Origin: a virus
Length of the DNA stretch: 64,000 nucleotides
Direction: 5' to 3' (one strand)
IMG/VR virus record: IMGVR_UViG_3300044712_001937
Span: 267,681-331,680 of that record
Part shown: positions 1 through 64,000 of the stretch, in pieces
Layout of the letters: every line of letters begins with the position of its first letter
Position numbering within the stretch: the stretch's first letter is position 1
Translations under genes and position numbers: made by a program
The notes under the pieces: model-generated
Seen by the model: only the letters and a program-made list of their open reading frames with translations
Database searches by the model: none
What the model was told of the DNA's origin: nothing

Positions 1-1175
1 TCATGCATTTGTCCATATAAATGTAAATTTTCGAAATTATTAGCATTTACAATAAAAACATCAGTAAATTTAAACTCACCTCTCGCTAAATCTTCTCTAA
101 TATTAACTCTATATCCTTGAATTCCATATTGATTTTCTTCAAGTCTGGATTTATCCATTATTCTATAGTCTGCAGAATTCTCAATAATATTACTATAATT
201 ATTTTCATCAGTAATACTTCTATAACCCATTAATACATCTCCAACTTCAATAATATCAGTATTAGTACCAAATAATTCTTCCCTAATAACTAAATTAGAT
301 GCTTTTACAGTATCATTTTTCCATGCAATAAGTTTACAAAAGTCAGTATCTTTTTTAAACTCATCAGTTGAGAATTTTTCAATAATTGCATTTCTAAATT
401 CTTTTTTATTTATTAAAAATCGAATACCTTCACCTAAATCATTAATATTAGTTATTCTTTCAATACCTCCATCAATACTTTCAAGATTATTTCTTAAAGC
501 ATCATATACAAATGCTAATGGATTTGTATCGTTTTGTCTTTCAACTTTAGTAAGCTGATAAAAATCTTTTGAATTGTCTTGTTCAAAAACAGCACTCTTA
601 GCCTCACCTACAGGTGGTATCTGTGCAGAATCACCCATAAATAAAACTCTTGTTCTACTATTTTTAGTTTTTTCAATAAGAAGATTATATAATTCATGAT
701 TAATCATAGATGCTTCATCAATAATAACCCAATTATAATCAGTTATTCTTGGTAATGCAATAGGATTAAACTTTGGGTCATTTGGATTAAAATTATCAAG
801 TTCAACATCAGGTCTTAATCCCAATAATCCATGTAATGTTTGACCTTCTTCATTGGTAGTGTTTATAATAACCTTCTTAGCTTTATGCGTTGGTGCTGAT
901 ACTACCACACCTCCATGATAATCTTCAAGAAGTTTTTTAATAATTGTGGTCTTTCCTGTTCCAGCATATCCGCTTAACGTGAAAAATGTTGATTTACCAT
1001 TTCTTAACCAATAATTAATTTTACCTAAACCATCAAATTGTTCAGGATTAAATGTAATTATTTTTCCACTTGGTAATAATAATTGATTATCATTAACATA
1101 TGTTTTAGGTGCTTTAGATTTAGTGCTATCTCGTAAGAGATATTCTAATTCATTCCTATTCCATCCTTTGTTCAT
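1..1175 (-). CDS. Dda-like SF1B DNA helicase (3' end outside window)
   Basis: ATP-dependent 5'-3' DNA helicase of the RecD/Dda superfamily 1B, expected to act in phage replication or recombination. About 391 residues read openly from an ATG at 1175 to the window edge without a stop, so the C-terminus is missing. Visible motifs are Walker A (GYAGTGKTT), motif Ia (SAPTHKAKK), Walker B (VIIDEASM) and motif III (GDSAQIPPV). T4 Dda is about 440 residues, so most of the protein is here. The start overlaps the stop of the preceding gene as ATGA. Family assignment is firm; Dda as opposed to a short RecD2 is a judgement from length and phage context. Confidence 0.9.
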   Translation of the reverse strand, partial: MNKGWNRNELEYLLRDSTKSKAPKTYVNDNQLLLPSGKIITFNPEQFDGLGKINYWLRNGKSTFFTLSGYAGTGKTTIIKKLLEDYHGGVVVSAPTHKAKKVIINTTNEEGQTLHGLLGLRPDVELDNFNPNDPKFNPIALPRITDYNWVIIDEASMINHELYNLLIEKTKNSRTRVLFMGDSAQIPPVGEAKSAVFEQDNSKDFYQLTKVERQNDTNPLAFVYDALRNNLESIDGGIERITNINDLGEGIRFLINKKEFRNAIIEKFSTDEFKKDTDFCKLIAWKNDTVKASNLVIREELFGTNTDIIEVGDVLMGYRSITDENNYSNIIENSADYRIMDKSRLEENQYGIQGYRVNIREDLARGEFKFTDVFIVNANNFENLHLYGQMH

Positions 1176-1471
1176 TGTTTTTTGAGATTTTTTAGAAAAT
1201 CTAATAACAATACAAGAAGATATTTATTATCAATATATCCTATAGTATCATAATCAAAGAATTCCACTTTATAGTTATTTTCTATAATGCATTCAGTATT
1301 AGCATTACTAATTAACATAGTAATTTCTTCACCATGTATATCCTTTAATTTAAACGTAAAATAATGATATGGTTCACCACCACTATCTTCTTTGTTCACA
1401 TCTTCTCGTTTAAACCCTAAAGATAATAAAAATTTTTCGGTAATTATCGTATTTTCTTTTGAACTTGACAT
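1172..1471 (-). CDS. Hypothetical protein, 99 aa
   Basis: Small soluble acidic protein that I do not recognise. It lies between the Nudix hydrolase (2 nt upstream) and the helicase, whose start it overlaps by 4 nt (ATGA), so it is very likely co-translated with both. No transmembrane segment or known motif is visible. The C-terminus is Leu/Lys-rich. Confidence 0.7.
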   Translation of the reverse strand: MSSSKENTIITEKFLLSLGFKREDVNKEDSGGEPYHYFTFKLKDIHGEEITMLISNANTECIIENNYKVEFFDYDTIGYIDNKYLLVLLLDFLKNLKKQ

Positions 1472-1473
1472 TT

Positions 1474-2061
1474 TTAATACATATTAAAACCTTTATTTTT
1501 CAAAAATAAAATAGTATTTCCAATTCTTTCATTATGATTGAATGCCCAATCCAAATTATTGTTATAAAAATCTGATAATTTCATCCATTTAACTTCTGCA
1601 GTTTCATTATTTTTGAATTTTTCAATTTCAATTGGAAATTTACCATTTTCAAATTCATAACACATAACATAAACAAATGATACATTCTGACGTTTATCTT
1701 TATTAGGATTATCATTTATAAAATATGGTTGTTTATCATTATTAAACACTAAATACTTTTCAATATCCGGTAAATATAATGAAGATTCTTCATAAATTTC
1801 TCTCGTAACTGCCTCATAACATGATTCTTGCCAATCTAAATATCCACAAGGTGCACAATATTTATTTTTTTCATCAATCATATTGTTAGACCTTTTTATA
1901 ATTAAGATGTAATATTCTCCTTCATAAAAAGCCACAATAATACCAACTACAGCAACTGCTCTACTAATCCAAAAATCTTGATGAATTTTAGTACCTAACC
2001 CATCATCATAACGATAAACAACATGTTGATTAGGTTTATTATTAAATATCGGTTTTCCCAT
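1474..2061 (-). CDS. Nudix hydrolase
   Basis: Hydrolyses a nucleoside diphosphate linked to another moiety; the substrate cannot be told from sequence. The Nudix box is clear at residues about 73-95: G-x5-E-x7-REIYEE followed by SSL, with Ser where the consensus has Gly. At 195 residues it is a normal single-domain length, with a beta-rich N-terminus before the box. It is tightly linked to the neighbouring genes on both sides (1-2 nt gaps). Possible roles are sanitising the nucleotide pool, processing NAD/ADP-ribose, or removing RNA caps. The window also encodes dCMP deaminase, deoxyribosyltransferase and PurA-like enzymes, so a nucleotide role fits. Confidence 0.85.
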   Translation of the reverse strand: MGKPIFNNKPNQHVVYRYDDGLGTKIHQDFWISRAVAVVGIIVAFYEGEYYILIIKRSNNMIDEKNKYCAPCGYLDWQESCYEAVTREIYEESSLYLPDIEKYLVFNNDKQPYFINDNPNKDKRQNVSFVYVMCYEFENGKFPIEIEKFKNNETAEVKWMKLSDFYNNNLDWAFNHNERIGNTILFLKNKGFNMY

Positions 2062-2062
2062 A

Positions 2063-2548
2063 TTATGTTAATTTTATTATTTTTCTTTTAAGATTCCAAA
2101 TCCTCATACACCCCAATTTAGCTACTTTAAGTTGTTCTTCTATTGTTAGCTTTCTTGAACCTTTTATTTTCTTAGCATCCTTTATTTTAGTGGCATGAAT
2201 TCTGTCATTATAACCTCTTTGACAAATAAAAACACCCGCATCTTCTGGAAATAAACCTACACATTTTCCATAAATTTCTTCAGGAATTGCATAATAAAAT
2301 TCATTAATTTTATTATCACGTTCATGATGATTATGCCTTTTTTTAAAATCAGCTAATAAATCTTGTTTACTACGCTTTATTTCAACTTCAACAGCTAAAC
2401 CTGAACGTTTAACTATAAACATATCGCATTCATGTGATACAAATCCCCATGATAAATTAGGAACCATTAAATGTCTTCGAGTTCCATAATATTCTGAAAT
2501 AGCAATTTCAATTTCAGTACATGAAATAGTTTTAAGCTTTGCCGTCAT
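2063..2548 (-). CDS. MmcB-like PD-(D/E)XK nuclease-fold protein
   Basis: Residues about 38-70 carry a plausible PD-(D/E)XK core: an ECD motif, then EVEIKRS, then a DLLADFKK segment. This matches my memory of the MmcB DNA-repair family (E-I-K-x-S-x-x-D-L-x-x-D-x-K, then D-x-x-Y-Y-A-x-P). The RDNKINEFYYAIP stretch that follows also fits. It is 161 residues and basic at the C-terminus. It probably cuts or binds DNA, but the exact activity is unknown. Its start overlaps the stop of the upstream membrane protein gene by one base. Confidence 0.6.
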   Translation of the reverse strand: MTAKLKTISCTEIEIAISEYYGTRRHLMVPNLSWGFVSHECDMFIVKRSGLAVEVEIKRSKQDLLADFKKRHNHHERDNKINEFYYAIPEEIYGKCVGLFPEDAGVFICQRGYNDRIHATKIKDAKKIKGSRKLTIEEQLKVAKLGCMRIWNLKRKIIKLT

Positions 2549-3090
2549 TATTTCTTTTTTTCATTTTTTGGCACTTCTGGAACTGAATTTATTCCTAATT
2601 CTAATACATAATTAAAGAATTTACTTAATTTTTGGTATACTATATCATAAATTTCTTTAATCATATCTTTTAAGAACCAATCTATAAGGGATATTACCCA
2701 TAAAAGCCACCATCTTTTTACATTATTTTTAATATTTCTATTAATTGTATATTCAAAATCAGAACTACGTCCTTCTAATCGGCTTTTATTTAATTTATTT
2801 TTTTCAATTCGACCATGAAAGAAAATTCTTATAATAGCATAAATTATTCCAATTATAAGATATCCTAATACCAATTTCCAAGTAATAAAATTTATTACAA
2901 TATTCCAAGTTTCTTTACCAAAGAAATAAAATAATAAACTTGTAATAACAAGAGCTGTTGTAGCAATATAACCATTCTCATCCCAATCTGCTACAAAACA
3001 AAATGTAATAAATAAACCTAATACGGCAATCCCTAAAATTGCACTACCAAATAATTGGATTACTAATAATCCTGATAATAGTTCTAACAT
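2548..3090 (-). CDS. Polytopic membrane protein, 180 aa
   Basis: Hydrophobic protein with about four predicted membrane segments (roughly residues 5-35, 41-58, 64-91 and 126-140) and a charged C-terminal tail rich in Lys. I recognise no family. It shares a one-base overlap with the nuclease-fold gene downstream, so it is part of the same transcription unit. It would sit in the host inner membrane. Confidence 0.65.
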   Translation of the reverse strand: MLELLSGLLVIQLFGSAILGIAVLGLFITFCFVADWDENGYIATTALVITSLLFYFFGKETWNIVINFITWKLVLGYLIIGIIYAIIRIFFHGRIEKNKLNKSRLEGRSSDFEYTINRNIKNNVKRWWLLWVISLIDWFLKDMIKEIYDIVYQKLSKFFNYVLELGINSVPEVPKNEKKK

Positions 3091-3115
3091 AGTTTTTAAA
3101 CATTAAATTAATAAT

Positions 3116-3685
3116 TTAAGCTAATTTTTTATCTTTAATTAAATTGCGAAGAAATACATTTTTTTCGCCACCAATAATTTTAACCCATTCTGAATATTCA
3201 TCTGGATTTGCTTCAATCAAATTTTCTTCAGGAGATAATACTAATCTATTACCTTCCGTATTACCAAACTTTTCATAAACTCCATTAATAAAATATTGTT
3301 TAAAATCCGGATAATCTTTTCGATTAAACACTCTTTCATCGCAGATAAAGCAAACCGAAGTCAAAGCATCATTTAAATCTGGTTCACGAAAATATGAAAA
3401 ATTAATATAATTTTCTCTATTACCATAATTAAAATGAATAATATCTGCCTCAATTTGATTTAATGAACCAAAATAAATGTTATCAACAAGTTTATCACTT
3501 GTTGTGCCACCATTAAGAATAATCCAAGTCTTCCAATTATCAACAAAATCTCTAAATAATCCAGTATTTCCAAAATGACGAGCATATTCTAAAGCAGCAT
3601 GCCCACATTGTATTCCCTTAGATATATTATCTAATGAAAATACCGTAAAAAAATACATTCTAAGTTCTAAAGGTTTATTTTCCAT
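3116..3685 (-). CDS. PTH2-like (peptidyl-tRNA hydrolase 2 fold) protein
   Basis: The N-terminal region (residues 10-36) reads as a strand, then S-x-x-x-KGIQCGHAALEYARHF. This resembles the PTH2 core, where a small loop is followed by an alpha helix carrying Q-x-x-H-A-A. PTH2 enzymes release peptides from peptidyl-tRNA. At 189 residues this is longer than stand-alone PTH2 (about 115-120). The rest (from about residue 110, including an FICDERVF segment) is unassigned. Similar KG-x-Q-x-GHAALEY proteins occur in other phages to my recollection. The fold is a moderate inference and activity is not shown. Confidence 0.5.
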   Translation of the reverse strand: MENKPLELRMYFFTVFSLDNISKGIQCGHAALEYARHFGNTGLFRDFVDNWKTWIILNGGTTSDKLVDNIYFGSLNQIEADIIHFNYGNRENYINFSYFREPDLNDALTSVCFICDERVFNRKDYPDFKQYFINGVYEKFGNTEGNRLVLSPEENLIEANPDEYSEWVKIIGGEKNVFLRNLIKDKKLA

Positions 3686-3686
3686 A

Positions 3687-4202
3687 TTAATCTTTAAATT
3701 TATTTACAAAATCATTATAATCATCACAAAATATAATATTTTCATCATTAAATATAATGTGATTATTAATTATAAGAAAAATATCTTTCCACATATCACC
3801 TAACAAATATACGTTTGGTTTATCTTTCATTTTTCTTATAAAATCCAAAGTTAAGAACAATTCAGCCATAGTTCCAAAAGCACCCTTTTGAACTACAAAC
3901 ATATCTGATAAAATTATTAATTCTCTTAATCTATCAAACAAATCTATTGCAGGTTGTACATCTGTAAGATATTTATTACCTTCTATACTGCCGAAACTAT
4001 AGCAAGTATAACCTATTACTTCACCGCCAGCTTCTTTAGCTCCTTTAGATACTGCTTCCATTAATCCCCGGTATCCACCATTTTTAACTATATAATTTTT
4101 ATTAGCTAAAAATTTACCAATTTCAATAGAATCTAAATATTCTTTTGAATCAGTAATATTCAATGCTCCACCAAAAAAAGCCACAGATTTCATATTATTC
4201 AT
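3687..4202 (-). CDS. LOG-family (SLOG superfamily) Rossmann-like protein
   Basis: Looks like the 'lysine decarboxylase-like' LOG family, which cleaves nucleoside monophosphates to base plus ribose phosphate, or senses nucleotides in SLOG proteins. N-terminal FFGGA, an NGGYRGLMEAVSKGAKEAGG stretch (residues 41-60) and a helix-strand pattern fit. The usual catalytic PGGxGTxxE is altered to KGAFGTMAE at residues 106-114: both Gly of PGG are affected but GT and E remain. So it may bind rather than cleave. It follows the PTH2-like gene with a 1-nt gap. Confidence 0.75.
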   Translation of the reverse strand: MNNMKSVAFFGGALNITDSKEYLDSIEIGKFLANKNYIVKNGGYRGLMEAVSKGAKEAGGEVIGYTCYSFGSIEGNKYLTDVQPAIDLFDRLRELIILSDMFVVQKGAFGTMAELFLTLDFIRKMKDKPNVYLLGDMWKDIFLIINNHIIFNDENIIFCDDYNDFVNKFKD

Positions 4203-4365
4203 CAGTTTTAATTAAAACAGCATCTTTAAAACCCGGAGATGTTTCCATATCATAACTACCATCTTCATTTGGTTTCATCTTATATTTATAACGTAAAATT
4301 ATTTTAATAATCCATATTCTGATATAAATATAATATAATTCAATTCTTAAAGATATTTTATACAT
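4195..4365 (-). CDS. Small basic hypothetical protein, 56 aa
   Basis: Open frame of 56 codons between the LOG gene, whose start it overlaps by 8 nt, and another small ORF upstream. The first 30 residues are rich in Ile, Tyr, Arg and Lys; the end is acidic. Supported only by tight packing and phase with its neighbours. No family is recognised. Confidence 0.45.
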   Translation of the reverse strand: MYKISLRIELYYIYIRIWIIKIILRYKYKMKPNEDGSYDMETSPGFKDAVLIKTDE

Positions 4366-4366
4366 A

Positions 4367-4537
4367 TTAATATTTTTTTATAATTTTTTCGAGTTGTTTT
4401 ACAATATCAAGAGTATTGTTATATTCATGAACTAATACAGTATGTGCGTAGTCAGATATTTTATGATTCATTTTAATACTACGAGCAGTATTTTCGTCCA
4501 TTAATTTTTTAATTAATAACTGTATTTCTTGTTTCAT
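4367..4537 (-). CDS. Small helical hypothetical protein, 56 aa
   Basis: Fifty-six codons, all predicted helix, rich in Lys, Asn and Glu. The start overlaps the stop of the next gene upstream as ATGA (4534-4537), and the stop lies 1 nt before the next small ORF begins. That spacing argues for a real gene. No motif is recognised. Confidence 0.55.
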   Translation of the reverse strand: MKQEIQLLIKKLMDENTARSIKMNHKISDYAHTVLVHEYNNTLDIVKQLEKIIKKY

Positions 4538-4782
4538 ATTGTTGAAGTATTAAGTTCATCTTTTGGAATATAATTACAAACCTCTTGTGGTTCTAAATAC
4601 CATTCTGCAAACATTTTAAATTTATTCATCGGTATTCTCATTGTAGTTGCACCCATTTTTAATACAACAACATTAGGTTCAACTGTAATTGAATCTTCAT
4701 TATGTCCAATGCCTTGTTCATTTAATAAACCTGCTGTGTACATATCTGGACAATCACAAGGACGTAATTTATTTTTTTCCAT
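4534..4782 (-). CDS. Hypothetical protein, 82 aa
   Basis: I start this gene at ATG 4782 (MEKNKLRPCD). A longer reading is possible, but its N-terminus would overlap the small membrane-peptide gene upstream and looks non-native. It has a short Cys pair (CDCPD) and a hydrophobic beta-rich centre. It overlaps its neighbours at both ends, typical of this phage's packed operons. Function unknown. Confidence 0.6.
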   Translation of the reverse strand: MEKNKLRPCDCPDMYTAGLLNEQGIGHNEDSITVEPNVVVLKMGATTMRIPMNKFKMFAEWYLEPQEVCNYIPKDELNTSTI

Positions 4783-4879
4783 TATTTTTATTATGTATGA
4801 TAGCGTTAATGATAAAACATACTGCAAGAAAAACCAATGTAACTATTATCGCTATTAATAATTCATTAATCACTTTCAT
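4769..4879 (-). CDS. Single-span membrane peptide, 36 aa
   Basis: Thirty-six codons encoding one clear transmembrane helix (residues about 6-27) followed by a short basic tail. It begins immediately next to the stop of the gene upstream and overlaps the start of the next gene. Could be a small toxin-like or accessory membrane peptide, but nothing beyond topology is visible. Confidence 0.45.
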   Translation of the reverse strand: MKVINELLIAIIVTLVFLAVCFIINAIIHNKNNGKK

Positions 4880-5128
4880 TTAAAAATCAATATTATTTTC
4901 TTTTAAAAATTGGCGAAGAGTAAGTTTTCCAGTATGTTCAATTCTTGTACCGAAGTCTAAAGACCCATTATCATTCTGATAACTCTTATCCAAGAACTCA
5001 TCTTTATTTTTTAAAGCACCATAATGTTTATCGGTTTGTAGGTCACATTTTTCTTGCAGTTCTTCAATAGAAGTAACCCAACCCCAACAAGCATTTGATT
5101 CATACCAAAATTTAGGAAAGTTATTCAT
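4880..5128 (-). CDS. Hypothetical protein, 82 aa
   Basis: Start chosen at ATG 5128 (MNNFPKFWYE). A longer frame adds a hydrophobic stretch that lies over a putative TATATTTG promoter element (5151-5158), so I treat that part as leader DNA. The protein is aromatic at the N-terminus (two WGW-like Trp) and acidic later. No family is recognised. It abuts the 36-aa membrane peptide gene with no gap. Confidence 0.55.
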   Translation of the reverse strand: MNNFPKFWYESNACWGWVTSIEELQEKCDLQTDKHYGALKNKDEFLDKSYQNDNGSLDFGTRIEHTGKLTLRQFLKENNIDF

Positions 5129-5199
5129 TAGTTCGTAATTTATATTATTGCAAATATATACGAAAAAAATGAATAAGTGATACAAATAAGTTAAAAATT

Positions 5200-5730
5200 T
5201 TACCCAAGTTGTAATGTTTCATTAAACAATCTAAAGCTTGGACTTTCAGTTAAATCTATTAGCGCAACGAAATTTATTTTAATACCATATTGAGCAACTT
5301 CACTTTGAGTATCTTCAGTTAAAGCATCATTAATACCTCCAACATTAGTTATACAAGTTTCAAATTCATTAACAGATATTGTATTACGAATAATTATACA
5401 TGTTTTATCTGAAATAGCACTTCTGGTATCATATACCTTATTATAAAAATCTTCAATATTTTCAATTGAAAAACCTACAACTCCTTTAACAATTAATTCT
5501 TTTCCATCAGATGTTATAACTGATTGTGCTGGTAATACCATAGTTGTATCAACAACATTATCTGAAAGTACGGTTTGTACATATGGAAATTTAAAATGTA
5601 TTCCGGGTTTTAATACTTTTGATTTTCTACCAAAAGTATATCTTACTCCATTTTGAAATTGAAATATTATTACAAATGGAATGATATTCTTTATTTGATT
5701 GAGAATGAAATCAATAAGTTTGTCAAACAT
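5200..5730 (-). CDS. SPFH / band-7 (prohibitin-like) domain protein
   Basis: SPFH proteins are membrane-anchored scaffolds; some phage and bacterial members modulate membrane proteases. Here a hydrophobic N-terminal segment (residues about 10-26) is followed by the band-7 pattern: a GVRYTFGRKSKVLKPGIHF strand pair, a VLPAQSVITSDGKELIVKGVVGF core and a helix with RSAISDKT. At 176 residues it is only the SPFH domain, without the long coiled coil seen in flotillins and HflK/C. A GTATTTAT motif lies 14 nt upstream. Topology suggests the inner membrane. Confidence 0.8.
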   Translation of the reverse strand: MFDKLIDFILNQIKNIIPFVIIFQFQNGVRYTFGRKSKVLKPGIHFKFPYVQTVLSDNVVDTTMVLPAQSVITSDGKELIVKGVVGFSIENIEDFYNKVYDTRSAISDKTCIIIRNTISVNEFETCITNVGGINDALTEDTQSEVAQYGIKINFVALIDLTESPSFRLFNETLQLG

Positions 5731-5744
5731 TTTAATATTTTCTT

Positions 5745-5752
5745 ATAAATAC
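5745..5752 (-). promoter_or_regulatory. GTATTTAT motif upstream of the SPFH gene
   Basis: Sense-strand GTATTTAT followed by an A-rich leader, 14 nt before the ATG at 5730. It is one of a set of such motifs in this window, most directly ahead of start codons; proposed phage late promoter. Confidence 0.45.
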
Positions 5753-5770
5753 AAAATGTTTTATTATAAT

Positions 5771-6772
5771 TTATAATTTTATTCCAAGTATATTTAAAAT
5801 ATACTCCAAACGTCTATTCTGTATAGAATAAAAATTTAATTTTTTAATAACATCATTTCTGGCGTTATCTAAAATATACTGGTATCTTTCTTTATTCCTT
5901 GAAATATCTACAATTTTATCAACGAACTCATTACAATCTTTAGCTAAAAAACCATTATAACCATCAATTACAATATCACTATATGTTATAATATCACTTC
6001 CAACAAAAAAAGTATCAGATAATGCTGCTTCAAGAAATTTAAGATTGCTTTTACATTGATTAAACGGAATGTTTATAAGTGGAGCTATTGAAACTGTTAC
6101 ATTTGAATATAAACTAAAAAAATTATTTATAGGTATAAAATTAACGACATCAAAATTATCTAAACATAGTTTATTATTTGTTAACAAGTTTATATATCCT
6201 TCACTTGCTTGATGCCTTTCAGTAATTTCATAACCATAAAGTGTAAATTTATGATTATTTAAGGTATTATTTAATTTAAAATTAAGATTTTGAACTAATG
6301 AAAAATCTTTAAGATGAGAATTATGACCTAAATAACCAATATTAAAGATATTTTTATTTTTAGGTATCATAAATCGAGCATCTAAATGAGGTATTGAATT
6401 TTCAAAAACGTCAATATCTATTTCAACATTATGCTCCAGCATTTTTGTTTTTAATCTTTCATTAGTTGTAGTAATTTTATTGGCATATCTTAACCAGATA
6501 ACAAAATCTGGTCGATTTAAAAAATAATCATCAACATCAAAAATTATAAATTTACCATGCTGTTGAGCTTGTTTAAAAAATTTTCTTATTGAATGTTTAG
6601 CCAAATAAATAATATCATATATTGTTGAATTTTCTAAGAAATTACTTTCATAAATATATTCAATTTCGATATCAAATTTAATTAATTCTGATTTAAGATA
6701 TTCAAATGGTAAAATTAATCTATACCATTCACAAGCTCCAAAATTATCTCTGAGTACTATACCTATTTTCAT
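5771..6772 (-). CDS. Glycosyltransferase, GT4-like (GT-B fold)
   Basis: Transfers a sugar from an activated donor. The C-terminal half has the GT4 signature arrangement: KFLEAALSDT, then a GYNGFLAKDCNEF segment and a terminal helix region. The N-terminal domain opens with IGIVLRDNFGACEWYR, like phage/bacterial 'glycosyltransferase family 1' proteins. I start at ATG 6772 rather than 6796, because the shorter form begins directly with the first Rossmann strand; it still overlaps the upstream gene by 29 nt. It groups with two further glycosyltransferases, so a glycan or virion modification locus is likely. Confidence 0.8.
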   Translation of the reverse strand: MKIGIVLRDNFGACEWYRLILPFEYLKSELIKFDIEIEYIYESNFLENSTIYDIIYLAKHSIRKFFKQAQQHGKFIIFDVDDYFLNRPDFVIWLRYANKITTTNERLKTKMLEHNVEIDIDVFENSIPHLDARFMIPKNKNIFNIGYLGHNSHLKDFSLVQNLNFKLNNTLNNHKFTLYGYEITERHQASEGYINLLTNNKLCLDNFDVVNFIPINNFFSLYSNVTVSIAPLINIPFNQCKSNLKFLEAALSDTFFVGSDIITYSDIVIDGYNGFLAKDCNEFVDKIVDISRNKERYQYILDNARNDVIKKLNFYSIQNRRLEYILNILGIKL

Positions 6773-7427
6773 TATTTCTGTATCTTGGAATTTCAAAAAA
6801 TTCTATATATAATTTATAAAAATCAATATTGGAGATTTTGATTTCATTTTCAGTATTTGCAAGTTTCCAACGGATGTAATCAAAGCTTAATTGGTCTCTC
6901 CAACTACTAATTTTTAATTCTTCCCACCATAATTTGTAAAAATGTCTAATTTTTTCATTATTTCTAATGATTCTACCGCCTTGAGAATGTAAACCATATT
7001 TTATTGGAAAACCTTCTTTTAAATATCTTTCTTTCTGATTATCGACAATGTTTTTATATTCAGGAAATCTTTTATTAACTGCATTAAATTCATCATAAAT
7101 ACAAATTCTTCTATCATGATAAGCTAACACAATATCAGTTTCAGGAGTAAGATAATCTAATAAACAATTGAAATCACGTTTAATCACCATACTTGCATCA
7201 ATTTTGACTACAATATCATGATTTAAATATTCATAAAAATGTGTATAAATATATCGAGACAGCCATTTTGGGTCTAAATCACTATCAATTTTAATTATTT
7301 TCCAGAAATTTGAAGTTATATCTTGGTCAGTTATACAATAATAATCCCATTCATTATCCGGTTTAATATCATGATTAGATAACGTAACATCACTACCTGT
7401 TAATGCGCAAAAACAAGCTTTTTTCAT
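6744..7427 (-). CDS. DUF616-type glycosyltransferase, copy 1
   Basis: Resembles the DUF616 (TOD1/MUCI70-like) glycosyltransferase group: WDYYCITDQDI at the N-terminus, a conserved R-Y-x-x-T-H-F, a KIDAS metal-site-like motif at about residue 76, a C-I-Y-D-E motif, a GLHSQGGRIIRNN segment and a WWEE...SWRDQLSFDY helix. It is clearly paralogous to the next gene along most of its length. Its start overlaps the upstream copy's stop (ATGA, 7424-7427), so the pair is co-translated. Acceptor unknown. Confidence 0.8.
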   Translation of the reverse strand: MKKACFCALTGSDVTLSNHDIKPDNEWDYYCITDQDITSNFWKIIKIDSDLDPKWLSRYIYTHFYEYLNHDIVVKIDASMVIKRDFNCLLDYLTPETDIVLAYHDRRICIYDEFNAVNKRFPEYKNIVDNQKERYLKEGFPIKYGLHSQGGRIIRNNEKIRHFYKLWWEELKISSWRDQLSFDYIRWKLANTENEIKISNIDFYKLYIEFFEIPRYRNNENRYSTQR

Positions 7428-8089
7428 ATTATATCATGATTAATATGTTCGTTATACTTAAATATTTTTTTAATTAAATAACGGAAATTAATATTTGCAA
7501 TATTTAATTCGAATTCTGAATTAACAGAAATCCAACGAACAAAATCAAAACTTAATTGGTCTCTCCAGCAATTTGTTGAAATTTCTTCCCACCATAATTC
7601 ATTAAATTTTCTAATTTTTTCATTATTTCTCATAACCCGGATTCCCTGATAATGTAAACCATAATTTTCAGGAAATCCTAATTCACGATATTTTATCATT
7701 TGATTATTAACTAATTCTTTTGAATTTGGAAATTTATTAACAACAGCGATGCTTTCATCATAAATACAATTTCTTTTTTCATGTTTAGCTAATACAATAT
7801 CAATTTCAGGTGTAAGAAAATCTAATAAATAATCTAAATCATTAATAATTATCATATTTGCATCATGCTTTACAATAATATCACAATCAATAAATTTATC
7901 AAAATGAGTCCAAATATACCGGGATTGATATTTTGAATCTAACGCACTATCAATTTTAATTATTTTCCAGAATTTTGAAGTTATATCTTGGTCAGTTATA
8001 CAATAATAATCCCATTCACTATTAACAATGAATGGGAGTTTTAAAGTATCATAATTTCCTATTATAACACAGAAACATGCTTTTTTCAT
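7424..8089 (-). CDS. DUF616-type glycosyltransferase, copy 2
   Basis: Tandem paralogue of the preceding gene, with the same order of motifs: WDYYCITDQDIT, FWKIIKIDS, KHDANMI (the DxD-like site), CIYDE, GLHYQGIRVMRNN and WWEE..CWRDQLSFDF. The two copies differ most at the N-terminal loop and the C-terminal tail. The shared stretches are also similar at DNA level, pointing to a fairly recent duplication. Both probably act with the GT4-like enzyme downstream. Confidence 0.8.
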   Translation of the reverse strand: MKKACFCVIIGNYDTLKLPFIVNSEWDYYCITDQDITSKFWKIIKIDSALDSKYQSRYIWTHFDKFIDCDIIVKHDANMIIINDLDYLLDFLTPEIDIVLAKHEKRNCIYDESIAVVNKFPNSKELVNNQMIKYRELGFPENYGLHYQGIRVMRNNEKIRKFNELWWEEISTNCWRDQLSFDFVRWISVNSEFELNIANINFRYLIKKIFKYNEHINHDII

Positions 8090-8625
8090 AATAATCGAGT
8101 TTGTAAATCTACAATCAAGTTATTTATTGCTTCATTATGAATATTAATATCAATAGGTACTATACTTAATTCATCAGAAGATTTAGCACTATCAATAGCA
8201 TCTTCTTTAGTATATACACCCGCAAAATATTTATATGAAGTATATCCACATGAATTCGGTCGATAATATTCACCTCTTTTTTTGATATAACAATATTGAA
8301 TTGTTGAATCATTTAATATTAACTCTAATTCAGCAATTCGTTTTCTTTCATTTAAAATTTTATTGATTTGAAATAAAGTCTTTTTATCACCTTCAAATTC
8401 ATACCAATCAGCTTCTTCGCATCTTTTAACTGGAATTGTTAAATAAGTTACATTATCATTAGTACTTCTTAATGATAAATATAAACATTGGCAATTATTT
8501 CGACTTAATAGAATTGATTTAGCTTTGTTTAATGAATCCGCATGGCAAATCTCACTTGAGTATTGATGCCCTTCATTTATTCTTGAAAAATCAATTTCAT
8601 ATGCCTTTTGAATTAATTTATACAT
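8086..8625 (-). CDS. Hypothetical protein, 179 aa
   Basis: Start set at ATG 8625 (MYKLIQKAY), which lies 2 nt after the stop of the upstream gene; five more in-frame codons would overlap it. Mixed alpha/beta protein with several Cys and a coiled-coil-like stretch around residues 80-105. No family is recognised. The stop overlaps the glycosyltransferase start as ATGA. Confidence 0.65.
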   Translation of the reverse strand: MYKLIQKAYEIDFSRINEGHQYSSEICHADSLNKAKSILLSRNNCQCLYLSLRSTNDNVTYLTIPVKRCEEADWYEFEGDKKTLFQINKILNERKRIAELELILNDSTIQYCYIKKRGEYYRPNSCGYTSYKYFAGVYTKEDAIDSAKSSDELSIVPIDINIHNEAINNLIVDLQTRLL

Positions 8626-8627
8626 AA

Positions 8628-10070
8628 CTAATATCTCCACCTATTATATGACGTATCGTTATTATCGTCATCAGAACTATATTCATTTGAAATAATCCAG
8701 ATATTTATTCCTATTGAAATTATTATTGCAAATATGAAAATAAACCACATTGCACCTTTAGATGGCTCTACAGTAAGATAATCAAACTGTTTGAAACTTC
8801 TTTTTTCAAATCTATTTAGATTTTTATCAAGAAATAAATACAAATCATTCCATGTTTTTTCAGTTAATACCGGATAATTAAGTGATTTAACTTTTATAGT
8901 AGTATCAACATAAGTAGTATCATTTTTAGGTTTAAAATTATCTACTTTATTTAATTTACTAAGTTTACCTTTATTTATTTTATTCTTTATTGTTTTAAAA
9001 CCTTTATTATTATCATTAACAATTGAAAGAACTGGAGGAATCATTTTCTTAATAACAGTATCTTTATATTGATACATGCCCATTACATAATCTTTTACTT
9101 CGGCAGTTAATATAGCTGTTGGACTCCATGAAAATGCATACGACCACAATATTTCATTACCTTTTTTACCAATACATAATACTAACTCATTTTTATTACC
9201 TCTTACCCAATAATTTTCTTGTTTTAACGCAATATCCATTGGTTTATTCTCATAAACTAAAATCCATAACCGTAAATGGTTGGAAACACCAAATTTTCCA
9301 TTTAAGCGTTTAAAATTTTCTTGAGTATTTTTAGATACACTTCCACCTAAAATTGTAGGATATTCCAATCCATTAGTATTTGAAAACCAACCACCATTTT
9401 TACAATCCGGATATTTAAATAATTTTAAGCTATCAGCATCTGCTTCTGAAACCATTTTAATATTAAAAATTGTTAAATCAGATGCTTTTACTTTATTTAC
9501 ATAAGAATGTAAGCTTGCATATGCTTTTCTTGTATTTTCCTGTTTATTCCATTTAGTTTCGTAAGTATATGAGTATTCACCAACTTCTTTTCCTTGAAAT
9601 TTAGTGCCATCACTACCAGTACATCTATCATCAGAATCGTAATTCTCAACTTTATCTATAACAGTTTTCTTAGTATTAAATTGTCGAACTAATTCATCAT
9701 GTTCTTTTTCAGTAATACTGAATTCTTCATTAAGATTAGTTATCGCCCACCAAGAAGGTGCATGGTCATCTTGATACGAACAATCATAATCGGTACAATG
9801 TTCTTTTCCATCACTATCAGTAGTACAATCTTGGCAAGTTTTATGTACCCATTCATTCCAAGGTTCTTTTTCATATACTGCAACTACAGTTGAACCCCAA
9901 TATTCACTATAACTAACTTTAGCACTTTCTACACAAACTTTAGTAATAGCTATTACAATGGCAACAGATGCAATAGGAATAAAAAATTCCCACCATGTAA
10001 ATTCATGTTTTTTATACAAATAAAAGCCAAATGTGATGGCAAGTGGAATTAATAGTGCTAACCAATACAT
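8628..10070 (-). CDS. Conserved phage membrane protein, 480 aa
   Basis: Two N-terminal membrane helices (about residues 1-16 and 28-46) and one near the C-terminus (about 441-459) flank a large, probably extracytoplasmic, domain. That domain has a Trp/Cys-rich patch (EPWNEWVHKTC, then several CxxC-like pairs up to residue 98), an arrangement I recall from hypothetical proteins of other large phages. Function unknown; an envelope role is likely. A bipartite GTAACA-like/CGTAAT element lies upstream. Confidence 0.7.
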   Translation of the reverse strand: MYWLALLIPLAITFGFYLYKKHEFTWWEFFIPIASVAIVIAITKVCVESAKVSYSEYWGSTVVAVYEKEPWNEWVHKTCQDCTTDSDGKEHCTDYDCSYQDDHAPSWWAITNLNEEFSITEKEHDELVRQFNTKKTVIDKVENYDSDDRCTGSDGTKFQGKEVGEYSYTYETKWNKQENTRKAYASLHSYVNKVKASDLTIFNIKMVSEADADSLKLFKYPDCKNGGWFSNTNGLEYPTILGGSVSKNTQENFKRLNGKFGVSNHLRLWILVYENKPMDIALKQENYWVRGNKNELVLCIGKKGNEILWSYAFSWSPTAILTAEVKDYVMGMYQYKDTVIKKMIPPVLSIVNDNNKGFKTIKNKINKGKLSKLNKVDNFKPKNDTTYVDTTIKVKSLNYPVLTEKTWNDLYLFLDKNLNRFEKRSFKQFDYLTVEPSKGAMWFIFIFAIIISIGINIWIISNEYSSDDDNNDTSYNRWRY

Positions 10071-10095
10071 AATATTATTTTTTTAGTTTGTATTA

Positions 10096-10122
10096 ATTAC
10101 GAATTAATTTACAATATGTTGC
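10096..10122 (-). promoter_or_regulatory. Bipartite element GCAACA-N15-CGTAAT
   Basis: Minus-strand GCAACA box (10117-10122), a 15-nt spacer, then CGTAAT (10096-10101), 25 nt before the 480-aa gene. The same two boxes with 15-16 nt spacing precede genes starting at 11469, 18814 and 21418. Proposed promoter or operator class. Confidence 0.45.
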
Positions 10123-10125
10123 AAA

Positions 10126-10320
10126 TTAATATCTACTTTTTAAACTAAGAATTTGATTTTTTTCATCCCAGAAATCAACTTTAACCTTATTTTCAAGGTC
10201 TGACATTTTTAAATTAAAATCATATTCAGGATTAAAATTCTTGTCTTTTACTGTTTTTCCATTATAATAAACAATATTACTTTTTGTAATTAACTTAATG
10301 ATTGATAGTTTAGTTTCCAT
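10126..10320 (-). CDS. Hypothetical protein, 64 aa
   Basis: Sixty-four codons preceded by a true Shine-Dalgarno sequence (GGAGG, 9-10 nt before the ATG). This is unusual in a window where most genes have only A-rich leaders. The SD sits inside a third, variant copy of an 11-bp repeat. The protein is basic and probably beta-rich; no family is recognised. It is the first gene downstream of the structured RNA and its terminator. Confidence 0.6.
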   Translation of the reverse strand: METKLSIIKLITKSNIVYYNGKTVKDKNFNPEYDFNLKMSDLENKVKVDFWDEKNQILSLKSRY

Positions 10321-10367
10321 CCGATAATCCTCCGATTTAATTAATAATCTACCGATAATCTACCGAT
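10321..10367 (-). repeat. Three 11-bp repeats over the leader of the 64-aa gene
   Basis: On the minus strand ATCGGTAGATT occurs twice in perfect tandem (10357-10367 and 10346-10356). A third copy, ATCGGAGGATT (10326-10336), differs at two bases and contains the Shine-Dalgarno GGAGG. ATCGG follows once more next to the ATG. Likely an operator for a DNA- or RNA-binding regulator. Confidence 0.6.
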
Positions 10368-10370
10368 ATT

Positions 10371-10399
10371 AAAACCTGTTTTTCATTTATCAAAAACAG
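10371..10399 (-). terminator. Rho-independent-type terminator of the structured RNA
   Basis: Eight-base-pair hairpin CTGTTTTT / AAAAACAG (10376-10383 with 10392-10399, 8-nt loop), followed on the minus strand by G and TTTT. It lies between the structured RNA and the repeat/leader of the 64-aa gene. Confidence 0.6.
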
Positions 10400-10524
10400 A
10401 TTAAAAAGTTAGGTTTAGTTGCGAACTTTCCTTTCAGTGACGACATCATTATTTTTAGTCTTAGCTGGGCAAGTGTTATGTCACAATCTCATTCAGCTTT
10501 GCCCAATACTGAATTGTACATCGA

Positions 10525-10634
10525 GCGTAGAGAGGTATTCGAAACCTCACGTTAGGCAGTAAAATTTTCGGTGCACCTTCTGCCGTAGACCTCTGCTCTT
10601 TCGGGCAGGTACTATACCATTCAGTCATCTACGC
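10525..10634 (-). ncRNA. tRNA-like domain inside the structured RNA
   Basis: Perfect 7-bp acceptor helix (GCGTAGA at 10628-10634 with TCTACGC at 10525-10531), a T-arm with 5-bp stem and TTCGAAT loop (10532-10548), and a D-arm with loop AATGGTA. The middle is not a normal anticodon arm: it is a CTGC/GCAG stem capped by a GAAA tetraloop. A long variable-arm-like helix (GGCAG/CTGCC) follows. Total length is 110 nt and no CCA is encoded. TCTACG also occurs a second time inside, so an alternative fold exists. I read it as a tRNA mimic, not a decoding tRNA. Confidence 0.6.
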
Positions 10635-10853
10635 AATGAGAAGAAGTGTTCCTATTGTGTTATTAGGAAAATCACGTTAACCTAAACTCACTATGGCTAA
10701 GTGATACAGAAATCGTCATCTGTAATGATTCTGACTTATAGATTTAAACACATGAGTAAACGTTTTACGGTCTTAACCGTTTCTAAGGCTTTGGAGCACT
10801 GTTGCCAGCGTATTTATGTGACTAACATCACTATGTCGGAATGCACCCCCTCA

Positions 10854-10882
10854 ATTATACCGCCCTTCAAAACAATTTACAA
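10854..10882 (-). promoter_or_regulatory. Sigma70-like promoter of the structured RNA
   Basis: Minus-strand TTGTAA (10877-10882), a 17-nt spacer and a perfect TATAAT (10854-10859). This predicts a start near 10847. It differs from the TAnnTTTG promoters elsewhere in this window, so the RNA may be regulated separately. Confidence 0.55.
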
Positions 10883-10920
10883 TCTATTTTATCAGCACTT
10901 CTCTTTTATTTTAAAGAACT

Positions 10921-11469
10921 TTAATTTGCAAATGGGTCAGCATTATTATCTTGTCCAGTTTTAAATGCTTCTTCGGTTCTGGCAGATGTAACTAATTTAA
11001 TTTCCAAATCCGGACGACCACCAATAATTAAACTATTCGGAAATGTTGCTTTCATTGTTTTATGTTGCCTATCAATATCAATAAGTTTTTGCTGATTGAA
11101 GGTAAATTCTTTTCGAGTACCTTCAATAGTATTCATTAATTTTGAATATAAGCTGGCATCAAAAGTAGGATTACTTTCTTGTATCCATTTCATTAAAACT
11201 TCTTTTCCACCATTACCATCGTTCTTATAACGACCTTCCATCATTCCGATGTATATTTCTTTGAAACCTTCTTTATATTTATCGGTAACCTTTGCCTGAC
11301 CAGCGATAGTTTTCCAAGTGTTATCAAAGATAACTTCACAATCTTTCTGTACAGCTTTACCTGTTAAATACAATCTTTTTTCATCATTTGAAACACCTAT
11401 TGCCCAAATAATAAGGGAAACAGCAAAGATTGCAATTAAACCAAATATAATCCAACCAGTTTTTTTCAT
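10921..11469 (-). CDS. LemA-like membrane-anchored protein
   Basis: One N-terminal transmembrane helix (residues about 5-25) followed by a helical domain with the LemA-type pattern: a helix with AVQKDCEVIFDNTWKTIAGQA and a long helix ending in LIDIDRQHKTMKATFP. Phage LemA-like proteins of about 180 residues with a YGND/YKND-type loop are familiar to me. The domain would face the periplasm. Function is unknown even for cellular LemA. A bipartite GTAACA/CGTAAT element and a TATATTTG box lie upstream, and the structured RNA lies immediately downstream. Confidence 0.65.
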   Translation of the reverse strand: MKKTGWIIFGLIAIFAVSLIIWAIGVSNDEKRLYLTGKAVQKDCEVIFDNTWKTIAGQAKVTDKYKEGFKEIYIGMMEGRYKNDGNGGKEVLMKWIQESNPTFDASLYSKLMNTIEGTRKEFTFNQQKLIDIDRQHKTMKATFPNSLIIGGRPDLEIKLVTSARTEEAFKTGQDNNADPFAN

Positions 11470-11513
11470 TTTTTAAATTTTTAAGTTTAACAATATTTTA
11501 ATTACAATTTATA

Positions 11514-11541
11514 ATTACGACAAATATATAAAATTTGTTAC
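11514..11541 (-). promoter_or_regulatory. Bipartite element GTAACA-N16-CGTAAT
   Basis: GTAACA (11536-11541), 16-nt spacer, CGTAAT (11514-11519), ending 44 nt upstream of the LemA-like gene. A TATATTTG box (11521-11528), the Bacteroidota -7 pattern, sits in the spacer. Confidence 0.5.
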
Positions 11542-11912
11542 AATAATTTAGCTAAATAATCAATAGAAATTTCACATTGATTCATTTCTTTTTTCATTAG
11601 TTCTGTTAATTTATTAAACAATTCATCATTATCACATTCATCTCGTTTTTTAATTATAGCCAACAAATTTTTTAACGGAGATAATTTATTTCTAATGTCA
11701 GCACCAATTTCACCTGAATCAACAATATCAATTTCAATTAATTCATAATCATCAAAATTAATTTCAGGATTAATTTTTTTAATATCATTAATATCTGCAG
11801 TTATTGATAATATTTGAGGAATTTCACATGAATATGATTCTGGGTTAGAACCAAATAAATATAAATGAATAAATTCTTTAGTATCTTTTGTTCTAAGTGT
11901 TTTAGCTTTCAT
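11538..11912 (-). CDS. Hypothetical protein, 124 aa
   Basis: Acidic soluble protein with a basic N-terminus and helical C-terminal half. No family is recognised. It is part of a run of four overlapping small genes (11538-12792); its start overlaps the upstream stop by 11 nt. Confidence 0.65.
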   Translation of the reverse strand: MKAKTLRTKDTKEFIHLYLFGSNPESYSCEIPQILSITADINDIKKINPEINFDDYELIEIDIVDSGEIGADIRNKLSPLKNLLAIIKKRDECDNDELFNKLTELMKKEMNQCEISIDYLAKLL

Positions 11913-12243
11913 CTGTTGCTATTATTATATTGGTTTGTTTTCTGGTTACAGCTAATCTATGAATAGTGCTTGCATATGAACATTTAATTAATTGATTGAA
12001 ATATTGATATAATTTATATAACTTTTCTTTATCAAAAGTTAATACACTATCACAACATTTTTTAAATGCAAATGCCTCACATAATTTTAAATCTTCTTCA
12101 TTAAGATTTGAATATTTTTTCAATTCAGAAATACTCCATATAAAATTAATAAACAATTCTTTAATTTCATCGGTTAATTCGTTCAATTCCTGACTACGAA
12201 TAATTTCATTCGATAATTCTAAATCATACTCTTTAGTTGTCAT
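11902..12243 (-). CDS. Hypothetical protein, 113 aa
   Basis: Predicted all-helical protein, acidic in the first half, with a Cys pair (KKCCDS) in the middle. It overlaps both neighbours (ATGA-type, 4 nt upstream). No family is recognised. Confidence 0.65.
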   Translation of the reverse strand: MTTKEYDLELSNEIIRSQELNELTDEIKELFINFIWSISELKKYSNLNEEDLKLCEAFAFKKCCDSVLTFDKEKLYKLYQYFNQLIKCSYASTIHRLAVTRKQTNIIIATDES

Positions 12244-12530
12244 TTTAATTCTTCTTTTTTAAGTCTAAAACTTTTACCTTCTTTACGTAATCTCTTCTTC
12301 AACTCATCTTTTAATTCCAACCCTATTTCTTCGGCAGCACATATAGCATTTACACAATATGATAAATCTTTCTTATTATAGTATAAACCATTTACATATA
12401 CAATTCCATGATATACATTTTGAAAAGGTTTAATTAATCCAGTAATTGGTTTTAATTCAACTTCCACTATTAGTTCATTTAATATATCATCTTCACTATA
12501 TGTTAATCTATATTCACCTTTAATCTGCAT
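12240..12530 (-). CDS. Hypothetical protein, 96 aa
   Basis: Beta-rich first half followed by a basic C-terminal helix (KDELKKRLRKEGK). Overlaps the neighbouring genes at both ends. No motif is recognised. Confidence 0.65.
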   Translation of the reverse strand: MQIKGEYRLTYSEDDILNELIVEVELKPITGLIKPFQNVYHGIVYVNGLYYNKKDLSYCVNAICAAEEIGLELKDELKKRLRKEGKSFRLKKEELK

Positions 12531-12792
12531 TTAGTAATAAATTTCTAATGAATGCTTCAGTTTCATCATTCATCAATTCTTTTGGCATAGATTTAATAAA
12601 GGCATGTGCATTATTAGTACGTTTTACTTTAATTAATGCTTGAGCATCTTCTTCGTTTAAATCTTTAGCAATTATATTTAAATTTTTGCCAATATTATCA
12701 TAATTTTCTTCAGGATTATATCTGGTCATAAAACGACATCCAACATATTGTGGACTCGCTTTTTCATTATACTCGTATACTACAAATTTCAT
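12520..12792 (-). CDS. Hypothetical protein, 90 aa
   Basis: Small protein with a strand-rich N-terminus (KFVVYEYN) and two helices. First gene of the four-gene overlapping run. The 80 nt upstream are AT-rich with no recognisable promoter. Confidence 0.6.
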   Translation of the reverse strand: MKFVVYEYNEKASPQYVGCRFMTRYNPEENYDNIGKNLNIIAKDLNEEDAQALIKVKRTNNAHAFIKSMPKELMNDETEAFIRNLLLNAD

Positions 12793-12872
12793 AATTACTA
12801 TATATATTAAATTAAAAAACTAATTTTTTCCTAAATTTATGTAAAAATATCCATTTTCTTTAAGAAATTCAA

Positions 12873-13412
12873 TCACGCTACTTTCATTTTAACGTTAAAA
12901 TGATTATTTTTCAAATCAATTAAACAATCTTCAAACGTAGGTAATATTTTACCTCCAAATAATTCAATACTTTCTTGTAGCATTAAATTAACACAATTGT
13001 TTCCAAAATTTTCGATATTTGGAAATTCAGATTTTTGTTTTAGATAGTTATAATTAAAATATGTTTCAGTAATGTCTTTCAATTTTTCATTATGAAACTG
13101 AGTATAACCATATATTATTTTTTTCAAACTAAACCCAACACCCATTTCAAATGCAGAACCATCATCAACACAAGCACCACGAAATGGATTTAAATTTACA
13201 ATAATTATGTTACATTTTTGAATTAAATCAACATTTGATAAAAATATACTTTTTGAATGTGCTTTCGAGAATAATTCACCATCAAAATTTTCATTATCAA
13301 ATGGTGATAAACCTGTAAATCCATATTTTTCACATAATGCTTTAATTCTTTCAAAATAGTCTAACGCATCAGCACGAAAAACGTCAGCACCTGCTAAATA
13401 AATGTTGTTCAT
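12873..13412 (-). CDS. Nucleoside 2-deoxyribosyltransferase-like protein
   Basis: Family enzymes swap bases on deoxyribonucleosides or hydrolyse nucleotides. The IYLAGADVF start, a central NLNPFRGACVDDG and an AFEMGVGFSL segment (carrying the expected catalytic Glu) match the family. The usual active-site Asp in the VDDG region is also present. At 179 residues the length is typical. It sits 2 nt from a small Cys-rich gene and near the ligase and homing endonuclease. A role in nucleotide salvage or unusual-base supply is an inference. Confidence 0.8.
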   Translation of the reverse strand: MNNIYLAGADVFRADALDYFERIKALCEKYGFTGLSPFDNENFDGELFSKAHSKSIFLSNVDLIQKCNIIIVNLNPFRGACVDDGSAFEMGVGFSLKKIIYGYTQFHNEKLKDITETYFNYNYLKQKSEFPNIENFGNNCVNLMLQESIELFGGKILPTFEDCLIDLKNNHFNVKMKVA

Positions 13413-13414
13413 AG

Positions 13415-13627
13415 TTAATTAGTTTTTAATTTATTATGCTTTGATACAATATCTAAAATTTCTCTTATTTTTTCTTTATATTCTTCAGAATTATAATATT
13501 GAAATTCTTCTTCACATGTAGGTATTTCACAAAGAGGTAATGGATATTTATCACGAACTTCTTTAATTGAAGGAAATCCACAATCCCCTGAAAACTGTTC
13601 CCATATACATCTACCTGAATAGCACAT
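13415..13627 (-). CDS. Small Cys-containing hypothetical protein, 70 aa
   Basis: N-terminal CYSGRCIWE...GDCGFP pattern followed by LCEIPTC, six Cys in all; possibly a metal-binding knuckle. Phage proteins starting with a CYSG-x-C pattern are familiar to me but without known function. Adjacent to the deoxyribosyltransferase gene (2 nt). Confidence 0.6.
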   Translation of the reverse strand: MCYSGRCIWEQFSGDCGFPSIKEVRDKYPLPLCEIPTCEEEFQYYNSEEYKEKIREILDIVSKHNKLKTN

Positions 13628-13628
13628 C

Positions 13629-14549
13629 TTATATTAATGTTGAAGAATTATTATTATATTTTCTTTTTGAATCAAGACATTTTATAATAAATCCATTTAA
13701 TGATTTTCCATTTTTTGGATTGTGATTAATTATTTTTCCAGAATTAATTTGTTTAAATTCTTTATAGAAAGAATAACCACGATTTTTAAGAAATTTAGAT
13801 ATATTCATTGTCCTAAATTCATTTCCATCGACATCAATAATAATATATCTTAAAGCTCTATGATATTCTAATTCACCCGATTTTATTCTTTCATCGTCTA
13901 TATTCACTCTAAATTTATTACCATCCCAATCTCTAACAACAAGAGTTCCTTTTCTTTGTTTTGATAAATTTTGTTTTGTCTCATTACTCAATTTAATGCC
14001 AACATTAGGATATCTATATTTAGATTTATTTTGATGATATTTATTTTTACTTATTCTTACAAGAGTATTAGTTTCTATATCAATAACACTAACAAAACCA
14101 CAAGTATGCCCAGATAATTTTGGATTATTATCAAACTCATCTTTACTAATTCTTATTTTCATTCCCATTTCATTAATTGCAATCACTTCATTTTTTCTAT
14201 TAAACATAGGATTATTATTTCCTTTAACATTTCTACCAAAACACCCTCCAATACTTGCATAAGATTCATTAAAATATAATTCAGATTCAACAACATTATT
14301 TTCTTTTTGAATACGCAATTCTTCAATTAATGCATCATTTCTATTATTATGATATGATAATATTTTTAATGAAAATAAATATTTATTATTTTTTAATTCA
14401 GATTCAAATATTTTTCTATATCTTTTACTTCTAATAGTACCAAAATATTTTCCAGATAATGCTTTTATTTCCGATGTAGAACCAATATAATATTTAGGTA
14501 AATTATCACCTAAATATGTTGTTAAATATACCACAAATTTATTATTCAT
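13629..14549 (-). CDS. GIY-YIG homing endonuclease with NUMOD-like repeats
   Basis: Freestanding homing endonuclease. The N-terminus carries the GIY-YIG pattern as VVYLTTY ... YYIGSTS with a downstream Lys/Arg-rich region. Residues about 133-143 (GNNNPMFNRK) resemble a NUMOD3 DNA-binding motif, followed by repeated beta segments (VRISKNKY, FRVNIDDE, FRTMNISKF) typical of modular DNA-binding tails. It lies just before DNA ligase, likely its target neighbourhood, with a GTATTTAT motif 15 nt before its ATG. T4 homing endonucleases are often expressed late, which fits. Confidence 0.85.
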   Translation of the reverse strand: MNNKFVVYLTTYLGDNLPKYYIGSTSEIKALSGKYFGTIRSKRYRKIFESELKNNKYLFSLKILSYHNNRNDALIEELRIQKENNVVESELYFNESYASIGGCFGRNVKGNNNPMFNRKNEVIAINEMGMKIRISKDEFDNNPKLSGHTCGFVSVIDIETNTLVRISKNKYHQNKSKYRYPNVGIKLSNETKQNLSKQRKGTLVVRDWDGNKFRVNIDDERIKSGELEYHRALRYIIIDVDGNEFRTMNISKFLKNRGYSFYKEFKQINSGKIINHNPKNGKSLNGFIIKCLDSKRKYNNNSSTLI

Positions 14550-14564
14550 ACTAAATTATTTAAT

Positions 14565-14572
14565 ATAAATAC
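14565..14572 (-). promoter_or_regulatory. GTATTTAT motif upstream of GIY-YIG endonuclease
   Basis: Sense GTATTTAT, 15 nt ahead of the ATG at 14549, in the short gap after the ligase gene. Member of the proposed late-promoter set. Confidence 0.5.
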
Positions 14573-14600
14573 GAGGGTACTGTAGTAAAATCATAATTTA

Positions 14601-16019
14601 TTAAATAAATTGTGAACTTTTATTTATTTCAATACATTCAATCAATGTATTTGCAATATCTTTTTCACCAATACGAAGACCTTTATATACTGGATGAAGT
14701 AGTGAATAATTTTTATCTGAATCTTGTGACAATCCAGAACATTTAACAGCAACCACAGTTCCTAATAATTCATTTTGTCTTTCAGTTATATCGAGCATAA
14801 CATCTTCTGACATTCCAGTAGGACTTGTTTGCAATAAGCCACATTCAGTTTCGCAATTTAATGATGATATTACATTAGAATTTTTTCCTGTACCATAATT
14901 AAACCCAACTATTTTTAAATCCAATTCAATTTCCTTTTTTAGTTTAACTTGAGTTACAGGCTTACCATCAGACCATTTTCCATTATATGATTTCAAAATT
15001 GTACCTTCACCATTTTTACTTAAAATATCTTCAAAATGTTCAATAACATCATTCATGGTTGATACTTCTCTTGTTTCAACCAATGAAATCATTGAGAAAT
15101 TATTATTATTAATTAAAATTTTAAGATTATTAAATCTAACATAATAAGGGGATTCAGATTTATTATCATAATATTCATCGTTTGTTATTACATCCCATAC
15201 TGTTAATCTTATTAAATTCAATGCCGATTGAAATTCCATATGCTTTTTCTCAAATTCATCGATTTTCTTTTGTGTTTCTTCCGATGTTCTACTTTCTCTT
15301 TTTTTATTAATATCAATTAATGAAGCTATTATTCCATTAGAAACATATCTTTCCATGATTCCACCATCAGGAGAATCCATCGTCAGTTCACCATTTAACA
15401 CACAATCGCCTAATTTTTCTAATTCAAATAGAAATTTTGCACCATCTAAAACTGTTGGCTCACCTTGTCTTGAAGATAATTCAACATCACCAGAATCAAT
15501 AATGACATTAACATACCTTCCATCCATTTTTTCCTGCGAAAAATTTATTGGGGTAGATTTTAATATATTTTTAACTAATTTATCTGAATATGATTTAGCT
15601 CCAAGATATGCAACTTTTTCAATTAGGTCAGGAAATACTTTGTTAATATTTCGAGTTCCCATGCCTATTTTACAATCTTTTTCAATTATACGTTCAATAA
15701 TATATGAAGAATCTTCGTCAAGACTTTCTAACACACCTTTTAAATGTTGAATAGCTGCATTACCAGTAACACTTCTATTACTTAATAAAGTTAATTGATT
15801 TATCGCCCACCATAAAGAATCATTGTAAGATTCCGGAATATGTTCTTTATGTTTATCATATTCAGGAATTTGTTTAATATAAAACTTAATTCGTTTTGAA
15901 TTTGCTAAATATAATATTTTTTCTAATAAATCATTATTAATATATTTAGAAAGAATATTCATTTTCTCATTAGTACTTGATTCATTACTAATTTCATCGA
16001 AAATTTGTTTAATTGTCAT
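14601..16019 (-). CDS. ATP-dependent DNA ligase (T4 gp30-like)
   Basis: Seals nicks in duplex DNA during phage replication and repair. Motif I with the adenylated lysine is EKMDGR (K164; T4 ligase uses K159), followed by an SSRQG motif III region. Motif IV (GTILKSY) and motif V (VKLKKEIELDLKI) are near the C-terminus. At 472 residues it matches T4-type ligases (487). The N-terminal helical domain is present. The 3' neighbour is a homing endonuclease. Confidence 0.92.
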   Translation of the reverse strand: MTIKQIFDEISNESSTNEKMNILSKYINNDLLEKILYLANSKRIKFYIKQIPEYDKHKEHIPESYNDSLWWAINQLTLLSNRSVTGNAAIQHLKGVLESLDEDSSYIIERIIEKDCKIGMGTRNINKVFPDLIEKVAYLGAKSYSDKLVKNILKSTPINFSQEKMDGRYVNVIIDSGDVELSSRQGEPTVLDGAKFLFELEKLGDCVLNGELTMDSPDGGIMERYVSNGIIASLIDINKKRESRTSEETQKKIDEFEKKHMEFQSALNLIRLTVWDVITNDEYYDNKSESPYYVRFNNLKILINNNNFSMISLVETREVSTMNDVIEHFEDILSKNGEGTILKSYNGKWSDGKPVTQVKLKKEIELDLKIVGFNYGTGKNSNVISSLNCETECGLLQTSPTGMSEDVMLDITERQNELLGTVVAVKCSGLSQDSDKNYSLLHPVYKGLRIGEKDIANTLIECIEINKSSQFI

Positions 16020-16030
16020 GTTAAAAATTT

Positions 16031-16219
16031 TTAATAAAAAATATCACTTATTCCTCTTGCAATCCAACTTAAAAACACAAATATTAATACTATTGGAAAA
16101 AATACTGCAGGAATCCATAGCATATCTTCAAATACTTCAATTAAATCATTATCATATAAAATATTTGCAATTGTTTTTCCAACAAGTAAATAAAGAATTG
16201 TACCAATTATCCACCACAT
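16031..16219 (-). CDS. Small membrane protein, 62 aa
   Basis: Two predicted transmembrane helices (residues about 2-20 and 33-54) separated by an acidic loop. Lies 11 nt upstream of the ligase start. No family is recognised. Confidence 0.55.
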   Translation of the reverse strand: MWWIIGTILYLLVGKTIANILYDNDLIEVFEDMLWIPAVFFPIVLIFVFLSWIARGISDIFY

Positions 16220-16258
16220 AAATTTATTTTTACTTTAATTTTTAAAATTTGATTTAGT

Positions 16259-16489
16259 TTATATAATTAAAAAAGTGGGTGAACGAGCTTTAGGAAATTC
16301 AACATTAAATTTCCATCTCCAAATTTTTTTATATATATGACAAATATACTTTTTTATTTTAAAAAATAATAAATATTTAGCAATTATTATTTCATTAATT
16401 TTATTATAATCATTAGCACTTATTTTGCCTATAAGTATGAATAATACTAAAACTATAATAAACAATGAAATTATAAATCTATAATACAT
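16259..16489 (-). CDS. Putative membrane protein, 76 aa
   Basis: One N-terminal hydrophobic helix (residues about 4-23) and a basic, aromatic remainder. The C-terminal third looks unlike a protein domain, and a TATATTTG box (minus strand, near 16343) lies inside it. The frame may therefore be shorter than drawn or partly leader DNA for the gene downstream. Confidence 0.35.
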   Translation of the reverse strand: MYYRFIISLFIIVLVLFILIGKISANDYNKINEIIIAKYLLFFKIKKYICHIYKKIWRWKFNVEFPKARSPTFLII

Positions 16490-16504
16490 TATTAAATATT
16501 ATTT

Positions 16505-17245
16505 TTATTTGATATTATTTTTAAAATTATAAAACCATTTATTGAACATACTTGGTAATATATTATGTTCAGAAAATCCATATAATCCACAAGAATAAAA
16601 ATTATGACATTCAATTATAAATGTATCTTTATCATTTACTCCAACATCAAGAGTATATGCAATTGGTGCAGATTTATATGATTTAATCATTTCTTTAATC
16701 ACCTCAACATTAGGAAATAAAGTAAATTCACCACTATAACAATTTAAACCAACTAATTTTCCATCATATATAAATGCACGCCATTCACTATCTATAGATA
16801 TAAATGTGGAAAATTGATAATCACCTATTGGTGGTAATTTACTTGAAGAGACAAAATCTGCAAATTTTTTAATCTCATCATTACTTTTAGCAAACCATTT
16901 ACCACTTAAATCTTCAACATCCATGTGATTGCCATTTTTTACAACACGTTTTGTAAAATAATAACTCATTAATTCTTCCGGAATATTAATTGGATTAGGT
17001 GAATAACCATAAAATTGTTCCATAAAAGCATGAACAAATTCTACAGAACCTATTGGAGTATAATCTCTATGACAATTCTTAAAAAAGAATTTTTTTTGTT
17101 CAGAGGTTGTATCAAAAAATTTGACGATAATTTTATCTAAAGTATTTCTTTCTCTTAACCAATTAATAAACCTAATTGATTCAAGAAGTGTAAATGAAAA
17201 ATCGTGCCTAATATCACCATCAATCTTTTGTATAAGAAATCTCAT
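16505..17245 (-). CDS. ATP-grasp domain protein (DUF4343-like)
   Basis: ATP-grasp enzymes ligate a carboxylate to an amine or thiol using ATP. The C-terminal half shows the characteristic segments: EWRAFIYDGKLVGLNCYSG, then YTLDVGVNDKDTFIIECH and a final FYSCGLYGF. The N-terminal half has KWFAKSNDEI, consistent with the nucleotide-binding beta hairpin. At 246 residues it is compact. Its start overlaps the stop of the 116-aa gene (ATGA, 17242-17245), so the two are a co-translated pair. Substrate unknown. Confidence 0.75.
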   Translation of the reverse strand: MRFLIQKIDGDIRHDFSFTLLESIRFINWLRERNTLDKIIVKFFDTTSEQKKFFFKNCHRDYTPIGSVEFVHAFMEQFYGYSPNPINIPEELMSYYFTKRVVKNGNHMDVEDLSGKWFAKSNDEIKKFADFVSSSKLPPIGDYQFSTFISIDSEWRAFIYDGKLVGLNCYSGEFTLFPNVEVIKEMIKSYKSAPIAYTLDVGVNDKDTFIIECHNFYSCGLYGFSEHNILPSMFNKWFYNFKNNIK

Positions 17246-17592
17246 AATTCATCTTCCTTTCCTTCAAAATTTTTATCTAACCAAAATATTTGAGCTGCTT
17301 CAGTTGGGTCACCATCATGATATTTTTTTACATAATCTCTACGAGAATCAACGAAATTAGCATAACTATACCACCAACCTTCAGGTTTAAATTTTTTCCA
17401 AGCTTCTTCAGCTTCTTTTTCACCTTTAAATATAAAGGTTTCTTCACACATTATAATAGAAATTCCTATTGGTTTAAAGCCAGCTTCTCTAACTTCTTTC
17501 AATAAAATACTACTTGGTGTACCATATCGCCATACGCCATTTTCATCGTAGAAATTGTCAAGGTTATCAAAATATTCTTCAGTCTTTTCCAT
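17242..17592 (-). CDS. Hypothetical partner of the ATP-grasp gene, 116 aa
   Basis: Acidic alpha/beta protein with a Trp-rich stretch (EGWWYSY) and a KEVREAGFKPIG segment. No family is assigned. ATGA overlap with the ATP-grasp gene and a host-type promoter right upstream make it the first gene of a two-gene operon. Confidence 0.65.
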   Translation of the reverse strand: MEKTEEYFDNLDNFYDENGVWRYGTPSSILLKEVREAGFKPIGISIIMCEETFIFKGEKEAEEAWKKFKPEGWWYSYANFVDSRRDYVKKYHDGDPTEAAQIFWLDKNFEGKEDEL

Positions 17593-17609
17593 TATGGATA
17601 TATTTCAAA

Positions 17610-17641
17610 CAAATGTAAAACTAATTAAATAAAATTGCAAG
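17610..17641 (-). promoter_or_regulatory. Bacteroidota-type promoter TTG-N20-TACATTTG
   Basis: Minus-strand CTTG (17638-17641) then TACATTTG (17610-17617), with 20 nt between TTG and TA. This is the TTTG/TAnnTTTG pattern of Bacteroidota housekeeping promoters. It lies 17 nt upstream of the 116-aa / ATP-grasp operon. Confidence 0.6.
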
Positions 17642-17653
17642 AATATTTTTAAA

Positions 17654-18814
17654 TCATTCTAAAATTCCTTTATCGCTAAATGTTTTATATAATTTTAATG
17701 ATGTTGCATACATTAAATTAGGAATTTCATCTGCAATAATATCAATCAGTTGATTATTTACTGTAACTGGAAAATGTGGGGGAACTTGGTCTAAACAAGT
17801 AACAACAATATTTTTATTTGAATACATATTATGATGACAATCGCAACAAAATGCATATTTTAATAATTCAATATCCAATACCGATTTTCTAAAATCACCT
17901 TGAAATCCACCATTAACATTAGTTTCTAATGGATTATTAATTATATATGAATTATCTAATTCTTCGTTTGTCATAAAACCATTACCATGCCGAGTTTGAT
18001 ATGCACGTGTAATATAATAAGTTTGAATATTAAAAATATCTTTTAGTATAGAATTTTTAATAATTTCTAAAGCATTTTTAGATGTCGTATTACTCCGGGT
18101 TACATTCGGAAAAAAACCATAATTTTGGTCTAATAATATTCCTTGTCCACCTTCAAAAATATAATTATCATACTTTTTCGATGAAATTAAAATATCTAAA
18201 TTTTCAACAATAATATAATTTTTAACCAAATTATCACAAGCAATAATAAAATCATCAACAGCTTTTTTTAATTTAAAATTTAAATTTACTTCAATATTAT
18301 CATAATTATAGTTATAATAATTATCTTGAATCAATTTTAATTTAGCGTCACGAATTTTAGGAAATAATAAATCTCGAACATATAAATGAAAATAATCTTC
18401 ATTTCTTTGAATAGTAGTACCAAAACCTACGCCAACACTTCCGTGATTATTTACTTTTTCAAGTTTATGATTTTTAAAAATATCAAAAGGTGTTGTAACC
18501 ATAGCATTTGAGTTATAAATATTAACTGGATTAACTCCAATATTATTTAAAACTAAACTTTCTTTATACACTCCAATTGGATTTACAGTACAATATTCTG
18601 ACCAATAAGTATGTGCACCTTGAAATGAACCAGAACCAAAATTTGAAAATATATGTCGATGTTCGTCACTAAACACAACGGTATGTCCTACTTGATGTCC
18701 ACCATTAAATCTAATTATTAATGATTTTGGTGATTGTTTAGCTAAATAACTAACTGTAGCTCCTTTACCTTCATCTCCGAATTGTAATCCTAGAATTATA
18801 GATACTTTATCCAT
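17654..18814 (-). CDS. Adenylosuccinate synthetase-like enzyme (PurA family)
   Basis: PurA joins IMP and aspartate using GTP. The N-terminal GLQFGDEGKG keeps the catalytic Asp (D14) and P-loop. NGGHQVGHTV keeps the second catalytic His (H44). FEGGQGILLDQ and TRSNTTS match later signatures. Differences: 386 residues instead of about 430; the guanine-specificity TKxD reads TCLD (about residue 339); and the Arg-rich aspartate loop reads QGDFRKS. Phage PurZ enzymes of the 2-aminoadenine pathway, as I recall, lose the D14-equivalent, so this is not a classic PurZ. Nucleotide donor and product remain open. An upstream GTAACA/CGTAAT element is present. Confidence 0.85.
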   Translation of the reverse strand: MDKVSIILGLQFGDEGKGATVSYLAKQSPKSLIIRFNGGHQVGHTVVFSDEHRHIFSNFGSGSFQGAHTYWSEYCTVNPIGVYKESLVLNNIGVNPVNIYNSNAMVTTPFDIFKNHKLEKVNNHGSVGVGFGTTIQRNEDYFHLYVRDLLFPKIRDAKLKLIQDNYYNYNYDNIEVNLNFKLKKAVDDFIIACDNLVKNYIIVENLDILISSKKYDNYIFEGGQGILLDQNYGFFPNVTRSNTTSKNALEIIKNSILKDIFNIQTYYITRAYQTRHGNGFMTNEELDNSYIINNPLETNVNGGFQGDFRKSVLDIELLKYAFCCDCHHNMYSNKNIVVTCLDQVPPHFPVTVNNQLIDIIADEIPNLMYATSLKLYKTFSDKGILE

Positions 18815-18843
18815 ATAAAATAATTTTTGATTAATTTACGATA

Positions 18844-18871
18844 ATTACGATAAAACAATACATTATGTTAC
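18844..18871 (-). promoter_or_regulatory. Bipartite element GTAACA-N16-CGTAAT
   Basis: GTAACA (18866-18871), 16-nt spacer, CGTAAT (18844-18849), 29 nt before the PurA-like gene. CGTAA repeats once more just downstream. Same architecture as at 10096, 11514 and 21436. Confidence 0.5.
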
Positions 18872-18903
18872 AAAAAAAGGGATGTATTTTCATACACCCC
18901 TTT
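18871..18903 (-). terminator. Terminator after the vWA gene
   Basis: Minus-strand hairpin AAGGGGTGTAT-GAAA-ATACATCCCTT (18878-18903; one G-U pair in the stem), capped by a GAAA loop and followed by a run of T. It separates the vWA gene from the PurA-like gene. Confidence 0.75.
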
Positions 18904-18934
18904 TACACATAGTTAGTAGTCGTATTAGTAGTAG

Positions 18935-19858
18935 TTATAAGTTAAGAACACCTTCGTCATTAGTTGCAACAATACCACCAGTTGTAGTTACTAAAGCAAG
19001 AGCGTTTGTAACCATACCAGCAGTCTTAGAATCAAATTTACTAACTACAGTTTTGATATCAACACCATGTTGAACTGCAATTAATGTTGCAATAGTTGCA
19101 CAAATAGCATGATAATCATCAAGAATAATTAATCTTTCGCCAAGCATTTTTCTCCAATACCCCAAAACATTACTATCATTACAGTACGAACCTTCGTTAA
19201 CATGTATATGATATACGTTATAAAGTCTTTGTGCTTCTGCAAGAAGTTGTTCATCAGACGCATCCTCTGATTGAGGATAACCCATAATATTTTTTAGAGA
19301 TTCAGCATCTAAACAATCCCAAGATTTTTCATCACCAATTGTAAATAAAAAACCTTTTTGATTACGTTTTTCAAAGCAATCAATAGAAGTATGTCTACCT
19401 GCAATAAGCCAAGCAAGAAGATAACTTTCCATATCCTGTCCACCACCACCTTTTTGGATTGCAACTCCTGTTAACCACTTATCAAGTTCTTCAGTACCTG
19501 ATTCAAATTGTCCAACTTGAAGCGGAGTACTAATACAATGATGGTCATTAATTGCACCGAAAAGTACTTGTGGGTCTGGAACACCATTATCAATAATAGT
19601 ATTCATAAGAGTAGGAAGTTCATTTTTAACTAAGTCTTCAGGTATACGACCCATACTTCCAGTATCATCAAGAAATATCATTACAGCTAAAGAATTTGGA
19701 TGAATATCACTATCACGAGATTCCCTAATTGTAAGATTTTTAGGACTCATTTCAACAGTAGCTGTTTTAGAAAAAATAGCATCTGCACTTTTAGTAGCAT
19801 AACTTTTAGACGAACTTAAGTTCGTGTATGCATCATCTGACCAACGGCTATATCCCAT
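18935..19858 (-). CDS. von Willebrand factor A domain protein
   Basis: A vWA domain with an intact MIDAS start (DDTGSMG, residues 64-70), an AINDHHC segment, and a GGGGQDMESYLLAWLIA stretch that fits the second metal-site loop. The C-terminal 60 residues are Ala/Val/Thr-rich. vWA proteins often act as metal-dependent adaptors beside kinases or AAA+ proteins. Here the partners are a 51-aa acidic peptide (3 nt away) and a J-domain/pseudokinase gene. It recalls the TerY-type vWA plus kinase modules, but I infer this only from architecture. Confidence 0.8.
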   Translation of the reverse strand: MGYSRWSDDAYTNLSSSKSYATKSADAIFSKTATVEMSPKNLTIRESRDSDIHPNSLAVMIFLDDTGSMGRIPEDLVKNELPTLMNTIIDNGVPDPQVLFGAINDHHCISTPLQVGQFESGTEELDKWLTGVAIQKGGGGQDMESYLLAWLIAGRHTSIDCFEKRNQKGFLFTIGDEKSWDCLDAESLKNIMGYPQSEDASDEQLLAEAQRLYNVYHIHVNEGSYCNDSNVLGYWRKMLGERLIILDDYHAICATIATLIAVQHGVDIKTVVSKFDSKTAGMVTNALALVTTTGGIVATNDEGVLNL

Positions 19859-19860
19859 GT

Positions 19861-20016
19861 TTATTCAGATTTAGCGTTTTCAGTTTCAGGAGCAGGTTCT
19901 TGAGTTGGTTCAGAAGGAATTGAAGTATCTGAACAATCATCAGTTTTTTCAACTGTTGCTTCTTTTTCATTTTCCAACTCTTCAAAAGACATTGGTGAAT
20001 GTACGTTATTACCCAT
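19861..20016 (-). CDS. Acidic Pro/Glu-rich peptide, 51 aa
   Basis: Fifty-one codons between the J-domain gene and the vWA gene, stopping 2 nt before the vWA start. The sequence is acidic and low complexity (SEPTQEPAPETE), probably disordered. It could be a linker-like adaptor for its neighbours. A Bacteroidota-type promoter lies about 43 nt upstream. Confidence 0.55.
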   Translation of the reverse strand: MGNNVHSPMSFEELENEKEATVEKTDDCSDTSIPSEPTQEPAPETENAKSE

Positions 20017-20058
20017 AATTTTAAGATTTAAATGTTAATTAATAATTAAAATAGAATA

Positions 20059-20089
20059 CAAATATATAAAAAATAAATTAAATATCAAG
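20059..20089 (-). promoter_or_regulatory. Bacteroidota-type promoter CTTG-N19-TATATTTG
   Basis: Minus-strand CTTG (20086-20089), 19-nt spacer, TATATTTG (20059-20066). Its -33 box lies inside the 3' end of the J-domain gene. It would transcribe the acidic peptide and vWA genes. Confidence 0.55.
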
Positions 20090-20983
20090 AGGATAAAACT
20101 TTTTTTCGAAATTTTTACTAATAATTTCTCGATATTGTTTATACTCATCAATATCGTTTTGATGTTTAGTTAATAAAAAATTCAAAACATTAGCATTAAT
20201 ATCTTTATTCATTTTAAGTTTTGTTCCGGCAGCACTTTTATCACCTAATAAATATATGGTAATCTTTTTGCATAATTCTAAATCTACATCCGGTGTTGCA
20301 AATTTTTCTGAAAATAATGTTGTAGGATACCACATTTTATATTTAGCAGATATTGTAGTTGCTTTTTTAAACACTTCAGTCATATGATAAAAAGATATTA
20401 CAATAATACCATGTGTTTCTGGAACTACAAAAACTGTTGTTGGATTTAAACCAAGATGTACATAATTAATTTGTCGTAACCATAATGTAAATTCAAACAT
20501 TCTTGAAAATATCCAATTAGTATGAATTTGTGGAAGTTTTTGATTTGATAGAGGTATTGACCTATCTTTCAATAAAATAACAAGTTTTTCACTTTTATCT
20601 ATTTTTGAAGTTTCCCAACGCATACTTTCAGGTAAGTAACGATGAAATCCAAGAGATGCTTTATCTTTTTTATCTTTAAGAATTTTAAAATTATTAAATG
20701 ATTTTCTTAATAAAGCACGGTTAGCATCAGTAACAATATATTCTATTTTTTTATCAAATATTTTAAAATTACCTGTTTCATCAGTAAACGTAGTTCCACC
20801 TTCAAGAATTAACTTATATTCTGTAAGCTTTGCCATTGCATCATTAGCATTAGGCAATTTACATATGTCGGGGTGAATTAGTTTGCAATATTGAATATAA
20901 TCCTTTTTCCAATCATCAGTAGGAAAAATGTCAATAGGTTTATTTGCACTTAAAACCTTTGAAATTAACTCGGTAGCTGTCAT
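20078..20983 (-). CDS. J-domain plus protein-kinase-like (pseudokinase) protein
   Basis: Residues about 23-60 are a DnaJ-like J domain with the hallmark HPD (residues 37-39) that stimulates Hsp70 ATPase. The rest resembles a kinase-like fold seen in phage J-domain proteins. A YVHLGLNPTTVFVVPETHG stretch occupies the place of the catalytic loop. The following VISFYHMTE lacks the Asp of DFG, so it is probably a pseudokinase. At 301 residues it sits upstream of an acidic peptide and a vWA gene on the same strand. No Hsp70 gene is visible here, so it may recruit host DnaK. Confidence 0.65.
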   Translation of the reverse strand: MTATELISKVLSANKPIDIFPTDDWKKDYIQYCKLIHPDICKLPNANDAMAKLTEYKLILEGGTTFTDETGNFKIFDKKIEYIVTDANRALLRKSFNNFKILKDKKDKASLGFHRYLPESMRWETSKIDKSEKLVILLKDRSIPLSNQKLPQIHTNWIFSRMFEFTLWLRQINYVHLGLNPTTVFVVPETHGIIVISFYHMTEVFKKATTISAKYKMWYPTTLFSEKFATPDVDLELCKKITIYLLGDKSAAGTKLKMNKDINANVLNFLLTKHQNDIDEYKQYREIISKNFEKKFYPLDI

Positions 20984-20991
20984 ATATTAAA

Positions 20992-21198
20992 TTAATTATC
21001 ACTTTTACTTTCACGACCTTTTTCAAATCCATCGGCATAACCATCTTTATAGCCACGAGCATATTCATCATTAACTACTTGTTCAGTTTTTGATGTGTGT
21101 TTATTTTTATCTTCATTATCAACAAAGATACCAACTATAGCCAATGACATTGTAATCATGATAGTGATAAACAATATAAATCCAAATTTTTTTCTCAT
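20992..21198 (-). CDS. Small membrane-anchored protein, 68 aa
   Basis: N-terminal transmembrane helix (residues about 6-26) and a charged tail with a repeating ARGYKDGYADGFEKGRES pattern. Gly-Tyr/Phe repeats of this kind occur in small phage and bacterial membrane proteins without assigned role. It lies 8 nt from the J-domain gene. Confidence 0.6.
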   Translation of the reverse strand: MRKKFGFILFITIMITMSLAIVGIFVDNEDKNKHTSKTEQVVNDEYARGYKDGYADGFEKGRESKSDN

Positions 21199-21202
21199 AT
21201 AT

Positions 21203-21418
21203 TTAAGGTTTAATTATTACTGCCCAATATCTAATTTCATTTCCATTGTACGCCCATCCAGAGCCATTCCAAGTTTCCCAATGAATTTTTCCGTCTTTTC
21301 GTTGTATTAAATATTTACCATATTCAGGTGGATAGGTTGTAATATCTAATTTATTAAATTTACTCCAATGACTAAGTGCTGGACGTTTATTTTTTTTTAT
21401 AATATTAAAAATACTCAT
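21203..21418 (-). CDS. DUF551-like small protein, 71 aa
   Basis: Ends with the pattern P-x-x-GKYLIQRKDGKIHWETWNG followed by GWAYN and a final W-A-V. This recalls the short DUF551 phage family (role unknown). Assignment is tentative. Preceded by a bipartite GTAACA/CGTAAT element. Confidence 0.55.
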   Translation of the reverse strand: MSIFNIIKKNKRPALSHWSKFNKLDITTYPPEYGKYLIQRKDGKIHWETWNGSGWAYNGNEIRYWAVIIKP

Positions 21419-21435
21419 ATTAAAATTTTAACTAT

Positions 21436-21462
21436 ATTACGAAATAAATAAATTTATGTTAC
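21436..21462 (-). promoter_or_regulatory. Bipartite element GTAACA-N15-CGTAAT
   Basis: GTAACA (21457-21462), 15-nt spacer, CGTAAT (21436-21441), 17 nt before the start at 21418. Its upstream box overlaps the stop of the 93-aa gene. Confidence 0.5.
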
Positions 21463-21740
21463 TCACTTTTATTTTTTAATTTAATTAATTCCATTCCAGC
21501 ACATAATCTTAAACTGTTTACAATTAACATCCATTCATTATTCAATCTCATATCAATCATAGCTTTTTGAATTGGTTTAAGATTTTTTAATGCATTTTTG
21601 TAATTTTTTTCATTGGTTTTAATAATAAATTCTGCACCAGCAATATATGACTCAATTGGAACTTTTTCAGTTAAAGGTTCACCTTCAATATTTTTTTTAT
21701 AATGCTGTTCGGCTGAGTTAATAATGATTTGTTTATCCAT
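21459..21740 (-). CDS. Hypothetical helical protein, 93 aa
   Basis: Predicted helical protein with an N-terminal NSAEQHYKKN segment and a C-terminal amphipathic helix. No family is recognised. It is the first minus-strand gene at the divergent switch and has a good Bacteroidota-type promoter upstream. Confidence 0.6.
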   Translation of the reverse strand: MDKQIIINSAEQHYKKNIEGEPLTEKVPIESYIAGAEFIIKTNEKNYKNALKNLKPIQKAMIDMRLNNEWMLIVNSLRLCAGMELIKLKNKSE

Positions 21741-21759
21741 ATTAGGTTTATTTTAATTG

Positions 21760-21789
21760 CAAATATAAATTTATTTTTAGTAAATACAA
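21760..21789 (-). promoter_or_regulatory. Bacteroidota-type promoter TTG-N19-TATATTTG
   Basis: Minus-strand TTG (21787-21789), 19-nt spacer, TATATTTG (21760-21767), 19 nt upstream of the 93-aa gene. Part of the divergent promoter region 21741-21878. Confidence 0.6.
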
Positions 21790-21793
21790 TAAA

Positions 21794-21846
21794 GTATTTA
21801 TTTTTTTTAAATATTGTAACTATATTAAAATTTTTTCGTATGTTTG
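21794..21846 (+). promoter_or_regulatory. Promoter region of the plus-strand block
   Basis: TATGTTTG at 21839-21846 fits the Bacteroidota -7 box. A TTG lies upstream at 22-nt spacing, slightly too far. A GTATTTAT copy (21794-21801) lies further upstream. The gene starts at 21879. Confidence 0.4.
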
Positions 21847-21878
21847 TATACCATTATTTAACCTAAATTATTGAAACT

Positions 21879-22430
21879 ATGAAGAATATTTACCTTTATC
21901 GGTTGATATCACTAATTACTACATTTATAATATCTACAGGTATGATTAGTGAATCAGAAACAAATTTAATCAATTTTTCAAAATCTAACTCTAATATTGA
22001 ATTATTATATAATAATGTATGGGGTACAATTTATAATGCAACAGAATCTCAATGTGATGCTTCACCCTTTCATACTGCCGATGGTTCATTTATTAAAGCT
22101 AAAATTGCAAGTAAATTACGTTGGATTGCTATTAGTCAAGAAATGATTAATTGTTCATATCGTGATAGAATCAGTGGAAATAAACATCTATTTAAAGGAA
22201 AAATCAAATTTGGTGATACTGTATGGATTGATAGCCAATATCCTGAAATAAATGGTTTTTGGGTTGTTCATGATGCAAAAAATTCTATGTTTAGAAAGAG
22301 TATAGACTTTTTACAAACTCAAGGTGATAAATCATTATATAAAAATTATCCATCTTGGTCTGGTAAATTTACTGGAATTAAAATTTATAGAATTTTAAAT
22401 TCAAAAGATTCAGTAAATAATTTGTTATAA
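21879..22430 (+). CDS. Secreted 3D / RlpA-like double-psi barrel protein
   Basis: Signal-peptide-like N-terminus (hydrophobic residues about 5-22), then a domain resembling the 3D/RlpA-like barrel: WGTIYNATESQCDASPFHTADGS, then LRWIAISQEM and GDTVWID, and GFWVVHDAKN near the end. Related domains cut or bind peptidoglycan glycan strands. The Asp residues of the TADG and VVHD motifs are kept. It would act in the periplasm during entry or lysis. First gene of the plus-strand block. Confidence 0.7.
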   Translation: MKNIYLYRLISLITTFIISTGMISESETNLINFSKSNSNIELLYNNVWGTIYNATESQCDASPFHTADGSFIKAKIASKLRWIAISQEMINCSYRDRISGNKHLFKGKIKFGDTVWIDSQYPEINGFWVVHDAKNSMFRKSIDFLQTQGDKSLYKNYPSWSGKFTGIKIYRILNSKDSVNNLL

Positions 22431-22466
22431 CAAATAAATTTGCTATTATTGTAAAAAAAATTAAAC

Positions 22467-23009
22467 ATGGGACTTGATTTGATTAAAATCAGAGAATACG
22501 CACAAAAATGTCATAATGATGCTAACTGCACATATGATGAACAAAATTATTTTGTTCATGTTGATATGGTTGTTGATGAAGTTGATGCTAATTTCGGAAT
22601 TTTTAAAAATATTGAAGATTATGAAATTACAAAAGCTGCTGCTAATCTGCACGATTGTATCGAAGATGCTAAACAATCCTTTAATGATATAAAAAAGATA
22701 TCAAATAAAGAAGTAGCTCATGTTGTATTAGCTGTTACTGATTATCCCGATGAAAATAGATTATTACGTCATTTATTAACAATGCATAAAACTGTTAGAG
22801 ATTATCGTGCAATAATTCTTAAATTATGTGATATTTATGCTAATGGTTCATATAGCAAAAAACGTGGTAGTTCCATGTATAAAAAATATAAAAGAGAATA
22901 TGAATATCGTAAACCTATATTCAAAATAGCTTTTGAATGGTATGATGAAAAAATAAATCAAAAAGAATTAGATATTTTCTGGGATAAACTTGATAAATTA
23001 TTTGAATAA
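22467..23009 (+). CDS. HD-domain phosphohydrolase, RelA/SpoT-type
   Basis: Metal-dependent HD fold: H31 (FVHVD), H62-D63 (NLHDCIEDA) and D122 (KLCDIYAN). The LHDxxED...DI pattern matches the SpoT/MESH1 hydrolase domain, which removes pyrophosphate from (p)ppGpp. No synthetase domain is present; at 180 residues it is a small hydrolase like MESH1. It could blunt the host stringent response or hydrolyse another nucleotide. Part of a compact plus-strand run with small gaps. Confidence 0.7.
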   Translation: MGLDLIKIREYAQKCHNDANCTYDEQNYFVHVDMVVDEVDANFGIFKNIEDYEITKAAANLHDCIEDAKQSFNDIKKISNKEVAHVVLAVTDYPDENRLLRHLLTMHKTVRDYRAIILKLCDIYANGSYSKKRGSSMYKKYKREYEYRKPIFKIAFEWYDEKINQKELDIFWDKLDKLFE

Positions 23010-23011
23010 TT

Positions 23012-23329
23012 ATGGATTGGTATGAATTAAATATTGAAGAACCAATTCGAGAAATTGTCCGAAATCTCAGAAATAACGGAATTAATACTTTTTGTAGTTG
23101 TGGACATGGAATGTGGATTCAATGTGAATCTGTTGACCAAAATACTGAACTAAATACTATATATTGTGTATTTTCTGAATTAAAAATAAAAAAATATAGA
23201 GTTCAAATATTCGATGATATTATAGAAGGTCATAGATATACACATATAGAAATATCATTTCCAGATAAAAATGGTGAATATTATTCAAGAACAATAGATA
23301 ACGAATCATTTATTTTAAATAAATTTTAA
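23012..23329 (+). CDS. Conserved phage hypothetical protein, 105 aa
   Basis: Contains REIVRNLRNNGINTFCSCGH near the N-terminus, a pattern I have seen in small proteins of many phages. Two Cys and a His there may bind metal. Beta-rich C-terminal half. Follows the HD gene by 2 nt. Confidence 0.6.
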   Translation: MDWYELNIEEPIREIVRNLRNNGINTFCSCGHGMWIQCESVDQNTELNTIYCVFSELKIKKYRVQIFDDIIEGHRYTHIEISFPDKNGEYYSRTIDNESFILNKF

Positions 23330-23330
23330 C

Positions 23331-23882
23331 ATGAAAAATTTAGGACATGTAATGATTGACCTTGAAACTATGGGTAACTGTAGTTTGTCATCAATACTTT
23401 CTATCGGTGCTGTTGAATTTGATATTAATACAGGTGAAACTGGAAAAGAATTTTATAAAAGAATTCATTTACAATCATGTCTTGACTTAGGATTAAAAGT
23501 TCAAGCAGAAACTATATATTGGTGGTTACAACAAAATGAAAATGCAAGACTTGAAGTTTGCAAAGGTGGTGATGTATTACCAAAGGTATTAATGGATTTA
23601 AACAACTATTTCTCAGAACTTGGAGATTTTCAACTCTGGGGTAATGGTGCAAGATTTGATATTGGGATTCTTGAAGATGCTTATGTAGCTTGTCAAATTA
23701 AATCTATATGGAATTTTAGAAATGAAAGAGATGTGCGAACATTAGTTTCATTTCTGCCTAAAATTAAAGAACATTATCCATTTGAAGGTATTCAACACAA
23801 TCCAATTCACGATTGTAAACATCAAATTGCATATTGTTCAGATATTTGGCAAAATTTGAATATTAATACAGATAAATTATAA
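23331..23882 (+). CDS. DEDDh 3'-5' exonuclease (Rv2179c-like)
   Basis: Residues D10 and E12 (MIDLETMG) form Exo I. WGNGARFDIGILEDAY carries the Exo II Asp, and HNPIHDCKHQ gives the Exo III His and Asp. The 'DLETMG' style is that of phage/bacterial DnaQ-like exonucleases of the Rv2179c group, which act on RNA or DNA 3' ends. At 183 residues it is a stand-alone domain. It probably processes nucleic acid ends during infection. Confidence 0.85.
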   Translation: MKNLGHVMIDLETMGNCSLSSILSIGAVEFDINTGETGKEFYKRIHLQSCLDLGLKVQAETIYWWLQQNENARLEVCKGGDVLPKVLMDLNNYFSELGDFQLWGNGARFDIGILEDAYVACQIKSIWNFRNERDVRTLVSFLPKIKEHYPFEGIQHNPIHDCKHQIAYCSDIWQNLNINTDKL

Positions 23883-23912
23883 CACCTATTGGCATAAATA
23901 TTTTTTATTATA

Positions 23913-23920
23913 GTATTTAT
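23913..23920 (+). promoter_or_regulatory. GTATTTAT motif before the GIY-YIG remnant
   Basis: GTATTTAT followed by A-rich leader and ATG 13 nt later (23934). Same arrangement as on the minus strand at the other proposed late promoters. Confidence 0.5.
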
Positions 23921-23933
23921 AGTAAAAATATTT

Positions 23934-24107
23934 ATGCCGATAATATATATTACTACAAATTTAATTAATAATAAAAAATACATAGGTGCTGATAAAAATA
24001 ATAATCCTAAATATTTAGGCTCTGGATTAATAATTAAATTAGCTATAAAAAAATATGGAAAAAATAATCTTCAAAAAATGGCACTCACTGTTAAAAACGT
24101 TGCTTAA
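23934..24107 (+). pseudogene. Truncated GIY-YIG homing endonuclease remnant
   Basis: Fifty-seven codons that start like a GIY-YIG nuclease: IYITTNLINNKKYIG, then PKYLGSG and KYGKNN. The frame then breaks off into an unrelated tail and a stop. Full-length enzymes of this type are about 200-300 residues, so the catalytic Glu region and the DNA-binding half are missing. The late-type GTATTTAT motif is retained upstream. It is probably the scar of an invading element between the exonuclease and a membrane protein gene. Confidence 0.75.
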
Positions 24108-24117
24108 TCTTAAATTT

Positions 24118-24408
24118 ATGGATATTTTTAAAAACATTTTTTACATTTTACCAGTACTTATGTACTACTTCGTAGAATCTATTATAATAGGATTCTTCAT
24201 TTATTTACTTTGGATATTTTCATTACAACAACTATTTTTTAATTTTAAAATAGGTTATATTGAATGGGTATTCATCATATTTTGTATTAAAGCAATATTT
24301 TTTGATGTTTTTAAACTTTTGGCTGGACTTAATTTACCAATACAACAAACTCAGGAAAACGATAATACAAATGAACAAAATAACACTAATGCATATAGCT
24401 CTCAATAA
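24118..24408 (+). CDS. Membrane protein, 96 aa
   Basis: Start taken at ATG 24118; a longer in-frame start lies inside the endonuclease remnant and is unlikely. Two hydrophobic segments (residues about 10-38 and 48-68) precede an Asn/Gln-rich, probably disordered tail. No family is recognised. The stop overlaps the next gene's start by one base. Confidence 0.6.
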   Translation: MDIFKNIFYILPVLMYYFVESIIIGFFIYLLWIFSLQQLFFNFKIGYIEWVFIIFCIKAIFFDVFKLLAGLNLPIQQTQENDNTNEQNNTNAYSSQ

Positions 24409-24626
24409 TGAAATACGAACAAGAAACTCCGAGATTAACAATTAGTTTCATTAACAATAAAAATGAAGAAGAATTATTTGAAATTGAAAGAAATTGGACT
24501 AACGTAGGTGAAGTTTTTACTAATCATATGACCAGTTTATTTATGCAACAACAATTTAAAAATAAAAAACCTCCAAAACAAATTATTGTGATGACTGCTA
24601 AAGTTTTCAACTTAATTGAAGAATAA
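24408..24626 (+). CDS. Conserved phage hypothetical protein, 72 aa
   Basis: Short soluble protein with a central helix (GEVFTNHMTSLFMQQQF) and a C-terminal strand. The VGEVFT-x-HM pattern is familiar from other phages but has no assigned role. Ends right before a terminator. Confidence 0.6.
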   Translation: MKYEQETPRLTISFINNKNEEELFEIERNWTNVGEVFTNHMTSLFMQQQFKNKKPPKQIIVMTAKVFNLIEE

Positions 24627-24661
24627 TAAAAATGCATGTATTTAAATACATGCATTTTTTG
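24627..24661 (+). terminator. Strong bidirectional-type terminator
   Basis: Perfect palindrome centred on TTTAAA at 24641-24646, with arms AATGCATGTA / TACATGCATT and a run of T on the plus strand. Flanking A runs would also support minus-strand use. Confidence 0.8.
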
Positions 24662-24716
24662 TAACAATGAATATCGTTTTTCGTATTATTTAATGAAATT
24701 AAAATACATTTTAAAT

Positions 24717-25433
24717 ATGAAAACTTTATTAATTTTTTTATTTTCAATATCATTCATTAACAATACCTATACTCAAGGAAGTTTATGTTACTTTGATGAT
24801 ACTGCAATTGTAAATCAGAAAGTGATTTGTAAAAGGCAATGTTATAACTTCAATGCTAATGATATTGAATATATCGTATCATATTCAGCAAATGAAGATT
24901 TTAATTGTGATTATACTCATGATTGCAGTCGTAATTTATATCTATATCGATGGGATTCACTTAAAAATTCTTGGATTATTGCATCTGATATTATACAAAC
25001 AGATTATACCATTTATATGGGTAATAAAAGTATGTTATTAAAAATAACCTCTAACAATTACGATGATGCAAGAAATGTTAGGAAACAACGAATAAAAGTA
25101 TTAAATAATGGCTGTATAATTTTACTGCTTGAAAATTATTATATAGAACCTGCAGATATGGGTAGATTTAAAACATATAATTCAATAATTGTATTAGTTC
25201 CAGATGGCAATAAATTTAAATCCACTCGTTTTGAACTGTATGATAATAAATGTAAAAATTTTCCTTATAATTCTATTGTTTATGAAAACATTAATAATGA
25301 TGCTAATTGTTTTAATTATGAATTAAATTTTTATTACAATAATAAAGCATTATTTGTTTTCGAAATAAATGATGATGAAAGTGTTAGTTTAAAAAATAAA
25401 TATGCAAATTCAATTTATATCAAAAACAAATGA
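24717..25433 (+). CDS. Exported hypothetical protein, 238 aa
   Basis: Start set at ATG 24717, which gives a classic signal peptide (MKTLLIFLFSISFINN then TYTQ). Upstream in-frame codons would overlap the terminator. The mature part is beta-rich with several Cys (CKRQCYNF, CDYTHDC), consistent with a periplasmic or secreted fold. No family is recognised. The next gene overlaps by 4 nt. Confidence 0.6.
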   Translation: MKTLLIFLFSISFINNTYTQGSLCYFDDTAIVNQKVICKRQCYNFNANDIEYIVSYSANEDFNCDYTHDCSRNLYLYRWDSLKNSWIIASDIIQTDYTIYMGNKSMLLKITSNNYDDARNVRKQRIKVLNNGCIILLLENYYIEPADMGRFKTYNSIIVLVPDGNKFKSTRFELYDNKCKNFPYNSIVYENINNDANCFNYELNFYYNNKALFVFEINDDESVSLKNKYANSIYIKNK

Positions 25434-25861
25434 TTAAAGTTACACCGTTTATCCATACAACAGGTAGCGAGAAATTTAAAAAGTTTCTTGCTACTCCATT
25501 TTCAATAGATATGTTATACCCTGTATTTAATGATAAATCTTGTGAAACATTATTTGAAGGATGGAAAGGTAAAGATATGTTAAGTTGGCATAAATTTACT
25601 AATGATGATAAATACATACTTGAGTTTTATCCAGATTCCTATTATATAAAAAGGAATGGTTATAATGTAACCTATCAATTAAAATTTCCAAAAACTATCC
25701 ATGACTTTATTAATGATGCTGAAAGATTTGGTATTCAATTATATTGGACTAAATGGATTGATAAAAATTTTGAACCTAAAGAATACCTTCATAAAGATAA
25801 TATTTATCAATATTTTGTTAATTTATTATTTAAAATGGGTAAATCTAATGAATTAAATTAG
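25430..25861 (+). CDS. Hypothetical protein, 143 aa
   Basis: ATGA overlap with the exported protein gene. Aromatic-rich alpha/beta protein with a TPFSIDMLYPVFNDK segment; C-terminus basic. No family is recognised. Confidence 0.6.
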   Translation: MIKVTPFIHTTGSEKFKKFLATPFSIDMLYPVFNDKSCETLFEGWKGKDMLSWHKFTNDDKYILEFYPDSYYIKRNGYNVTYQLKFPKTIHDFINDAERFGIQLYWTKWIDKNFEPKEYLHKDNIYQYFVNLLFKMGKSNELN

Positions 25862-25910
25862 CTTGCAGATTTTATTTTTTATATCTATATTTGACATAAA
25901 TATATACATT

Positions 25911-26636
25911 ATGGATAATAAAAGTTTAAATCTATGGAATAATTTATCATTTAAAACGTTAAGTTACAGAAAAAACTACGATTTTATAAATACTAATGAA
26001 AATATCATCACAGAATGTGAAGGTACAATTTCTGAAATAACCACTGAACCTCAAAGACCACCTTTAATTATCGGAGAATATCAATTTTCAATATGGGATA
26101 TTCGTACTTCTGAGATATTAAAAATCAACGTTATTGATTTGATAAAAAAACATTCATTTGAAGAAACTTATAATCAATTTCTTGATTTAGTTAATAATAA
26201 AACAATAGAAATTAATAAATATGATAAAATTATATTAATTCATACTTTAATATTACGACCAGATTATAGAAAACAGGGTGTTGTTGATGAATTTGTTGAA
26301 ATGTTATATAGAGAATATCATAATAGAAAATGCGCAATTATTGCATTAGTGATGCCATTTCAAAATAATGATATTGATTTTGATTTTTATTATAACAAAA
26401 GAAATGTTCAGGTTAAAGAAACTATTGGATTTTTCACAGAAAATAAATTTATATCATCCAGAGAATATTATAAATTAGATGAATTAATTGAAAAAAAAGA
26501 TTTAGAATCTAACCAATATAGATTATTTGCAATAGCTAATAGATGTGGTTTTTTTAGATTAAGTGAATCTGATTTATTTATATTTTTCCCGGAAAAAATA
26601 GTTAAAAGATTATTAGATAAGCAAATTAAAAATTAA
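25911..26636 (+). CDS. GNAT-like acetyltransferase domain protein, 241 aa
   Basis: Start set at ATG 25911 (MDNKSLNLWN); an earlier start adds a hydrophobic stretch that looks like leader DNA. The centre has a GNAT-type pattern: a strand ILIHTLILRPDY followed by R-K-Q-G-V and a helix, the acetyl-CoA pyrophosphate loop. Family membership is tentative because the rest is divergent. Substrate unknown. Confidence 0.45.
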   Translation: MDNKSLNLWNNLSFKTLSYRKNYDFINTNENIITECEGTISEITTEPQRPPLIIGEYQFSIWDIRTSEILKINVIDLIKKHSFEETYNQFLDLVNNKTIEINKYDKIILIHTLILRPDYRKQGVVDEFVEMLYREYHNRKCAIIALVMPFQNNDIDFDFYYNKRNVQVKETIGFFTENKFISSREYYKLDELIEKKDLESNQYRLFAIANRCGFFRLSESDLFIFFPEKIVKRLLDKQIKN

Positions 26637-26641
26637 ATTTC

Positions 26642-26998
26642 ATGAAAAATTTTACAAATGATGAACTTAATAAATTAAAAATTGAATTAAGTAAATACAA
26701 TTCTCCTTGGTTTTCAAGAATTATAATTTCATTTTGGTTTAACTATGTGAAGAAAACGATACAATATATATCAATATTAATGATATTATTAGGAATTAGT
26801 TATTTTTTATATAATTTTAATGTCATAAAAATCATAATGAAAGTAATATTTTTTATGTTAAGTTTTTATATGTCATCATTATTTCTTGCAGTCATATTTG
26901 AGATATCAAATATCAAATATTATCAAAAAAAATTAAATCTTAGTGATGATGAATGGGATTATTTAATAACATTATTTCAAAATGGCGAAAATAAATAA
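26642..26998 (+). CDS. Membrane protein, 118 aa (paralogue of 32250-32618)
   Basis: Two transmembrane helices (residues about 38-60 and 64-88) between charged ends. The overall plan and the C-terminal pattern (hydrophobic-Tyr-Lys-Lys-Leu, then S/T-x-D/E-E-W/Y and a terminal L-x-x-x-F) match the 122-aa minus-strand gene at 32250. The two look like distant paralogues on opposite strands. Confidence 0.6.
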   Translation: MKNFTNDELNKLKIELSKYNSPWFSRIIISFWFNYVKKTIQYISILMILLGISYFLYNFNVIKIIMKVIFFMLSFYMSSLFLAVIFEISNIKYYQKKLNLSDDEWDYLITLFQNGENK

Positions 26999-27200
26999 AA
27001 AACTTGATGAATTTCATTATCATGAAGCATTAGATAGAACGTATCTTATTAATACAATGATATATGAATTTATATTAAATCATCCAGTTATCAAAAAACA
27101 TAAAAAAGTTAGGAAAAAAACTAAAAAAGCATTATCTTTGCTTTTAGAAGTTTATCAAGAACTCGGAAATTTAGGGGTACAAAATGTTACAGACCAATAA
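26982..27200 (+). CDS. Conserved phage hypothetical protein, 72 aa
   Basis: Begins with a DEFHYHEALDRTYLI motif that I recall from small proteins of many large phages. The rest is a basic helix and a Leu-rich helix. Overlaps the membrane protein gene by 17 nt. Role unknown. Confidence 0.65.
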   Translation: MAKINKKLDEFHYHEALDRTYLINTMIYEFILNHPVIKKHKKVRKKTKKALSLLLEVYQELGNLGVQNVTDQ

Positions 27201-27224
27201 ATTGAACCTTTTTACAATATTTGA

Positions 27225-27232
27225 GTATTTAT
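27225..27232 (+). promoter_or_regulatory. GTATTTAT motif in the gap before the M23 gene
   Basis: GTATTTAT ten nt before an ATG that opens a 10-codon frame. Either a short leader peptide or a leader for the downstream M23 gene, with a terminator in between. Confidence 0.4.
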
Positions 27233-27318
27233 ATAAGCTTTAATGAACAATAAAATTAAAAATATTGATAGTTAATACTCGAAAAATAACACGAAATTTC
27301 CTCAAAAATTTCAAAAAA

Positions 27319-27348
27319 CCCAGAAAAAACAGCCTTTCTGGGCATTTT
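27319..27348 (+). terminator. Terminator in the gap before the M23 gene
   Basis: Hairpin CCCAGAAA-N8-TTTCTGGG followed by CATTTT. It would end transcription of the preceding small genes, or attenuate read-through from the GTATTTAT motif. Confidence 0.65.
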
Positions 27349-27448
27349 AATTTAAATACCTACCAAAATCATCCCGATTTTTTATGCCTTATGAGTAATA
27401 ACTGATTAATACTCAGTTAGAAAAATAATATTATTAAATCTATGAAAA

Positions 27449-28321
27449 ATGGAAAAAAACCCTATGTTGAAAAAAGTTTATGCAATCATGTTAATCTTAT
27501 TAGGATTCAATTTAATTGCTTTACTTAGTTCAACAACTACAAATGCAAATGTAACTATGGTTACTGAAAATAACAGTGACAATATTATATGGAAATCAAA
27601 ATACATAAAACTCAATTATGAATTATTAAATCTTGAAAAGAAGATTAATGAAATGAGTGAATATAACAATCAAGTATATTTCCAAATAATGGGTGTTGAT
27701 ACAGATGCAATTGAAATTCCAGAACACTTGAATAATATAAAAACAATTTCAAGTGATTCTATTTTTAAAAACTTAGATGAAAGAAGTATGAAAGCTTCTC
27801 AACTAATGTCATCACAAATAAATAAATTAGTAATTATATCTAAAAATTTAAAAAATAATACTAATTTAGCTGACTGTTATCCTACAATATCACCAATTAA
27901 AACTGGCGATTTTCAAGAGATAAGTGCGGGTTATGGCTGGAGAAAACACCCGTATTATAAAAAACCTGTATTCCATCAAGGTGTTGATATTTGTGCTCAA
28001 TATCGCTCCACAATATTATCAACTATGAATGGATATGTAAGTAAAATTGTATATTCAGGATATGGATATGGAAATAAAATAATAATAAAAAATGCTCAAG
28101 GATTTGAAATACTTTATGCACATATGAGTACTATTACTGTCAAAAAAGGACAATTTATAAAAAAAGGACAATCTGTAGGAACGGTAGGAAGTTCAGGTTT
28201 GTCAACAGGTGCTCATTTACATTATGAAGTTCGAAAAAATGATAAACTTAAAGACCCTTTAGCATATTTTTATACATATTTAACAGATAATCTAATTGCA
28301 TCTAATGAAAACTCAAATTAA
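27449..28321 (+). CDS. M23 (LytM-like) peptidase, exported
   Basis: Zinc endopeptidase that cuts peptidoglycan peptides. N-terminal membrane/signal segment (residues about 7-27), a helical stalk, then the LytM domain. The first zinc ligands are H176 and D180 (FHQGVD), followed by H225 (YAHM) and HLHYE (H256, H258). The GYGWRKHP start of the domain is canonical. At 290 residues it could serve lysis or genome entry. A second in-frame ATG six codons in is an alternative start. Confidence 0.9.
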   Translation: MEKNPMLKKVYAIMLILLGFNLIALLSSTTTNANVTMVTENNSDNIIWKSKYIKLNYELLNLEKKINEMSEYNNQVYFQIMGVDTDAIEIPEHLNNIKTISSDSIFKNLDERSMKASQLMSSQINKLVIISKNLKNNTNLADCYPTISPIKTGDFQEISAGYGWRKHPYYKKPVFHQGVDICAQYRSTILSTMNGYVSKIVYSGYGYGNKIIIKNAQGFEILYAHMSTITVKKGQFIKKGQSVGTVGSSGLSTGAHLHYEVRKNDKLKDPLAYFYTYLTDNLIASNENSN

Positions 28322-28607
28322 AACTATTCATGAAGAAGAATATTCCACTGAAACTAAAAGAATCATTGGAGTATTGTATAATTATTCAGTTGAAGTTAAT
28401 AACGACTGGCAAGACAGTTTGATATATATTTACCGGGATGGAATATATATTTTTTTCGAAACATTAATTGAAATGCTTGATTATTTAATGTATGCAGAAA
28501 AAAAAGTTAAACGTGCATACTTAGAAGAAAGTGAATTCGATAAATATTACGATTCAATAATTGATGATAGTTTTACAAAAAAATTAAAGTGGCAATTGCC
28601 ACTTTAA
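28305..28607 (+). CDS. Hypothetical protein, 100 aa
   Basis: Start set at ATG 28305, overlapping the 3' end of the M23 gene by 17 nt. Acidic protein with a Tyr-rich centre and charged C-terminus. No family is recognised. Its stop codon is inside the terminator hairpin. Confidence 0.55.
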   Translation: MKTQIKTIHEEEYSTETKRIIGVLYNYSVEVNNDWQDSLIYIYRDGIYIFFETLIEMLDYLMYAEKKVKRAYLEESEFDKYYDSIIDDSFTKKLKWQLPL

Positions 28608-28615
28608 TTTTTTTT
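28585..28615 (+). terminator. Terminator at convergent end of plus-strand block
   Basis: Perfect palindrome TAAAGTGGCAATTGCCACTTTA (28585-28606 in two arms) followed by a run of T. It faces the minus-strand genes that end at 28674. Confidence 0.8.
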
Positions 28616-28673
28616 GTTTTTAAGCTTGTAATTGATTTTTTTAATTTAAATATAGATAAACATCTCTTACATT

Positions 28674-29510
28674 CTAAATTTGTCTTAATTCATTTAATAA
28701 TTGAATACAAAGATTAGTTTGATTAGCCGATTGTGTTGAAATGAATTCAATTGTTTCTTTAGGATTAGTATCAATATTACTCCAATAATATTTAGATAAT
28801 TCACTTTGTGATAATAATGTTGTACTTTTCTTTAAACCAAGAAAATCTGATATTAAAGACAATGTTGTACTACCATTATCAAAACCATTAAACTTATAAA
28901 TATTCATCACATCGATAACATCAGAATCCCAAGGTTTTGCACTTAATACTCTTTGTAATATATAAGGAATTTTATTTTTTATTTGAAGATTATCTCTGTT
29001 ATTAAGAATTCTCTTTATCAATAACGGAATATCACCATTCATGATATTATATCCACATAATGATGGAAAAAATTTAGGTGTTGATTGATTTCCACTAATA
29101 GATAATTGTTGTAATATATCTACAAATGCATTAATAACTCTTAATTCATCAATATCTGCAATATTTTTTATTGACCTTTTCAATTTACCATCTTCCATAA
29201 AAACAGTTGCATAAGTGATTGCAACTATTTTAGAAAATTCAGGATAATAAGAAGCATTTTCTTGATAAATATCATTTTGAATTATTTGATGTGAAGAATA
29301 ATCATCAGTAACTATTTGAATATTCTTAACGGGTTCAACAATATCAAATTTATATTTATTTTTAGAGATTTCTTTCCAATTATCAAACATTGGTTTATTA
29401 CCAACTTCAAGTTTATCAAGAGTTGGGTAAATTAATACTGATTTAATATTAAAAAATAGCATTTCATAAATGCTTGCTTTGTTAAAAACATCTTCAAATA
29501 AAGTAGCCAT
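28674..29510 (-). CDS. PolB-type 3'-5' exonuclease-like protein, active site degenerate
   Basis: Pattern of predicted 3'-5' exonucleases related to the PolB proofreading domain. An Exo II-like stretch CGYNIMNGDIPLLIKR is followed by the typical DVMNIYKFNGF and SLISDFLGL. However, the Exo I D-x-E is not seen at the N-terminus (TLDKLEVG instead of DIET). The Exo III Asp region reads STQSANQTN. It may be inactive or use other ligands. It is the last gene of a minus-strand block. Confidence 0.6.
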   Translation of the reverse strand: MATLFEDVFNKASIYEMLFFNIKSVLIYPTLDKLEVGNKPMFDNWKEISKNKYKFDIVEPVKNIQIVTDDYSSHQIIQNDIYQENASYYPEFSKIVAITYATVFMEDGKLKRSIKNIADIDELRVINAFVDILQQLSISGNQSTPKFFPSLCGYNIMNGDIPLLIKRILNNRDNLQIKNKIPYILQRVLSAKPWDSDVIDVMNIYKFNGFDNGSTTLSLISDFLGLKKSTTLLSQSELSKYYWSNIDTNPKETIEFISTQSANQTNLCIQLLNELRQI

Positions 29511-29559
29511 AATAATTAGATTAAATTGTTATTGATATGCAAATATAAATAAAAATTAT

Positions 29560-29910
29560 TTAGATATTAAATATAAATCTAAATAATTTAGATAAAAATG
29601 AACTTCTTTCTTGTTTAATTTGATTATAAATATCTCTAACATCTTCTATGGAATATGTCATTAAATCTTCGTCAGTATATTTATTTTCTGAATATTTTAA
29701 TATATATGGTATTAGCTTAACTTTTTCAATAGTTTGCCTATTTTTATTAGCTTCAATTTCTTTTAGATAAATTTTGCCCATTTCATCAAATTCATTGGCA
29801 ATTTTCTTCTTTCTTCGATTAGTATCATCATTTAAAAATTCGTCAAATTGTAGATAATTTTCATTATCATCATCAGAATCTATAGATAATATATTTTTAT
29901 TAATCGGCAT
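29560..29910 (-). CDS. Hypothetical protein, 116 aa
   Basis: Acidic, then basic, largely helical protein with an NRRKKK patch. No motif is recognised. Its start is adjacent to the stop of the next gene upstream. Confidence 0.6.
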   Translation of the reverse strand: MPINKNILSIDSDDDNENYLQFDEFLNDDTNRRKKKIANEFDEMGKIYLKEIEANKNRQTIEKVKLIPYILKYSENKYTDEDLMTYSIEDVRDIYNQIKQERSSFLSKLFRFIFNI

Positions 29911-30402
29911 TTATCCAACTTTTTCAATATTAGTAATAACAGTTACAGTATCAGCACTGGTTGTAGGAAATTTACCTTTTTTCGGCTTAAACTTAACTTC
30001 TTTTTTTATTGAATTATCGCTGATAGTTTTAAATGATTGTTGTTTTAAATCATCAAGTTCTTTATAAAATTTAGATGTTTCTTGTGTTAAATGTCTTTTC
30101 AATTCATCCATTTTATCATTAAATGCCTTTTCTTTTTGAGCAATTTCTTCATTAGTTTCAATAATTCTACCAACAAATAATACTAAATCATCAATAGATA
30201 CATTTTGATGTATTGGTGAAACATTTATTAATTTTCCTTCATCATTTTCAGAAATGATTTCACATTTAATATCACTATTACTCGCAAAAACCCAATTAGC
30301 AGGTAATCCAATTTCAAACTCATACCATCCATTGATAGTATCACGTGATATTAATATCAAATATCCAGTGATTGGTTCTAATGCATTTTCAATTATATTC
30401 AT
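29911..30402 (-). CDS. Hypothetical coiled-coil protein, 163 aa
   Basis: Start set at ATG 30402 (MNIIENALEP), since longer in-frame starts overlap the small membrane protein upstream. N-terminal beta-rich domain (YEFEIGLPANWVF) with a coiled coil at about residues 85-125 and a basic tail. Resembles structural-accessory proteins of large phages but I cannot name it. Confidence 0.6.
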   Translation of the reverse strand: MNIIENALEPITGYLILISRDTINGWYEFEIGLPANWVFASNSDIKCEIISENDEGKLINVSPIHQNVSIDDLVLFVGRIIETNEEIAQKEKAFNDKMDELKRHLTQETSKFYKELDDLKQQSFKTISDNSIKKEVKFKPKKGKFPTTSADTVTVITNIEKVG

Positions 30403-30406
30403 TAAT

Positions 30407-30601
30407 TTATAATAGATATGTAAAAAATATTGCAATTGCAATCCATAATGTAAATTTTTCAAATTGTGTTAACACAAATTTGGTTTCAGCATGTAACTTA
30501 AATCTTCCATAAGTTTTTATAATTAAATCACCTAAGACATATATTATAAAAATTATGGAAGATATAAATAAAAACTGATATATTTCAGTTAATAAATTCA
30601 T
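30407..30601 (-). CDS. Small membrane protein, 64 aa
   Basis: Two transmembrane helices (residues about 9-28 and 48-63) joined by a charged loop. Shares a one-base overlap with the next gene (30601). Typical small phage membrane protein; a holin role is conceivable because the endolysin is nearby, but nothing proves it. Confidence 0.55.
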   Translation of the reverse strand: MNLLTEIYQFLFISSIIFIIYVLGDLIIKTYGRFKLHAETKFVLTQFEKFTLWIAIAIFFTYLL

Positions 30602-30876
30602 TATTCACCGTGTGATTGACCTTGATGTACTACACCTGCAGGTTGATTTACTGGTTGACCAATAGCGACTTGTTGTTGTTCAGGTGCTTTAAAATATTGT
30701 TCAACTAAACCCATTTCAGCATTTAAAATTGATATTTCTTGCAAAGAAGATTGCATTGCATTGATTTTATCTTTATAAACTGTGTTTGGGTCTTGTGCTA
30801 AACGCACTAATTCAATTTCTGCGTAATATTTATCATTACGAATTTTGTTTAAAAGGTCGAGCTTTAAATCTGCCAT
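30601..30876 (-). CDS. Conserved phage protein, 91 aa
   Basis: N-terminal helix (LDLLNKIRNDKYYAE), a middle helix and a Gln/Pro/Gly-rich tail. The family is widespread in Bacteroidota phages by my recollection; no role known. Confidence 0.6.
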   Translation of the reverse strand: MADLKLDLLNKIRNDKYYAEIELVRLAQDPNTVYKDKINAMQSSLQEISILNAEMGLVEQYFKAPEQQQVAIGQPVNQPAGVVHQGQSHGE

Positions 30877-30951
30877 TTTTCATTATAAAATTATATAATA
30901 TTATTTTTGTTTTGTAAAAATAGATAATTATCATGCAAGATGCAAGGTTTT

Positions 30952-31368
30952 TTAAACTATTTCTAAAATATTTTTCTCATTATTAATTGATTTATCATAT
31001 ATGATATAAATCTCTAATAATAAGTTTAATGTATTTTTATTTTTTTGTAAATCAATTTCAAAAATATTTCTCCAAAAATTCTCATAAAAAACTAATTTAT
31101 TAATTTCGGGAATTTTATAAAACTGATGATAATAATAAGCATAATAATATTTTCTTAACTCATTATTATCTTTAAAATTAATATTCTCTTCAATAAATTC
31201 ATCACATGTTTTATTAAAACACCAATTAAAATGGTTTTTTATATCAGTATCATTAGAAAGAGTTTCTTTATCAATATAATAGCTATATATATAATTTAAT
31301 AGATTTATTGCAAAATCTTTATAAATTTCTACTCTATCTCTAACAATCATATATTTTAAAGTTGCCAT
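30952..31368 (-). CDS. Hypothetical protein, 138 aa
   Basis: Helical protein rich in Asn, Tyr and Lys, with a Cys pair in the middle. Ends next to the endolysin gene start-side with no gap. No family is recognised. Confidence 0.55.
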   Translation of the reverse strand: MATLKYMIVRDRVEIYKDFAINLLNYIYSYYIDKETLSNDTDIKNHFNWCFNKTCDEFIEENINFKDNNELRKYYYAYYYHQFYKIPEINKLVFYENFWRNIFEIDLQKNKNTLNLLLEIYIIYDKSINNEKNILEIV

Positions 31369-32133
31369 TTATTTTAACGATTTTAACATCTCAATTAATT
31401 GAGGGTCAGGGTGACAATCTGATTTTCCATTACCTCTATAACTAACATGAGTCCAAATTCCCGGTTTACCAGTTAATGCCTCAGTATTAATATCCCACAT
31501 TTTTTCGTTATAATCAAGAGGAATTTTATATTTTTCATTAAAATAAACTAAAAGTTTTCTTACAGATTCAATCTGTGCTGGAGTATATTTTTCATATGCA
31601 TTAAATCCCATAAAACCTTTAGGGTATTCTTGAACATTTTCTGCAGGTATTGGTTTTACTTTAGTGTTTGCAATATAATTTTTTAAACTATCTACATATA
31701 AAGCAGGATACCACTGATTTTTTAATTTAATTAAACCTCCCCATGCATCTATTTCAATTCCAATTGTTGTTTTATTTAAAGCAAGATTATTAGATGTTTT
31801 TAATCCTAAATGATGTGCCCAATATTGAGAAGAAAAACATTGATAAATCTTTCCATCCCAACCAATAATTAATGCAGTACCAATTCTATCTGCTGTTTCT
31901 CTCCACCAACTAATATCACCATCAACACCTTGACCTGATACTGTATGATGTATAACAATTTGAGTTTTATTAGTTTGTTCTTTCATATATTGATTTTCGG
32001 GAAAATCAACTTGAATAATTTCATTAAGATTTAATTTATTAATTAAACTTAATTTTTCTGCATCTTTAAATTTAAGAGCTTGTTTTTGACTATCTTTAAA
32101 AAGACCAAATGTTAATTTATTATTACTAATCAT
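31369..32133 (-). CDS. N-acetylmuramoyl-L-alanine amidase (endolysin)
   Basis: Type-2 amidase/PGRP fold that cuts between muramic acid and L-Ala. The zinc-site start IHHT (H62-H63), then YWAHHLGL, an IGIEIDAWGG strand and a C-terminal DCHPDP motif with a THVSY segment fit the family. About 55 residues precede the domain. No signal peptide is seen, so export would need a holin or another route. A GTATTTAT motif lies 17 nt upstream. Confidence 0.9.
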   Translation of the reverse strand: MISNNKLTFGLFKDSQKQALKFKDAEKLSLINKLNLNEIIQVDFPENQYMKEQTNKTQIVIHHTVSGQGVDGDISWWRETADRIGTALIIGWDGKIYQCFSSQYWAHHLGLKTSNNLALNKTTIGIEIDAWGGLIKLKNQWYPALYVDSLKNYIANTKVKPIPAENVQEYPKGFMGFNAYEKYTPAQIESVRKLLVYFNEKYKIPLDYNEKMWDINTEALTGKPGIWTHVSYRGNGKSDCHPDPQLIEMLKSLK

Positions 32134-32150
32134 AATATTTTTATTTTCCC

Positions 32151-32158
32151 ATAAATAC
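32151..32158 (-). promoter_or_regulatory. GTATTTAT motif upstream of the endolysin
   Basis: Sense GTATTTAT (preceded by GA), 17 nt before the ATG at 32133. A terminator for the gene upstream lies just ahead of it. Proposed late promoter. Confidence 0.55.
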
Positions 32159-32183
32159 TCATAATTTTTTTTTATACTTTTTT

Positions 32184-32220
32184 ATAAAAAAAGAGGTGTT
32201 AATTATCTTAACACCTCTTT
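32184..32220 (-). terminator. Terminator after the 122-aa membrane protein gene
   Basis: Hairpin AAAGAGGTGTTAA / TTAACACCTCTTT with a short loop; on the minus strand it is followed by seven T. It isolates the endolysin from upstream transcription. Confidence 0.85.
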
Positions 32221-32249
32221 ACAAATATAAATATTATTTATCTAAATAG

Positions 32250-32618
32250 CTACTGTTTAATATAAAATTTATCGACTAAATTTTCATATTCCTCTTTAGT
32301 TACACCAAGTTCTTTACGAATTTTATTAAGTCTAATATTATTTAATATAACTGCACTAAATAAATATAAAACTAATGATGCTAAAACAATACCAAAAACA
32401 TAAGTAGCAATACCAATTATTAATTTTGATACATTTAATATAGTTCCTATAAATCCAACTAAAAATAAACCAATTAATATATATGATATTGTTTTACTTA
32501 ATTTAATATCTTTTTCAGTTGTTGATTGAGAAAAATATTTATATGCAAATTTAATCCAACCATTTGGTGAATATTTGTTATATGCTTTATCAAATTCTTC
32601 TTTAGTTATTTCTTTCAT
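32250..32618 (-). CDS. Membrane protein, 122 aa
   Basis: Two transmembrane helices (residues about 43-62 and 68-92) between charged, helical ends. Shares its plan and C-terminal pattern with the plus-strand gene at 26642. Lies 1 nt after the 1004-aa gene. No known family. Confidence 0.6.
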   Translation of the reverse strand: MKEITKEEFDKAYNKYSPNGWIKFAYKYFSQSTTEKDIKLSKTISYILIGLFLVGFIGTILNVSKLIIGIATYVFGIVLASLVLYLFSAVILNNIRLNKIRKELGVTKEEYENLVDKFYIKQ

Positions 32619-32619
32619 A

Positions 32620-35600
32620 TTAAAATCCTCTATTCTTTTTTACATTAATTGTATTTGTAAAATTATTTGGTTTATATCCAAGTAAATGTTTCATTTTATC
32701 AACTTGTTCATTAACTACAGGTTTAGATTCAATTTTAGCATTTTCATTTAAAACTTGAGCTTTATTTTTTATAACAAAAATTTCTTTTCCATTAGTATAA
32801 AATTTATTTGCAGATATTATAGAATCTACGCTTTCATTCACACTTACTTTATAATTTTCAGTTCTACTAATATATTTATTACCAAATCCTGTAAAATCTA
32901 ATTCAAATAAACCAGTTTGTCTTGCAGTATCTGAAGGAGTTGTTAATTCAACAGCTTCTTTTAATTGAAAATCAATAATATGTTTTTTACCTAATAAATC
33001 TTCATATCTTCCTGTAATCATTGATTCACTTAAACCATTTTCATCATTCCATTTAGATTTATTTTTATCATATTGTGTGGTTTTAACTGCAGTAGGTTCA
33101 GTTGGTTGAGCATCTTTATTATACATAGATTGATGAGATTTATATTCCATTTGTTCTTGTCTCATATCATAAATTTTATCGCCCATATCTGCTTTCATTC
33201 TATCTTCAAATTTTTGATTAGGTTTATTATCATAAACCAAACTATGTTGACCATTACGCATCATATCAACTGAATGTTGTTCATCTGAAGTCATATTACG
33301 TTTAGGAATTTCATTTCCTTTATCATTAGCAGAATCACCAACATTTTCAAATGATTGTCCTTTAGTTTTTTTAATCATAGTATCTTCAATATCCTGACCT
33401 AATTTTTGTGGGTCATCACCAATTTCAGTTTGTTGGTCTTTATATTGTAATTCTTTTTGAATATCAATAATTTCTTTAGTTCCACTTTGATTTAAATCTT
33501 TTTTGAAATTAGCTTTATTTTCATCGCCTAATCTATCTTTCATAATTAGTGATGATGGTTTTCTTTCTTCTGCCATAATTTTTAGTTTATTATGAAAAAT
33601 TGAATATGCTTCCAATTCTTCATTTATTTCTTTAAATAATTTTTCATTAGCTTCTTCCATAGCACTTCCACCTCCACTTGTAGAAGACATACCCATTTGT
33701 AAACCACTTGGTTGGTCTCCTGCTGGTTGTTGTTTATTTGCCATAGTCATTTGAGATGGATTAACCATAGATTGACTATCTTCACCAATAATTTCTAATG
33801 CACGTGGGTCTTGTTGCCAATTATAATTAGATATACTTAATTTTGATTTTAGATTACCTGCAATTTTTTCTGCCTGACCTTGATTACCTTGCTTCATTGC
33901 TAAATTATAATCCATACCTGCTTTTTCAATAGCTTGTTTAGGGTCTAAATTTTGATAAAAATTCATTTCTTCGCTCATATTAGGTTGGGGAATTTCTTTA
34001 TTTTGATTTATAAATTCTAAAAAATCTGGTGCTATTGTACCAAGCATATATTCAACAGTATTAATGAAATTTACATCATCAAAACTTTCACCCAATTCTT
34101 CCATTTTTTCTAAAATTTCAGAAATTCCTTTCCAGTTTGCATCAGTATAATCTGGATGTATTTCCAAAAATTTAGCAACTAAAGGATGATTAGGTGCTGT
34201 TCTTGATATTTGAGCATTTTCAGCAATTTGAATTAATTCATTAATTCTTGCTTCATTAATTATATTTTTTTTCATATTTTCATTTATATTAGATTCTTGT
34301 ATATTCATTTCTTCTTGCCATCTTGAATAATCGTAAACTAAATCAGTACCATATCTATATACTCCGATATCAATTTTTCCATTTGGATATTTTGCATTTA
34401 CAAATTGCCATCTATCACCACCCATATTGAACACATTTTCACCATTTCTATCAGAAACATATTCAACAACATCGTGTAAACTTAATACTTCATTTATTTT
34501 CTTCTTCTTTTCAGGTAAACCTTTATGTTTTGTAGATGCAAAATCTTCTACATCAGTAGGGTCTACAGTATTTGCAATTTTTTTAACTGCACCACCAACT
34601 TTACTTGGACTTAATTCACCTTTTTGAACAGCATGAGCCATTCCAAATAATTTTTGTTGAGCTTTAGATTTAGCTTCTTCATCAATACTATTATTTTCTT
34701 CCATAGTACTTAAATTAGCTTTATCCCAAGTATGAGTTTTCATATCACCATCAATAGTGTTAATATCTTTATTTGACATATTTTTAGTTTCATTTCCATA
34801 TGCATCTGAATTATTACTAATAAAATCAATTTTTTCTTCTCTACTATCAATAGATAAATCTGCTTCATTTAACATATTAAAAAATTCTTCAAATCCATTA
34901 GTTTCAATTAAATAATTGCTTTCAGCAATTACACTACCACCTTGCCAAATTGGTTTACGAATAGGATTAGCTCTACCACTACCTTTACCACTTTTTTTAA
35001 AATCACCACTTAAATCACCACTTTTACTCCAAGCAGCAGGACCTGCATATGCACCTGAACTTCCAGCACCTGTAGTTTCATCAACTGCTTTTTGTTGATA
35101 ACCTAATGACGGAGAAAATGCACCTGAACTTGCAGCACCTGTAGACTCATTTTCTTCAGGTTTATATGCTGGATTTTTTGCAGGTTTAAATTTAGGAATT
35201 TCACCTACTTTACTTTGAGTTTCTTCACCTGCTTTTTTTAATTGATTAATTCCGCTTTTATCACGTCTTTTCTTTTTCTTAGGAACAGCCATTTTATATT
35301 TTTGCAAATATTTTGGACTATTAAGAATATAATCATTAAAAATCATATTCATGATAGTTTCATTATAATGATAACCATATTTTTCTTCACCATTTTCAGC
35401 CATTTGTTCATAAACTGAAGTAAGTTTAGGGTCTGAAAATACTAAAGTTTCCATTTTAGCTAAACTAAAAATCTTTTTCTTAATTGATTGTTCAACTTCG
35501 CTTAATAATGAATCAGCTTCATCTAATTTAACATTATATTTAGCCATAGTACTATCAAAATTTTTTTCAAAATTTTTAGATAATTTACCAACAGGTTTTT

Positions 35601-35634
35601 TTATCGTAGGTTTAAAATTTTTAATGTCGCCCAT
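32620..35634 (-). CDS. Large Gly/Ser-rich phage protein, 1004 aa, putative virion component
   Basis: Begins with a coiled-coil region (residues about 15-60) and a basic KKKKRRDKS patch. A low-complexity zone follows with repeated STGAASSGAFSP / TTGAGSSGAYAGP motifs (residues about 165-200), which I associate with virion-linked proteins of large phages. Later parts are helical, hydrophilic and rich in Met, Gln and Asn. No enzyme motif is seen. It follows a 68-aa gene by 7 nt and shares its GTATTTAT motif. Head or internal virion protein is the best guess. Confidence 0.55.
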   Translation of the reverse strand: MGDIKNFKPTIKKPVGKLSKNFEKNFDSTMAKYNVKLDEADSLLSEVEQSIKKKIFSLAKMETLVFSDPKLTSVYEQMAENGEEKYGYHYNETIMNMIFNDYILNSPKYLQKYKMAVPKKKKRRDKSGINQLKKAGEETQSKVGEIPKFKPAKNPAYKPEENESTGAASSGAFSPSLGYQQKAVDETTGAGSSGAYAGPAAWSKSGDLSGDFKKSGKGSGRANPIRKPIWQGGSVIAESNYLIETNGFEEFFNMLNEADLSIDSREEKIDFISNNSDAYGNETKNMSNKDINTIDGDMKTHTWDKANLSTMEENNSIDEEAKSKAQQKLFGMAHAVQKGELSPSKVGGAVKKIANTVDPTDVEDFASTKHKGLPEKKKKINEVLSLHDVVEYVSDRNGENVFNMGGDRWQFVNAKYPNGKIDIGVYRYGTDLVYDYSRWQEEMNIQESNINENMKKNIINEARINELIQIAENAQISRTAPNHPLVAKFLEIHPDYTDANWKGISEILEKMEELGESFDDVNFINTVEYMLGTIAPDFLEFINQNKEIPQPNMSEEMNFYQNLDPKQAIEKAGMDYNLAMKQGNQGQAEKIAGNLKSKLSISNYNWQQDPRALEIIGEDSQSMVNPSQMTMANKQQPAGDQPSGLQMGMSSTSGGGSAMEEANEKLFKEINEELEAYSIFHNKLKIMAEERKPSSLIMKDRLGDENKANFKKDLNQSGTKEIIDIQKELQYKDQQTEIGDDPQKLGQDIEDTMIKKTKGQSFENVGDSANDKGNEIPKRNMTSDEQHSVDMMRNGQHSLVYDNKPNQKFEDRMKADMGDKIYDMRQEQMEYKSHQSMYNKDAQPTEPTAVKTTQYDKNKSKWNDENGLSESMITGRYEDLLGKKHIIDFQLKEAVELTTPSDTARQTGLFELDFTGFGNKYISRTENYKVSVNESVDSIISANKFYTNGKEIFVIKNKAQVLNENAKIESKPVVNEQVDKMKHLLGYKPNNFTNTINVKKNRGF

Positions 35635-35641
35635 TTTATAG

Positions 35642-35848
35642 TTATTTAATATCAGTCTTCCAAAAATCTCTTTTTTGCCATAATACTTTATACACTGATT
35701 CTAATGAATCTTTTATTGTTTTAATCAATTCATCCCTTGATTGAGTGTTTTTATTATGTAGCATGTTTTTTATTTCTTTATCAAGAGAAGTAGTAATGAA
35801 TTTTTTAAGTTCATCATTAACAATCTCTTTAATAGTATTTTTGTCCAT
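35642..35848 (-). CDS. Hypothetical helical protein, 68 aa
   Basis: Charged, fully helical small protein. It sits 7 nt upstream of the 1004-aa gene and 19 nt downstream of a GTATTTAT motif, so it likely opens that late operon. No family is recognised. Confidence 0.6.
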   Translation of the reverse strand: MDKNTIKEIVNDELKKFITTSLDKEIKNMLHNKNTQSRDELIKTIKDSLESVYKVLWQKRDFWKTDIK

Positions 35849-35867
35849 ATATAATTATCAGTTAATC

Positions 35868-35875
35868 ATAAATAC
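35868..35875 (-). promoter_or_regulatory. GTATTTAT motif upstream of the 68-aa / 1004-aa operon
   Basis: Sense GTATTTATG, 19 nt before the ATG at 35848 and directly after a terminator for the gene upstream. Proposed late promoter. Confidence 0.55.
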
Positions 35876-35898
35876 TTCCGGAGTACAAAAAATTGATA

Positions 35899-35939
35899 AT
35901 AAATAAAAAGAACGTATAAATTTAACTATACGTTCTTTT
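35899..35939 (-). terminator. Terminator after the spanin-like gene
   Basis: Hairpin AAAAGAACGTATA / TATACGTTCTTTT (35906-35918 with 35927-35939), followed on the minus strand by T-rich sequence. Confidence 0.8.
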
Positions 35940-35969
35940 CTTTATGAGAATATATTTGAAATGTAATAT

Positions 35970-36764
35970 TTATTTGATTAAATAAATTCCAATACCTGCA
36001 CCAACTACACCAGCAATACCAACAGAAATCACAGCATTTTTATTTTTATTCGCCCAATTACCTATTTTTTGCCAAAAATTAGGGTCTAAATCAGATTTTT
36101 TTAAATTTGGTATAGCATAACTATCAATATTTACAACCTTAAAATATTTATTAGAATTACTTACACTAAATGAAATAGGATATCCTTTTTTCTTATCATT
36201 TTTCCAATGAAATTCAATAAATTGTTTATTAGGCATTTGAAACATATTAAAAGTTAATGTTGGAAGTGTATCTTTATATGCAGGTAAAGCTTTTCCAACA
36301 GTAAAAACATATTTTAAATCTTTCGATGTTGTATCAGAAAATATTATATTTTTTTTACTAATATTAACTTCAGTATTTCCTTTATGAATTAATGAATCAA
36401 GAGAAATTTGAGTAGAAATTAAAGCTGCAGTTATGATTGAATTATCTTTTTGAATTTGTTTAATTCTTGCTAATAATTCTAATTGAGAATTAGTTAAATC
36501 ACTATTTATTTTTTCAAGATTTTTTATACTTGCTTGAATTGTTAATTTTTCAGCAACCCATTCTTTTTCTTTATTTTGATAAAAAGTAACTTTATCAAGT
36601 AGTGCATCTTTTAATTTCTTCTCAGCTTCGAGCTTATCTTGTAAGTTATTAACTTTATTTTGATAAAGTTTCCAACCACCACCAAATACTAACAATATTA
36701 TTGCTGCTATCAGTAATATAGTTGTTAGATTGACATTTAATTTAATTTCGGTAATTTTTGCCAT
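35970..36764 (-). CDS. Coiled-coil protein with two terminal membrane segments, 264 aa
   Basis: N-terminal transmembrane helix (residues about 14-31), long coiled coil (about 36-130), a beta-rich region (about 150-225) with YPISFSVSNSNKYFKVVN, and a C-terminal hydrophobic helix (about 244-263). This could span the envelope like a spanin, but the beta domain is unusual for one. Similar proteins occur in Bacteroidota phages without assigned function. Confidence 0.55.
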   Translation of the reverse strand: MAKITEIKLNVNLTTILLIAAIILLVFGGGWKLYQNKVNNLQDKLEAEKKLKDALLDKVTFYQNKEKEWVAEKLTIQASIKNLEKINSDLTNSQLELLARIKQIQKDNSIITAALISTQISLDSLIHKGNTEVNISKKNIIFSDTTSKDLKYVFTVGKALPAYKDTLPTLTFNMFQMPNKQFIEFHWKNDKKKGYPISFSVSNSNKYFKVVNIDSYAIPNLKKSDLDPNFWQKIGNWANKNKNAVISVGIAGVVGAGIGIYLIK

Positions 36765-36767
36765 ATG

Positions 36768-37262
36768 TTAAGAGTTTTGTTCTAATACATTATCTCTCCA
36801 ATATTTATAGAATATATCATAATAAGATTTAATTCTTTCAATAATTTCTTGATTATCAGGATTATCTTCTGAAAAATCTGGAGTTTTATCTATAGTTACT
36901 GTACTTGTTGCTTCATCAGGAGTTGCTTGAAATGTAAACATAAGTACTCCATCAATTACACCTGTCCAGAGAACAGCATCCGCAAATACTTTTAAATCGC
37001 CAAAAATTATATTTACATTAAAATCTTTAAAGAATTGTCTAAATTTATCTTCTTCAGCTTTTTGGTCGAAAGCAGTTTCCATATTTTGGGTATTTTCTTC
37101 ACTATCATTATTAAAATCTTCGTTTAATCTACGTGTTATTTTAAGCATATCACGCATACTTAGATTTTTATTTTCTTTCTTATCATTTTCACCTATAATA
37201 TAACCACCTTTTCGCATTTTAGATAAAAGTGACCTTGCATCATTATAATTAGTTTTCTTCAT
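36768..37262 (-). CDS. Conserved phage protein, 164 aa
   Basis: Basic, helical N-terminus (SMRDMLKITRRLNED), then an acidic linker and a compact beta domain (VNIIFGDLKVFADAVLWTGV). The pattern is familiar from hypothetical proteins of Bacteroidota phages. It is followed 3 nt later by the spanin-like gene and preceded by a GTATTTAT motif. Confidence 0.6.
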   Translation of the reverse strand: MKKTNYNDARSLLSKMRKGGYIIGENDKKENKNLSMRDMLKITRRLNEDFNNDSEENTQNMETAFDQKAEEDKFRQFFKDFNVNIIFGDLKVFADAVLWTGVIDGVLMFTFQATPDEATSTVTIDKTPDFSEDNPDNQEIIERIKSYYDIFYKYWRDNVLEQNS

Positions 37263-37276
37263 ATATTAAATTTATT

Positions 37277-37284
37277 ATAAATAC
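37277..37284 (-). promoter_or_regulatory. GTATTTAT motif before the 164-aa gene
   Basis: Sense GTATTTAT, 14 nt before the ATG at 37262, between the 204-aa gene and this gene. Proposed late promoter. Confidence 0.55.
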
Positions 37285-37292
37285 TAATATTT

Positions 37293-37907
37293 TTAATCCA
37301 GCATTTCATGTCTTTCATTTATCACATTTTCAAGTAAATTTGCAAGCCATTTCCAAACTTTCTTTTTATCTTCATCATTTATTCTTATTCCCTTTTCTTC
37401 TGCTTTAGATATCTCTAAATTATCATATGCATACCATTCATATTTATCACCTTTACTACCTTTACGTAATTTATTACCTGCTTCAACAGGAGGTATTATT
37501 ATATAACAATGATATAAACCTTTATAATTTCTTTCTAAATCCCAAACATATTCAGGTTTATGTGATTTTTTCCATTCATCACCTTTAATAATACCATATT
37601 CATTTTTAAACTCAAGTCTAAAATACATAACAGGCATTTCCCAATCACCACCAGCTTCCATAAGCTCGGCATTTATTTCATATTTAACAGGTTGGTCTTT
37701 ACGTAAATTCTTTTTTAAATAAAATGTTTTCTTTTGACCTGTAGAATCATCATTCTCTAAATCAAATGCAATTTTCTGAAAATTTTTAGCTTCTTTCATT
37801 TTTTCATCCCAAGCATCATTTGCAATAGAATGATAATCGAAAATTTCCTTTTTTTTATCTTTAGTTATAGCAGAAATTTCTTCATTTATAATTTTAATTA
37901 AATCCAT
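37293..37907 (-). CDS. Hypothetical protein, 204 aa
   Basis: Charged alpha/beta protein with a Trp/Tyr-rich middle and a C-terminal helix (KVWKWLANLLENV). No family is recognised. Preceded 13 nt upstream by a GTATTTAT motif. Confidence 0.6.
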   Translation of the reverse strand: MDLIKIINEEISAITKDKKKEIFDYHSIANDAWDEKMKEAKNFQKIAFDLENDDSTGQKKTFYLKKNLRKDQPVKYEINAELMEAGGDWEMPVMYFRLEFKNEYGIIKGDEWKKSHKPEYVWDLERNYKGLYHCYIIIPPVEAGNKLRKGSKGDKYEWYAYDNLEISKAEEKGIRINDEDKKKVWKWLANLLENVINERHEMLD

Positions 37908-37920
37908 CTTAAAATTTTTT

Positions 37921-37928
37921 ATAAATAC
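37921..37928 (-). promoter_or_regulatory. GTATTTAT motif before the 204-aa gene
   Basis: Sense GTATTTATA, 13 nt before the ATG at 37907, in the gap after the amidase-like gene. Proposed late promoter. Confidence 0.55.
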
Positions 37929-37930
37929 TT

Positions 37931-38542
37931 TTAAATAAATTCATTTCTTAGCATTTCATTAAATTTCTGAATATCAAACAACGGACTTATATCGCTACTA
38001 TCTTCAGCATAATTTCCTCTAAATACAATACCCCGGAATTTAATAATATCTTTATGGTAATGATTAAAATCAACACAAATTCTTGGAATATTATGCCTTT
38101 CACAAATATCTTTACATAATAGAAGTAAATTTTCAATTTGTTTATCAGTATAATTCTCCCAATAATTATATGTTAGCCACTTTTTTTCAATCACATTTTC
38201 GACATTACAAATTTCATTTAGCCAATTTACATATCCAATTTCAGGTAATTTATATAATGAACCCATATTTTCAAGAACAATGGATATACTTTGTTTATCA
38301 GCTTCTTTTATATTAAGAAAATCACTATGTAATTTATCATCATAATGTTGATATATAATTCCATCTCTGGAAATAGTATATGTATTCCATCTTTTAGTTT
38401 TACCATAATCTTTATGTAACAATCTTTTAATATGATTATTATCTTTACGTAAACTTGATGCAATAATTATTTGCCTTTTAGCTATTTTTGTTTTATAAAT
38501 ATTTTCTTCTTTTACTTGATATGTTATATTATCTATAATCAT
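37931..38542 (-). CDS. Amidase_2/PGRP-like protein, zinc site missing
   Basis: Resembles N-acetylmuramoyl-L-alanine amidase-like proteins of Bacteroidota phages: a strand QIIIASSLRKDNNHIKR, then KRWNTYTISRDGIIYQHYDD, a SISIVLENMG strand and a helix before VDFNHYHKD. The first zinc-ligand motif (usually I-x-H-H/T) reads IIASS here and the later HxxD/C motif is not clear. So it may bind peptidoglycan rather than cut it. It overlaps the dCMP deaminase gene by 4 nt (ATGA). Confidence 0.65.
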   Translation of the reverse strand: MIIDNITYQVKEENIYKTKIAKRQIIIASSLRKDNNHIKRLLHKDYGKTKRWNTYTISRDGIIYQHYDDKLHSDFLNIKEADKQSISIVLENMGSLYKLPEIGYVNWLNEICNVENVIEKKWLTYNYWENYTDKQIENLLLLCKDICERHNIPRICVDFNHYHKDIIKFRGIVFRGNYAEDSSDISPLFDIQKFNEMLRNEFI

Positions 38543-39003
38543 TTTCTATTAGCTTCATAATTCATGTAGATAATTTCTACACCACCTTCTTTTAATTTTT
38601 CCCATGCAATCACATGGTCTAATGTCCAATTATCCTTTTGAGTCCAATCTGGTTCTTTATCACAAAAAACACGTTTAATACCAGCATTAACAATTTCACC
38701 AGCACATCGTGAACATGGAAACCAATTTACATACATATCAGTACCTAATGTTCTTTGTCCATTACGAGCAGCATTAACTATAGCATTTTCTTCTGCATGT
38801 AGTACCCATGAATATTTAGTTGGACGTTCATGACGTTCTTCTAAATCATCATCACAACCACGTGGAAATCCATTATACCCCATAGAAATTGGATTTTTAT
38901 CAGAAACTATAACTGCGCCAACTCTGCTACTTCTATCTTTACTCCACTGTGCAATATGGTCAGCTAAAACCATAAATCTTAAATCCCAATTTGTATTACC
39001 CAT
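38539..39003 (-). CDS. dCMP deaminase
   Basis: Zinc enzyme turning dCMP into dUMP for dTTP synthesis. Zinc site HAE (H69, E71) and PCSRC (C97, C100), with a GAVIVSD strand, GYNGFPRGCDD, and a Y-N-W substrate region, as in T4 gpCD and cellular ComEB. At 154 residues the length is right. ATGA overlap with the amidase-like gene. Confidence 0.92.
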   Translation of the reverse strand: MGNTNWDLRFMVLADHIAQWSKDRSSRVGAVIVSDKNPISMGYNGFPRGCDDDLEERHERPTKYSWVLHAEENAIVNAARNGQRTLGTDMYVNWFPCSRCAGEIVNAGIKRVFCDKEPDWTQKDNWTLDHVIAWEKLKEGGVEIIYMNYEANRK

Positions 39004-39014
39004 ATAAATTTATT

Positions 39015-39209
39015 TTAAGTTAATTTCCACCATCTGTTTTGTTTAAGCACTCTTGCACGAATTATTAATTTCTGCAATTCTTCAACATCAAAATCATCAT
39101 TAGTGATATCACCATCAACATCCGCTAATTCAGATTTGGCTAATTTGTCAACTATTTTTAATGCTTCTTTTAAAATTTTACCTTTTTCTAAAACTTCTAC
39201 ATCTTCCAT
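39015..39209 (-). CDS. Hypothetical protein, 64 aa
   Basis: Acidic helical protein with a basic, Trp-containing C-terminus. Overlaps its upstream neighbour by 13 nt. No motif is recognised. Confidence 0.55.
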   Translation of the reverse strand: MEDVEVLEKGKILKEALKIVDKLAKSELADVDGDITNDDFDVEELQKLIIRARVLKQNRWWKLT

Positions 39210-39391
39210 CTTAAAACAATTTTAACTTTTTCAATATAATTATGTTTAATTAAAATTTCTTTTTTTTGAAATTCATCAAAAGTTATAGTACCATCATTAT
39301 TTGAAGAAAAATTATTTTTATTTTCAGCAATAGCATAATAATAATTATCTAATAATTCTCCAATTTTTTCGTTAATATTTTCGTCTCCCAT
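39197..39391 (-). CDS. Hypothetical protein, 64 aa
   Basis: Small protein with an NNDGTITFDEFQK stretch that loosely recalls an EF-hand loop (D-x-x-x-T-x-x-F-D-E-F), but only one copy and out of full consensus. Start lies 1 nt after the membrane coiled-coil gene stop. Confidence 0.5.
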   Translation of the reverse strand: MGDENINEKIGELLDNYYYAIAENKNNFSSNNDGTITFDEFQKKEILIKHNYIEKVKIVLRWKM

Positions 39392-39392
39392 A

Positions 39393-40559
39393 TTATCTCA
39401 TATTTTCAAGTATTCTATATACATCATCAAACTTATCAATAACAACCTTTGCTTCATTATAAGTTAATGATATATGTCTTCTTTTTCCATTAGTAATAAA
39501 AACTCCTAAATTATCCATATCTTTTAGAAATTCATCAACTAATTTATTAGAGTTAGGAATATTTGCTTTATCCGCAACCAATTCTTTTAACTCAAGTCCA
39601 CTAATTACCTTATCACCGGGATTTGCATTACCATCACGATATATAAATGCAAGTAATGCATTATATCTGTCTTTTCTTTGATATACTTTTTCAAATCTTT
39701 GATGATTGATTTCTAATAATTTATGTTCATAATATTCTCTAAAATAAATCCCCCATATAATAAGAATTTCATCGCATATTGTTAAAATCATGAATAAAAC
39801 AATTAACCCAACATCCTTATCTTTATTTTCTTCTTTTTGAGTATTTGAAGTTAAATTAAGGTTAGTAATTACATTTTTCAATTCATTATCAATATTTTTA
39901 ATTGACAAATCATTGTTTTTTATAACATCAATATTATTATCAATATTTTTCTGATAGCCACTTCGAATATTACTATAAGTAATTGGTGTTTCAATTAATT
40001 TACTTCGTAATTCATTATTAATTTCACGAAGTTTATTATTATCATTGATATACGATGTTTTTTTATTTTCATAAAACTTAGTTAAACTATCAATTTTACT
40101 GTAATTAACATTTTCAATATCAGCATTAATTTTACCACTTGTAGTAGCTAAATTCATAGAACCACTAATTGCAATATAAAAACTAATACCAATAATAATT
40201 AATGTAGTTGATAACTTACCAGTTATTGCTGGTGTAAATTTTTTATTATTATCAAAATAATCAAGTGAAAAAATTTTAATTACATATCTTTTAATTATTT
40301 CAAATATTGTTAATATTAAAACTGTTGTAACTAAAGCAATTGAAAGACCCCAAAATCCTGTTAATAAATGAACTGAGATTGCTTTCAATAAAGCTGGGAA
40401 TATAAAAAAATATGCAAAAAATATTGAGCCGATATTACCTATAAATGATACCCTGAACAACCATTTACTCAATCCTTTGTTTCTACCTTCAAAGTCCTTT
40501 TTGTTTTTTTTAGCTTTTAATTTGTCGTAATCTTTTAAATCCATGATTTGTTTTTTCAA
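39393..40559 (-). CDS. Membrane protein with coiled coil and winged-helix-like tail, 388 aa
   Basis: Three N-terminal transmembrane helices (residues about 38-58, 66-88, 115-134), a periplasmic-type coiled coil (about 155-240), a fourth transmembrane helix (about 250-272) and a soluble tail. The tail includes a LKELVADKANIPNSNKLVDEF region reminiscent of a helix-turn-helix fold. Similar architecture occurs in large Bacteroidota phages. A second start at 40544 is possible. Role unknown. Confidence 0.6.
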   Translation of the reverse strand: MKKQIMDLKDYDKLKAKKNKKDFEGRNKGLSKWLFRVSFIGNIGSIFFAYFFIFPALLKAISVHLLTGFWGLSIALVTTVLILTIFEIIKRYVIKIFSLDYFDNNKKFTPAITGKLSTTLIIIGISFYIAISGSMNLATTSGKINADIENVNYSKIDSLTKFYENKKTSYINDNNKLREINNELRSKLIETPITYSNIRSGYQKNIDNNIDVIKNNDLSIKNIDNELKNVITNLNLTSNTQKEENKDKDVGLIVLFMILTICDEILIIWGIYFREYYEHKLLEINHQRFEKVYQRKDRYNALLAFIYRDGNANPGDKVISGLELKELVADKANIPNSNKLVDEFLKDMDNLGVFITNGKRRHISLTYNEAKVVIDKFDDVYRILENMR

Positions 40560-40579
40560 TAAATAGTAAAAATTATAAA

Positions 40580-43309
40580 TTATTCGATAATAAGTGATGA
40601 TATTCCGTTCTCATCCAATTCAACGTTTATAAGGTAATCAGGATTTACTTCGTGAACTTGTTCAACAATTAAAACCTTTTTCATTCCATTTTTTATTAGT
40701 TGTAAAATTTCAATAAATTCATCAACACTACCCGCTAAATCTAATTTCCCCATTACTTCATCTAATAGAAAAATAGTAGGTTTTGCTTTGACATTAATTT
40801 GGTTTAATGCAAATTTTAATACTACACTTGAAAATGTTCTTTCTTTTCCACTGGCACTAATACAATCGATTATTGATTTAGGTCTACTATAATACATTAG
40901 TTTAGGTCTAAACGTATCTGGGTCAAGCCAAACTTTAAATTGTGCAACTGATAATATATTTTCCAATGTTGCGTTTATTTTAGGTAATATATAATTCCCT
41001 AACATCTGTCTTGGAATGCCATCTCTATGAACACATTTTTTATATAAATTCATTACAGTATCCTGATACTCTTGTTCTTTAAAATCAATAATTAATCGTT
41101 CATTATATTTGATTGTTTGTTGTTTATTACCAACATTTGTTTTATTAATAAAAACATTTTCCTTTTCTTCAGATTCTTCTGATTCAAGAACTAATATTTT
41201 ATCTTTAGCTGCCTTTATCCCTTTTTCAATATTTTTATTTTCTTCAATTTGTTTTAAACTATTATCATAATTGTCGATTTTTTTCTGAAGAATATCAATT
41301 TTAAGCTCTTCATTTTGAATTTTTGTTGGAATCTGGTCTAATTCATTTTGTAGTTCCTTACGTTTTTCAACATCATTTTTATCATTAGTTAACTCACCTA
41401 TTTCAATTAATACAGTTTCCATTTCAAGAGCTGCTGTTTGAATGTTTTCATTAACTATTGCAATATCTTTTTGTTTAAGAACTATTGATGCTTTATGTGT
41501 TAAATCAATTTCGATTTCTTTATCTTTTATTATTTTAGCAATTTTAAACATTTCAGTTTCTTTTAACTTTATAACATCATCAATATTATGTTGATGTTCT
41601 TCAGTTAAGGGTTGTCCACAAGTAGGACAAATTTTACTTTCTTTTAATTCACCTATTTCTTTTTTAAACTTAGTACCATCTTGCTTTAATCTGAATATTT
41701 CGCCATTAATTATTTCAATTTTATGTTCAATATCACGAATTTCCTGTTCAATAGCTTTAATTTTAAGTTTTTCTTGATATTCATTATTTCTATGAATATC
41801 TTTCTTTTGAATTAATTCATTTAATCTTTTATCATCATAAAAAGATTTTAATGGTTCAATACTTTCATTTAAAATCGATTTTCGTGCATTTAATTCAATA
41901 ATTTTATTTCTATGAACACTTATATCATAATTTACATTATCAACCTTTAAATCGTAAATTTCAGGGTCAATTTTAAATAATTTCTTAGTTAAAGTTTCAA
42001 CATAAGTTCTTCCAGTTAAAATTCTATTTTGAATATCTGGCAATTTAACATTTTCAATTTGATTGATATTTTCTTCTAATATCTTTATATCTTGTTGTAA
42101 ATTTTCAATTTCATTTGTTTTAGCTTCAACATTACAAGCAACTCTTATTTTTTCATTATTTCGTCTATTAATAATTTTCCAACCATCCATTTTTTTATCA
42201 AAAATATCTAAACCTGAATCAAATAATATTGAATCAATAAATGTTGACATATCATTCGATAATATTTTATTTAATGAATCTGAAGTAGTCATTACAATAC
42301 GCATGAAATTATCATATGTACCAATAATTGAAGTTAACTTCTTTTGAGTTTTAATTCTTTTATCCTCATCCAATTTTTCTAATGATGTATTATCATTCAT
42401 TTCTTCATCCGGATTAGAAAGAATATAATAATTTAATGTTGTAGATGCACCATCAACATCACCATTTTTATCCTTAGAAATTTCAGTTTTCTTTTTAATA
42501 CCATAATATTCACCATTTGATTCAATAACAAGATATGTATCACAAGAAAGTGCACCATTTCTATTATTTACGAATCTTGAGTCACCATATTTTTGCCTAA
42601 AATCAGTTTCAGGAGCTTTATTATAAAGCAAATATGATAAAAGTTTCATTATAGTAGTTTTTCCTGCGGTGTTAATTCCTGTGATTTGAAATAACCCATC
42701 CATATCACGCCAATCAATATCTAATTGTTCATATGACATAAAATTATTACCACCAAATTTAATTACACTCCATTCACCGCCTATTTCATCACTTAAATCA
42801 ATTTCATTAAGTACTTCTTCATCTAATGCAATAACATCTTCAATTAATTTCTTGTCAGTACCAATTTTTTCTAAAAATTCTCTAAAAATTTCATGTTGGA
42901 TAGATTTATCACTTACATTCTCCAGAGTTATATTTTTATTAACTTCAATTTTTTCACTTTCAATAAATTCATTCTTATGTAAGATAATAACATTTTTATA
43001 TTTACTTTTTAAATATTGACTTAATTTTCTTTCATTTTCATTATTTCTTGTTTGTGGAAGTGTACACCAAATAAATCTAACATGCATTTCTTTAGTAGCA
43101 TCATCAATATCAAAATCTAAATCATCAAAATCAATATACGGTGTTATTTTAACATTATGATATGAATGATAATTTTCAACAGATATTTCTTCACATGACA
43201 TTGAATCTAAATTCCATAATAAATATCCATGAAATTGACCATCACCCTCAGTAATATCTTGTGACACTAAACTACTTGAGTAACCACCAAAAATTTTTTT
43301 ATTCTCCAT
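40580..43309 (-). CDS. SbcC/Rad50-like ATPase carrying the C-terminal half of SbcD (piece 2 of a split gene)
   Basis: DNA-repair/recombination SMC-type ATPase (T4 gp46 analogue). Walker A is GINTAGKT (residues 211-218), the zinc hook CPTCGQPL is near residue 560 between long coiled coils, and Walker B (FLLDEVMGKLD) is near residue 855. The first ~175 residues are not SbcC: FGGYSSSLVSQD and FHGYLLWNLD match the capping-domain region that normally follows the GHxH motif of SbcD. So this ORF starts inside an ancestral SbcD, fused in frame to SbcC. It begins 11 nt inside the 3' end of a homing endonuclease gene. Confidence 0.88.
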   Translation of the reverse strand: MENKKIFGGYSSSLVSQDITEGDGQFHGYLLWNLDSMSCEEISVENYHSYHNVKITPYIDFDDLDFDIDDATKEMHVRFIWCTLPQTRNNENERKLSQYLKSKYKNVIILHKNEFIESEKIEVNKNITLENVSDKSIQHEIFREFLEKIGTDKKLIEDVIALDEEVLNEIDLSDEIGGEWSVIKFGGNNFMSYEQLDIDWRDMDGLFQITGINTAGKTTIMKLLSYLLYNKAPETDFRQKYGDSRFVNNRNGALSCDTYLVIESNGEYYGIKKKTEISKDKNGDVDGASTTLNYYILSNPDEEMNDNTSLEKLDEDKRIKTQKKLTSIIGTYDNFMRIVMTTSDSLNKILSNDMSTFIDSILFDSGLDIFDKKMDGWKIINRRNNEKIRVACNVEAKTNEIENLQQDIKILEENINQIENVKLPDIQNRILTGRTYVETLTKKLFKIDPEIYDLKVDNVNYDISVHRNKIIELNARKSILNESIEPLKSFYDDKRLNELIQKKDIHRNNEYQEKLKIKAIEQEIRDIEHKIEIINGEIFRLKQDGTKFKKEIGELKESKICPTCGQPLTEEHQHNIDDVIKLKETEMFKIAKIIKDKEIEIDLTHKASIVLKQKDIAIVNENIQTAALEMETVLIEIGELTNDKNDVEKRKELQNELDQIPTKIQNEELKIDILQKKIDNYDNSLKQIEENKNIEKGIKAAKDKILVLESEESEEKENVFINKTNVGNKQQTIKYNERLIIDFKEQEYQDTVMNLYKKCVHRDGIPRQMLGNYILPKINATLENILSVAQFKVWLDPDTFRPKLMYYSRPKSIIDCISASGKERTFSSVVLKFALNQINVKAKPTIFLLDEVMGKLDLAGSVDEFIEILQLIKNGMKKVLIVEQVHEVNPDYLINVELDENGISSLIIE

Positions 43310-44216
43310 CTTTTAAATTTATATCTTTAATTAATTTATCTTTAAAATCATTTAAATAAATTTCATTTTCCCAATATCTAAACAATTTAAAATTATTTTC
43401 ATTAGCTAATTCATTTTTATATAAATCATTTAAAATGGCAATTTTTTGCATTTTATTTGGGTTAGGAAATATCTTTGGATTTCCATGCCAATAATCACCA
43501 TCAATCTCAATTAAAATATTTTTTTGAGTAATAAAAAAATCATATGTTTTATATTTATGATTTTTTTTATCATAAAATATTTTAAATTGTTTCATAAAAT
43601 TAATATTGTTTTCAATTAAAATATTTTCAACAAATTTTTCAGGTTTTGTGTTTTTATTGAAACACATATCCTGTCCCATTTCCCATGAATATTTTCCATA
43701 TTTTTTTAAACACGTTTTTTTCCTTTTTTCTTTAGAATCATCATCAGTTCCGAACCAATATCCAAGTTCTTTATATTTTTTAATCGTACCATTTTTTATT
43801 TTATTTCTATATTCCTCAGATTCCCACAATTTTTTTGCTACTATAGAATGTTTTAATTTAGTTTCATTACTATGTTTCAATATTCTATTATCAGGATTAT
43901 ATATTCCCAATTTATTCCCTATTTCATATATATTCCTACATTGTTTTGAACAAAATTGTTTATTTTTTCTCAATTTTAATCTTTTAAAATTAATACCACA
44001 ATTTAAACAATTAATATTTTCCCATTTTTCATTTTTTATCCCAGAATTACCAATATGTTGACAATTTTCAGAACAATAAACTTTATTTGGTGTAGATTTT
44101 CCACATGTTAAACATTTTCTTTGTTTATTTTTAAAATCAACTGATTGACATTGTTTTGAACAAAATGTTTTATTTTTTGTTTCTTTACCACAAATTATAC
44201 AATTATGTGCTTCCAT
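43299..44216 (-). CDS. Homing endonuclease with zinc ribbons and a PD-(D/E)XK/Vsr-like nuclease
   Basis: Three N-terminal zinc knuckles, each C-x-x-C then FCS/YCS-x-x-C (residues about 5-25, 35-53 and 69-94), precede a basic linker. The C-terminal nuclease has an EIDGDYWHGNP motif, YDFF upstream and NFKLFRYWENEI downstream, like EDxHD/Vsr-type homing endonucleases. It interrupts the SbcD-SbcC locus, with its start 52 nt after SbcD piece 1 and its end overlapping piece 2. A GTATTTAT motif is 23 nt upstream. Confidence 0.8.
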   Translation of the reverse strand: MEAHNCIICGKETKNKTFCSKQCQSVDFKNKQRKCLTCGKSTPNKVYCSENCQHIGNSGIKNEKWENINCLNCGINFKRLKLRKNKQFCSKQCRNIYEIGNKLGIYNPDNRILKHSNETKLKHSIVAKKLWESEEYRNKIKNGTIKKYKELGYWFGTDDDSKEKRKKTCLKKYGKYSWEMGQDMCFNKNTKPEKFVENILIENNINFMKQFKIFYDKKNHKYKTYDFFITQKNILIEIDGDYWHGNPKIFPNPNKMQKIAILNDLYKNELANENNFKLFRYWENEIYLNDFKDKLIKDINLKDGE

Positions 44217-44239
44217 AAAATTTTACTATATTAGTAAAT

Positions 44240-44247
44240 ATAAATAC
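44240..44247 (-). promoter_or_regulatory. GTATTTAT motif before the inserted endonuclease
   Basis: Sense GTATTTATA at 23 nt before ATG 44216, within the 51-nt gap between SbcD piece 1 and the endonuclease. It could also supply transcription for SbcD-SbcC piece 2. Confidence 0.5.
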
Positions 44248-44267
44248 TCATTAATATAATAAAATTT

Positions 44268-44882
44268 TCAAGACCTATAGAATAATTGTTTTTTATGAAT
44301 GTGTCCAAAAAAAGACAAATCTCCTTTAAAATCAGATAATTTATAATATGATTTACTTTTCATTTCAAAACCTGTAGTACTTACACAACCATCAATTGAG
44401 TCATGAAATAAATCAATATATGTTTTAGAATTATCTTTATTTTTTAATATTTCTTTACCTTCTTTACTCAACCAAGGATTATTCTTTTTATCACCGTGAT
44501 GCCAAACACACCAAACTATATTATCATCATTATAAAATCCAGTTTTATCATAATATTTAATATTTGGATTATTAAGTGTTTTAACAATAGCTTTAATGCT
44601 ATCAATACGTTTTATATTTTTAACTCGGCAATCGTGATTTCCACGTATTATTATAACAGGAGCTATAGATGCTAAATTAGATAATAATTCACTTACTAAA
44701 ATTAATTGTTCACCTTGTAAATCAAGGTAATCGTGCACTAAATCACCAACAATTGCAATTCTATCTGGTTTATTTTTATCTAATGATTCAATTAAATTCT
44801 TAAATACATACTCATATTCATTATTTCTTGTAGGAGTTTTACGCACGTGAATGTCTGCGAGATGTGCTATTTTATTTATCAT
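44268..44882 (-). CDS. SbcD/Mre11-like nuclease, N-terminal phosphoesterase piece (piece 1 of a split gene)
   Basis: Partner nuclease of SbcC (T4 gp47 analogue). All phosphoesterase motifs are present: LADIHV, VGDLVHD, RGNHD, FHDS and FGHIHKKQ. The protein then stops after only six more residues (204 aa from ATG 44882, against about 340 for gp47). The missing capping domain is encoded at the start of the next SbcC ORF, across the endonuclease insertion. I start at 44882, as the longer frame overlaps a good promoter (44900-44930). Whether the two pieces assemble is open. Confidence 0.88.
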   Translation of the reverse strand: MINKIAHLADIHVRKTPTRNNEYEYVFKNLIESLDKNKPDRIAIVGDLVHDYLDLQGEQLILVSELLSNLASIAPVIIIRGNHDCRVKNIKRIDSIKAIVKTLNNPNIKYYDKTGFYNDDNIVWCVWHHGDKKNNPWLSKEGKEILKNKDNSKTYIDLFHDSIDGCVSTTGFEMKSKSYYKLSDFKGDLSFFGHIHKKQLFYRS

Positions 44883-44899
44883 CGTTATATAAATTTTCA

Positions 44900-44930
44900 C
44901 AAATATATCTAAATATTGTATATAATGCAA
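44900..44930 (-). promoter_or_regulatory. Bacteroidota-type promoter TTG-N20-TATATTTG of the SbcD gene
   Basis: Minus-strand TTG (44928-44930), 20-nt spacer, TATATTTG (44900-44907), 17 nt before the ATG at 44882. Confidence 0.6.
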
Positions 44931-45055
44931 GGATTTTTATAATTAGCCATTTTATCTAATATATTATTAATCTAATGCCAATATGTCAGTTATAACAATT
45001 TGGTATGATATTAGATAAATATTATTTAAAATAATTTTATAAAAAATATAAACAT

Positions 45056-45460
45056 ATGGAAACAACTAAAAATTCATTATTTAATGCTTTATTAGACGAT
45101 TTATTATCGATACATTACATTATTGATAATACTACAACAAATGATAATGTAAAAGCACCAGTTCATGATGTTATTGAAAATAAAGATGAATATATCATTG
45201 AAATGTTATTAGCGGGAGTTAAAAAAGATGATGTATCAATTGATACTGAAAAAAATAAATTAATCATTAAAGCTGAACGTAAAGAAAAAAGTGATGTTAA
45301 ATATAATAGAAACCAATCATATAAAGGAAAGTATGAAAGAATATTCACTTTACCAGATAATGTAGATATTGAAAATATTAATGCTAATATGGAAGATGGA
45401 ATACTAATCGTTAAAATTCCAAAAATTGAAATTAATAAGAAAAAAATTGAGATTAAGTAA
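45056..45460 (+). CDS. Small heat-shock protein (Hsp20 / alpha-crystallin)
   Basis: ATP-independent chaperone that holds unfolding proteins. Alpha-crystallin domain with APVHDVIENKDEYIIEMLLAGV, a KLIIKAERK strand and the ending G-I-L-I-V-K-I-P. N-terminal Phe/Leu-rich segment is short. Hsp20 genes occur in T4-like cyanophages and other large phages. It is the only plus-strand gene between 28.6 kb and the right end, and is followed by a terminator. Confidence 0.9.
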   Translation: METTKNSLFNALLDDLLSIHYIIDNTTTNDNVKAPVHDVIENKDEYIIEMLLAGVKKDDVSIDTEKNKLIIKAERKEKSDVKYNRNQSYKGKYERIFTLPDNVDIENINANMEDGILIVKIPKIEINKKKIEIK

Positions 45461-45482
45461 TGTTAATAGTCTCAAAATGATG

Positions 45483-45510
45483 GGGTGACAATATTAGTCA
45501 CCCATTTTTT
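45483..45510 (+). terminator. Terminator after hsp20
   Basis: Hairpin GGGTGAC-N7-GTCACCC (45483-45489 with 45497-45503) then A and six T on the plus strand. It faces the convergent sigma-factor gene. Confidence 0.85.
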
Positions 45511-46123
45511 ATTCGTTAAATTGAAATTCCGGAAAATCTTTTTTTAATTTAGTTTTAATATAATTAACTCGATTACTCACTGTACTACTTGATATATTAA
45601 ATTCTCTACCAATTTCATTATAATCATAGCCATAATTATATTTCATATTAAGAAAAGTAAAATCTTGTGGATTTAATTGAGTAGATATAAAATTAACGGA
45701 ATTACAATTATCAAAAGCTGTTGAGCTTGAAGTTGTGAAACAATTATTACTCTGCATTAATGTACCAACTGAATTATTTATAATGAAATTTTCAGAATCT
45801 ATGGAGCTGGTATAACTTATGGATGTTGTATTTGAAGTTAAAGAAATTGTATTACATCGCCATTTATCTATCATATAATGATTAGCAATACTATAAACCC
45901 AAGGTTTGAATTTTTTTGTGATATCAAACGAATTTAAGTTCAAAAATATCTTAATCATTATTTCTGACACATCATCATCAACATCACAATTATTTGGATA
46001 TTTACCTTTTATAAAATGTCTGACTATTCTACTATATTTTTCATATAAAAGTTTTTGTGCTGCCTGATTTCCAGACAGTACGTTTTGAATCGTTACTAAA
46101 TCTTCCTCTATAATTGTTGTCAT
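45509..46123 (-). CDS. ECF-type sigma factor (candidate late sigma)
   Basis: RNA polymerase sigma factor with region 2 (FKPWVYSIANHYMIDKWR, residues about 66-84) and region 4 as a helix-turn-helix (DYNEIGREFNISSSTVSNRV) near the C-terminus. A Ser/Thr/Asn-rich linker separates them. At 204 residues it is a compact two-domain sigma, like T4 gp55 in role if not in sequence. It is the only transcription factor of this type in the window and the likely reader of GTATTTAT. It starts inside the primase gene, an 83-nt overlap. Confidence 0.85.
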   Translation of the reverse strand: MTTIIEEDLVTIQNVLSGNQAAQKLLYEKYSRIVRHFIKGKYPNNCDVDDDVSEIMIKIFLNLNSFDITKKFKPWVYSIANHYMIDKWRCNTISLTSNTTSISYTSSIDSENFIINNSVGTLMQSNNCFTTSSSTAFDNCNSVNFISTQLNPQDFTFLNMKYNYGYDYNEIGREFNISSSTVSNRVNYIKTKLKKDFPEFQFNE

Positions 46124-47114
46124 AAGGATTTACCAATTTTTTTATAAAATAATCTTCTGTTATTAAATCCCTTGCACTATATAATGATTTAATTACTTCA
46201 TCATCGCCATAATTTCTTCGTAATTCATCTAAATCATCATTTGTAGGTAATTTAACAATCTTAACCCGTTCTTCACATCCTATATAAATATCATGTAATA
46301 TAAAATATAAATCGATACAATTTTTATATGCATCAGGGTCTAATAATACAATAACATTAGGTTTTAATTCTTTCAGTTTTTTAAATAATGCAGTTCCTAT
46401 TGTTTTTCCTAACATTGGAATTGCATTTACAGGTAATGATAACATTTCAAAACCACCTTCAACTAAATAAACTGTTGAATCCCAATTAATAAATCCCTCA
46501 TTAAAAATGATTGAATCTTTATCAGATGGTGGATTATCATATTTTTTCTTTTTTACAGTAGGGTCATAAGTTCTTGCAACAAAATAATTTACTTCACCTT
46601 TTATATCATAAGAAGGAATTATTATTCTCTTTGCATATTTTCCAGTTATACAAAAACCAAGCCGATATTTTAATATAAGCTCTTTAGATATTTTTCTATC
46701 AAGAATTAAATAATTATATGCTTCAATATGTTCTAAATTAGAAATATCCATTTGAGAAAATGGTATCATTTCAATAGGTAATTGAATTGGAATATATTCT
46801 TTTTCAAAATCATCAAAATCATATAATGGTAAAGACCCAACATATGATTTATAAATTTCATAATCTGCAAATGTACCGAATTGTCTAATTAATCTACCTA
46901 AACTTCCTGAAAATTTTGGTTCATCACATTTCCAACATCTAAAATTTCTTTTATATGTGTTTATTTCAAGATTAAATTTACCATCAGGCTCAGATAATCC
47001 TTCCATTTCTTGACAAAGTGGACAATTTACTTGCAATTGTTCACTTTGCATGTAACCATTCACATCGCCAAAAATACTTTGAATTATAGAATGAAATTCT
47101 TGACCTCTTATCAT
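46041..47114 (-). CDS. DnaG-like DNA primase (zinc and TOPRIM domains)
   Basis: Makes RNA primers for replication. Zinc-binding domain with CPLC (C31, C34) and CWKC (C60-C63), then a core and a TOPRIM with LVEGGFEMLSLP (catalytic Glu) and VIVLLDPDA (the DxD metal site). At 357 residues it matches T4 gp61-like primases; no helicase-binding domain is evident. Its 3' end overlaps the sigma gene. A host-type promoter ends only 5 nt before the ATG, so the mRNA may be leaderless. Confidence 0.88.
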   Translation of the reverse strand: MIRGQEFHSIIQSIFGDVNGYMQSEQLQVNCPLCQEMEGLSEPDGKFNLEINTYKRNFRCWKCDEPKFSGSLGRLIRQFGTFADYEIYKSYVGSLPLYDFDDFEKEYIPIQLPIEMIPFSQMDISNLEHIEAYNYLILDRKISKELILKYRLGFCITGKYAKRIIIPSYDIKGEVNYFVARTYDPTVKKKKYDNPPSDKDSIIFNEGFINWDSTVYLVEGGFEMLSLPVNAIPMLGKTIGTALFKKLKELKPNVIVLLDPDAYKNCIDLYFILHDIYIGCEERVKIVKLPTNDDLDELRRNYGDDEVIKSLYSARDLITEDYFIKKLVNPYDNNYRGRFSNDSKRTVWKSGSTKTFI

Positions 47115-47119
47115 GGTTA

Positions 47120-47150
47120 CAAATATAAAAAAACTTTGAATTAATTACAA
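47120..47150 (-). promoter_or_regulatory. Bacteroidota-type promoter TTG-N20-TATATTTG of the primase gene
   Basis: Minus-strand TTG (47148-47150), 20-nt spacer, TATATTTG (47120-47127), then TAACC and the ATG. The predicted start is at or next to the start codon. Confidence 0.6.
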
Positions 47151-47168
47151 TAAAATTAAATTATTGAA

Positions 47169-47780
47169 TTAAAGTTTTTTTTCATATTCTAAAAAAGGAA
47201 AAAACATTATTAATCTATTAATAAAAGCAAGTGGATATATTACTAAATCTGATTTTCCAGTTTGAGGATTCATCATTGCAACATAATTAGCTTGAAGTTC
47301 AGAAAATAACCTAATAACGGTTTCTTTAATTGCATCATTAGATTGAATATTAATTACATCATTAGAAAAATGATTATTATCAATTTGATAATTACCACCT
47401 TTAATATTTTGAATTTCACTAAAAATTTTTCTATAATCTTCAACAGCTTGGTCTCTTTCTTGTTGTAATGTTTCATTTAATGATGTTAATAATGCAACTT
47501 GTTCACTAAGCCATTCACTACCTTTACTTTCATTAGAATTATCAATATCCATCTCAAGTAAATCATCACTTTTACTTTTTACAGTTTCTCCAGTATGATT
47601 AAGTGGTATATCTTGTAGTAACTCTTCTACTCTTTTTTTTGCTTTTAAATTTCTTTCTTCATCAGGAGATAGTGGTTTAACAACTTCTTTATTAGATTTA
47701 ACTTTAATATTTGCAGGAACTGTTTTAGTCTTATTTTTACCTTTAGCTATATTTAGCAATTTTTTACTTTTACCTTCCAT
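47169..47780 (-). CDS. Conserved phage coiled-coil protein, 203 aa
   Basis: Basic N-terminus, acidic linker and a helical zone (SEWLSEQVALLTSLNETLQQ, about residues 86-125), then a compact C-terminal helical region. The pattern is familiar in large Bacteroidota phages but has no known role. Preceded by a GTATTTAT motif (37 nt upstream). Confidence 0.6.
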   Translation of the reverse strand: MEGKSKKLLNIAKGKNKTKTVPANIKVKSNKEVVKPLSPDEERNLKAKKRVEELLQDIPLNHTGETVKSKSDDLLEMDIDNSNESKGSEWLSEQVALLTSLNETLQQERDQAVEDYRKIFSEIQNIKGGNYQIDNNHFSNDVINIQSNDAIKETVIRLFSELQANYVAMMNPQTGKSDLVIYPLAFINRLIMFFPFLEYEKKL

Positions 47781-47817
47781 AATATATAATTATTTATAAA
47801 AATTTATAATTTTTTAC

Positions 47818-47825
47818 ATAAATAC
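47818..47825 (-). promoter_or_regulatory. GTATTTAT motif before the 203-aa coiled-coil gene
   Basis: Sense GTATTTATG, 37 nt before ATG 47780. It follows the terminator of the phosphoesterase gene. Confidence 0.45.
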
Positions 47826-47833
47826 TATGGAAA

Positions 47834-47863
47834 ATAAAAAAAGCTAACATTTCTGTTAGCTTT
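47834..47863 (-). terminator. Terminator after the phosphoesterase gene
   Basis: Hairpin AAAGCTAACA-GAAA-TGTTAGCTTT (47840-47849 with 47854-47863) and a T-rich tail on the minus strand. Confidence 0.8.
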
Positions 47864-47882
47864 CTATAAAAATATATTAATA

Positions 47883-49394
47883 TTATCCTTCAATATTTAA
47901 ATTTGAAGTTAATTCGGCAATTAATCCCAATTCATTGTTCCAAATAAACGCATCTGCTGCTTTAATAGCACCTATAAAACCTTTTCGATAATGCCATTCT
48001 TCAGTTCCAGTTAGACTTGATAAATAACGTATAGTTACACCTAAATCTTCTTTTAATGTTCTATCTTTATTATCTGTAACATTATATTTAACTGTTTTTT
48101 TACGATGAATATGACCTAAATGCCATTCATGAAATACAGTTTCACTCCAATATTTTTTAGAATGACAATCTGTTGCCATAATTAACGGTAATGCACTTTC
48201 TTTTTCTTCTGAACCATGAGTGAAACCAAGTAATACTTTACCAAATTTATAAAATTTACGTTCTGGAGCTGAATTATCAACATTTACCATATTATCATTC
48301 CTAAACCATGCTTCTAAAACTGAACCAATATAATAATTTCGTTCTAAATCGTGATTACCGGGAATTATTATAACATCTATTGGAACACCTTTTAATTTCA
48401 TTAAATTAATAGCGTCTACAAGTAATTCAATTGCTACTTTAAAAGTTTTTTTCCAACGTAAATCTTCATCTTGAAATGTACCTTTTGTTGTAGTATTTAA
48501 AATTGTATCAGAATTAAGAAAATCTGAACCAACAGGAAATAAAATTCGGGAATATTGAAATCCAGATGCTCTTTTAAGTAATGTTTCAATTGAATACATA
48601 AATCGTTCACGAGCAATTTTAGTATCGTAATTTTCACCAGTTTCACCACCCCAAGCTAATTTACCTAAATGTAAATCAAATATACTTATTTCAAGCAAAT
48701 TATTTTCATTTCCAACTGTAGTATTACAATAAAACCCTTCAATTAATGGTGGTTGATAATTTTTAATTAAATCTAAAAATATATCTGCCTGTGATTTTGT
48801 TTCTTCATAAACAACATTTTTTTCGAGTCTTGCTTTAACTTGAAAATTTTGAAGAGTTTGTGGAGTTTCATTTTTCCAACTTGTAACATCCCATTTATTT
48901 ACTGTATAATCTTTAACTTTCCAAAGATTTAAATCAACCTCACATATTTTTAATAATTGGTCTAATGTTTTTACATGATTAACTGGATAGTTTGAACCAG
49001 TATTCCAAGTAATTTCACCAGTATTACCTTTAACATCAAATTTAATTTTTTCATCATCAGGAACTTTAACTTTAATTTCTTTTCCTGAATTTTCAAGCAA
49101 TCCCTTATCTTTCCACTCTTTTACTTTAGCACCCCTAATATCTTTCAAATTATTTAGATTAATATTATCAATTGGGGTTAACTTATCGATATATTTAGAA
49201 TATGCTTCATTAAATAAATTAAAATCTTCATCTTCTAAAGTACCATTTTCATAATTTTCATAAACTAAAGCTTTAATGTTTTTTACATAAGTATCAGAAT
49301 AACCACATTTAACACATGCATCTTTAACAGATATATTATTTTTTATTGCATAGTTTATTATTTCAACAGCATTCCTAATTCGAGAAATATTCAT
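47883..49394 (-). CDS. Calcineurin-like metallophosphoesterase, 503 aa
   Basis: Large phosphoesterase. The N-terminal ~60 residues look like a helix-turn-helix (VKDACVKCGYSDTYVKNI). The catalytic half has DLHLGK, GSDFLNSD, PGNHD, FTHGSEEK and GHIHRKK, i.e. the complete set of metal ligands. It resembles large phosphoesterases seen in Bacteroidota phages and prophages, sometimes misnamed oxidoreductase. Substrate unknown; nuclease or phosphodiesterase are both possible. It is distinct from the SbcD locus. Confidence 0.8.
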   Translation of the reverse strand: MNISRIRNAVEIINYAIKNNISVKDACVKCGYSDTYVKNIKALVYENYENGTLEDEDFNLFNEAYSKYIDKLTPIDNINLNNLKDIRGAKVKEWKDKGLLENSGKEIKVKVPDDEKIKFDVKGNTGEITWNTGSNYPVNHVKTLDQLLKICEVDLNLWKVKDYTVNKWDVTSWKNETPQTLQNFQVKARLEKNVVYEETKSQADIFLDLIKNYQPPLIEGFYCNTTVGNENNLLEISIFDLHLGKLAWGGETGENYDTKIARERFMYSIETLLKRASGFQYSRILFPVGSDFLNSDTILNTTTKGTFQDEDLRWKKTFKVAIELLVDAINLMKLKGVPIDVIIIPGNHDLERNYYIGSVLEAWFRNDNMVNVDNSAPERKFYKFGKVLLGFTHGSEEKESALPLIMATDCHSKKYWSETVFHEWHLGHIHRKKTVKYNVTDNKDRTLKEDLGVTIRYLSSLTGTEEWHYRKGFIGAIKAADAFIWNNELGLIAELTSNLNIEG

Positions 49395-49467
49395 ATTAGA
49401 TAAATTAAATATTATTATTTAAAATTTCATCAAACTTAAATCAAAATAGATTAAAAGACAAGAGTTT

Positions 49468-49776
49468 TTATATAAATAGAGAATTATTTTTTTTTAAAAA
49501 TAATAACGTATCCTCAATTTCTTTACAATATTTTGTAAATTCACATTCTTCTTTAATAGACATATCAAACCATTCACCCATTTTTTTGAAATGAGAAAAT
49601 CTTCTATGTAAAACTCCTTCGATATAAAAATAATTTCCAGTTAAATATTTATCTATTAACTTTAATTGACCAGAAGACCCTGTTTGTAGTTGTGTAAGTC
49701 TTTTTTCAGGATGTTTAGATATACCAATTTTATATCGACCATCTTCTAAACATTGAATTAGATAAATATATTTCAT
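49468..49776 (-). CDS. T5orf172/MUG113-type GIY-YIG domain protein, 102 aa
   Basis: Short GIY-YIG-fold domain: KYIYLIQ ... YKIGIS followed by P-E-KRLTQLQTGSSG and HRRFSHFKKMGEWF, which is the T5orf172 pattern. Such domains are nucleases or DNA-binding parts of phage proteins. It is stand-alone, without an obvious DNA-binding tail, so homing activity is unlikely. Confidence 0.75.
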   Translation of the reverse strand: MKYIYLIQCLEDGRYKIGISKHPEKRLTQLQTGSSGQLKLIDKYLTGNYFYIEGVLHRRFSHFKKMGEWFDMSIKEECEFTKYCKEIEDTLLFLKKNNSLFI

Positions 49777-49779
49777 AAA

Positions 49780-49941
49780 TTATTTGAACATTTCATCAGA
49801 TAATTTATTTAATTGTTCAATAACTTCATAAGGTGTTTTATCTGTTTGACTTTCAGTAGTTATTTTAGCAAGAGCAGCTAATAATAACTTACCTTCAGGT
49901 ATGTTAGTATTAATATCAACAATATCTACAATTTTTTTCAT
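49780..49941 (-). CDS. Small hypothetical protein, 53 aa
   Basis: Fifty-three codons between the GIY-YIG and RuvC-like genes, with 3-nt and 8-nt gaps. Acidic, with an alternating strand then helix (MKKIVDIVDIN, then LLLAALAK). No family is recognised; position and length support a real gene. Confidence 0.5.
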   Translation of the reverse strand: MKKIVDIVDINTNIPEGKLLLAALAKITTESQTDKTPYEVIEQLNKLSDEMFK

Positions 49942-49949
49942 TATCTAAA

Positions 49950-50561
49950 TTATTTTAAAATTCCAAGTAATTTAAGTCCTGCATGACCGACAGCATAAGC
50001 ATCTGACATATCAAAACACATCTCTTTAGGTTCAGTAGAATTTTTCTTATAAAACCATTCAATTTGCGGTTCTAATTTACATACTTTTTCCCAAATATAC
50101 AACTTTTTATCTTTTAAATATTCTTTAGGAAATGATAATGTCTCAACCTTTTCACCTTTTTTATATGTAGTTTTAACCAATTCAGTTAGAAATAATTTAC
50201 GTGAATCGTAAACACTGATTTTCTTGGGGTATATTCCAAATATTTCAAATAATATATATCTACAAATTCCATTAAATCCAAATAATAATGAAACTGTGTT
50301 TTGATTATTACTACCACCTAATGGCTCTTCAACAATTATATGTATTATTTCACCATTCAATTCTTTTGATATTCGTTCTTTATAATCAATAGCATATGCT
50401 TTAAACATTTCAGCTTTATGAATATCTCTATCTTCAACATTAACATCTTTATCGATTTTTAATTCAAGATGTTTTAATTCAATCAATTTACCCTTTGAAT
50501 CCCATAAAGCACTACCAATATTAGTAGTACTTATATCTAATGACCATATATACTTTGCCAT
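49950..50561 (-). CDS. RuvC-like Holliday-junction resolvase
   Basis: RNase H-fold resolvase. D9 (SLDISTTNIG), an E in VEEPLGG and the terminal DMSDAYAVG give the acidic tetrad pattern of RuvC-like phage enzymes (distantly like T4/poxvirus/crAss-type resolvases). At 203 residues it fits. It would cut branched DNA before packaging. Confidence 0.8.
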   Translation of the reverse strand: MAKYIWSLDISTTNIGSALWDSKGKLIELKHLELKIDKDVNVEDRDIHKAEMFKAYAIDYKERISKELNGEIIHIIVEEPLGGSNNQNTVSLLFGFNGICRYILFEIFGIYPKKISVYDSRKLFLTELVKTTYKKGEKVETLSFPKEYLKDKKLYIWEKVCKLEPQIEWFYKKNSTEPKEMCFDMSDAYAVGHAGLKLLGILK

Positions 50562-50575
50562 ATAAGTACCACTAA

Positions 50576-50764
50576 TTAATTATTCTTATTTTTATCAATT
50601 AAATCTTGAACAACTTTTGGATTGCTGATATATAATTGAATTAAATCTTCTATAAGTCCACCGATTTTTAAACTCTTACCTTTACAAAGTATTTTAAATC
50701 TATAATGAAGATTACCATCAATTATAATAGATTTTGGTTTAGTTTCATTTAATGTAAGTTCCAT
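50576..50764 (-). CDS. Ribbon-helix-helix-like small regulator, 62 aa
   Basis: One strand (PKSIIIDGNLHYRFKILC) followed by helices (GLIEDLIQLYI) matches a ribbon-helix-helix DNA-binding fold. Typical of small phage or plasmid repressors. Preceded 30 nt upstream by a GTATTTAT motif. Regulatory target unknown. Confidence 0.6.
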   Translation of the reverse strand: MELTLNETKPKSIIIDGNLHYRFKILCKGKSLKIGGLIEDLIQLYISNPKVVQDLIDKNKNN

Positions 50765-50794
50765 ATTATTACTATAAATTATTAATTATTTATA

Positions 50795-50802
50795 ATAAAT
50801 AC
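50795..50802 (-). promoter_or_regulatory. GTATTTAT motif before the RHH-like gene
   Basis: Sense GTATTTAT, 30 nt before ATG 50764, after the last tail gene of the block. Confidence 0.45.
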
Positions 50803-50839
50803 TATGAAATTATAAAAAAATATAAAATTTTATGATTTT

Positions 50840-51559
50840 TTAAAAATCTATTGCAAATACAATAGTTCTTGATATTGTTGGGTCTTTAAAGACTGGATTG
50901 TTTAATTTACCTATGGCAACTAAATTTTTATTTGTATCATATATTCCAATTTCACTAATATATACACCATTTGTATTCCATGTTGCATTATTTGATGTAT
51001 TAAATTGATTTAACGGCATATTAATTGCAAGGTCTGTAGTATATGCAATAGCTTCTACATCAGTGGTAACATTACCAAAAAAATATTGTTCATCACCAAA
51101 ACATAATTCATTTTCACTATTAACATTAGGATAATCAATATATGTTAAATCGTAATTATCCATAGTGTTATATAAATATATTGGTACTTTAAATACCGTT
51201 GATGTTATGTCAATAGATGATATGTTTCTTGTAGAACCTGTAGGATAATTTAATATTTGATGAGTAACATCATAAATCTTCCATTTATTAGAAATTGGCT
51301 TAATTTCACTTTCATCAGTAACTAACGAATTATTTATTAATTGAACTAACATAAATAGTTTTGTTGCACTATATCCAGTACTACTACCACTAACTGATAA
51401 AAATTTAAAATCTTCAGGGTCTTCAAAATTAATATTAACCTCTTTATTGATTAAAGTTTCAATAGTTGTTGAATTAATATAATTACAATGAATTGCATCA
51501 CTATATCCACTATTAGATTTTAATATGTATGAGAAAAAAACTGTATACCCGTTTGCCAT
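50840..51559 (-). CDS. Putative tail/baseplate protein, 239 aa
   Basis: Beta-rich protein ending with a VYISEIGIYDTNKNLVAIGK stretch, a pattern I recall from tail proteins of Bacteroidota phages. It has no enzymatic motif. It is preceded by GTATTTAT 15 nt upstream and lies next to other structural genes. Confidence 0.6.
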   Translation of the reverse strand: MANGYTVFFSYILKSNSGYSDAIHCNYINSTTIETLINKEVNINFEDPEDFKFLSVSGSSTGYSATKLFMLVQLINNSLVTDESEIKPISNKWKIYDVTHQILNYPTGSTRNISSIDITSTVFKVPIYLYNTMDNYDLTYIDYPNVNSENELCFGDEQYFFGNVTTDVEAIAYTTDLAINMPLNQFNTSNNATWNTNGVYISEIGIYDTNKNLVAIGKLNNPVFKDPTISRTIVFAIDF

Positions 51560-51574
51560 ATATTTTTATTTTAA

Positions 51575-51582
51575 ATAAATAC
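51575..51582 (-). promoter_or_regulatory. GTATTTAT motif before the 239-aa tail gene
   Basis: Sense GTATTTAT, 15 nt before ATG 51559 and touching the stop of the SprB-like gene. Proposed late promoter. Confidence 0.55.
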
Positions 51583-52326
51583 TTAAAATTTCATATTTAT
51601 ATCTATTAATCCATTATTCAAATCTTCAATTATACTTTCAACACCATATGGTGTATAAATCTCATCAGTTAAATCTAACTTATTATATAAATCACCAATA
51701 CTTCCTTCAATTTTTATAAATAAATCTTGATTTGATGGATTTTTTATAAATGTATATTTAACATATGTTTCAATGAAATTTTTCTTCAAAATTAATTGTC
51801 CATTTATAACTGCAGTACCTGAACCATTTAAGTTATAAATTTCAGTATTAATTTCATCACTTAATAATTGACCACTTGATAAATTAAAAGAAATTGTTGT
51901 ACCTATATTTCCACTAATACTAAAATTAAGTATTTTAGTTGATGTTAATGGCTTACCATCTAAAGTTTTAAACCATAAATATAATTCAACAATATTTTCA
52001 TCAGGATAACCAATATAATGTGAACTTCTATTAGTTGAATTTTCATCAAAAATTAATAAACTATCTTGAACTTGACCCACCACAATTGAATCACCATTAG
52101 GTGCTTTTGTTGTAGTTGTTGTAGTTATATTAGGATTAACAGTAATCCATTCAGAATATGCACAATTATTTGAATCAGTTATTGTTAATTTATATGTTCC
52201 ATTAGGTATATTTACAAATTCATAAGTACCAACAGCATTATGTATATTAGGTTCAACTATTTCTGGAACTAATTCAGCAACAAACGGTGCAGCACCACTT
52301 ACTATTGTATATTTAATATTTCCCAT
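51583..52326 (-). CDS. Tail protein with SprB-like repeat and poly-Thr linker, 247 aa
   Basis: Start set at ATG 52326 (MGNIKYTIVSG); a longer frame would overlap the next gene and looks spurious. An N-terminal immunoglobulin-like repeat with NGTYKLTITDSNNCAY resembles SprB repeats of Flavobacterium gliding adhesins. A NITTTTTTKAP linker follows, then a beta-rich C-terminal domain. It may form a fibre or adhesion module in the tail. Confidence 0.65.
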   Translation of the reverse strand: MGNIKYTIVSGAAPFVAELVPEIVEPNIHNAVGTYEFVNIPNGTYKLTITDSNNCAYSEWITVNPNITTTTTTKAPNGDSIVVGQVQDSLLIFDENSTNRSSHYIGYPDENIVELYLWFKTLDGKPLTSTKILNFSISGNIGTTISFNLSSGQLLSDEINTEIYNLNGSGTAVINGQLILKKNFIETYVKYTFIKNPSNQDLFIKIEGSIGDLYNKLDLTDEIYTPYGVESIIEDLNNGLIDINMKF

Positions 52327-52334
52327 TTTTACTA

Positions 52335-54002
52335 TTATTGATATGAAACTGATTGAGCAAGACAATAAGATGAATAATCTACAGCATATTCTCCACAAAC
52401 AGCACAACTAATTCCAGTTAATTCAACACATGCATTTAAAACAAGTGAAGCTCCAGATTCAACATAATGAGTTTGAGATAATTGAAAATTCATTGAGTTA
52501 ATATTGCTTGGATTAACTAAATATTCATAATATTCATAATTTGTACGCATCGCACATGTTTCAGGAGTTCCTTCACCAGCAGCTAACATAGATGATGAAT
52601 CATTTGTATATATACCACAAACACCACAAGCCATTGAACACACATCATTTTCTAACATACTACCTCCAGATTCAACACATGTGAATGTCAAAAACATTAA
52701 TTTAAATGATTGTCCTATACTTAATGAAGGATTGGTGCATATTTTAGCATAGTTATTATAAACTCTCATTGTACAACATCCATCAGGAACTTCTTCATAA
52801 CTTGATGTTACATCATATAAGCATATTTGTATTGGTCTATTAATATTTTCAATATCTTGACATATATTAGTACCTTTTATTGCATTTACACCATTATTTC
52901 CAATAAGACCATCAATTACACCATGTACACAAGCAGTACCTGTACCTGTAGTAACACAAGCCACTTCTTTATATTTTATAGTATCACCATTACACATATA
53001 AAATGTTATATAATCTGAATTTTCTGATGTTGAACTATTAAAAACTCCTACTATGTTACCTAATTGATAATTATCTGATTGTCTAACAATTTCGATACAA
53101 CCTGCAGCATTTGTTGCTTTACATATATTACAATTAGTATTATAAATTCCACAAAATATACCTGAAACTGTAACTTCAACACATTTTCCAACAGGAATTT
53201 CAGGCGATGCTACAATACATCCACAATTTATACATTCAATTCCATTTACATAACATGATTTAGGTACGAAATTAATATATACTGTATCTACTGGAACTGT
53301 TTCAGAACAATAATAAGTCATTCCAATTGTTGATGATGGAAGTGCAATATTAATATTTTTAGAACCGATAGATGTTGGATTTAAAGCTTCGATACATACC
53401 GAACCTGAACTTTCAACATAATTTGAAGTGCAACACATAAATATATCATAACAAATTTCATCACCACAATTAATAGTAACCGGATAACATGTACTTGTTG
53501 GTATTGTTGTTGAAAATAATTGAATTCTTGGTTGACCATTTGGTTTAATATACGCTGTAATTCCTTGAGTTGTATTAACATTACTTCCACCAACTACTGG
53601 ATGTAAACACATTGAAATTGTTTCATTTGCACTAAGATTAGGTATAACAATTTTATTTAATCCACTTGATGTTGTTGAATCAATCATACAATATGAAGTA
53701 CCTGCTATTTTTGATGAAACACCGCATAAATAAATAGTTCTTGTATCTATTACTGATGGTGTTATAGCTAAATCATTAGGAGTACAGAATCCTTGCCATG
53801 CAATTTTTCCAATAGCATCTGTAATTTTCAACTGATAACAAGTATTTGCATTTAAACAACTAAATACATTTATCGAATTTGAATAAGTAGTTCCAGAATG
53901 ACTAATAATATCACTCTGAAGAATGGTTGTACAAGTACTATTATGTAATTGTGCTAAAAATGGTGGACAATTACCACGTATGTTATATCTAATATCACTC
54001 AT
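52335..54002 (-). CDS. Cysteine-rich tail protein, 555 aa
   Basis: By hand count about 41 Cys (over 7% of residues), extreme for an intracellularly made protein. Repeating beta modules contain GDEICY-like motifs and VESGGS/VESGAS segments. The N-terminus (MSDIRYNIRGNCPPFLAQL) resembles that of the next tail protein's opening strand. No enzyme motif. Lies 1 nt from the baseplate gene upstream. A tail-fibre or adhesin role is likely, but metal or disulphide use is unknown. Confidence 0.6.
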   Translation of the reverse strand: MSDIRYNIRGNCPPFLAQLHNSTCTTILQSDIISHSGTTYSNSINVFSCLNANTCYQLKITDAIGKIAWQGFCTPNDLAITPSVIDTRTIYLCGVSSKIAGTSYCMIDSTTSSGLNKIVIPNLSANETISMCLHPVVGGSNVNTTQGITAYIKPNGQPRIQLFSTTIPTSTCYPVTINCGDEICYDIFMCCTSNYVESSGSVCIEALNPTSIGSKNINIALPSSTIGMTYYCSETVPVDTVYINFVPKSCYVNGIECINCGCIVASPEIPVGKCVEVTVSGIFCGIYNTNCNICKATNAAGCIEIVRQSDNYQLGNIVGVFNSSTSENSDYITFYMCNGDTIKYKEVACVTTGTGTACVHGVIDGLIGNNGVNAIKGTNICQDIENINRPIQICLYDVTSSYEEVPDGCCTMRVYNNYAKICTNPSLSIGQSFKLMFLTFTCVESGGSMLENDVCSMACGVCGIYTNDSSSMLAAGEGTPETCAMRTNYEYYEYLVNPSNINSMNFQLSQTHYVESGASLVLNACVELTGISCAVCGEYAVDYSSYCLAQSVSYQ

Positions 54003-54003
54003 T

Positions 54004-56271
54004 TTATATCAATGTTATTGTTTTTGAAACTTTAAAAATTTCAATATTATTATAAAATTCTCTAACTTGAACTGTATAATTACCTATTTCAGTTGAATTA
54101 GTATAAAACTTCTTAGTTGTACCAACTACACTACCAATTGGTAATTCTTCCCATTTTGTTGGACGTAACGAATTTGTAGGATATGCTGTAAATTGAATAT
54201 TACCTATAATTGGATTTAATCCAGCATTAATAGATGCTAAATAATTACTAATTAAAACATATTTTCCATTAACATCACTTCCTTGACCAGTACTAAATGC
54301 AGAGTTTAAAGGATTTCCAACTGCAACATATGGTTTACTAACTTTTGACACAATAGCTTCCGGTGCAGTATTTGGTGATGTAGTACCAGTTACATCAGCT
54401 AATGTAATAATATATGATGATAAGAATGAAAATTGACTACTTAATGACCAAACACCACTTGAAGGACTATACCAAGAAATTGTATTTGGTGTTTCAAACT
54501 TACTTATTCCAAGATATGGACTACCGTATGTAGTACCAATATTTTCAGGATTACTATAAACATTTATCGATGTAGGATTTCCTTGTAAAATTTGGAAATT
54601 AGAATTCAAATGACTATAAGTTGATATATTATTTATTATTTGTAAAATACTGTTTGGTAATTCAATTGTCGTAACACCAGTATATCTACAAGCTGGTGAA
54701 CCAAAATCATTAATACTAATAAAATAATCACCAGCAGTTAAATTAGGTATTGTTATTATTGTATCAGGAGTAAATTCTTCGTAATAATAATCAGCATCAT
54801 TAGTGTAAAAATGTTGTGAGAATATTTTAGGTTTACCTTCAACTGAATATGCAAATACTTCTACCAATACATCACCAGTATTAACTACATTAGTAATTGT
54901 AATTTTTCCATCACTATTACTATATGAAGTTGGAGATGTAAATTTAATATCTACAGAACTTAAATAACATGCTGTACATCCAATAGAAACATTATCGTTT
55001 ATTCCGAATTTATAATTAGGTAATGTCCAAGACCTATTAGACTTATATGACATTGCAAATAATAATTCTTGGTCTTCAATCACAAATAATTTTAAATCAT
55101 TAAATATTTTACCAACAACATTACCTACAGTATCAACCAAATCATAATAATTTGTATTTAATGATTTTGTGTTACCAGTTAACAATTTAGAACTACCATT
55201 AGCAGTTAATGTTAAACCCATTTTAGCTATTGGTGATTTATGCCACATGATAGTAGGTAATGTTAATATTGGCGTATTTTGATATAATTCTTCAGCATAT
55301 GTGTTTGAAGGAGATGAATTAGTATAATGAATTATTCCTAATTTTTTTATTACTGGAGCTTGATTTTGAATATATGAAATAAATCCAGCGTAACTTGAAC
55401 TATTATATTGGCTAAAACTTTTTTGAGTTAATGGGTCTACACCTATAATATCTTCGGTATATACTATCGATAAATTCCAAAAAGGAAATGTTATCGTAGG
55501 ACATTGACAATTTTGTTTAAAAGCTAATAGTGCATCATCTACATATTCCGTTGAATAATTATCGTAAATTGTACTTGCTCCTGAATAATTTATATAATTA
55601 TAATATACAATAGCTCCTGCCCATACATTTTCTGGAGAATCTGTAAAATCGGGTAAGTTTCTATCTACTTTAATTCTTAAATTATTTGTAACTAATTTAC
55701 CTGATACAATTTCATCAATTCTATATATTAAATAAGGTGTTGGATAATTGCTATTCACAGTATAACCAGTCGTACTTATATTAGAAAAACCATTTACCCA
55801 TTTTACTAAAATATAATCACCAACAGCAGGTTCATTTACATTTCCTAAATATGTTGGTGCTTTACGTAAATTTAAATATTTACCACCTTGAACACCCGGT
55901 GCATATATCATAACATCAGGTTGTTTTACATGGTCACCATCAATGTTAAATGTAGTCACATTATTACTTATAGTAAAAAAACCTAATGGTTCTGCCGTGT
56001 TTTGAATTATTGTTGGAGACGAAGACACAGCAGAAATTATATTAAAATAATCTCCACCTGAATTTTTAGGAATAAATGATAAAATACTTGGATTTTTATC
56101 TGCAGGTCTCAATATATTAGATAAATGAATATTAGTTAAATTATAATCTATTTCACTATCACCAACAGCATAATATTTAAATCCTAAACTACCTTTTGAT
56201 AATAATTCTCTACCTTTTGAAGTAAGTTTAATATTTAAAACTACCGGGTCTTTTTTATCTATAAATGCCAT
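54004..56271 (-). CDS. Putative baseplate / tail structural protein, 755 aa
   Basis: N-terminus KKDPVVLNIKLTSKGRELLSKG followed by GDSEIDY resembles structural proteins of Bacteroidota phages; the rest is beta-rich with a short Cys pair and immunoglobulin-like segments. Contains no enzyme motif. A GTATTTAT motif lies 15 nt upstream; the Cys-rich protein follows with a 1-nt gap. Confidence 0.6.
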   Translation of the reverse strand: MAFIDKKDPVVLNIKLTSKGRELLSKGSLGFKYYAVGDSEIDYNLTNIHLSNILRPADKNPSILSFIPKNSGGDYFNIISAVSSSPTIIQNTAEPLGFFTISNNVTTFNIDGDHVKQPDVMIYAPGVQGGKYLNLRKAPTYLGNVNEPAVGDYILVKWVNGFSNISTTGYTVNSNYPTPYLIYRIDEIVSGKLVTNNLRIKVDRNLPDFTDSPENVWAGAIVYYNYINYSGASTIYDNYSTEYVDDALLAFKQNCQCPTITFPFWNLSIVYTEDIIGVDPLTQKSFSQYNSSSYAGFISYIQNQAPVIKKLGIIHYTNSSPSNTYAEELYQNTPILTLPTIMWHKSPIAKMGLTLTANGSSKLLTGNTKSLNTNYYDLVDTVGNVVGKIFNDLKLFVIEDQELLFAMSYKSNRSWTLPNYKFGINDNVSIGCTACYLSSVDIKFTSPTSYSNSDGKITITNVVNTGDVLVEVFAYSVEGKPKIFSQHFYTNDADYYYEEFTPDTIITIPNLTAGDYFISINDFGSPACRYTGVTTIELPNSILQIINNISTYSHLNSNFQILQGNPTSINVYSNPENIGTTYGSPYLGISKFETPNTISWYSPSSGVWSLSSQFSFLSSYIITLADVTGTTSPNTAPEAIVSKVSKPYVAVGNPLNSAFSTGQGSDVNGKYVLISNYLASINAGLNPIIGNIQFTAYPTNSLRPTKWEELPIGSVVGTTKKFYTNSTEIGNYTVQVREFYNNIEIFKVSKTITLI

Positions 56272-56286
56272 TTATTTAAATTTAAT

Positions 56287-56294
56287 ATAAATAC
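56287..56294 (-). promoter_or_regulatory. GTATTTAT motif before the 755-aa gene
   Basis: Sense GTATTTATA, 15 nt before ATG 56271. It opens the group of genes down to 52335. Proposed late promoter. Confidence 0.6.
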
Positions 56295-56316
56295 ACTAAT
56301 TTTTAATTTATTAACC

Positions 56317-58320
56317 TTACGGTTGACAAAGAGTTCTTGATGTTGTTGTAGTCACAATATAATCATTATTTTGTGGTACACCATTTGAGCAAAATATATA
56401 TGGTATTATTTTACCATTTCCATATGGATATGCATCTGAAACACATAATATTTTTAAACAAGTTTGATTATACATACCTGCATACAATTTATAACAAATT
56501 TTATCTCCATATACAAATGTAAATGAACTTTTTGCGTTGTTTCCAACAGTACAATAACAATTTAATGTTGATGGTAATTGACCAGTCGATAAATTGGTAT
56601 GACATGCAATTTTTTTAGAGACTGTAGGATTACTATATGGTGAACACCAAATTTCAACAGTACTTGGAACTGATGGAGTATTACCTCCACATTTTAACGT
56701 TACTGTATCGTAACAAATACATACTCTTCTATATAAATTACCTGACACATCTGACACGGAAGCAATACTACTACCTAATTCAAATGTACCTATTTCACAA
56801 GAACAATAATTTAAAGTATTTCCTACATTACTTTCATGATAAGGTATAATTGGTTTTATTAAAACCGGAACATTAACTTTTGTAGCTGTTACTGCAAAAC
56901 TATCTCTATCAGGTGTGCTTATTTGAGGTAGAATAGTTGTTGAAGTACTTGAAACTGAACTTATTCTAATTCCACTTGATAAATTACCTGCATATGCTGT
57001 GCCACCAATATTATAACATACTGAATCACCAGATGTAATTGTGAATTCATAATAAAAATTAGGTTTTGAAGTTGTACCTTCACAAGTACCAAGAGAAACA
57101 TAACCCGGTTCAGTACCACATGATTTATATACCGTAATATACATTGCACCAGTAGATGGTGAATGTTGTGGAGTTGTACCACTTAATACTATATTTACAA
57201 TGTCACTATTATTAGATATTGGTGGATTAATTAACAAATTACCACATTTTGTACCAGCATCTACATCAGGTGGATTACTCCATTCAATCGTACTATTACC
57301 TAATGCAAAATATATAGGTTGAATTGCTTTAGCATAGCTAATATATTTTTCACAAAGACTACTATTAACAGTACTAATATTAGTATTACATCCATCAACA
57401 GAATCTATTTTTAAATATGCGTTACTACTTTCACCACCATTAAAAGCTGAAGCAGATAAACTATAACACATTGATTGATTTTGACATAAAATAAATGAAC
57501 CTGTTGGAGATACACCGTTTTTACTTGTAATATATGCATATTGAACATAATTACCATCACCACTATTACATTTTAATTCTACAGACCCTAAACTATTAGT
57601 ACCAACATTAGCTACAGTTACATTATAATTAACTCTCATACATTCACCATTAGATAATGGTTGGGTAATTTGAAATAAACCTTTTTCAAAACAACCACTA
57701 CCTGTTAAAGTTTTATATGTTTCATTTAATGAAATTGTTCTAACACCTTTAGTTGTTGTTGTACTTGGAAGTATTAATGGTAATGAGATTATTTTTTCAT
57801 ATTCACAAACAACTGCATTATAACCGGGTGAATAGTCTCTTATTTTAAAAACATAAACTCCATTCATATCTAAATCAGTAAATGTACAATAAGATTGCCA
57901 AGGATAATCATCTTCATTACTATTTAAAGGATATGCTTTATATTCTAATCTACATCCTACATTACTTTCACCAACATTAATTACACGAACACCATTTAAA
58001 AATTTATATACTAAAAATTCTGGATTTAATTTACAATATAATGGAATACAATCTGAATCATTTTCAGTTGCTCCTGAAAATAAAATTTGTTTTTCAGTAT
58101 CACTACCAATATCAATATAGTCTAAATAACTTAAAACTCTATTATCATAATCAATATTATTTAACTTTGATAATTCGTCTACAGTTAATTGTGGAAATGC
58201 TACACCTTCATTAACAAATGAATTTAATAAATTATATGTTTGACCAATATTAGTACATGAACCTAATCCGCAACTAATTTTGTTACATATGTTTAATATA
58301 TATTTTCTACTATTTGCCAT
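56317..58320 (-). CDS. Cysteine-rich tail protein with poly-Thr motifs, 667 aa
   Basis: Opens with MANSRKYILNICNKISCGLG and continues through beta modules that repeatedly show a GDxVCY/GDKICY motif, as in the 555-aa protein. It carries STTTTKG and, at the very end, a TTTTSRTLCQP motif, the latter suggesting a truncated or terminal linker. Tail or fibre component by context. Confidence 0.6.
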   Translation of the reverse strand: MANSRKYILNICNKISCGLGSCTNIGQTYNLLNSFVNEGVAFPQLTVDELSKLNNIDYDNRVLSYLDYIDIGSDTEKQILFSGATENDSDCIPLYCKLNPEFLVYKFLNGVRVINVGESNVGCRLEYKAYPLNSNEDDYPWQSYCTFTDLDMNGVYVFKIRDYSPGYNAVVCEYEKIISLPLILPSTTTTKGVRTISLNETYKTLTGSGCFEKGLFQITQPLSNGECMRVNYNVTVANVGTNSLGSVELKCNSGDGNYVQYAYITSKNGVSPTGSFILCQNQSMCYSLSASAFNGGESSNAYLKIDSVDGCNTNISTVNSSLCEKYISYAKAIQPIYFALGNSTIEWSNPPDVDAGTKCGNLLINPPISNNSDIVNIVLSGTTPQHSPSTGAMYITVYKSCGTEPGYVSLGTCEGTTSKPNFYYEFTITSGDSVCYNIGGTAYAGNLSSGIRISSVSSTSTTILPQISTPDRDSFAVTATKVNVPVLIKPIIPYHESNVGNTLNYCSCEIGTFELGSSIASVSDVSGNLYRRVCICYDTVTLKCGGNTPSVPSTVEIWCSPYSNPTVSKKIACHTNLSTGQLPSTLNCYCTVGNNAKSSFTFVYGDKICYKLYAGMYNQTCLKILCVSDAYPYGNGKIIPYIFCSNGVPQNNDYIVTTTTSRTLCQP

Positions 58321-58322
58321 AA

Positions 58323-59240
58323 TTAAAATAATATATTTGAAAAACTTTTTTCAGTTTCTTTAATTTCTTTCACGTAGTTAAATGAACAATATTCATCGCT
58401 ACATTTTAATTCTTGATTAAATGGTGATTTTTGATAATTAGTTTTTAAAAAATACAATCCATTATCAATAACAGCACCTGCATTATGATATATATACGTA
58501 CTTTTCCATCTTTTTATTGAATCAGTTGCCCATGAAAAATCTAATTTTTTTATGATTTTAGTATCATGACCAAAATACCATGCATTCCATAAAACAGCCC
58601 ACATATCTGCAGTCCATGCTTGAATTGGATGTTCTGGACTATATTTAATAGAAGTTTCAATCATGTATTTATATAATTCTTCAGAATCTTTTTCAACCTT
58701 TTTCCAAAATTCACTATTTATGCCTTTCATTAAATATTGTGCTCCACCAGCATTTTTATCATTATCTTCAACAATTTTTGAGTCAATACCAACTATTTTG
58801 CACATATCAATAAACAGGTCATTACTTTTACTTTTAATATATTTACTATCAATATATGAACAAGTATCGCTTAAATACCAAATATTATCGTTTAAATATT
58901 CATCAAATTTTAATTTTTTAGTAAATAAAACATCAGGGTCTACATAAAAAAATGTTTCTTTTGACATTTCAGGATATTTTTCAAAAAATTTAGCTAATAT
59001 ATGGGGGCGCATTGATGATGAATATTTTGGATATTCTCTTTCATCATTAAAAACATAAAATTTACATTTTAAACCGCCATATGTTATTATTCTGTTTAAA
59101 ACATCACTTTTTTGTAAATTATGTTTACCAATAACATAAATCGTATCTTCTTCATAACCAAATTTTCTAAAATTATAAATTTGTACAAGCATTTGCCATA
59201 AAAAATAATTCACATCTGGTAACACTACTAATATTTTCAT
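58323..59240 (-). CDS. Glycosyltransferase (GT-A type) within the tail cluster
   Basis: GT-A-like fold with an FYVDPDVLF motif (residues about 98-107; DxD donor-binding site) and a NAGGAQYLMKG region typical of sugar-transfer loops. At 305 residues it is a single enzyme. Its place between tail genes, with 2-nt and 1-nt gaps, suggests it modifies a virion protein. Not paralogous to the DUF616 pair. Confidence 0.7.
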   Translation of the reverse strand: MKILVVLPDVNYFLWQMLVQIYNFRKFGYEEDTIYVIGKHNLQKSDVLNRIITYGGLKCKFYVFNDEREYPKYSSSMRPHILAKFFEKYPEMSKETFFYVDPDVLFTKKLKFDEYLNDNIWYLSDTCSYIDSKYIKSKSNDLFIDMCKIVGIDSKIVEDNDKNAGGAQYLMKGINSEFWKKVEKDSEELYKYMIETSIKYSPEHPIQAWTADMWAVLWNAWYFGHDTKIIKKLDFSWATDSIKRWKSTYIYHNAGAVIDNGLYFLKTNYQKSPFNQELKCSDEYCSFNYVKEIKETEKSFSNILF

Positions 59241-59241
59241 T

Positions 59242-62200
59242 TTATAAAGTTGATGTTGAAATTACCATATTATTTATTTGTGCTGGAACTAATATTGCAT
59301 TACCATTAGGAGTTATACCAGCTCTAATATCCCCCACAGTTGTTGATGTTACAGTACCTGCTGGATAACCCGGTTCTTGTACTACTTCATTTCTAAGAAT
59401 AATATGAATAACATCACCAACTTCCATTTTAATTAAAGCTGTTTCATAAATATAGTCATCAGCAAGATAATCATCTGAAATTTCATATTTACTATAATCT
59501 CTCGCATATACAGAAATTCCATTATTTGTAATTATAATACTTGCTTTTGATGTTGAAGTAGTTCCTGAACTACCTGAAGCTATGTATAATAAAGTTGAGA
59601 AATCAAAATAAATTAAAGCTGTATAGCTTGGAATTAATCCTTCTTGACTAATACCATACGTAATTTCACTTAAACCATCACCAGCTTCAGAATCAATTTC
59701 TTTAGTAGTTAAAACAACTGTCAAAGGACGCATTGTTGTTGTAGTGGTAGTTATTGGATATGTTACAGTCACATTGTTTACGACAAAATTTTCACATAGA
59801 TTACTAACACAAATTTTATCATCAGGATTTTCACTCCATGCACCTACTTTTGTCAATGGAAATTTTAAATAAGTTGCACCATCATCACCATGATATAAAA
59901 AGTTATTATCTGTTTTATATGTGGTTAAACCATCACTATTTCGAGTATTAATAATTCCCATATATACACCACGTTTATATGTGAATTTTTGCCTTGTAAA
60001 TACAGTATTTCTCACCATTAATCCACCTTTTCTCATTATAACTGTTGCAGACAATAATTGGTCTACAAATTTTTGAAAAAATGAATTATATTTACTTAAA
60101 AACGAATATAAATTATTAAAAGTATAACCATTAGAATGTAAAGGATTATCATCAGGAAGTGTACTTCTTTTTAAATAAGTTATATAAATATTTAATAAAG
60201 TAGGATACCAACCACCTTTAAAATCAGTAATAGTTTTTCTATTAGTTGCATTTATCATTCTTCTTTGAATTAATTCAATAAATTCAAGAAAAGATAATTT
60301 ACTAATATCACCAATACCAAAATCATTAGATATAATTGGGTCAAAAAAATCATTACCTGCAACAATATAATATGCACTAAGAACTGTACCGTATCTTAAT
60401 CCATTTGGTAAATAAATTTCATAAGGGTTACTTGAGTTTAAAGTATAATCAGTTCCGGGTTCTAATGCTAAACCATTTATTAATATTTTAACATTTTCAA
60501 TATTATTTATTTTATAATTAAGTTTATATACATATTTGTTTGCTGATTCATTATAATAAATTTTTCCAGTATTAAAACTATCAATTCTAAGAATTTCACT
60601 TCTCATACCAATACTTGAACCACCTACCACATTTAAATATGAAACTTGTATAATTGGATTTATTGCTAAATACGCAATAACTTCTTGATTTTGAATTATA
60701 ATTTGATTCGAATTATTTGGGTCAACAATATAGTCTCCGATAAATTGATTAGTTCCCTTAGTTAATGCAATGCCATTTAAAGTTAATTGAACATCACCAC
60801 TTGCTGTATTAGGAAGAGGAATTATTGTACCTATTGAAGTTGCGTTAATTCTTGTAACCATATAAGTTAAATTAAGACCTGCTACTACCGCAGTATATCC
60901 AGTTTCTATATATGTTATTTGAACTATATCTCTATTAACACCATCGTTATTAGCATATTCATTAAGAATTAAATTACTTCCACTAATATAATAATCTCCG
61001 GGCACTGTTTGCATTCCTGAAATTGTATCATATTCTTTAGGTGCTGCTAATAATATACCATTAAGACGTACCTCTAACTCACCAGCACCCTCTTTATAAT
61101 TTGTGGGTAATTGAAAGACATTATAATTCATTCCTCCAACTGGTAATGATAAGTTAATATATGTAATAGGTAATGTATAACCACTTGAATTTGCAGTAAA
61201 ATCTTTAGTTTTAACATAATCATACACATCATATTCAATACCTGACGATGTATCAAGAGTAACATCAATTTCTTTCGTATTTATAACAAGTTTACTATCT
61301 GCTTGATAATATTGAGATGTTGTATCATCAACTCTATATGTTGAGCCAGTTTGAATCCAAGATTTTTTATTATCAACTGTTTGATTTAAATTAAATCCAA
61401 CCATTCTAAATACATTAAGATACGCTTGTCCACTATCGGTATCACCAGACATTTGAAAATAAAAATCAGATGTTTCTAATGGAGCTACTGGATAACCACT
61501 TGTATCATATGGTAATGATTGTGATGGAAAATCTAATTCAGTTAATGTCACTGTACGTGGGTCAATAATACCATCAACAGTATAAACATATTCCGTTATA
61601 TTTATAAATGGTTCAGGAATACCTATTAAAAGAAACATTGATTTTAAAGCTTCTCTTGTACCCTTCCCCTTCCAAAAATAATTAGTATTCATAATAATTC
61701 TTCGCCATAATTCAATATCTATTTCTGCTGGCATTAAATCAGTATGTAAATTTCTTTCTTTATCATCAATTGTTAAAAAACTTTCGACTAACTCACCTTC
61801 ATTAACTAATGAAAAATAATTCCATCCTAATGTTTTAGCTAAATTACTAACTAATTGGTCTGGAATATTATTTATTTTATCATAAGTTACTTTATTTATA
61901 TAAACTAAAGAATCAATAAATTCTCTCATTTGGTCAAATTCTCTACCATATATTTTTAACAATTTACTCATTTTACCTTCTGCAGTAAGGTCATAAGTTC
62001 TTAACGATGCAGGTGTTAAAAATCTGGCAATTAAATCAGTTTTAATTTGGTCATATTTCATACCAATTGTAAGAATTGACTCTAAAAAATTTCTATATGT
62101 TGCAGTATTAATATCGAGATTATATCCATCATTCGTATTCCAAAACATTAATGAATCATTGTAAATTATCTCTCCACTATCAAGCAAAGTTGGAGTTTTT

Positions 62201-63009
62201 AAAGTAAATTTAAAACCTTTATTATCTTCTCTTTCTGAAATTACATATTTTTCATAATCACTTAATTGTGCTCTAAATTCTTCAAAAACTAACGTATTTG
62301 GTTTAATATGAAAATCAACATTACCTGCACTACCGCTAATTGTTGGAAAAGGATTTCCAGTAACTTGAACTTTAACATATCTTCTACTTGAGGTATATCC
62401 TGTAAATCCAAGTAAAGAACAACTATTTAAATCAGGGTTTAATGATGACCAAATATTAAATTTATCATATGAAATATTTAAATTTCTCAATTCATTATTA
62501 TCAGGTAATTGTGAATTACCATCATTTATTACAATACCATAAGTATTTACAATATAATCAACAGGTATGTTAAATATTGAAATATTAGTCAATTCATTAT
62601 ATGAGAATCCTGAATACGTTAAATTTCCACTTCTTTTTATTTTTGAACTAACAAATAAACTTGCAGGATAATCTAATATTATATTTTCAATTGTTATTCT
62701 TAAAAATTCATATGCAGAACCATAACGAATAAAAGTGTTTAAATCTGATTTATCTAAATTTAAAACAGCATTTGTTGTTTTATCTTGCATTAATTCAGAT
62801 TGAACATCTGAAATATTCATAGTTTCGAGTGTTATTGGATAAACAAAACTACTTAAAGTATTACTATAATCTACAAATTTTTTACTATCAAAATTTGATG
62901 TAACAGAAAAACTTCCGAATGAGAATACTACATTAGATGCTGTGTTATCAAAACTATCACCATTTAAATTAGAATCAAGATTGTTATTTACTACTTTAAC
63001 TTTTGCCAC
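59242..63009 (-). CDS. Baseplate / tail protein with tail protein I-like domain, 1255 aa
   Basis: Large beta-rich protein. Residues about 320-475 resemble the P2 gpI / tail protein I domain: RFLTPASLRTYDL, EGKMSKLLKIYGREFDQMREF and YFWKGKGTREALKSMF. Poly-threonine ITTTTTTMRP follows near residue 1085. GTG is used as the start (63009), the only clear non-ATG start I chose. Other regions repeat DVQLTLNGIALTKGTN-like blocks, suggesting repeated beta modules. A GTATTTAT motif is 17 nt upstream. Baseplate wedge is the best guess. Confidence 0.7.
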   Translation of the reverse strand: MAKVKVVNNNLDSNLNGDSFDNTASNVVFSFGSFSVTSNFDSKKFVDYSNTLSSFVYPITLETMNISDVQSELMQDKTTNAVLNLDKSDLNTFIRYGSAYEFLRITIENIILDYPASLFVSSKIKRSGNLTYSGFSYNELTNISIFNIPVDYIVNTYGIVINDGNSQLPDNNELRNLNISYDKFNIWSSLNPDLNSCSLLGFTGYTSSRRYVKVQVTGNPFPTISGSAGNVDFHIKPNTLVFEEFRAQLSDYEKYVISEREDNKGFKFTLKTPTLLDSGEIIYNDSLMFWNTNDGYNLDINTATYRNFLESILTIGMKYDQIKTDLIARFLTPASLRTYDLTAEGKMSKLLKIYGREFDQMREFIDSLVYINKVTYDKINNIPDQLVSNLAKTLGWNYFSLVNEGELVESFLTIDDKERNLHTDLMPAEIDIELWRRIIMNTNYFWKGKGTREALKSMFLLIGIPEPFINITEYVYTVDGIIDPRTVTLTELDFPSQSLPYDTSGYPVAPLETSDFYFQMSGDTDSGQAYLNVFRMVGFNLNQTVDNKKSWIQTGSTYRVDDTTSQYYQADSKLVINTKEIDVTLDTSSGIEYDVYDYVKTKDFTANSSGYTLPITYINLSLPVGGMNYNVFQLPTNYKEGAGELEVRLNGILLAAPKEYDTISGMQTVPGDYYISGSNLILNEYANNDGVNRDIVQITYIETGYTAVVAGLNLTYMVTRINATSIGTIIPLPNTASGDVQLTLNGIALTKGTNQFIGDYIVDPNNSNQIIIQNQEVIAYLAINPIIQVSYLNVVGGSSIGMRSEILRIDSFNTGKIYYNESANKYVYKLNYKINNIENVKILINGLALEPGTDYTLNSSNPYEIYLPNGLRYGTVLSAYYIVAGNDFFDPIISNDFGIGDISKLSFLEFIELIQRRMINATNRKTITDFKGGWYPTLLNIYITYLKRSTLPDDNPLHSNGYTFNNLYSFLSKYNSFFQKFVDQLLSATVIMRKGGLMVRNTVFTRQKFTYKRGVYMGIINTRNSDGLTTYKTDNNFLYHGDDGATYLKFPLTKVGAWSENPDDKICVSNLCENFVVNNVTVTYPITTTTTTMRPLTVVLTTKEIDSEAGDGLSEITYGISQEGLIPSYTALIYFDFSTLLYIASGSSGTTSTSKASIIITNNGISVYARDYSKYEISDDYLADDYIYETALIKMEVGDVIHIILRNEVVQEPGYPAGTVTSTTVGDIRAGITPNGNAILVPAQINNMVISTSTL

Positions 63010-63026
63010 AGGATAATATTTTATCT

Positions 63027-63034
63027 ATAAATAC
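63027..63034 (-). promoter_or_regulatory. GTATTTAT motif before the 1255-aa baseplate gene
   Basis: Sense GTATTTATA, 17 nt before the GTG start at 63009, right after the terminator of the gene upstream. Proposed late promoter. Confidence 0.6.
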
Positions 63035-63042
63035 GATAAAAT

Positions 63043-63077
63043 AAAAAATCCCTGTAAATTAACAAGGATTTTTTATT
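63043..63077 (-). terminator. Terminator after the 299-aa structural gene
   Basis: Hairpin AAAAAATCC / GGATTTTTT (with a TGT/ACA extension across one mismatch, 63043-63074) plus T-rich flank on the minus strand. Confidence 0.8.
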
Positions 63078-63080
63078 TTA

Positions 63081-63980
63081 TTATATACCGCCTATAACTT
63101 CATCAAAATTTTGATTTTCATCAATATTTGTTCGTTTTTCTTTTACTTCAAACAATGGCACATCTGTAACGTCATCTTTAATATTAAATAAATCAAATTG
63201 TTTAGTAATTACTCTATCTTTATCATAATGTGTTAATATACCTTTCTTAACATCTTTTACTTGTTCACCAGCAACAATATCCATCAATGTATCGATTGTG
63301 TTTTCAACCATTTCTATTTCAATAACCAATGGTTCAAAATTAGTATTTAATAATAAAATTTCTTGTCCAGCATTTCCAATAAAAGGTGTTGCATTTGGTT
63401 TAACATCTGAACTTGAACTTGGAGTTACTTGTAAGAATATTTTTGTTCCAGCATCATCAAAACGCCATCTCGTTGCTTTTTGAGTAGTATTACCAACATT
63501 TTCTGTAATAGGAGAAACTTTATTTGAAGTAACTATATATCTTACAACATTTCTCATTTTAGTACCATCACTGTTAATATATTCGATTCTATACCCTTGT
63601 AATGCATTGTTTGAAGTTAAATTAGCTGGTAATTTATTTACATCAACTAATATTCCTTTAACTGTTGGTAATGCAGATAAAACTCCACAATCATTAATTG
63701 TAGTCAGAATTATTTTAGGTCTAAGATAAATCGTATAAAAACCTAATTGATTAAATATAGTTGCAGGTAAATTTAAATTATAAATTCCTTCTAATAAATT
63801 TTCATGGTTTACTAATTGTTCATCTGTGGGCAAATAATTATATGTTATAATATCTGTTGCATTTAATCTAATAAACACATCATTTTTAGTTTCTCTATTT
63901 GCTGTATAATTATAAAATGCATCAATATCATCAATGCTTACATCTGCTGCTCTTATTGTTCCGTATGTACCTACTGCCAT
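63081..63980 (-). CDS. Conserved structural protein, 299 aa
   Basis: Beta-rich protein starting MAVGTYGTIRAADVSIDDID. The opening pattern is familiar from structural proteins of Bacteroidota phages next to baseplate genes. No enzyme motif is recognised. Its own upstream region lies outside the window apart from 20 nt. Confidence 0.6.
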   Translation of the reverse strand: MAVGTYGTIRAADVSIDDIDAFYNYTANRETKNDVFIRLNATDIITYNYLPTDEQLVNHENLLEGIYNLNLPATIFNQLGFYTIYLRPKIILTTINDCGVLSALPTVKGILVDVNKLPANLTSNNALQGYRIEYINSDGTKMRNVVRYIVTSNKVSPITENVGNTTQKATRWRFDDAGTKIFLQVTPSSSSDVKPNATPFIGNAGQEILLLNTNFEPLVIEIEMVENTIDTLMDIVAGEQVKDVKKGILTHYDKDRVITKQFDLFNIKDDVTDVPLFEVKEKRTNIDENQNFDEVIGGI

Positions 63981-64000
63981 ATTATGTATTATTTTTTATG

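Follow-up and report, generated by a model that had tools for sequence, protein, structure and literature searches.

To our knowledge, the large phage RNAs GOLLD and ROOL, which lie in tRNA islands, have no known function. Together with OLE, they form homo-oligomers through kissing loops and other contacts (PMC12286853). Smaller phage RNAs act against host defences. Racrs are phage RNA mimics directed against CRISPR (PMC10651486), and phage mimicry of ToxI is cited in that paper as a further precedent. The AbiF toxin, for its part, is bound and neutralised by abiF RNA both in cis and in trans (PMC12373285).

Here we describe a structured RNA of about half a kilobase encoded in a stretch of 64,000 nucleotides, referred to as the window (C1:267681-331680 of the 364.7-kb virus record G000). 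The RNA is real, and its family is absent from Rfam 15. Covariation among its relatives, drawn from about 20 viral contigs, is strong and bears out the initial annotation of the block as a large, undescribed structured RNA. At its fullest, a member of the family consists of four parts: first a boxA-like leader, then an exchangeable 5' domain, next a tRNA-like domain and finally a pseudoknot module of ~110 nt with a tail hairpin. It is a third family with the tRNA-island habit of GOLLD and ROOL, to which it is unrelated. With it come a tRNA mimic that is unable to decode and a conserved RNA module that escapes annotation pipelines within the tRNA arrays of phages. Some members contain a recognisable part, an RNA that acts as antitoxin to a defence toxin; this leads to a concrete and cheaply testable proposal, namely that RNAs of this kind counteract defences under RNA control.

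The RNA Locus

The RNA block is bounded by the stop codon at 10921 and the start codon at 10320. The features of the locus are as follows.

10921-11469, upstream gene labelled LemA-like, flanking the block
10906-10919, minus strand, boxA-like leader GTTCTTTAAAATAA
10854-10882, minus strand, doubtful sigma70-like promoter TTGTAA-17-TATAAT (10/12 match)
10635-10905, minus strand, variable 5' domain of the window member
10525-10634, minus strand, tRNA-like domain of type 1 (cmscan tRNA match and covariation in nine homologues)
10411-10523, minus strand, conserved 3' pseudoknot module, the family core (covariance model R1)
10376-10399, minus strand, tail hairpin CUGUUUUU-GAUAAAUGA-AAAAACAG followed by a U-rich stretch, probable terminator
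10126-10320, small ORF on the other flank

The block had been described as gene-free, and in agreement with this the ORF calls on either strand do not exceed 87 amino acids. The name LemA is carried by one phage homologue of the upstream gene only and serves as a label, not an identification; no Pfam family matches this gene above cut-off. The closest relatives of the G000 DNA ligase are from Cellulophaga phages (49%), so its host probably belongs to the Bacteroidota. Elsewhere in the window there is a probable GIY-YIG/NUMOD3 homing endonuclease gene (13632-14549, weak Pfam matches) and a second GC-richer kilobase (19001-20000, 0.343 against a background of ~0.25).

The folding energy of the block is unremarkable (z = -1.34; opposite strand, z = -3.04), so the support for the RNA is covariation rather than stability. 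The compensated stems and invariant segments argue that the block is RNA. A fast scan of the whole window against Rfam 15 reports no RNA above its cut-off because of its fast filters. When the block is scanned alone, the one real match is tRNA (RF00005); matches to snR69 and the HtrA thermometer are noise.

The covariance-model search proposed at the outset for a known identity (GOLLD, ROOL, tmRNA, RNase P and group I intron) gives no match at the locus. The RNase P RNA and group I intron models do not match the block at E<=10, and the tmRNA model (RF00023) matches not here but at G000:C1:111992-112353 (81.9 bits), outside the window. Weak matches to the same model at 104-144 kb of G000, also outside the window, suggest a tRNA array.

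GOLLD and ROOL had been named as the nearest known concept. The analogy is fair because the present RNA is phage-encoded, combines a conserved 3' part with a variable 5' part and lies near or in tRNA arrays, but it does not extend to membership. GOLLD (RF02032) is likewise large and phage-encoded, with a conserved 3' part, a variable 5' part and tRNAs in or near it (PMC12286853). However, its model finds nothing at E<=10 in the genome of the window, where membership is judged at >150 bits. The positive control for this search, G026, contains a true GOLLD (102724-103131, 275 bits) and the module of the present family (149353-149460) as separate genes, about 46 kb apart. A further mark of GOLLD is its 14-mer RNA cage. 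ROOL (RF03087) is phage-encoded, ornate and found near tRNA islands; its model, run without a positive control, does not match any of 11 records at E<=10.

Collection of Relatives

A search of IMG/VR for relatives of the upstream gene led to L002, which has a similar RNA at the equivalent place. The 3' motif common to L002 and the window was used as a pattern to find L040-L044, L047 and L050, and looser patterns gave L052, L053, L218-L222, L226-L229, L231-L234 and L279. All relatives are metagenomic contigs, and part of the alignments was segmented by hand. Duplicates were counted once (e.g. L219/L220/L221/L226/L233 and L229/L231). Matches in L046/L048/L049, L054-L063, L065 and L235-L238, apparently inside genes, were rejected as chance, as were many later ones (e.g. 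L250, L253 and L262), and L020-L039, mostly weak blastn matches, were set aside. A blastn search of the INPHARED phages with the block, the L044 RNA and two modules from tRNA arrays gave no match.

The 3' Pseudoknot Module

The module at 10411-10523 scores 70.7 bits with R1, a model trained on 16 sequences that include the window; the E-value (2.8e-11) is rough, as R1 E-values are. It is the sole R1 match in the G000 record. Each carrier genome searched, most of them also in the training set, has one strong copy, and L279, which lies outside the training set, scores 46.4 bits. The module contains the following elements.

10491-10514, minus strand, helix S1 AUUCAG/CUGAAU, with a pseudoknot strand in its loop
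10466-10505, minus strand, H-type pseudoknot PK1, UGGGCAA (10505-10499) with UUGCCCA (10472-10466)
10437-10484, minus strand, helix P2, GUGAC (10484-10480) with GUCAC (10441-10437)
10411-10432, minus strand, invariant element AGGAAAGUUCGCAACUAAACCU, nearly unchanged in all 16 aligned members

Alignment A1, made of 16 distinct sequences, supports S1, PK1 and P2. Paired cells amount to 91.3% against 78.4% in shuffled alignments and double-change cells to 44 against 12.8, and none of 500 shuffles reaches any of the measures. In controls with slid partners pairing is 30-45%, and counts from hand-segmented sequences agree with the A1 statistics. S1 is compensated in relatives as AACACG/CGUGUU, AAUAUA/UAUAUU and others, and P2 shows changes on both sides in five of six pairs. 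The H-type pseudoknot noted at first inspection is upheld, since relatives compensate its 4-bp equivalent as UGGC/GCCA, UCGC/GCGA, UAGC/GCUA, GGUC/GACC and AGUC/GACU. The element AGGAAAGUUnnCnACUAAACCU is nearly invariant in A1 (n = 16). A lack of covariation in homologues had been named beforehand as one refuting outcome; covariation is found both here and in the tRNA-like domain. The module is thus a conserved RNA structure, and it is conserved across many large phages.

The tRNA-like Domain

The domain 5' of the module has the following parts, all on the minus strand.

10634-10628/10531-10525, acceptor of 7 bp
within 10525-10634, D arm with a 3-bp D stem and a GG loop
10608-10593, anticodon-position hairpin with a non-standard loop
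10584-10555, long arm
10570-10577, palindromic loop GGUGCACC of the long arm, GUGCAC in 9/9 domains
10548-10532, T arm with UUCGAAU

With the block alone, cmscan matches RF00005 at 10524-10634 of the minus strand with 38.9 bits (E 1e-6; gathering score 29). Neither the fast whole-window scan nor ARAGORN reports a tRNA at 10525-10634, and the tRNA model scores relatives L246 and L044 at 22-23 bits. Five stems covary over the nine type-1 domains compared. When partners were swapped 5000 times, the observed pairings of the anticodon-position hairpin, the long arm and the T stem beat every swap; the D stem was reached in 13 swaps and the acceptor in 73. The tRNA mimic with 7-bp acceptor, D loop and T arm that had been read from the window is therefore a conserved RNA structure.

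The domain shares the tRNA cloverleaf, including its acceptor, its D and T arms and the nucleotides of the elbow. It differs from tRNA in its long arm with the GGUGCACC loop, in being rejected by ARAGORN and in lacking the 7-nt anticodon loop used for decoding. The anticodon arm, said earlier to be abnormal, is a hairpin whose loop departs from the standard: the window has CUGC-CCGAAAGA-GCAG, and the corresponding loops in relatives are short (4 to 5 nt). A second suggestion, that two occurrences of TCTACG allow two folds of the acceptor, fails. L043 keeps the inner TCTACG although its acceptor is GCAUGGA/UCCAUGC, so the motif is not there for an alternative acceptor fold.

GUGCAC occupies all nine long-arm loops while the closing stem varies (GGCAG/CUGCC, GGCAA/UUGCC, GAUGU/ACAUC, GAUAG/CUAUC and GUAUA/UAUAC). 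L279 was fetched using the GUGCAC-loop motif and the other eight were found independently of it; the long arms of L044 and L041/L279 are the least certain. The GGUGCACC loop motif has a single copy in the genome. Because the loop is self-complementary, it suggests an RNA-RNA contact or a protein site, and it may be a kissing loop or a protein-binding site.

The same palindrome is present in tRNA-like elements of L255, L260, L266, L267 and L249 that are related to the domain but distinct from it. The first four (L255 at 4418-4526) are tRNA-Leu-like, and in them an H-type pseudoknot, built around the 14-nt palindrome CUUGGUGCACCAAG, takes the place of the anticodon arm; in L260, which also holds a tmRNA, this pseudoknot pairs CAAGAG/CUCUUG and GGUUUC/GAAACC. 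L249, from a GC-richer phage, has a tRNA-like element at ~2310-2420 whose anticodon loop is odd and whose long arm is capped by a GGUGCACC loop. L004 has ~0.9 kb of gene-free DNA (6820-7745) after a LemA-like gene, with two or three tRNA-like elements in tandem, one of which has two T arms. In L041, a ~0.9-kb insertion (8624-9509) separates the tRNA-like domain from the module. It carries a Cys-rich ORF on the opposite strand and TGCGCTC at both borders, and a similar border sequence follows unrelated genes in L042.

Leader, Promoter and Tail Hairpin

The leader element GTTCTTTGAA, which we take to be a boxA antitermination site, stands at the 5' end of L002, L040, L041, L044, L050, L064, L246 and L279. 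Several relatives have a TAnnTTTG box before it, presumably a promoter of the Bacteroidota type. The sigma70-like site that had been assigned as the RNA's own promoter is at chance level (2.7 such sites are expected in the region under the rules of the scan), lies downstream of the conserved leader in the window and is not seen in the relatives; we regard it as doubtful.

The proposed terminator survives in part. There is a tail hairpin followed by a U-rich stretch, but the hairpin is A-U rich and falls below the rules of the terminator scan. Its loop GAUAAAUGA is constant across L002, L040-L044, L050 and L219, although their stems differ.

The Module in tRNA Arrays

Among true tRNAs, the module is found in L232, L234, L218, L227, L228, L229 and L239. 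It fills the spacer between a Gly and a Glu tRNA in L232 and between a Met and a Glu tRNA in L234. A true, normal tRNA-Ala lies directly 5' of it in L239/L052, and it is followed by an Asp tRNA in L218/L227 and by a Met tRNA in L229. L043, L053 and L219 have the module away from tRNA arrays and with a tail hairpin of its own. No abiF cassette is seen beside the modules in tRNA arrays, so the role of the module itself may be quite different.

The 5' Domain and the abiF Core of Relatives

The 5' domain of the window member has no sequence relative among the loci collected and no match to abiF (RF03085) or any other Rfam family, and the helices ascribed earlier to 10635-10847 are putative. In six relatives (L040, L041, L044, L050, L064 and L246), this domain contains the core of abiF RNA, the antitoxin of AbiF/Abi_2, in the form CGCCUCUnnACnAUGCG with a 3-bp inner stem. 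All six show the abiF pattern of a loop CUCUnnAcnAU, a 3-bp NGC/GCN stem and an outer stem, the last being weak in L064. abiF is the best or near-best sub-threshold Rfam match in the relatives. The segments score 17-22 bits, below the RF03085 cut-off of 37, because their outer parts differ. Unlike known abiF RNAs, they have a different outer stem and context and no accompanying Abi_2 gene: Abi_2 is absent from all 12 carrier records, five of them abiF-bearing. As the window RNA lacks the motif, the strongest functional clue is confined to its relatives.

Bacterial genomes were scanned with a pattern built from the phage RNAs only. This gave 29 loci, about half of which form the abiF hairpin, and Abi_2 is present at nine. 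Since 29 loci are about what chance would give for such a pattern, the evidence lies in the Abi_2 neighbours. A tenth case is the Bacteroidota locus L096/L281, with the same 18-nt core just before Abi_2. In its class, abiF RNAs occur in six of 149 sampled genomes, five with adjacent Abi_2.

L279 shares its leader and 5' start with L050 and has other sequence at the abiF position, where L002 and the window also differ. The 5' domain is thus an exchangeable slot. In L064 (~10000-10310, reverse strand), only the abiF-type 5' domain is kept, with a terminator-like end directly after it.

Proposed Function and Alternatives

From this anatomy we infer a function, tentatively. In our main reading, to which we assign a probability of roughly 0.35, the family is a modular, multi-domain counter-defence decoy RNA. 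It would be produced early or in large amounts from a transcript protected by boxA, and its domains would pass for host RNAs and tie up the binding proteins of those RNAs. A presumed host AbiF would be held inactive by the abiF cassette during the shut-off of host transcription, and the 5' slot of the window member would hold a different cassette. The tRNA-like domain, with elbow and acceptor kept and no usable anticodon, would engage tRNA-binding enzymes rather than decode. It would also, or instead, mark where the domains are cut apart by RNase P and 3' processing. Racr anti-CRISPRs and phage ToxI mimics are likewise phage RNAs that imitate host defence RNAs; the present RNA is far larger, with several domains, and its anti-defence role is a proposal. 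A stronger version, which we regard as rather doubtful, is a new class of phage counter-defence RNA. It would combine swappable host-defence-RNA cassettes, a decoding-dead tRNA mimic dimerising through GUGCAC and a universal pseudoknot module, the cassettes being swapped to match the RNA-controlled toxins of the host.

We hold it about equally likely with the decoy array that the core is a ~110-nt RNA of tRNA arrays, cut out between tRNAs and serving a role related to translation or tRNA. In the lineage of the window, the flanking tRNA would then have decayed to a tRNA-like domain that serves as a cutting mark only, and abiF would be a separate passenger. The position of the module directly between or beside tRNAs in L232, L234, L239/L052, L218/L227 and L229 speaks for this. 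RNase P and the 3'-processing enzymes read the acceptor, T arm and elbow, and exactly these parts are kept in the domain. However, mere punctuation would not require the GUGCAC loop and long arm to be as conserved as they are, and L043, L053 and L219 have versions outside arrays with a tail hairpin of their own.

The invariance of GUGCAC over varying closing stems could also point to a scaffold that would assemble itself through a GUGCAC kissing dimer into RNA-only particles. This would be by analogy with GOLLD and ROOL, which share the habit of lying near tRNA islands and, with OLE, oligomerise through kissing loops and other contacts (PMC12286853). We consider it unlikely, as the locus has no homology to GOLLD or ROOL and a single palindrome would give dimers, not cages.

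A decayed tRNA region with an ordinary terminator and no RNA function would agree with the poor overall folding z-score and with a low-GC phage that has signs of a tRNA array elsewhere in its genome. It is highly improbable given the compensatory changes in both domains across many phages and the invariant AGGAAAGUUnnCnACUAAACC element. A tmRNA, split tmRNA or intron-bearing tRNA, suggested by an insert framed by tRNA-like termini, is extremely improbable in view of the normal D stem and the hairpin at the anticodon position, the tmRNA match at the other site in G000 (111992-112353, 81.9 bits), the lack of intron-family matches in the block and the absence of a conserved tag-like frame among the homologues.

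Orphan abiF Hairpins in Other Viral Contigs

Orphan abiF hairpins are common in viral contigs. In L100-L177, 63 of 78 such sites form an outer stem that is 6 bp or longer, compared with 12.7% when flanks are swapped. Abi_2 is present at only one of the 52 sites with at least 1 kb of downstream sequence. Orphan viral abiF hairpins could be a widespread RNA strategy against AbiF, and one such hairpin, in a cyanophage, is already in the literature (PMC12197685).
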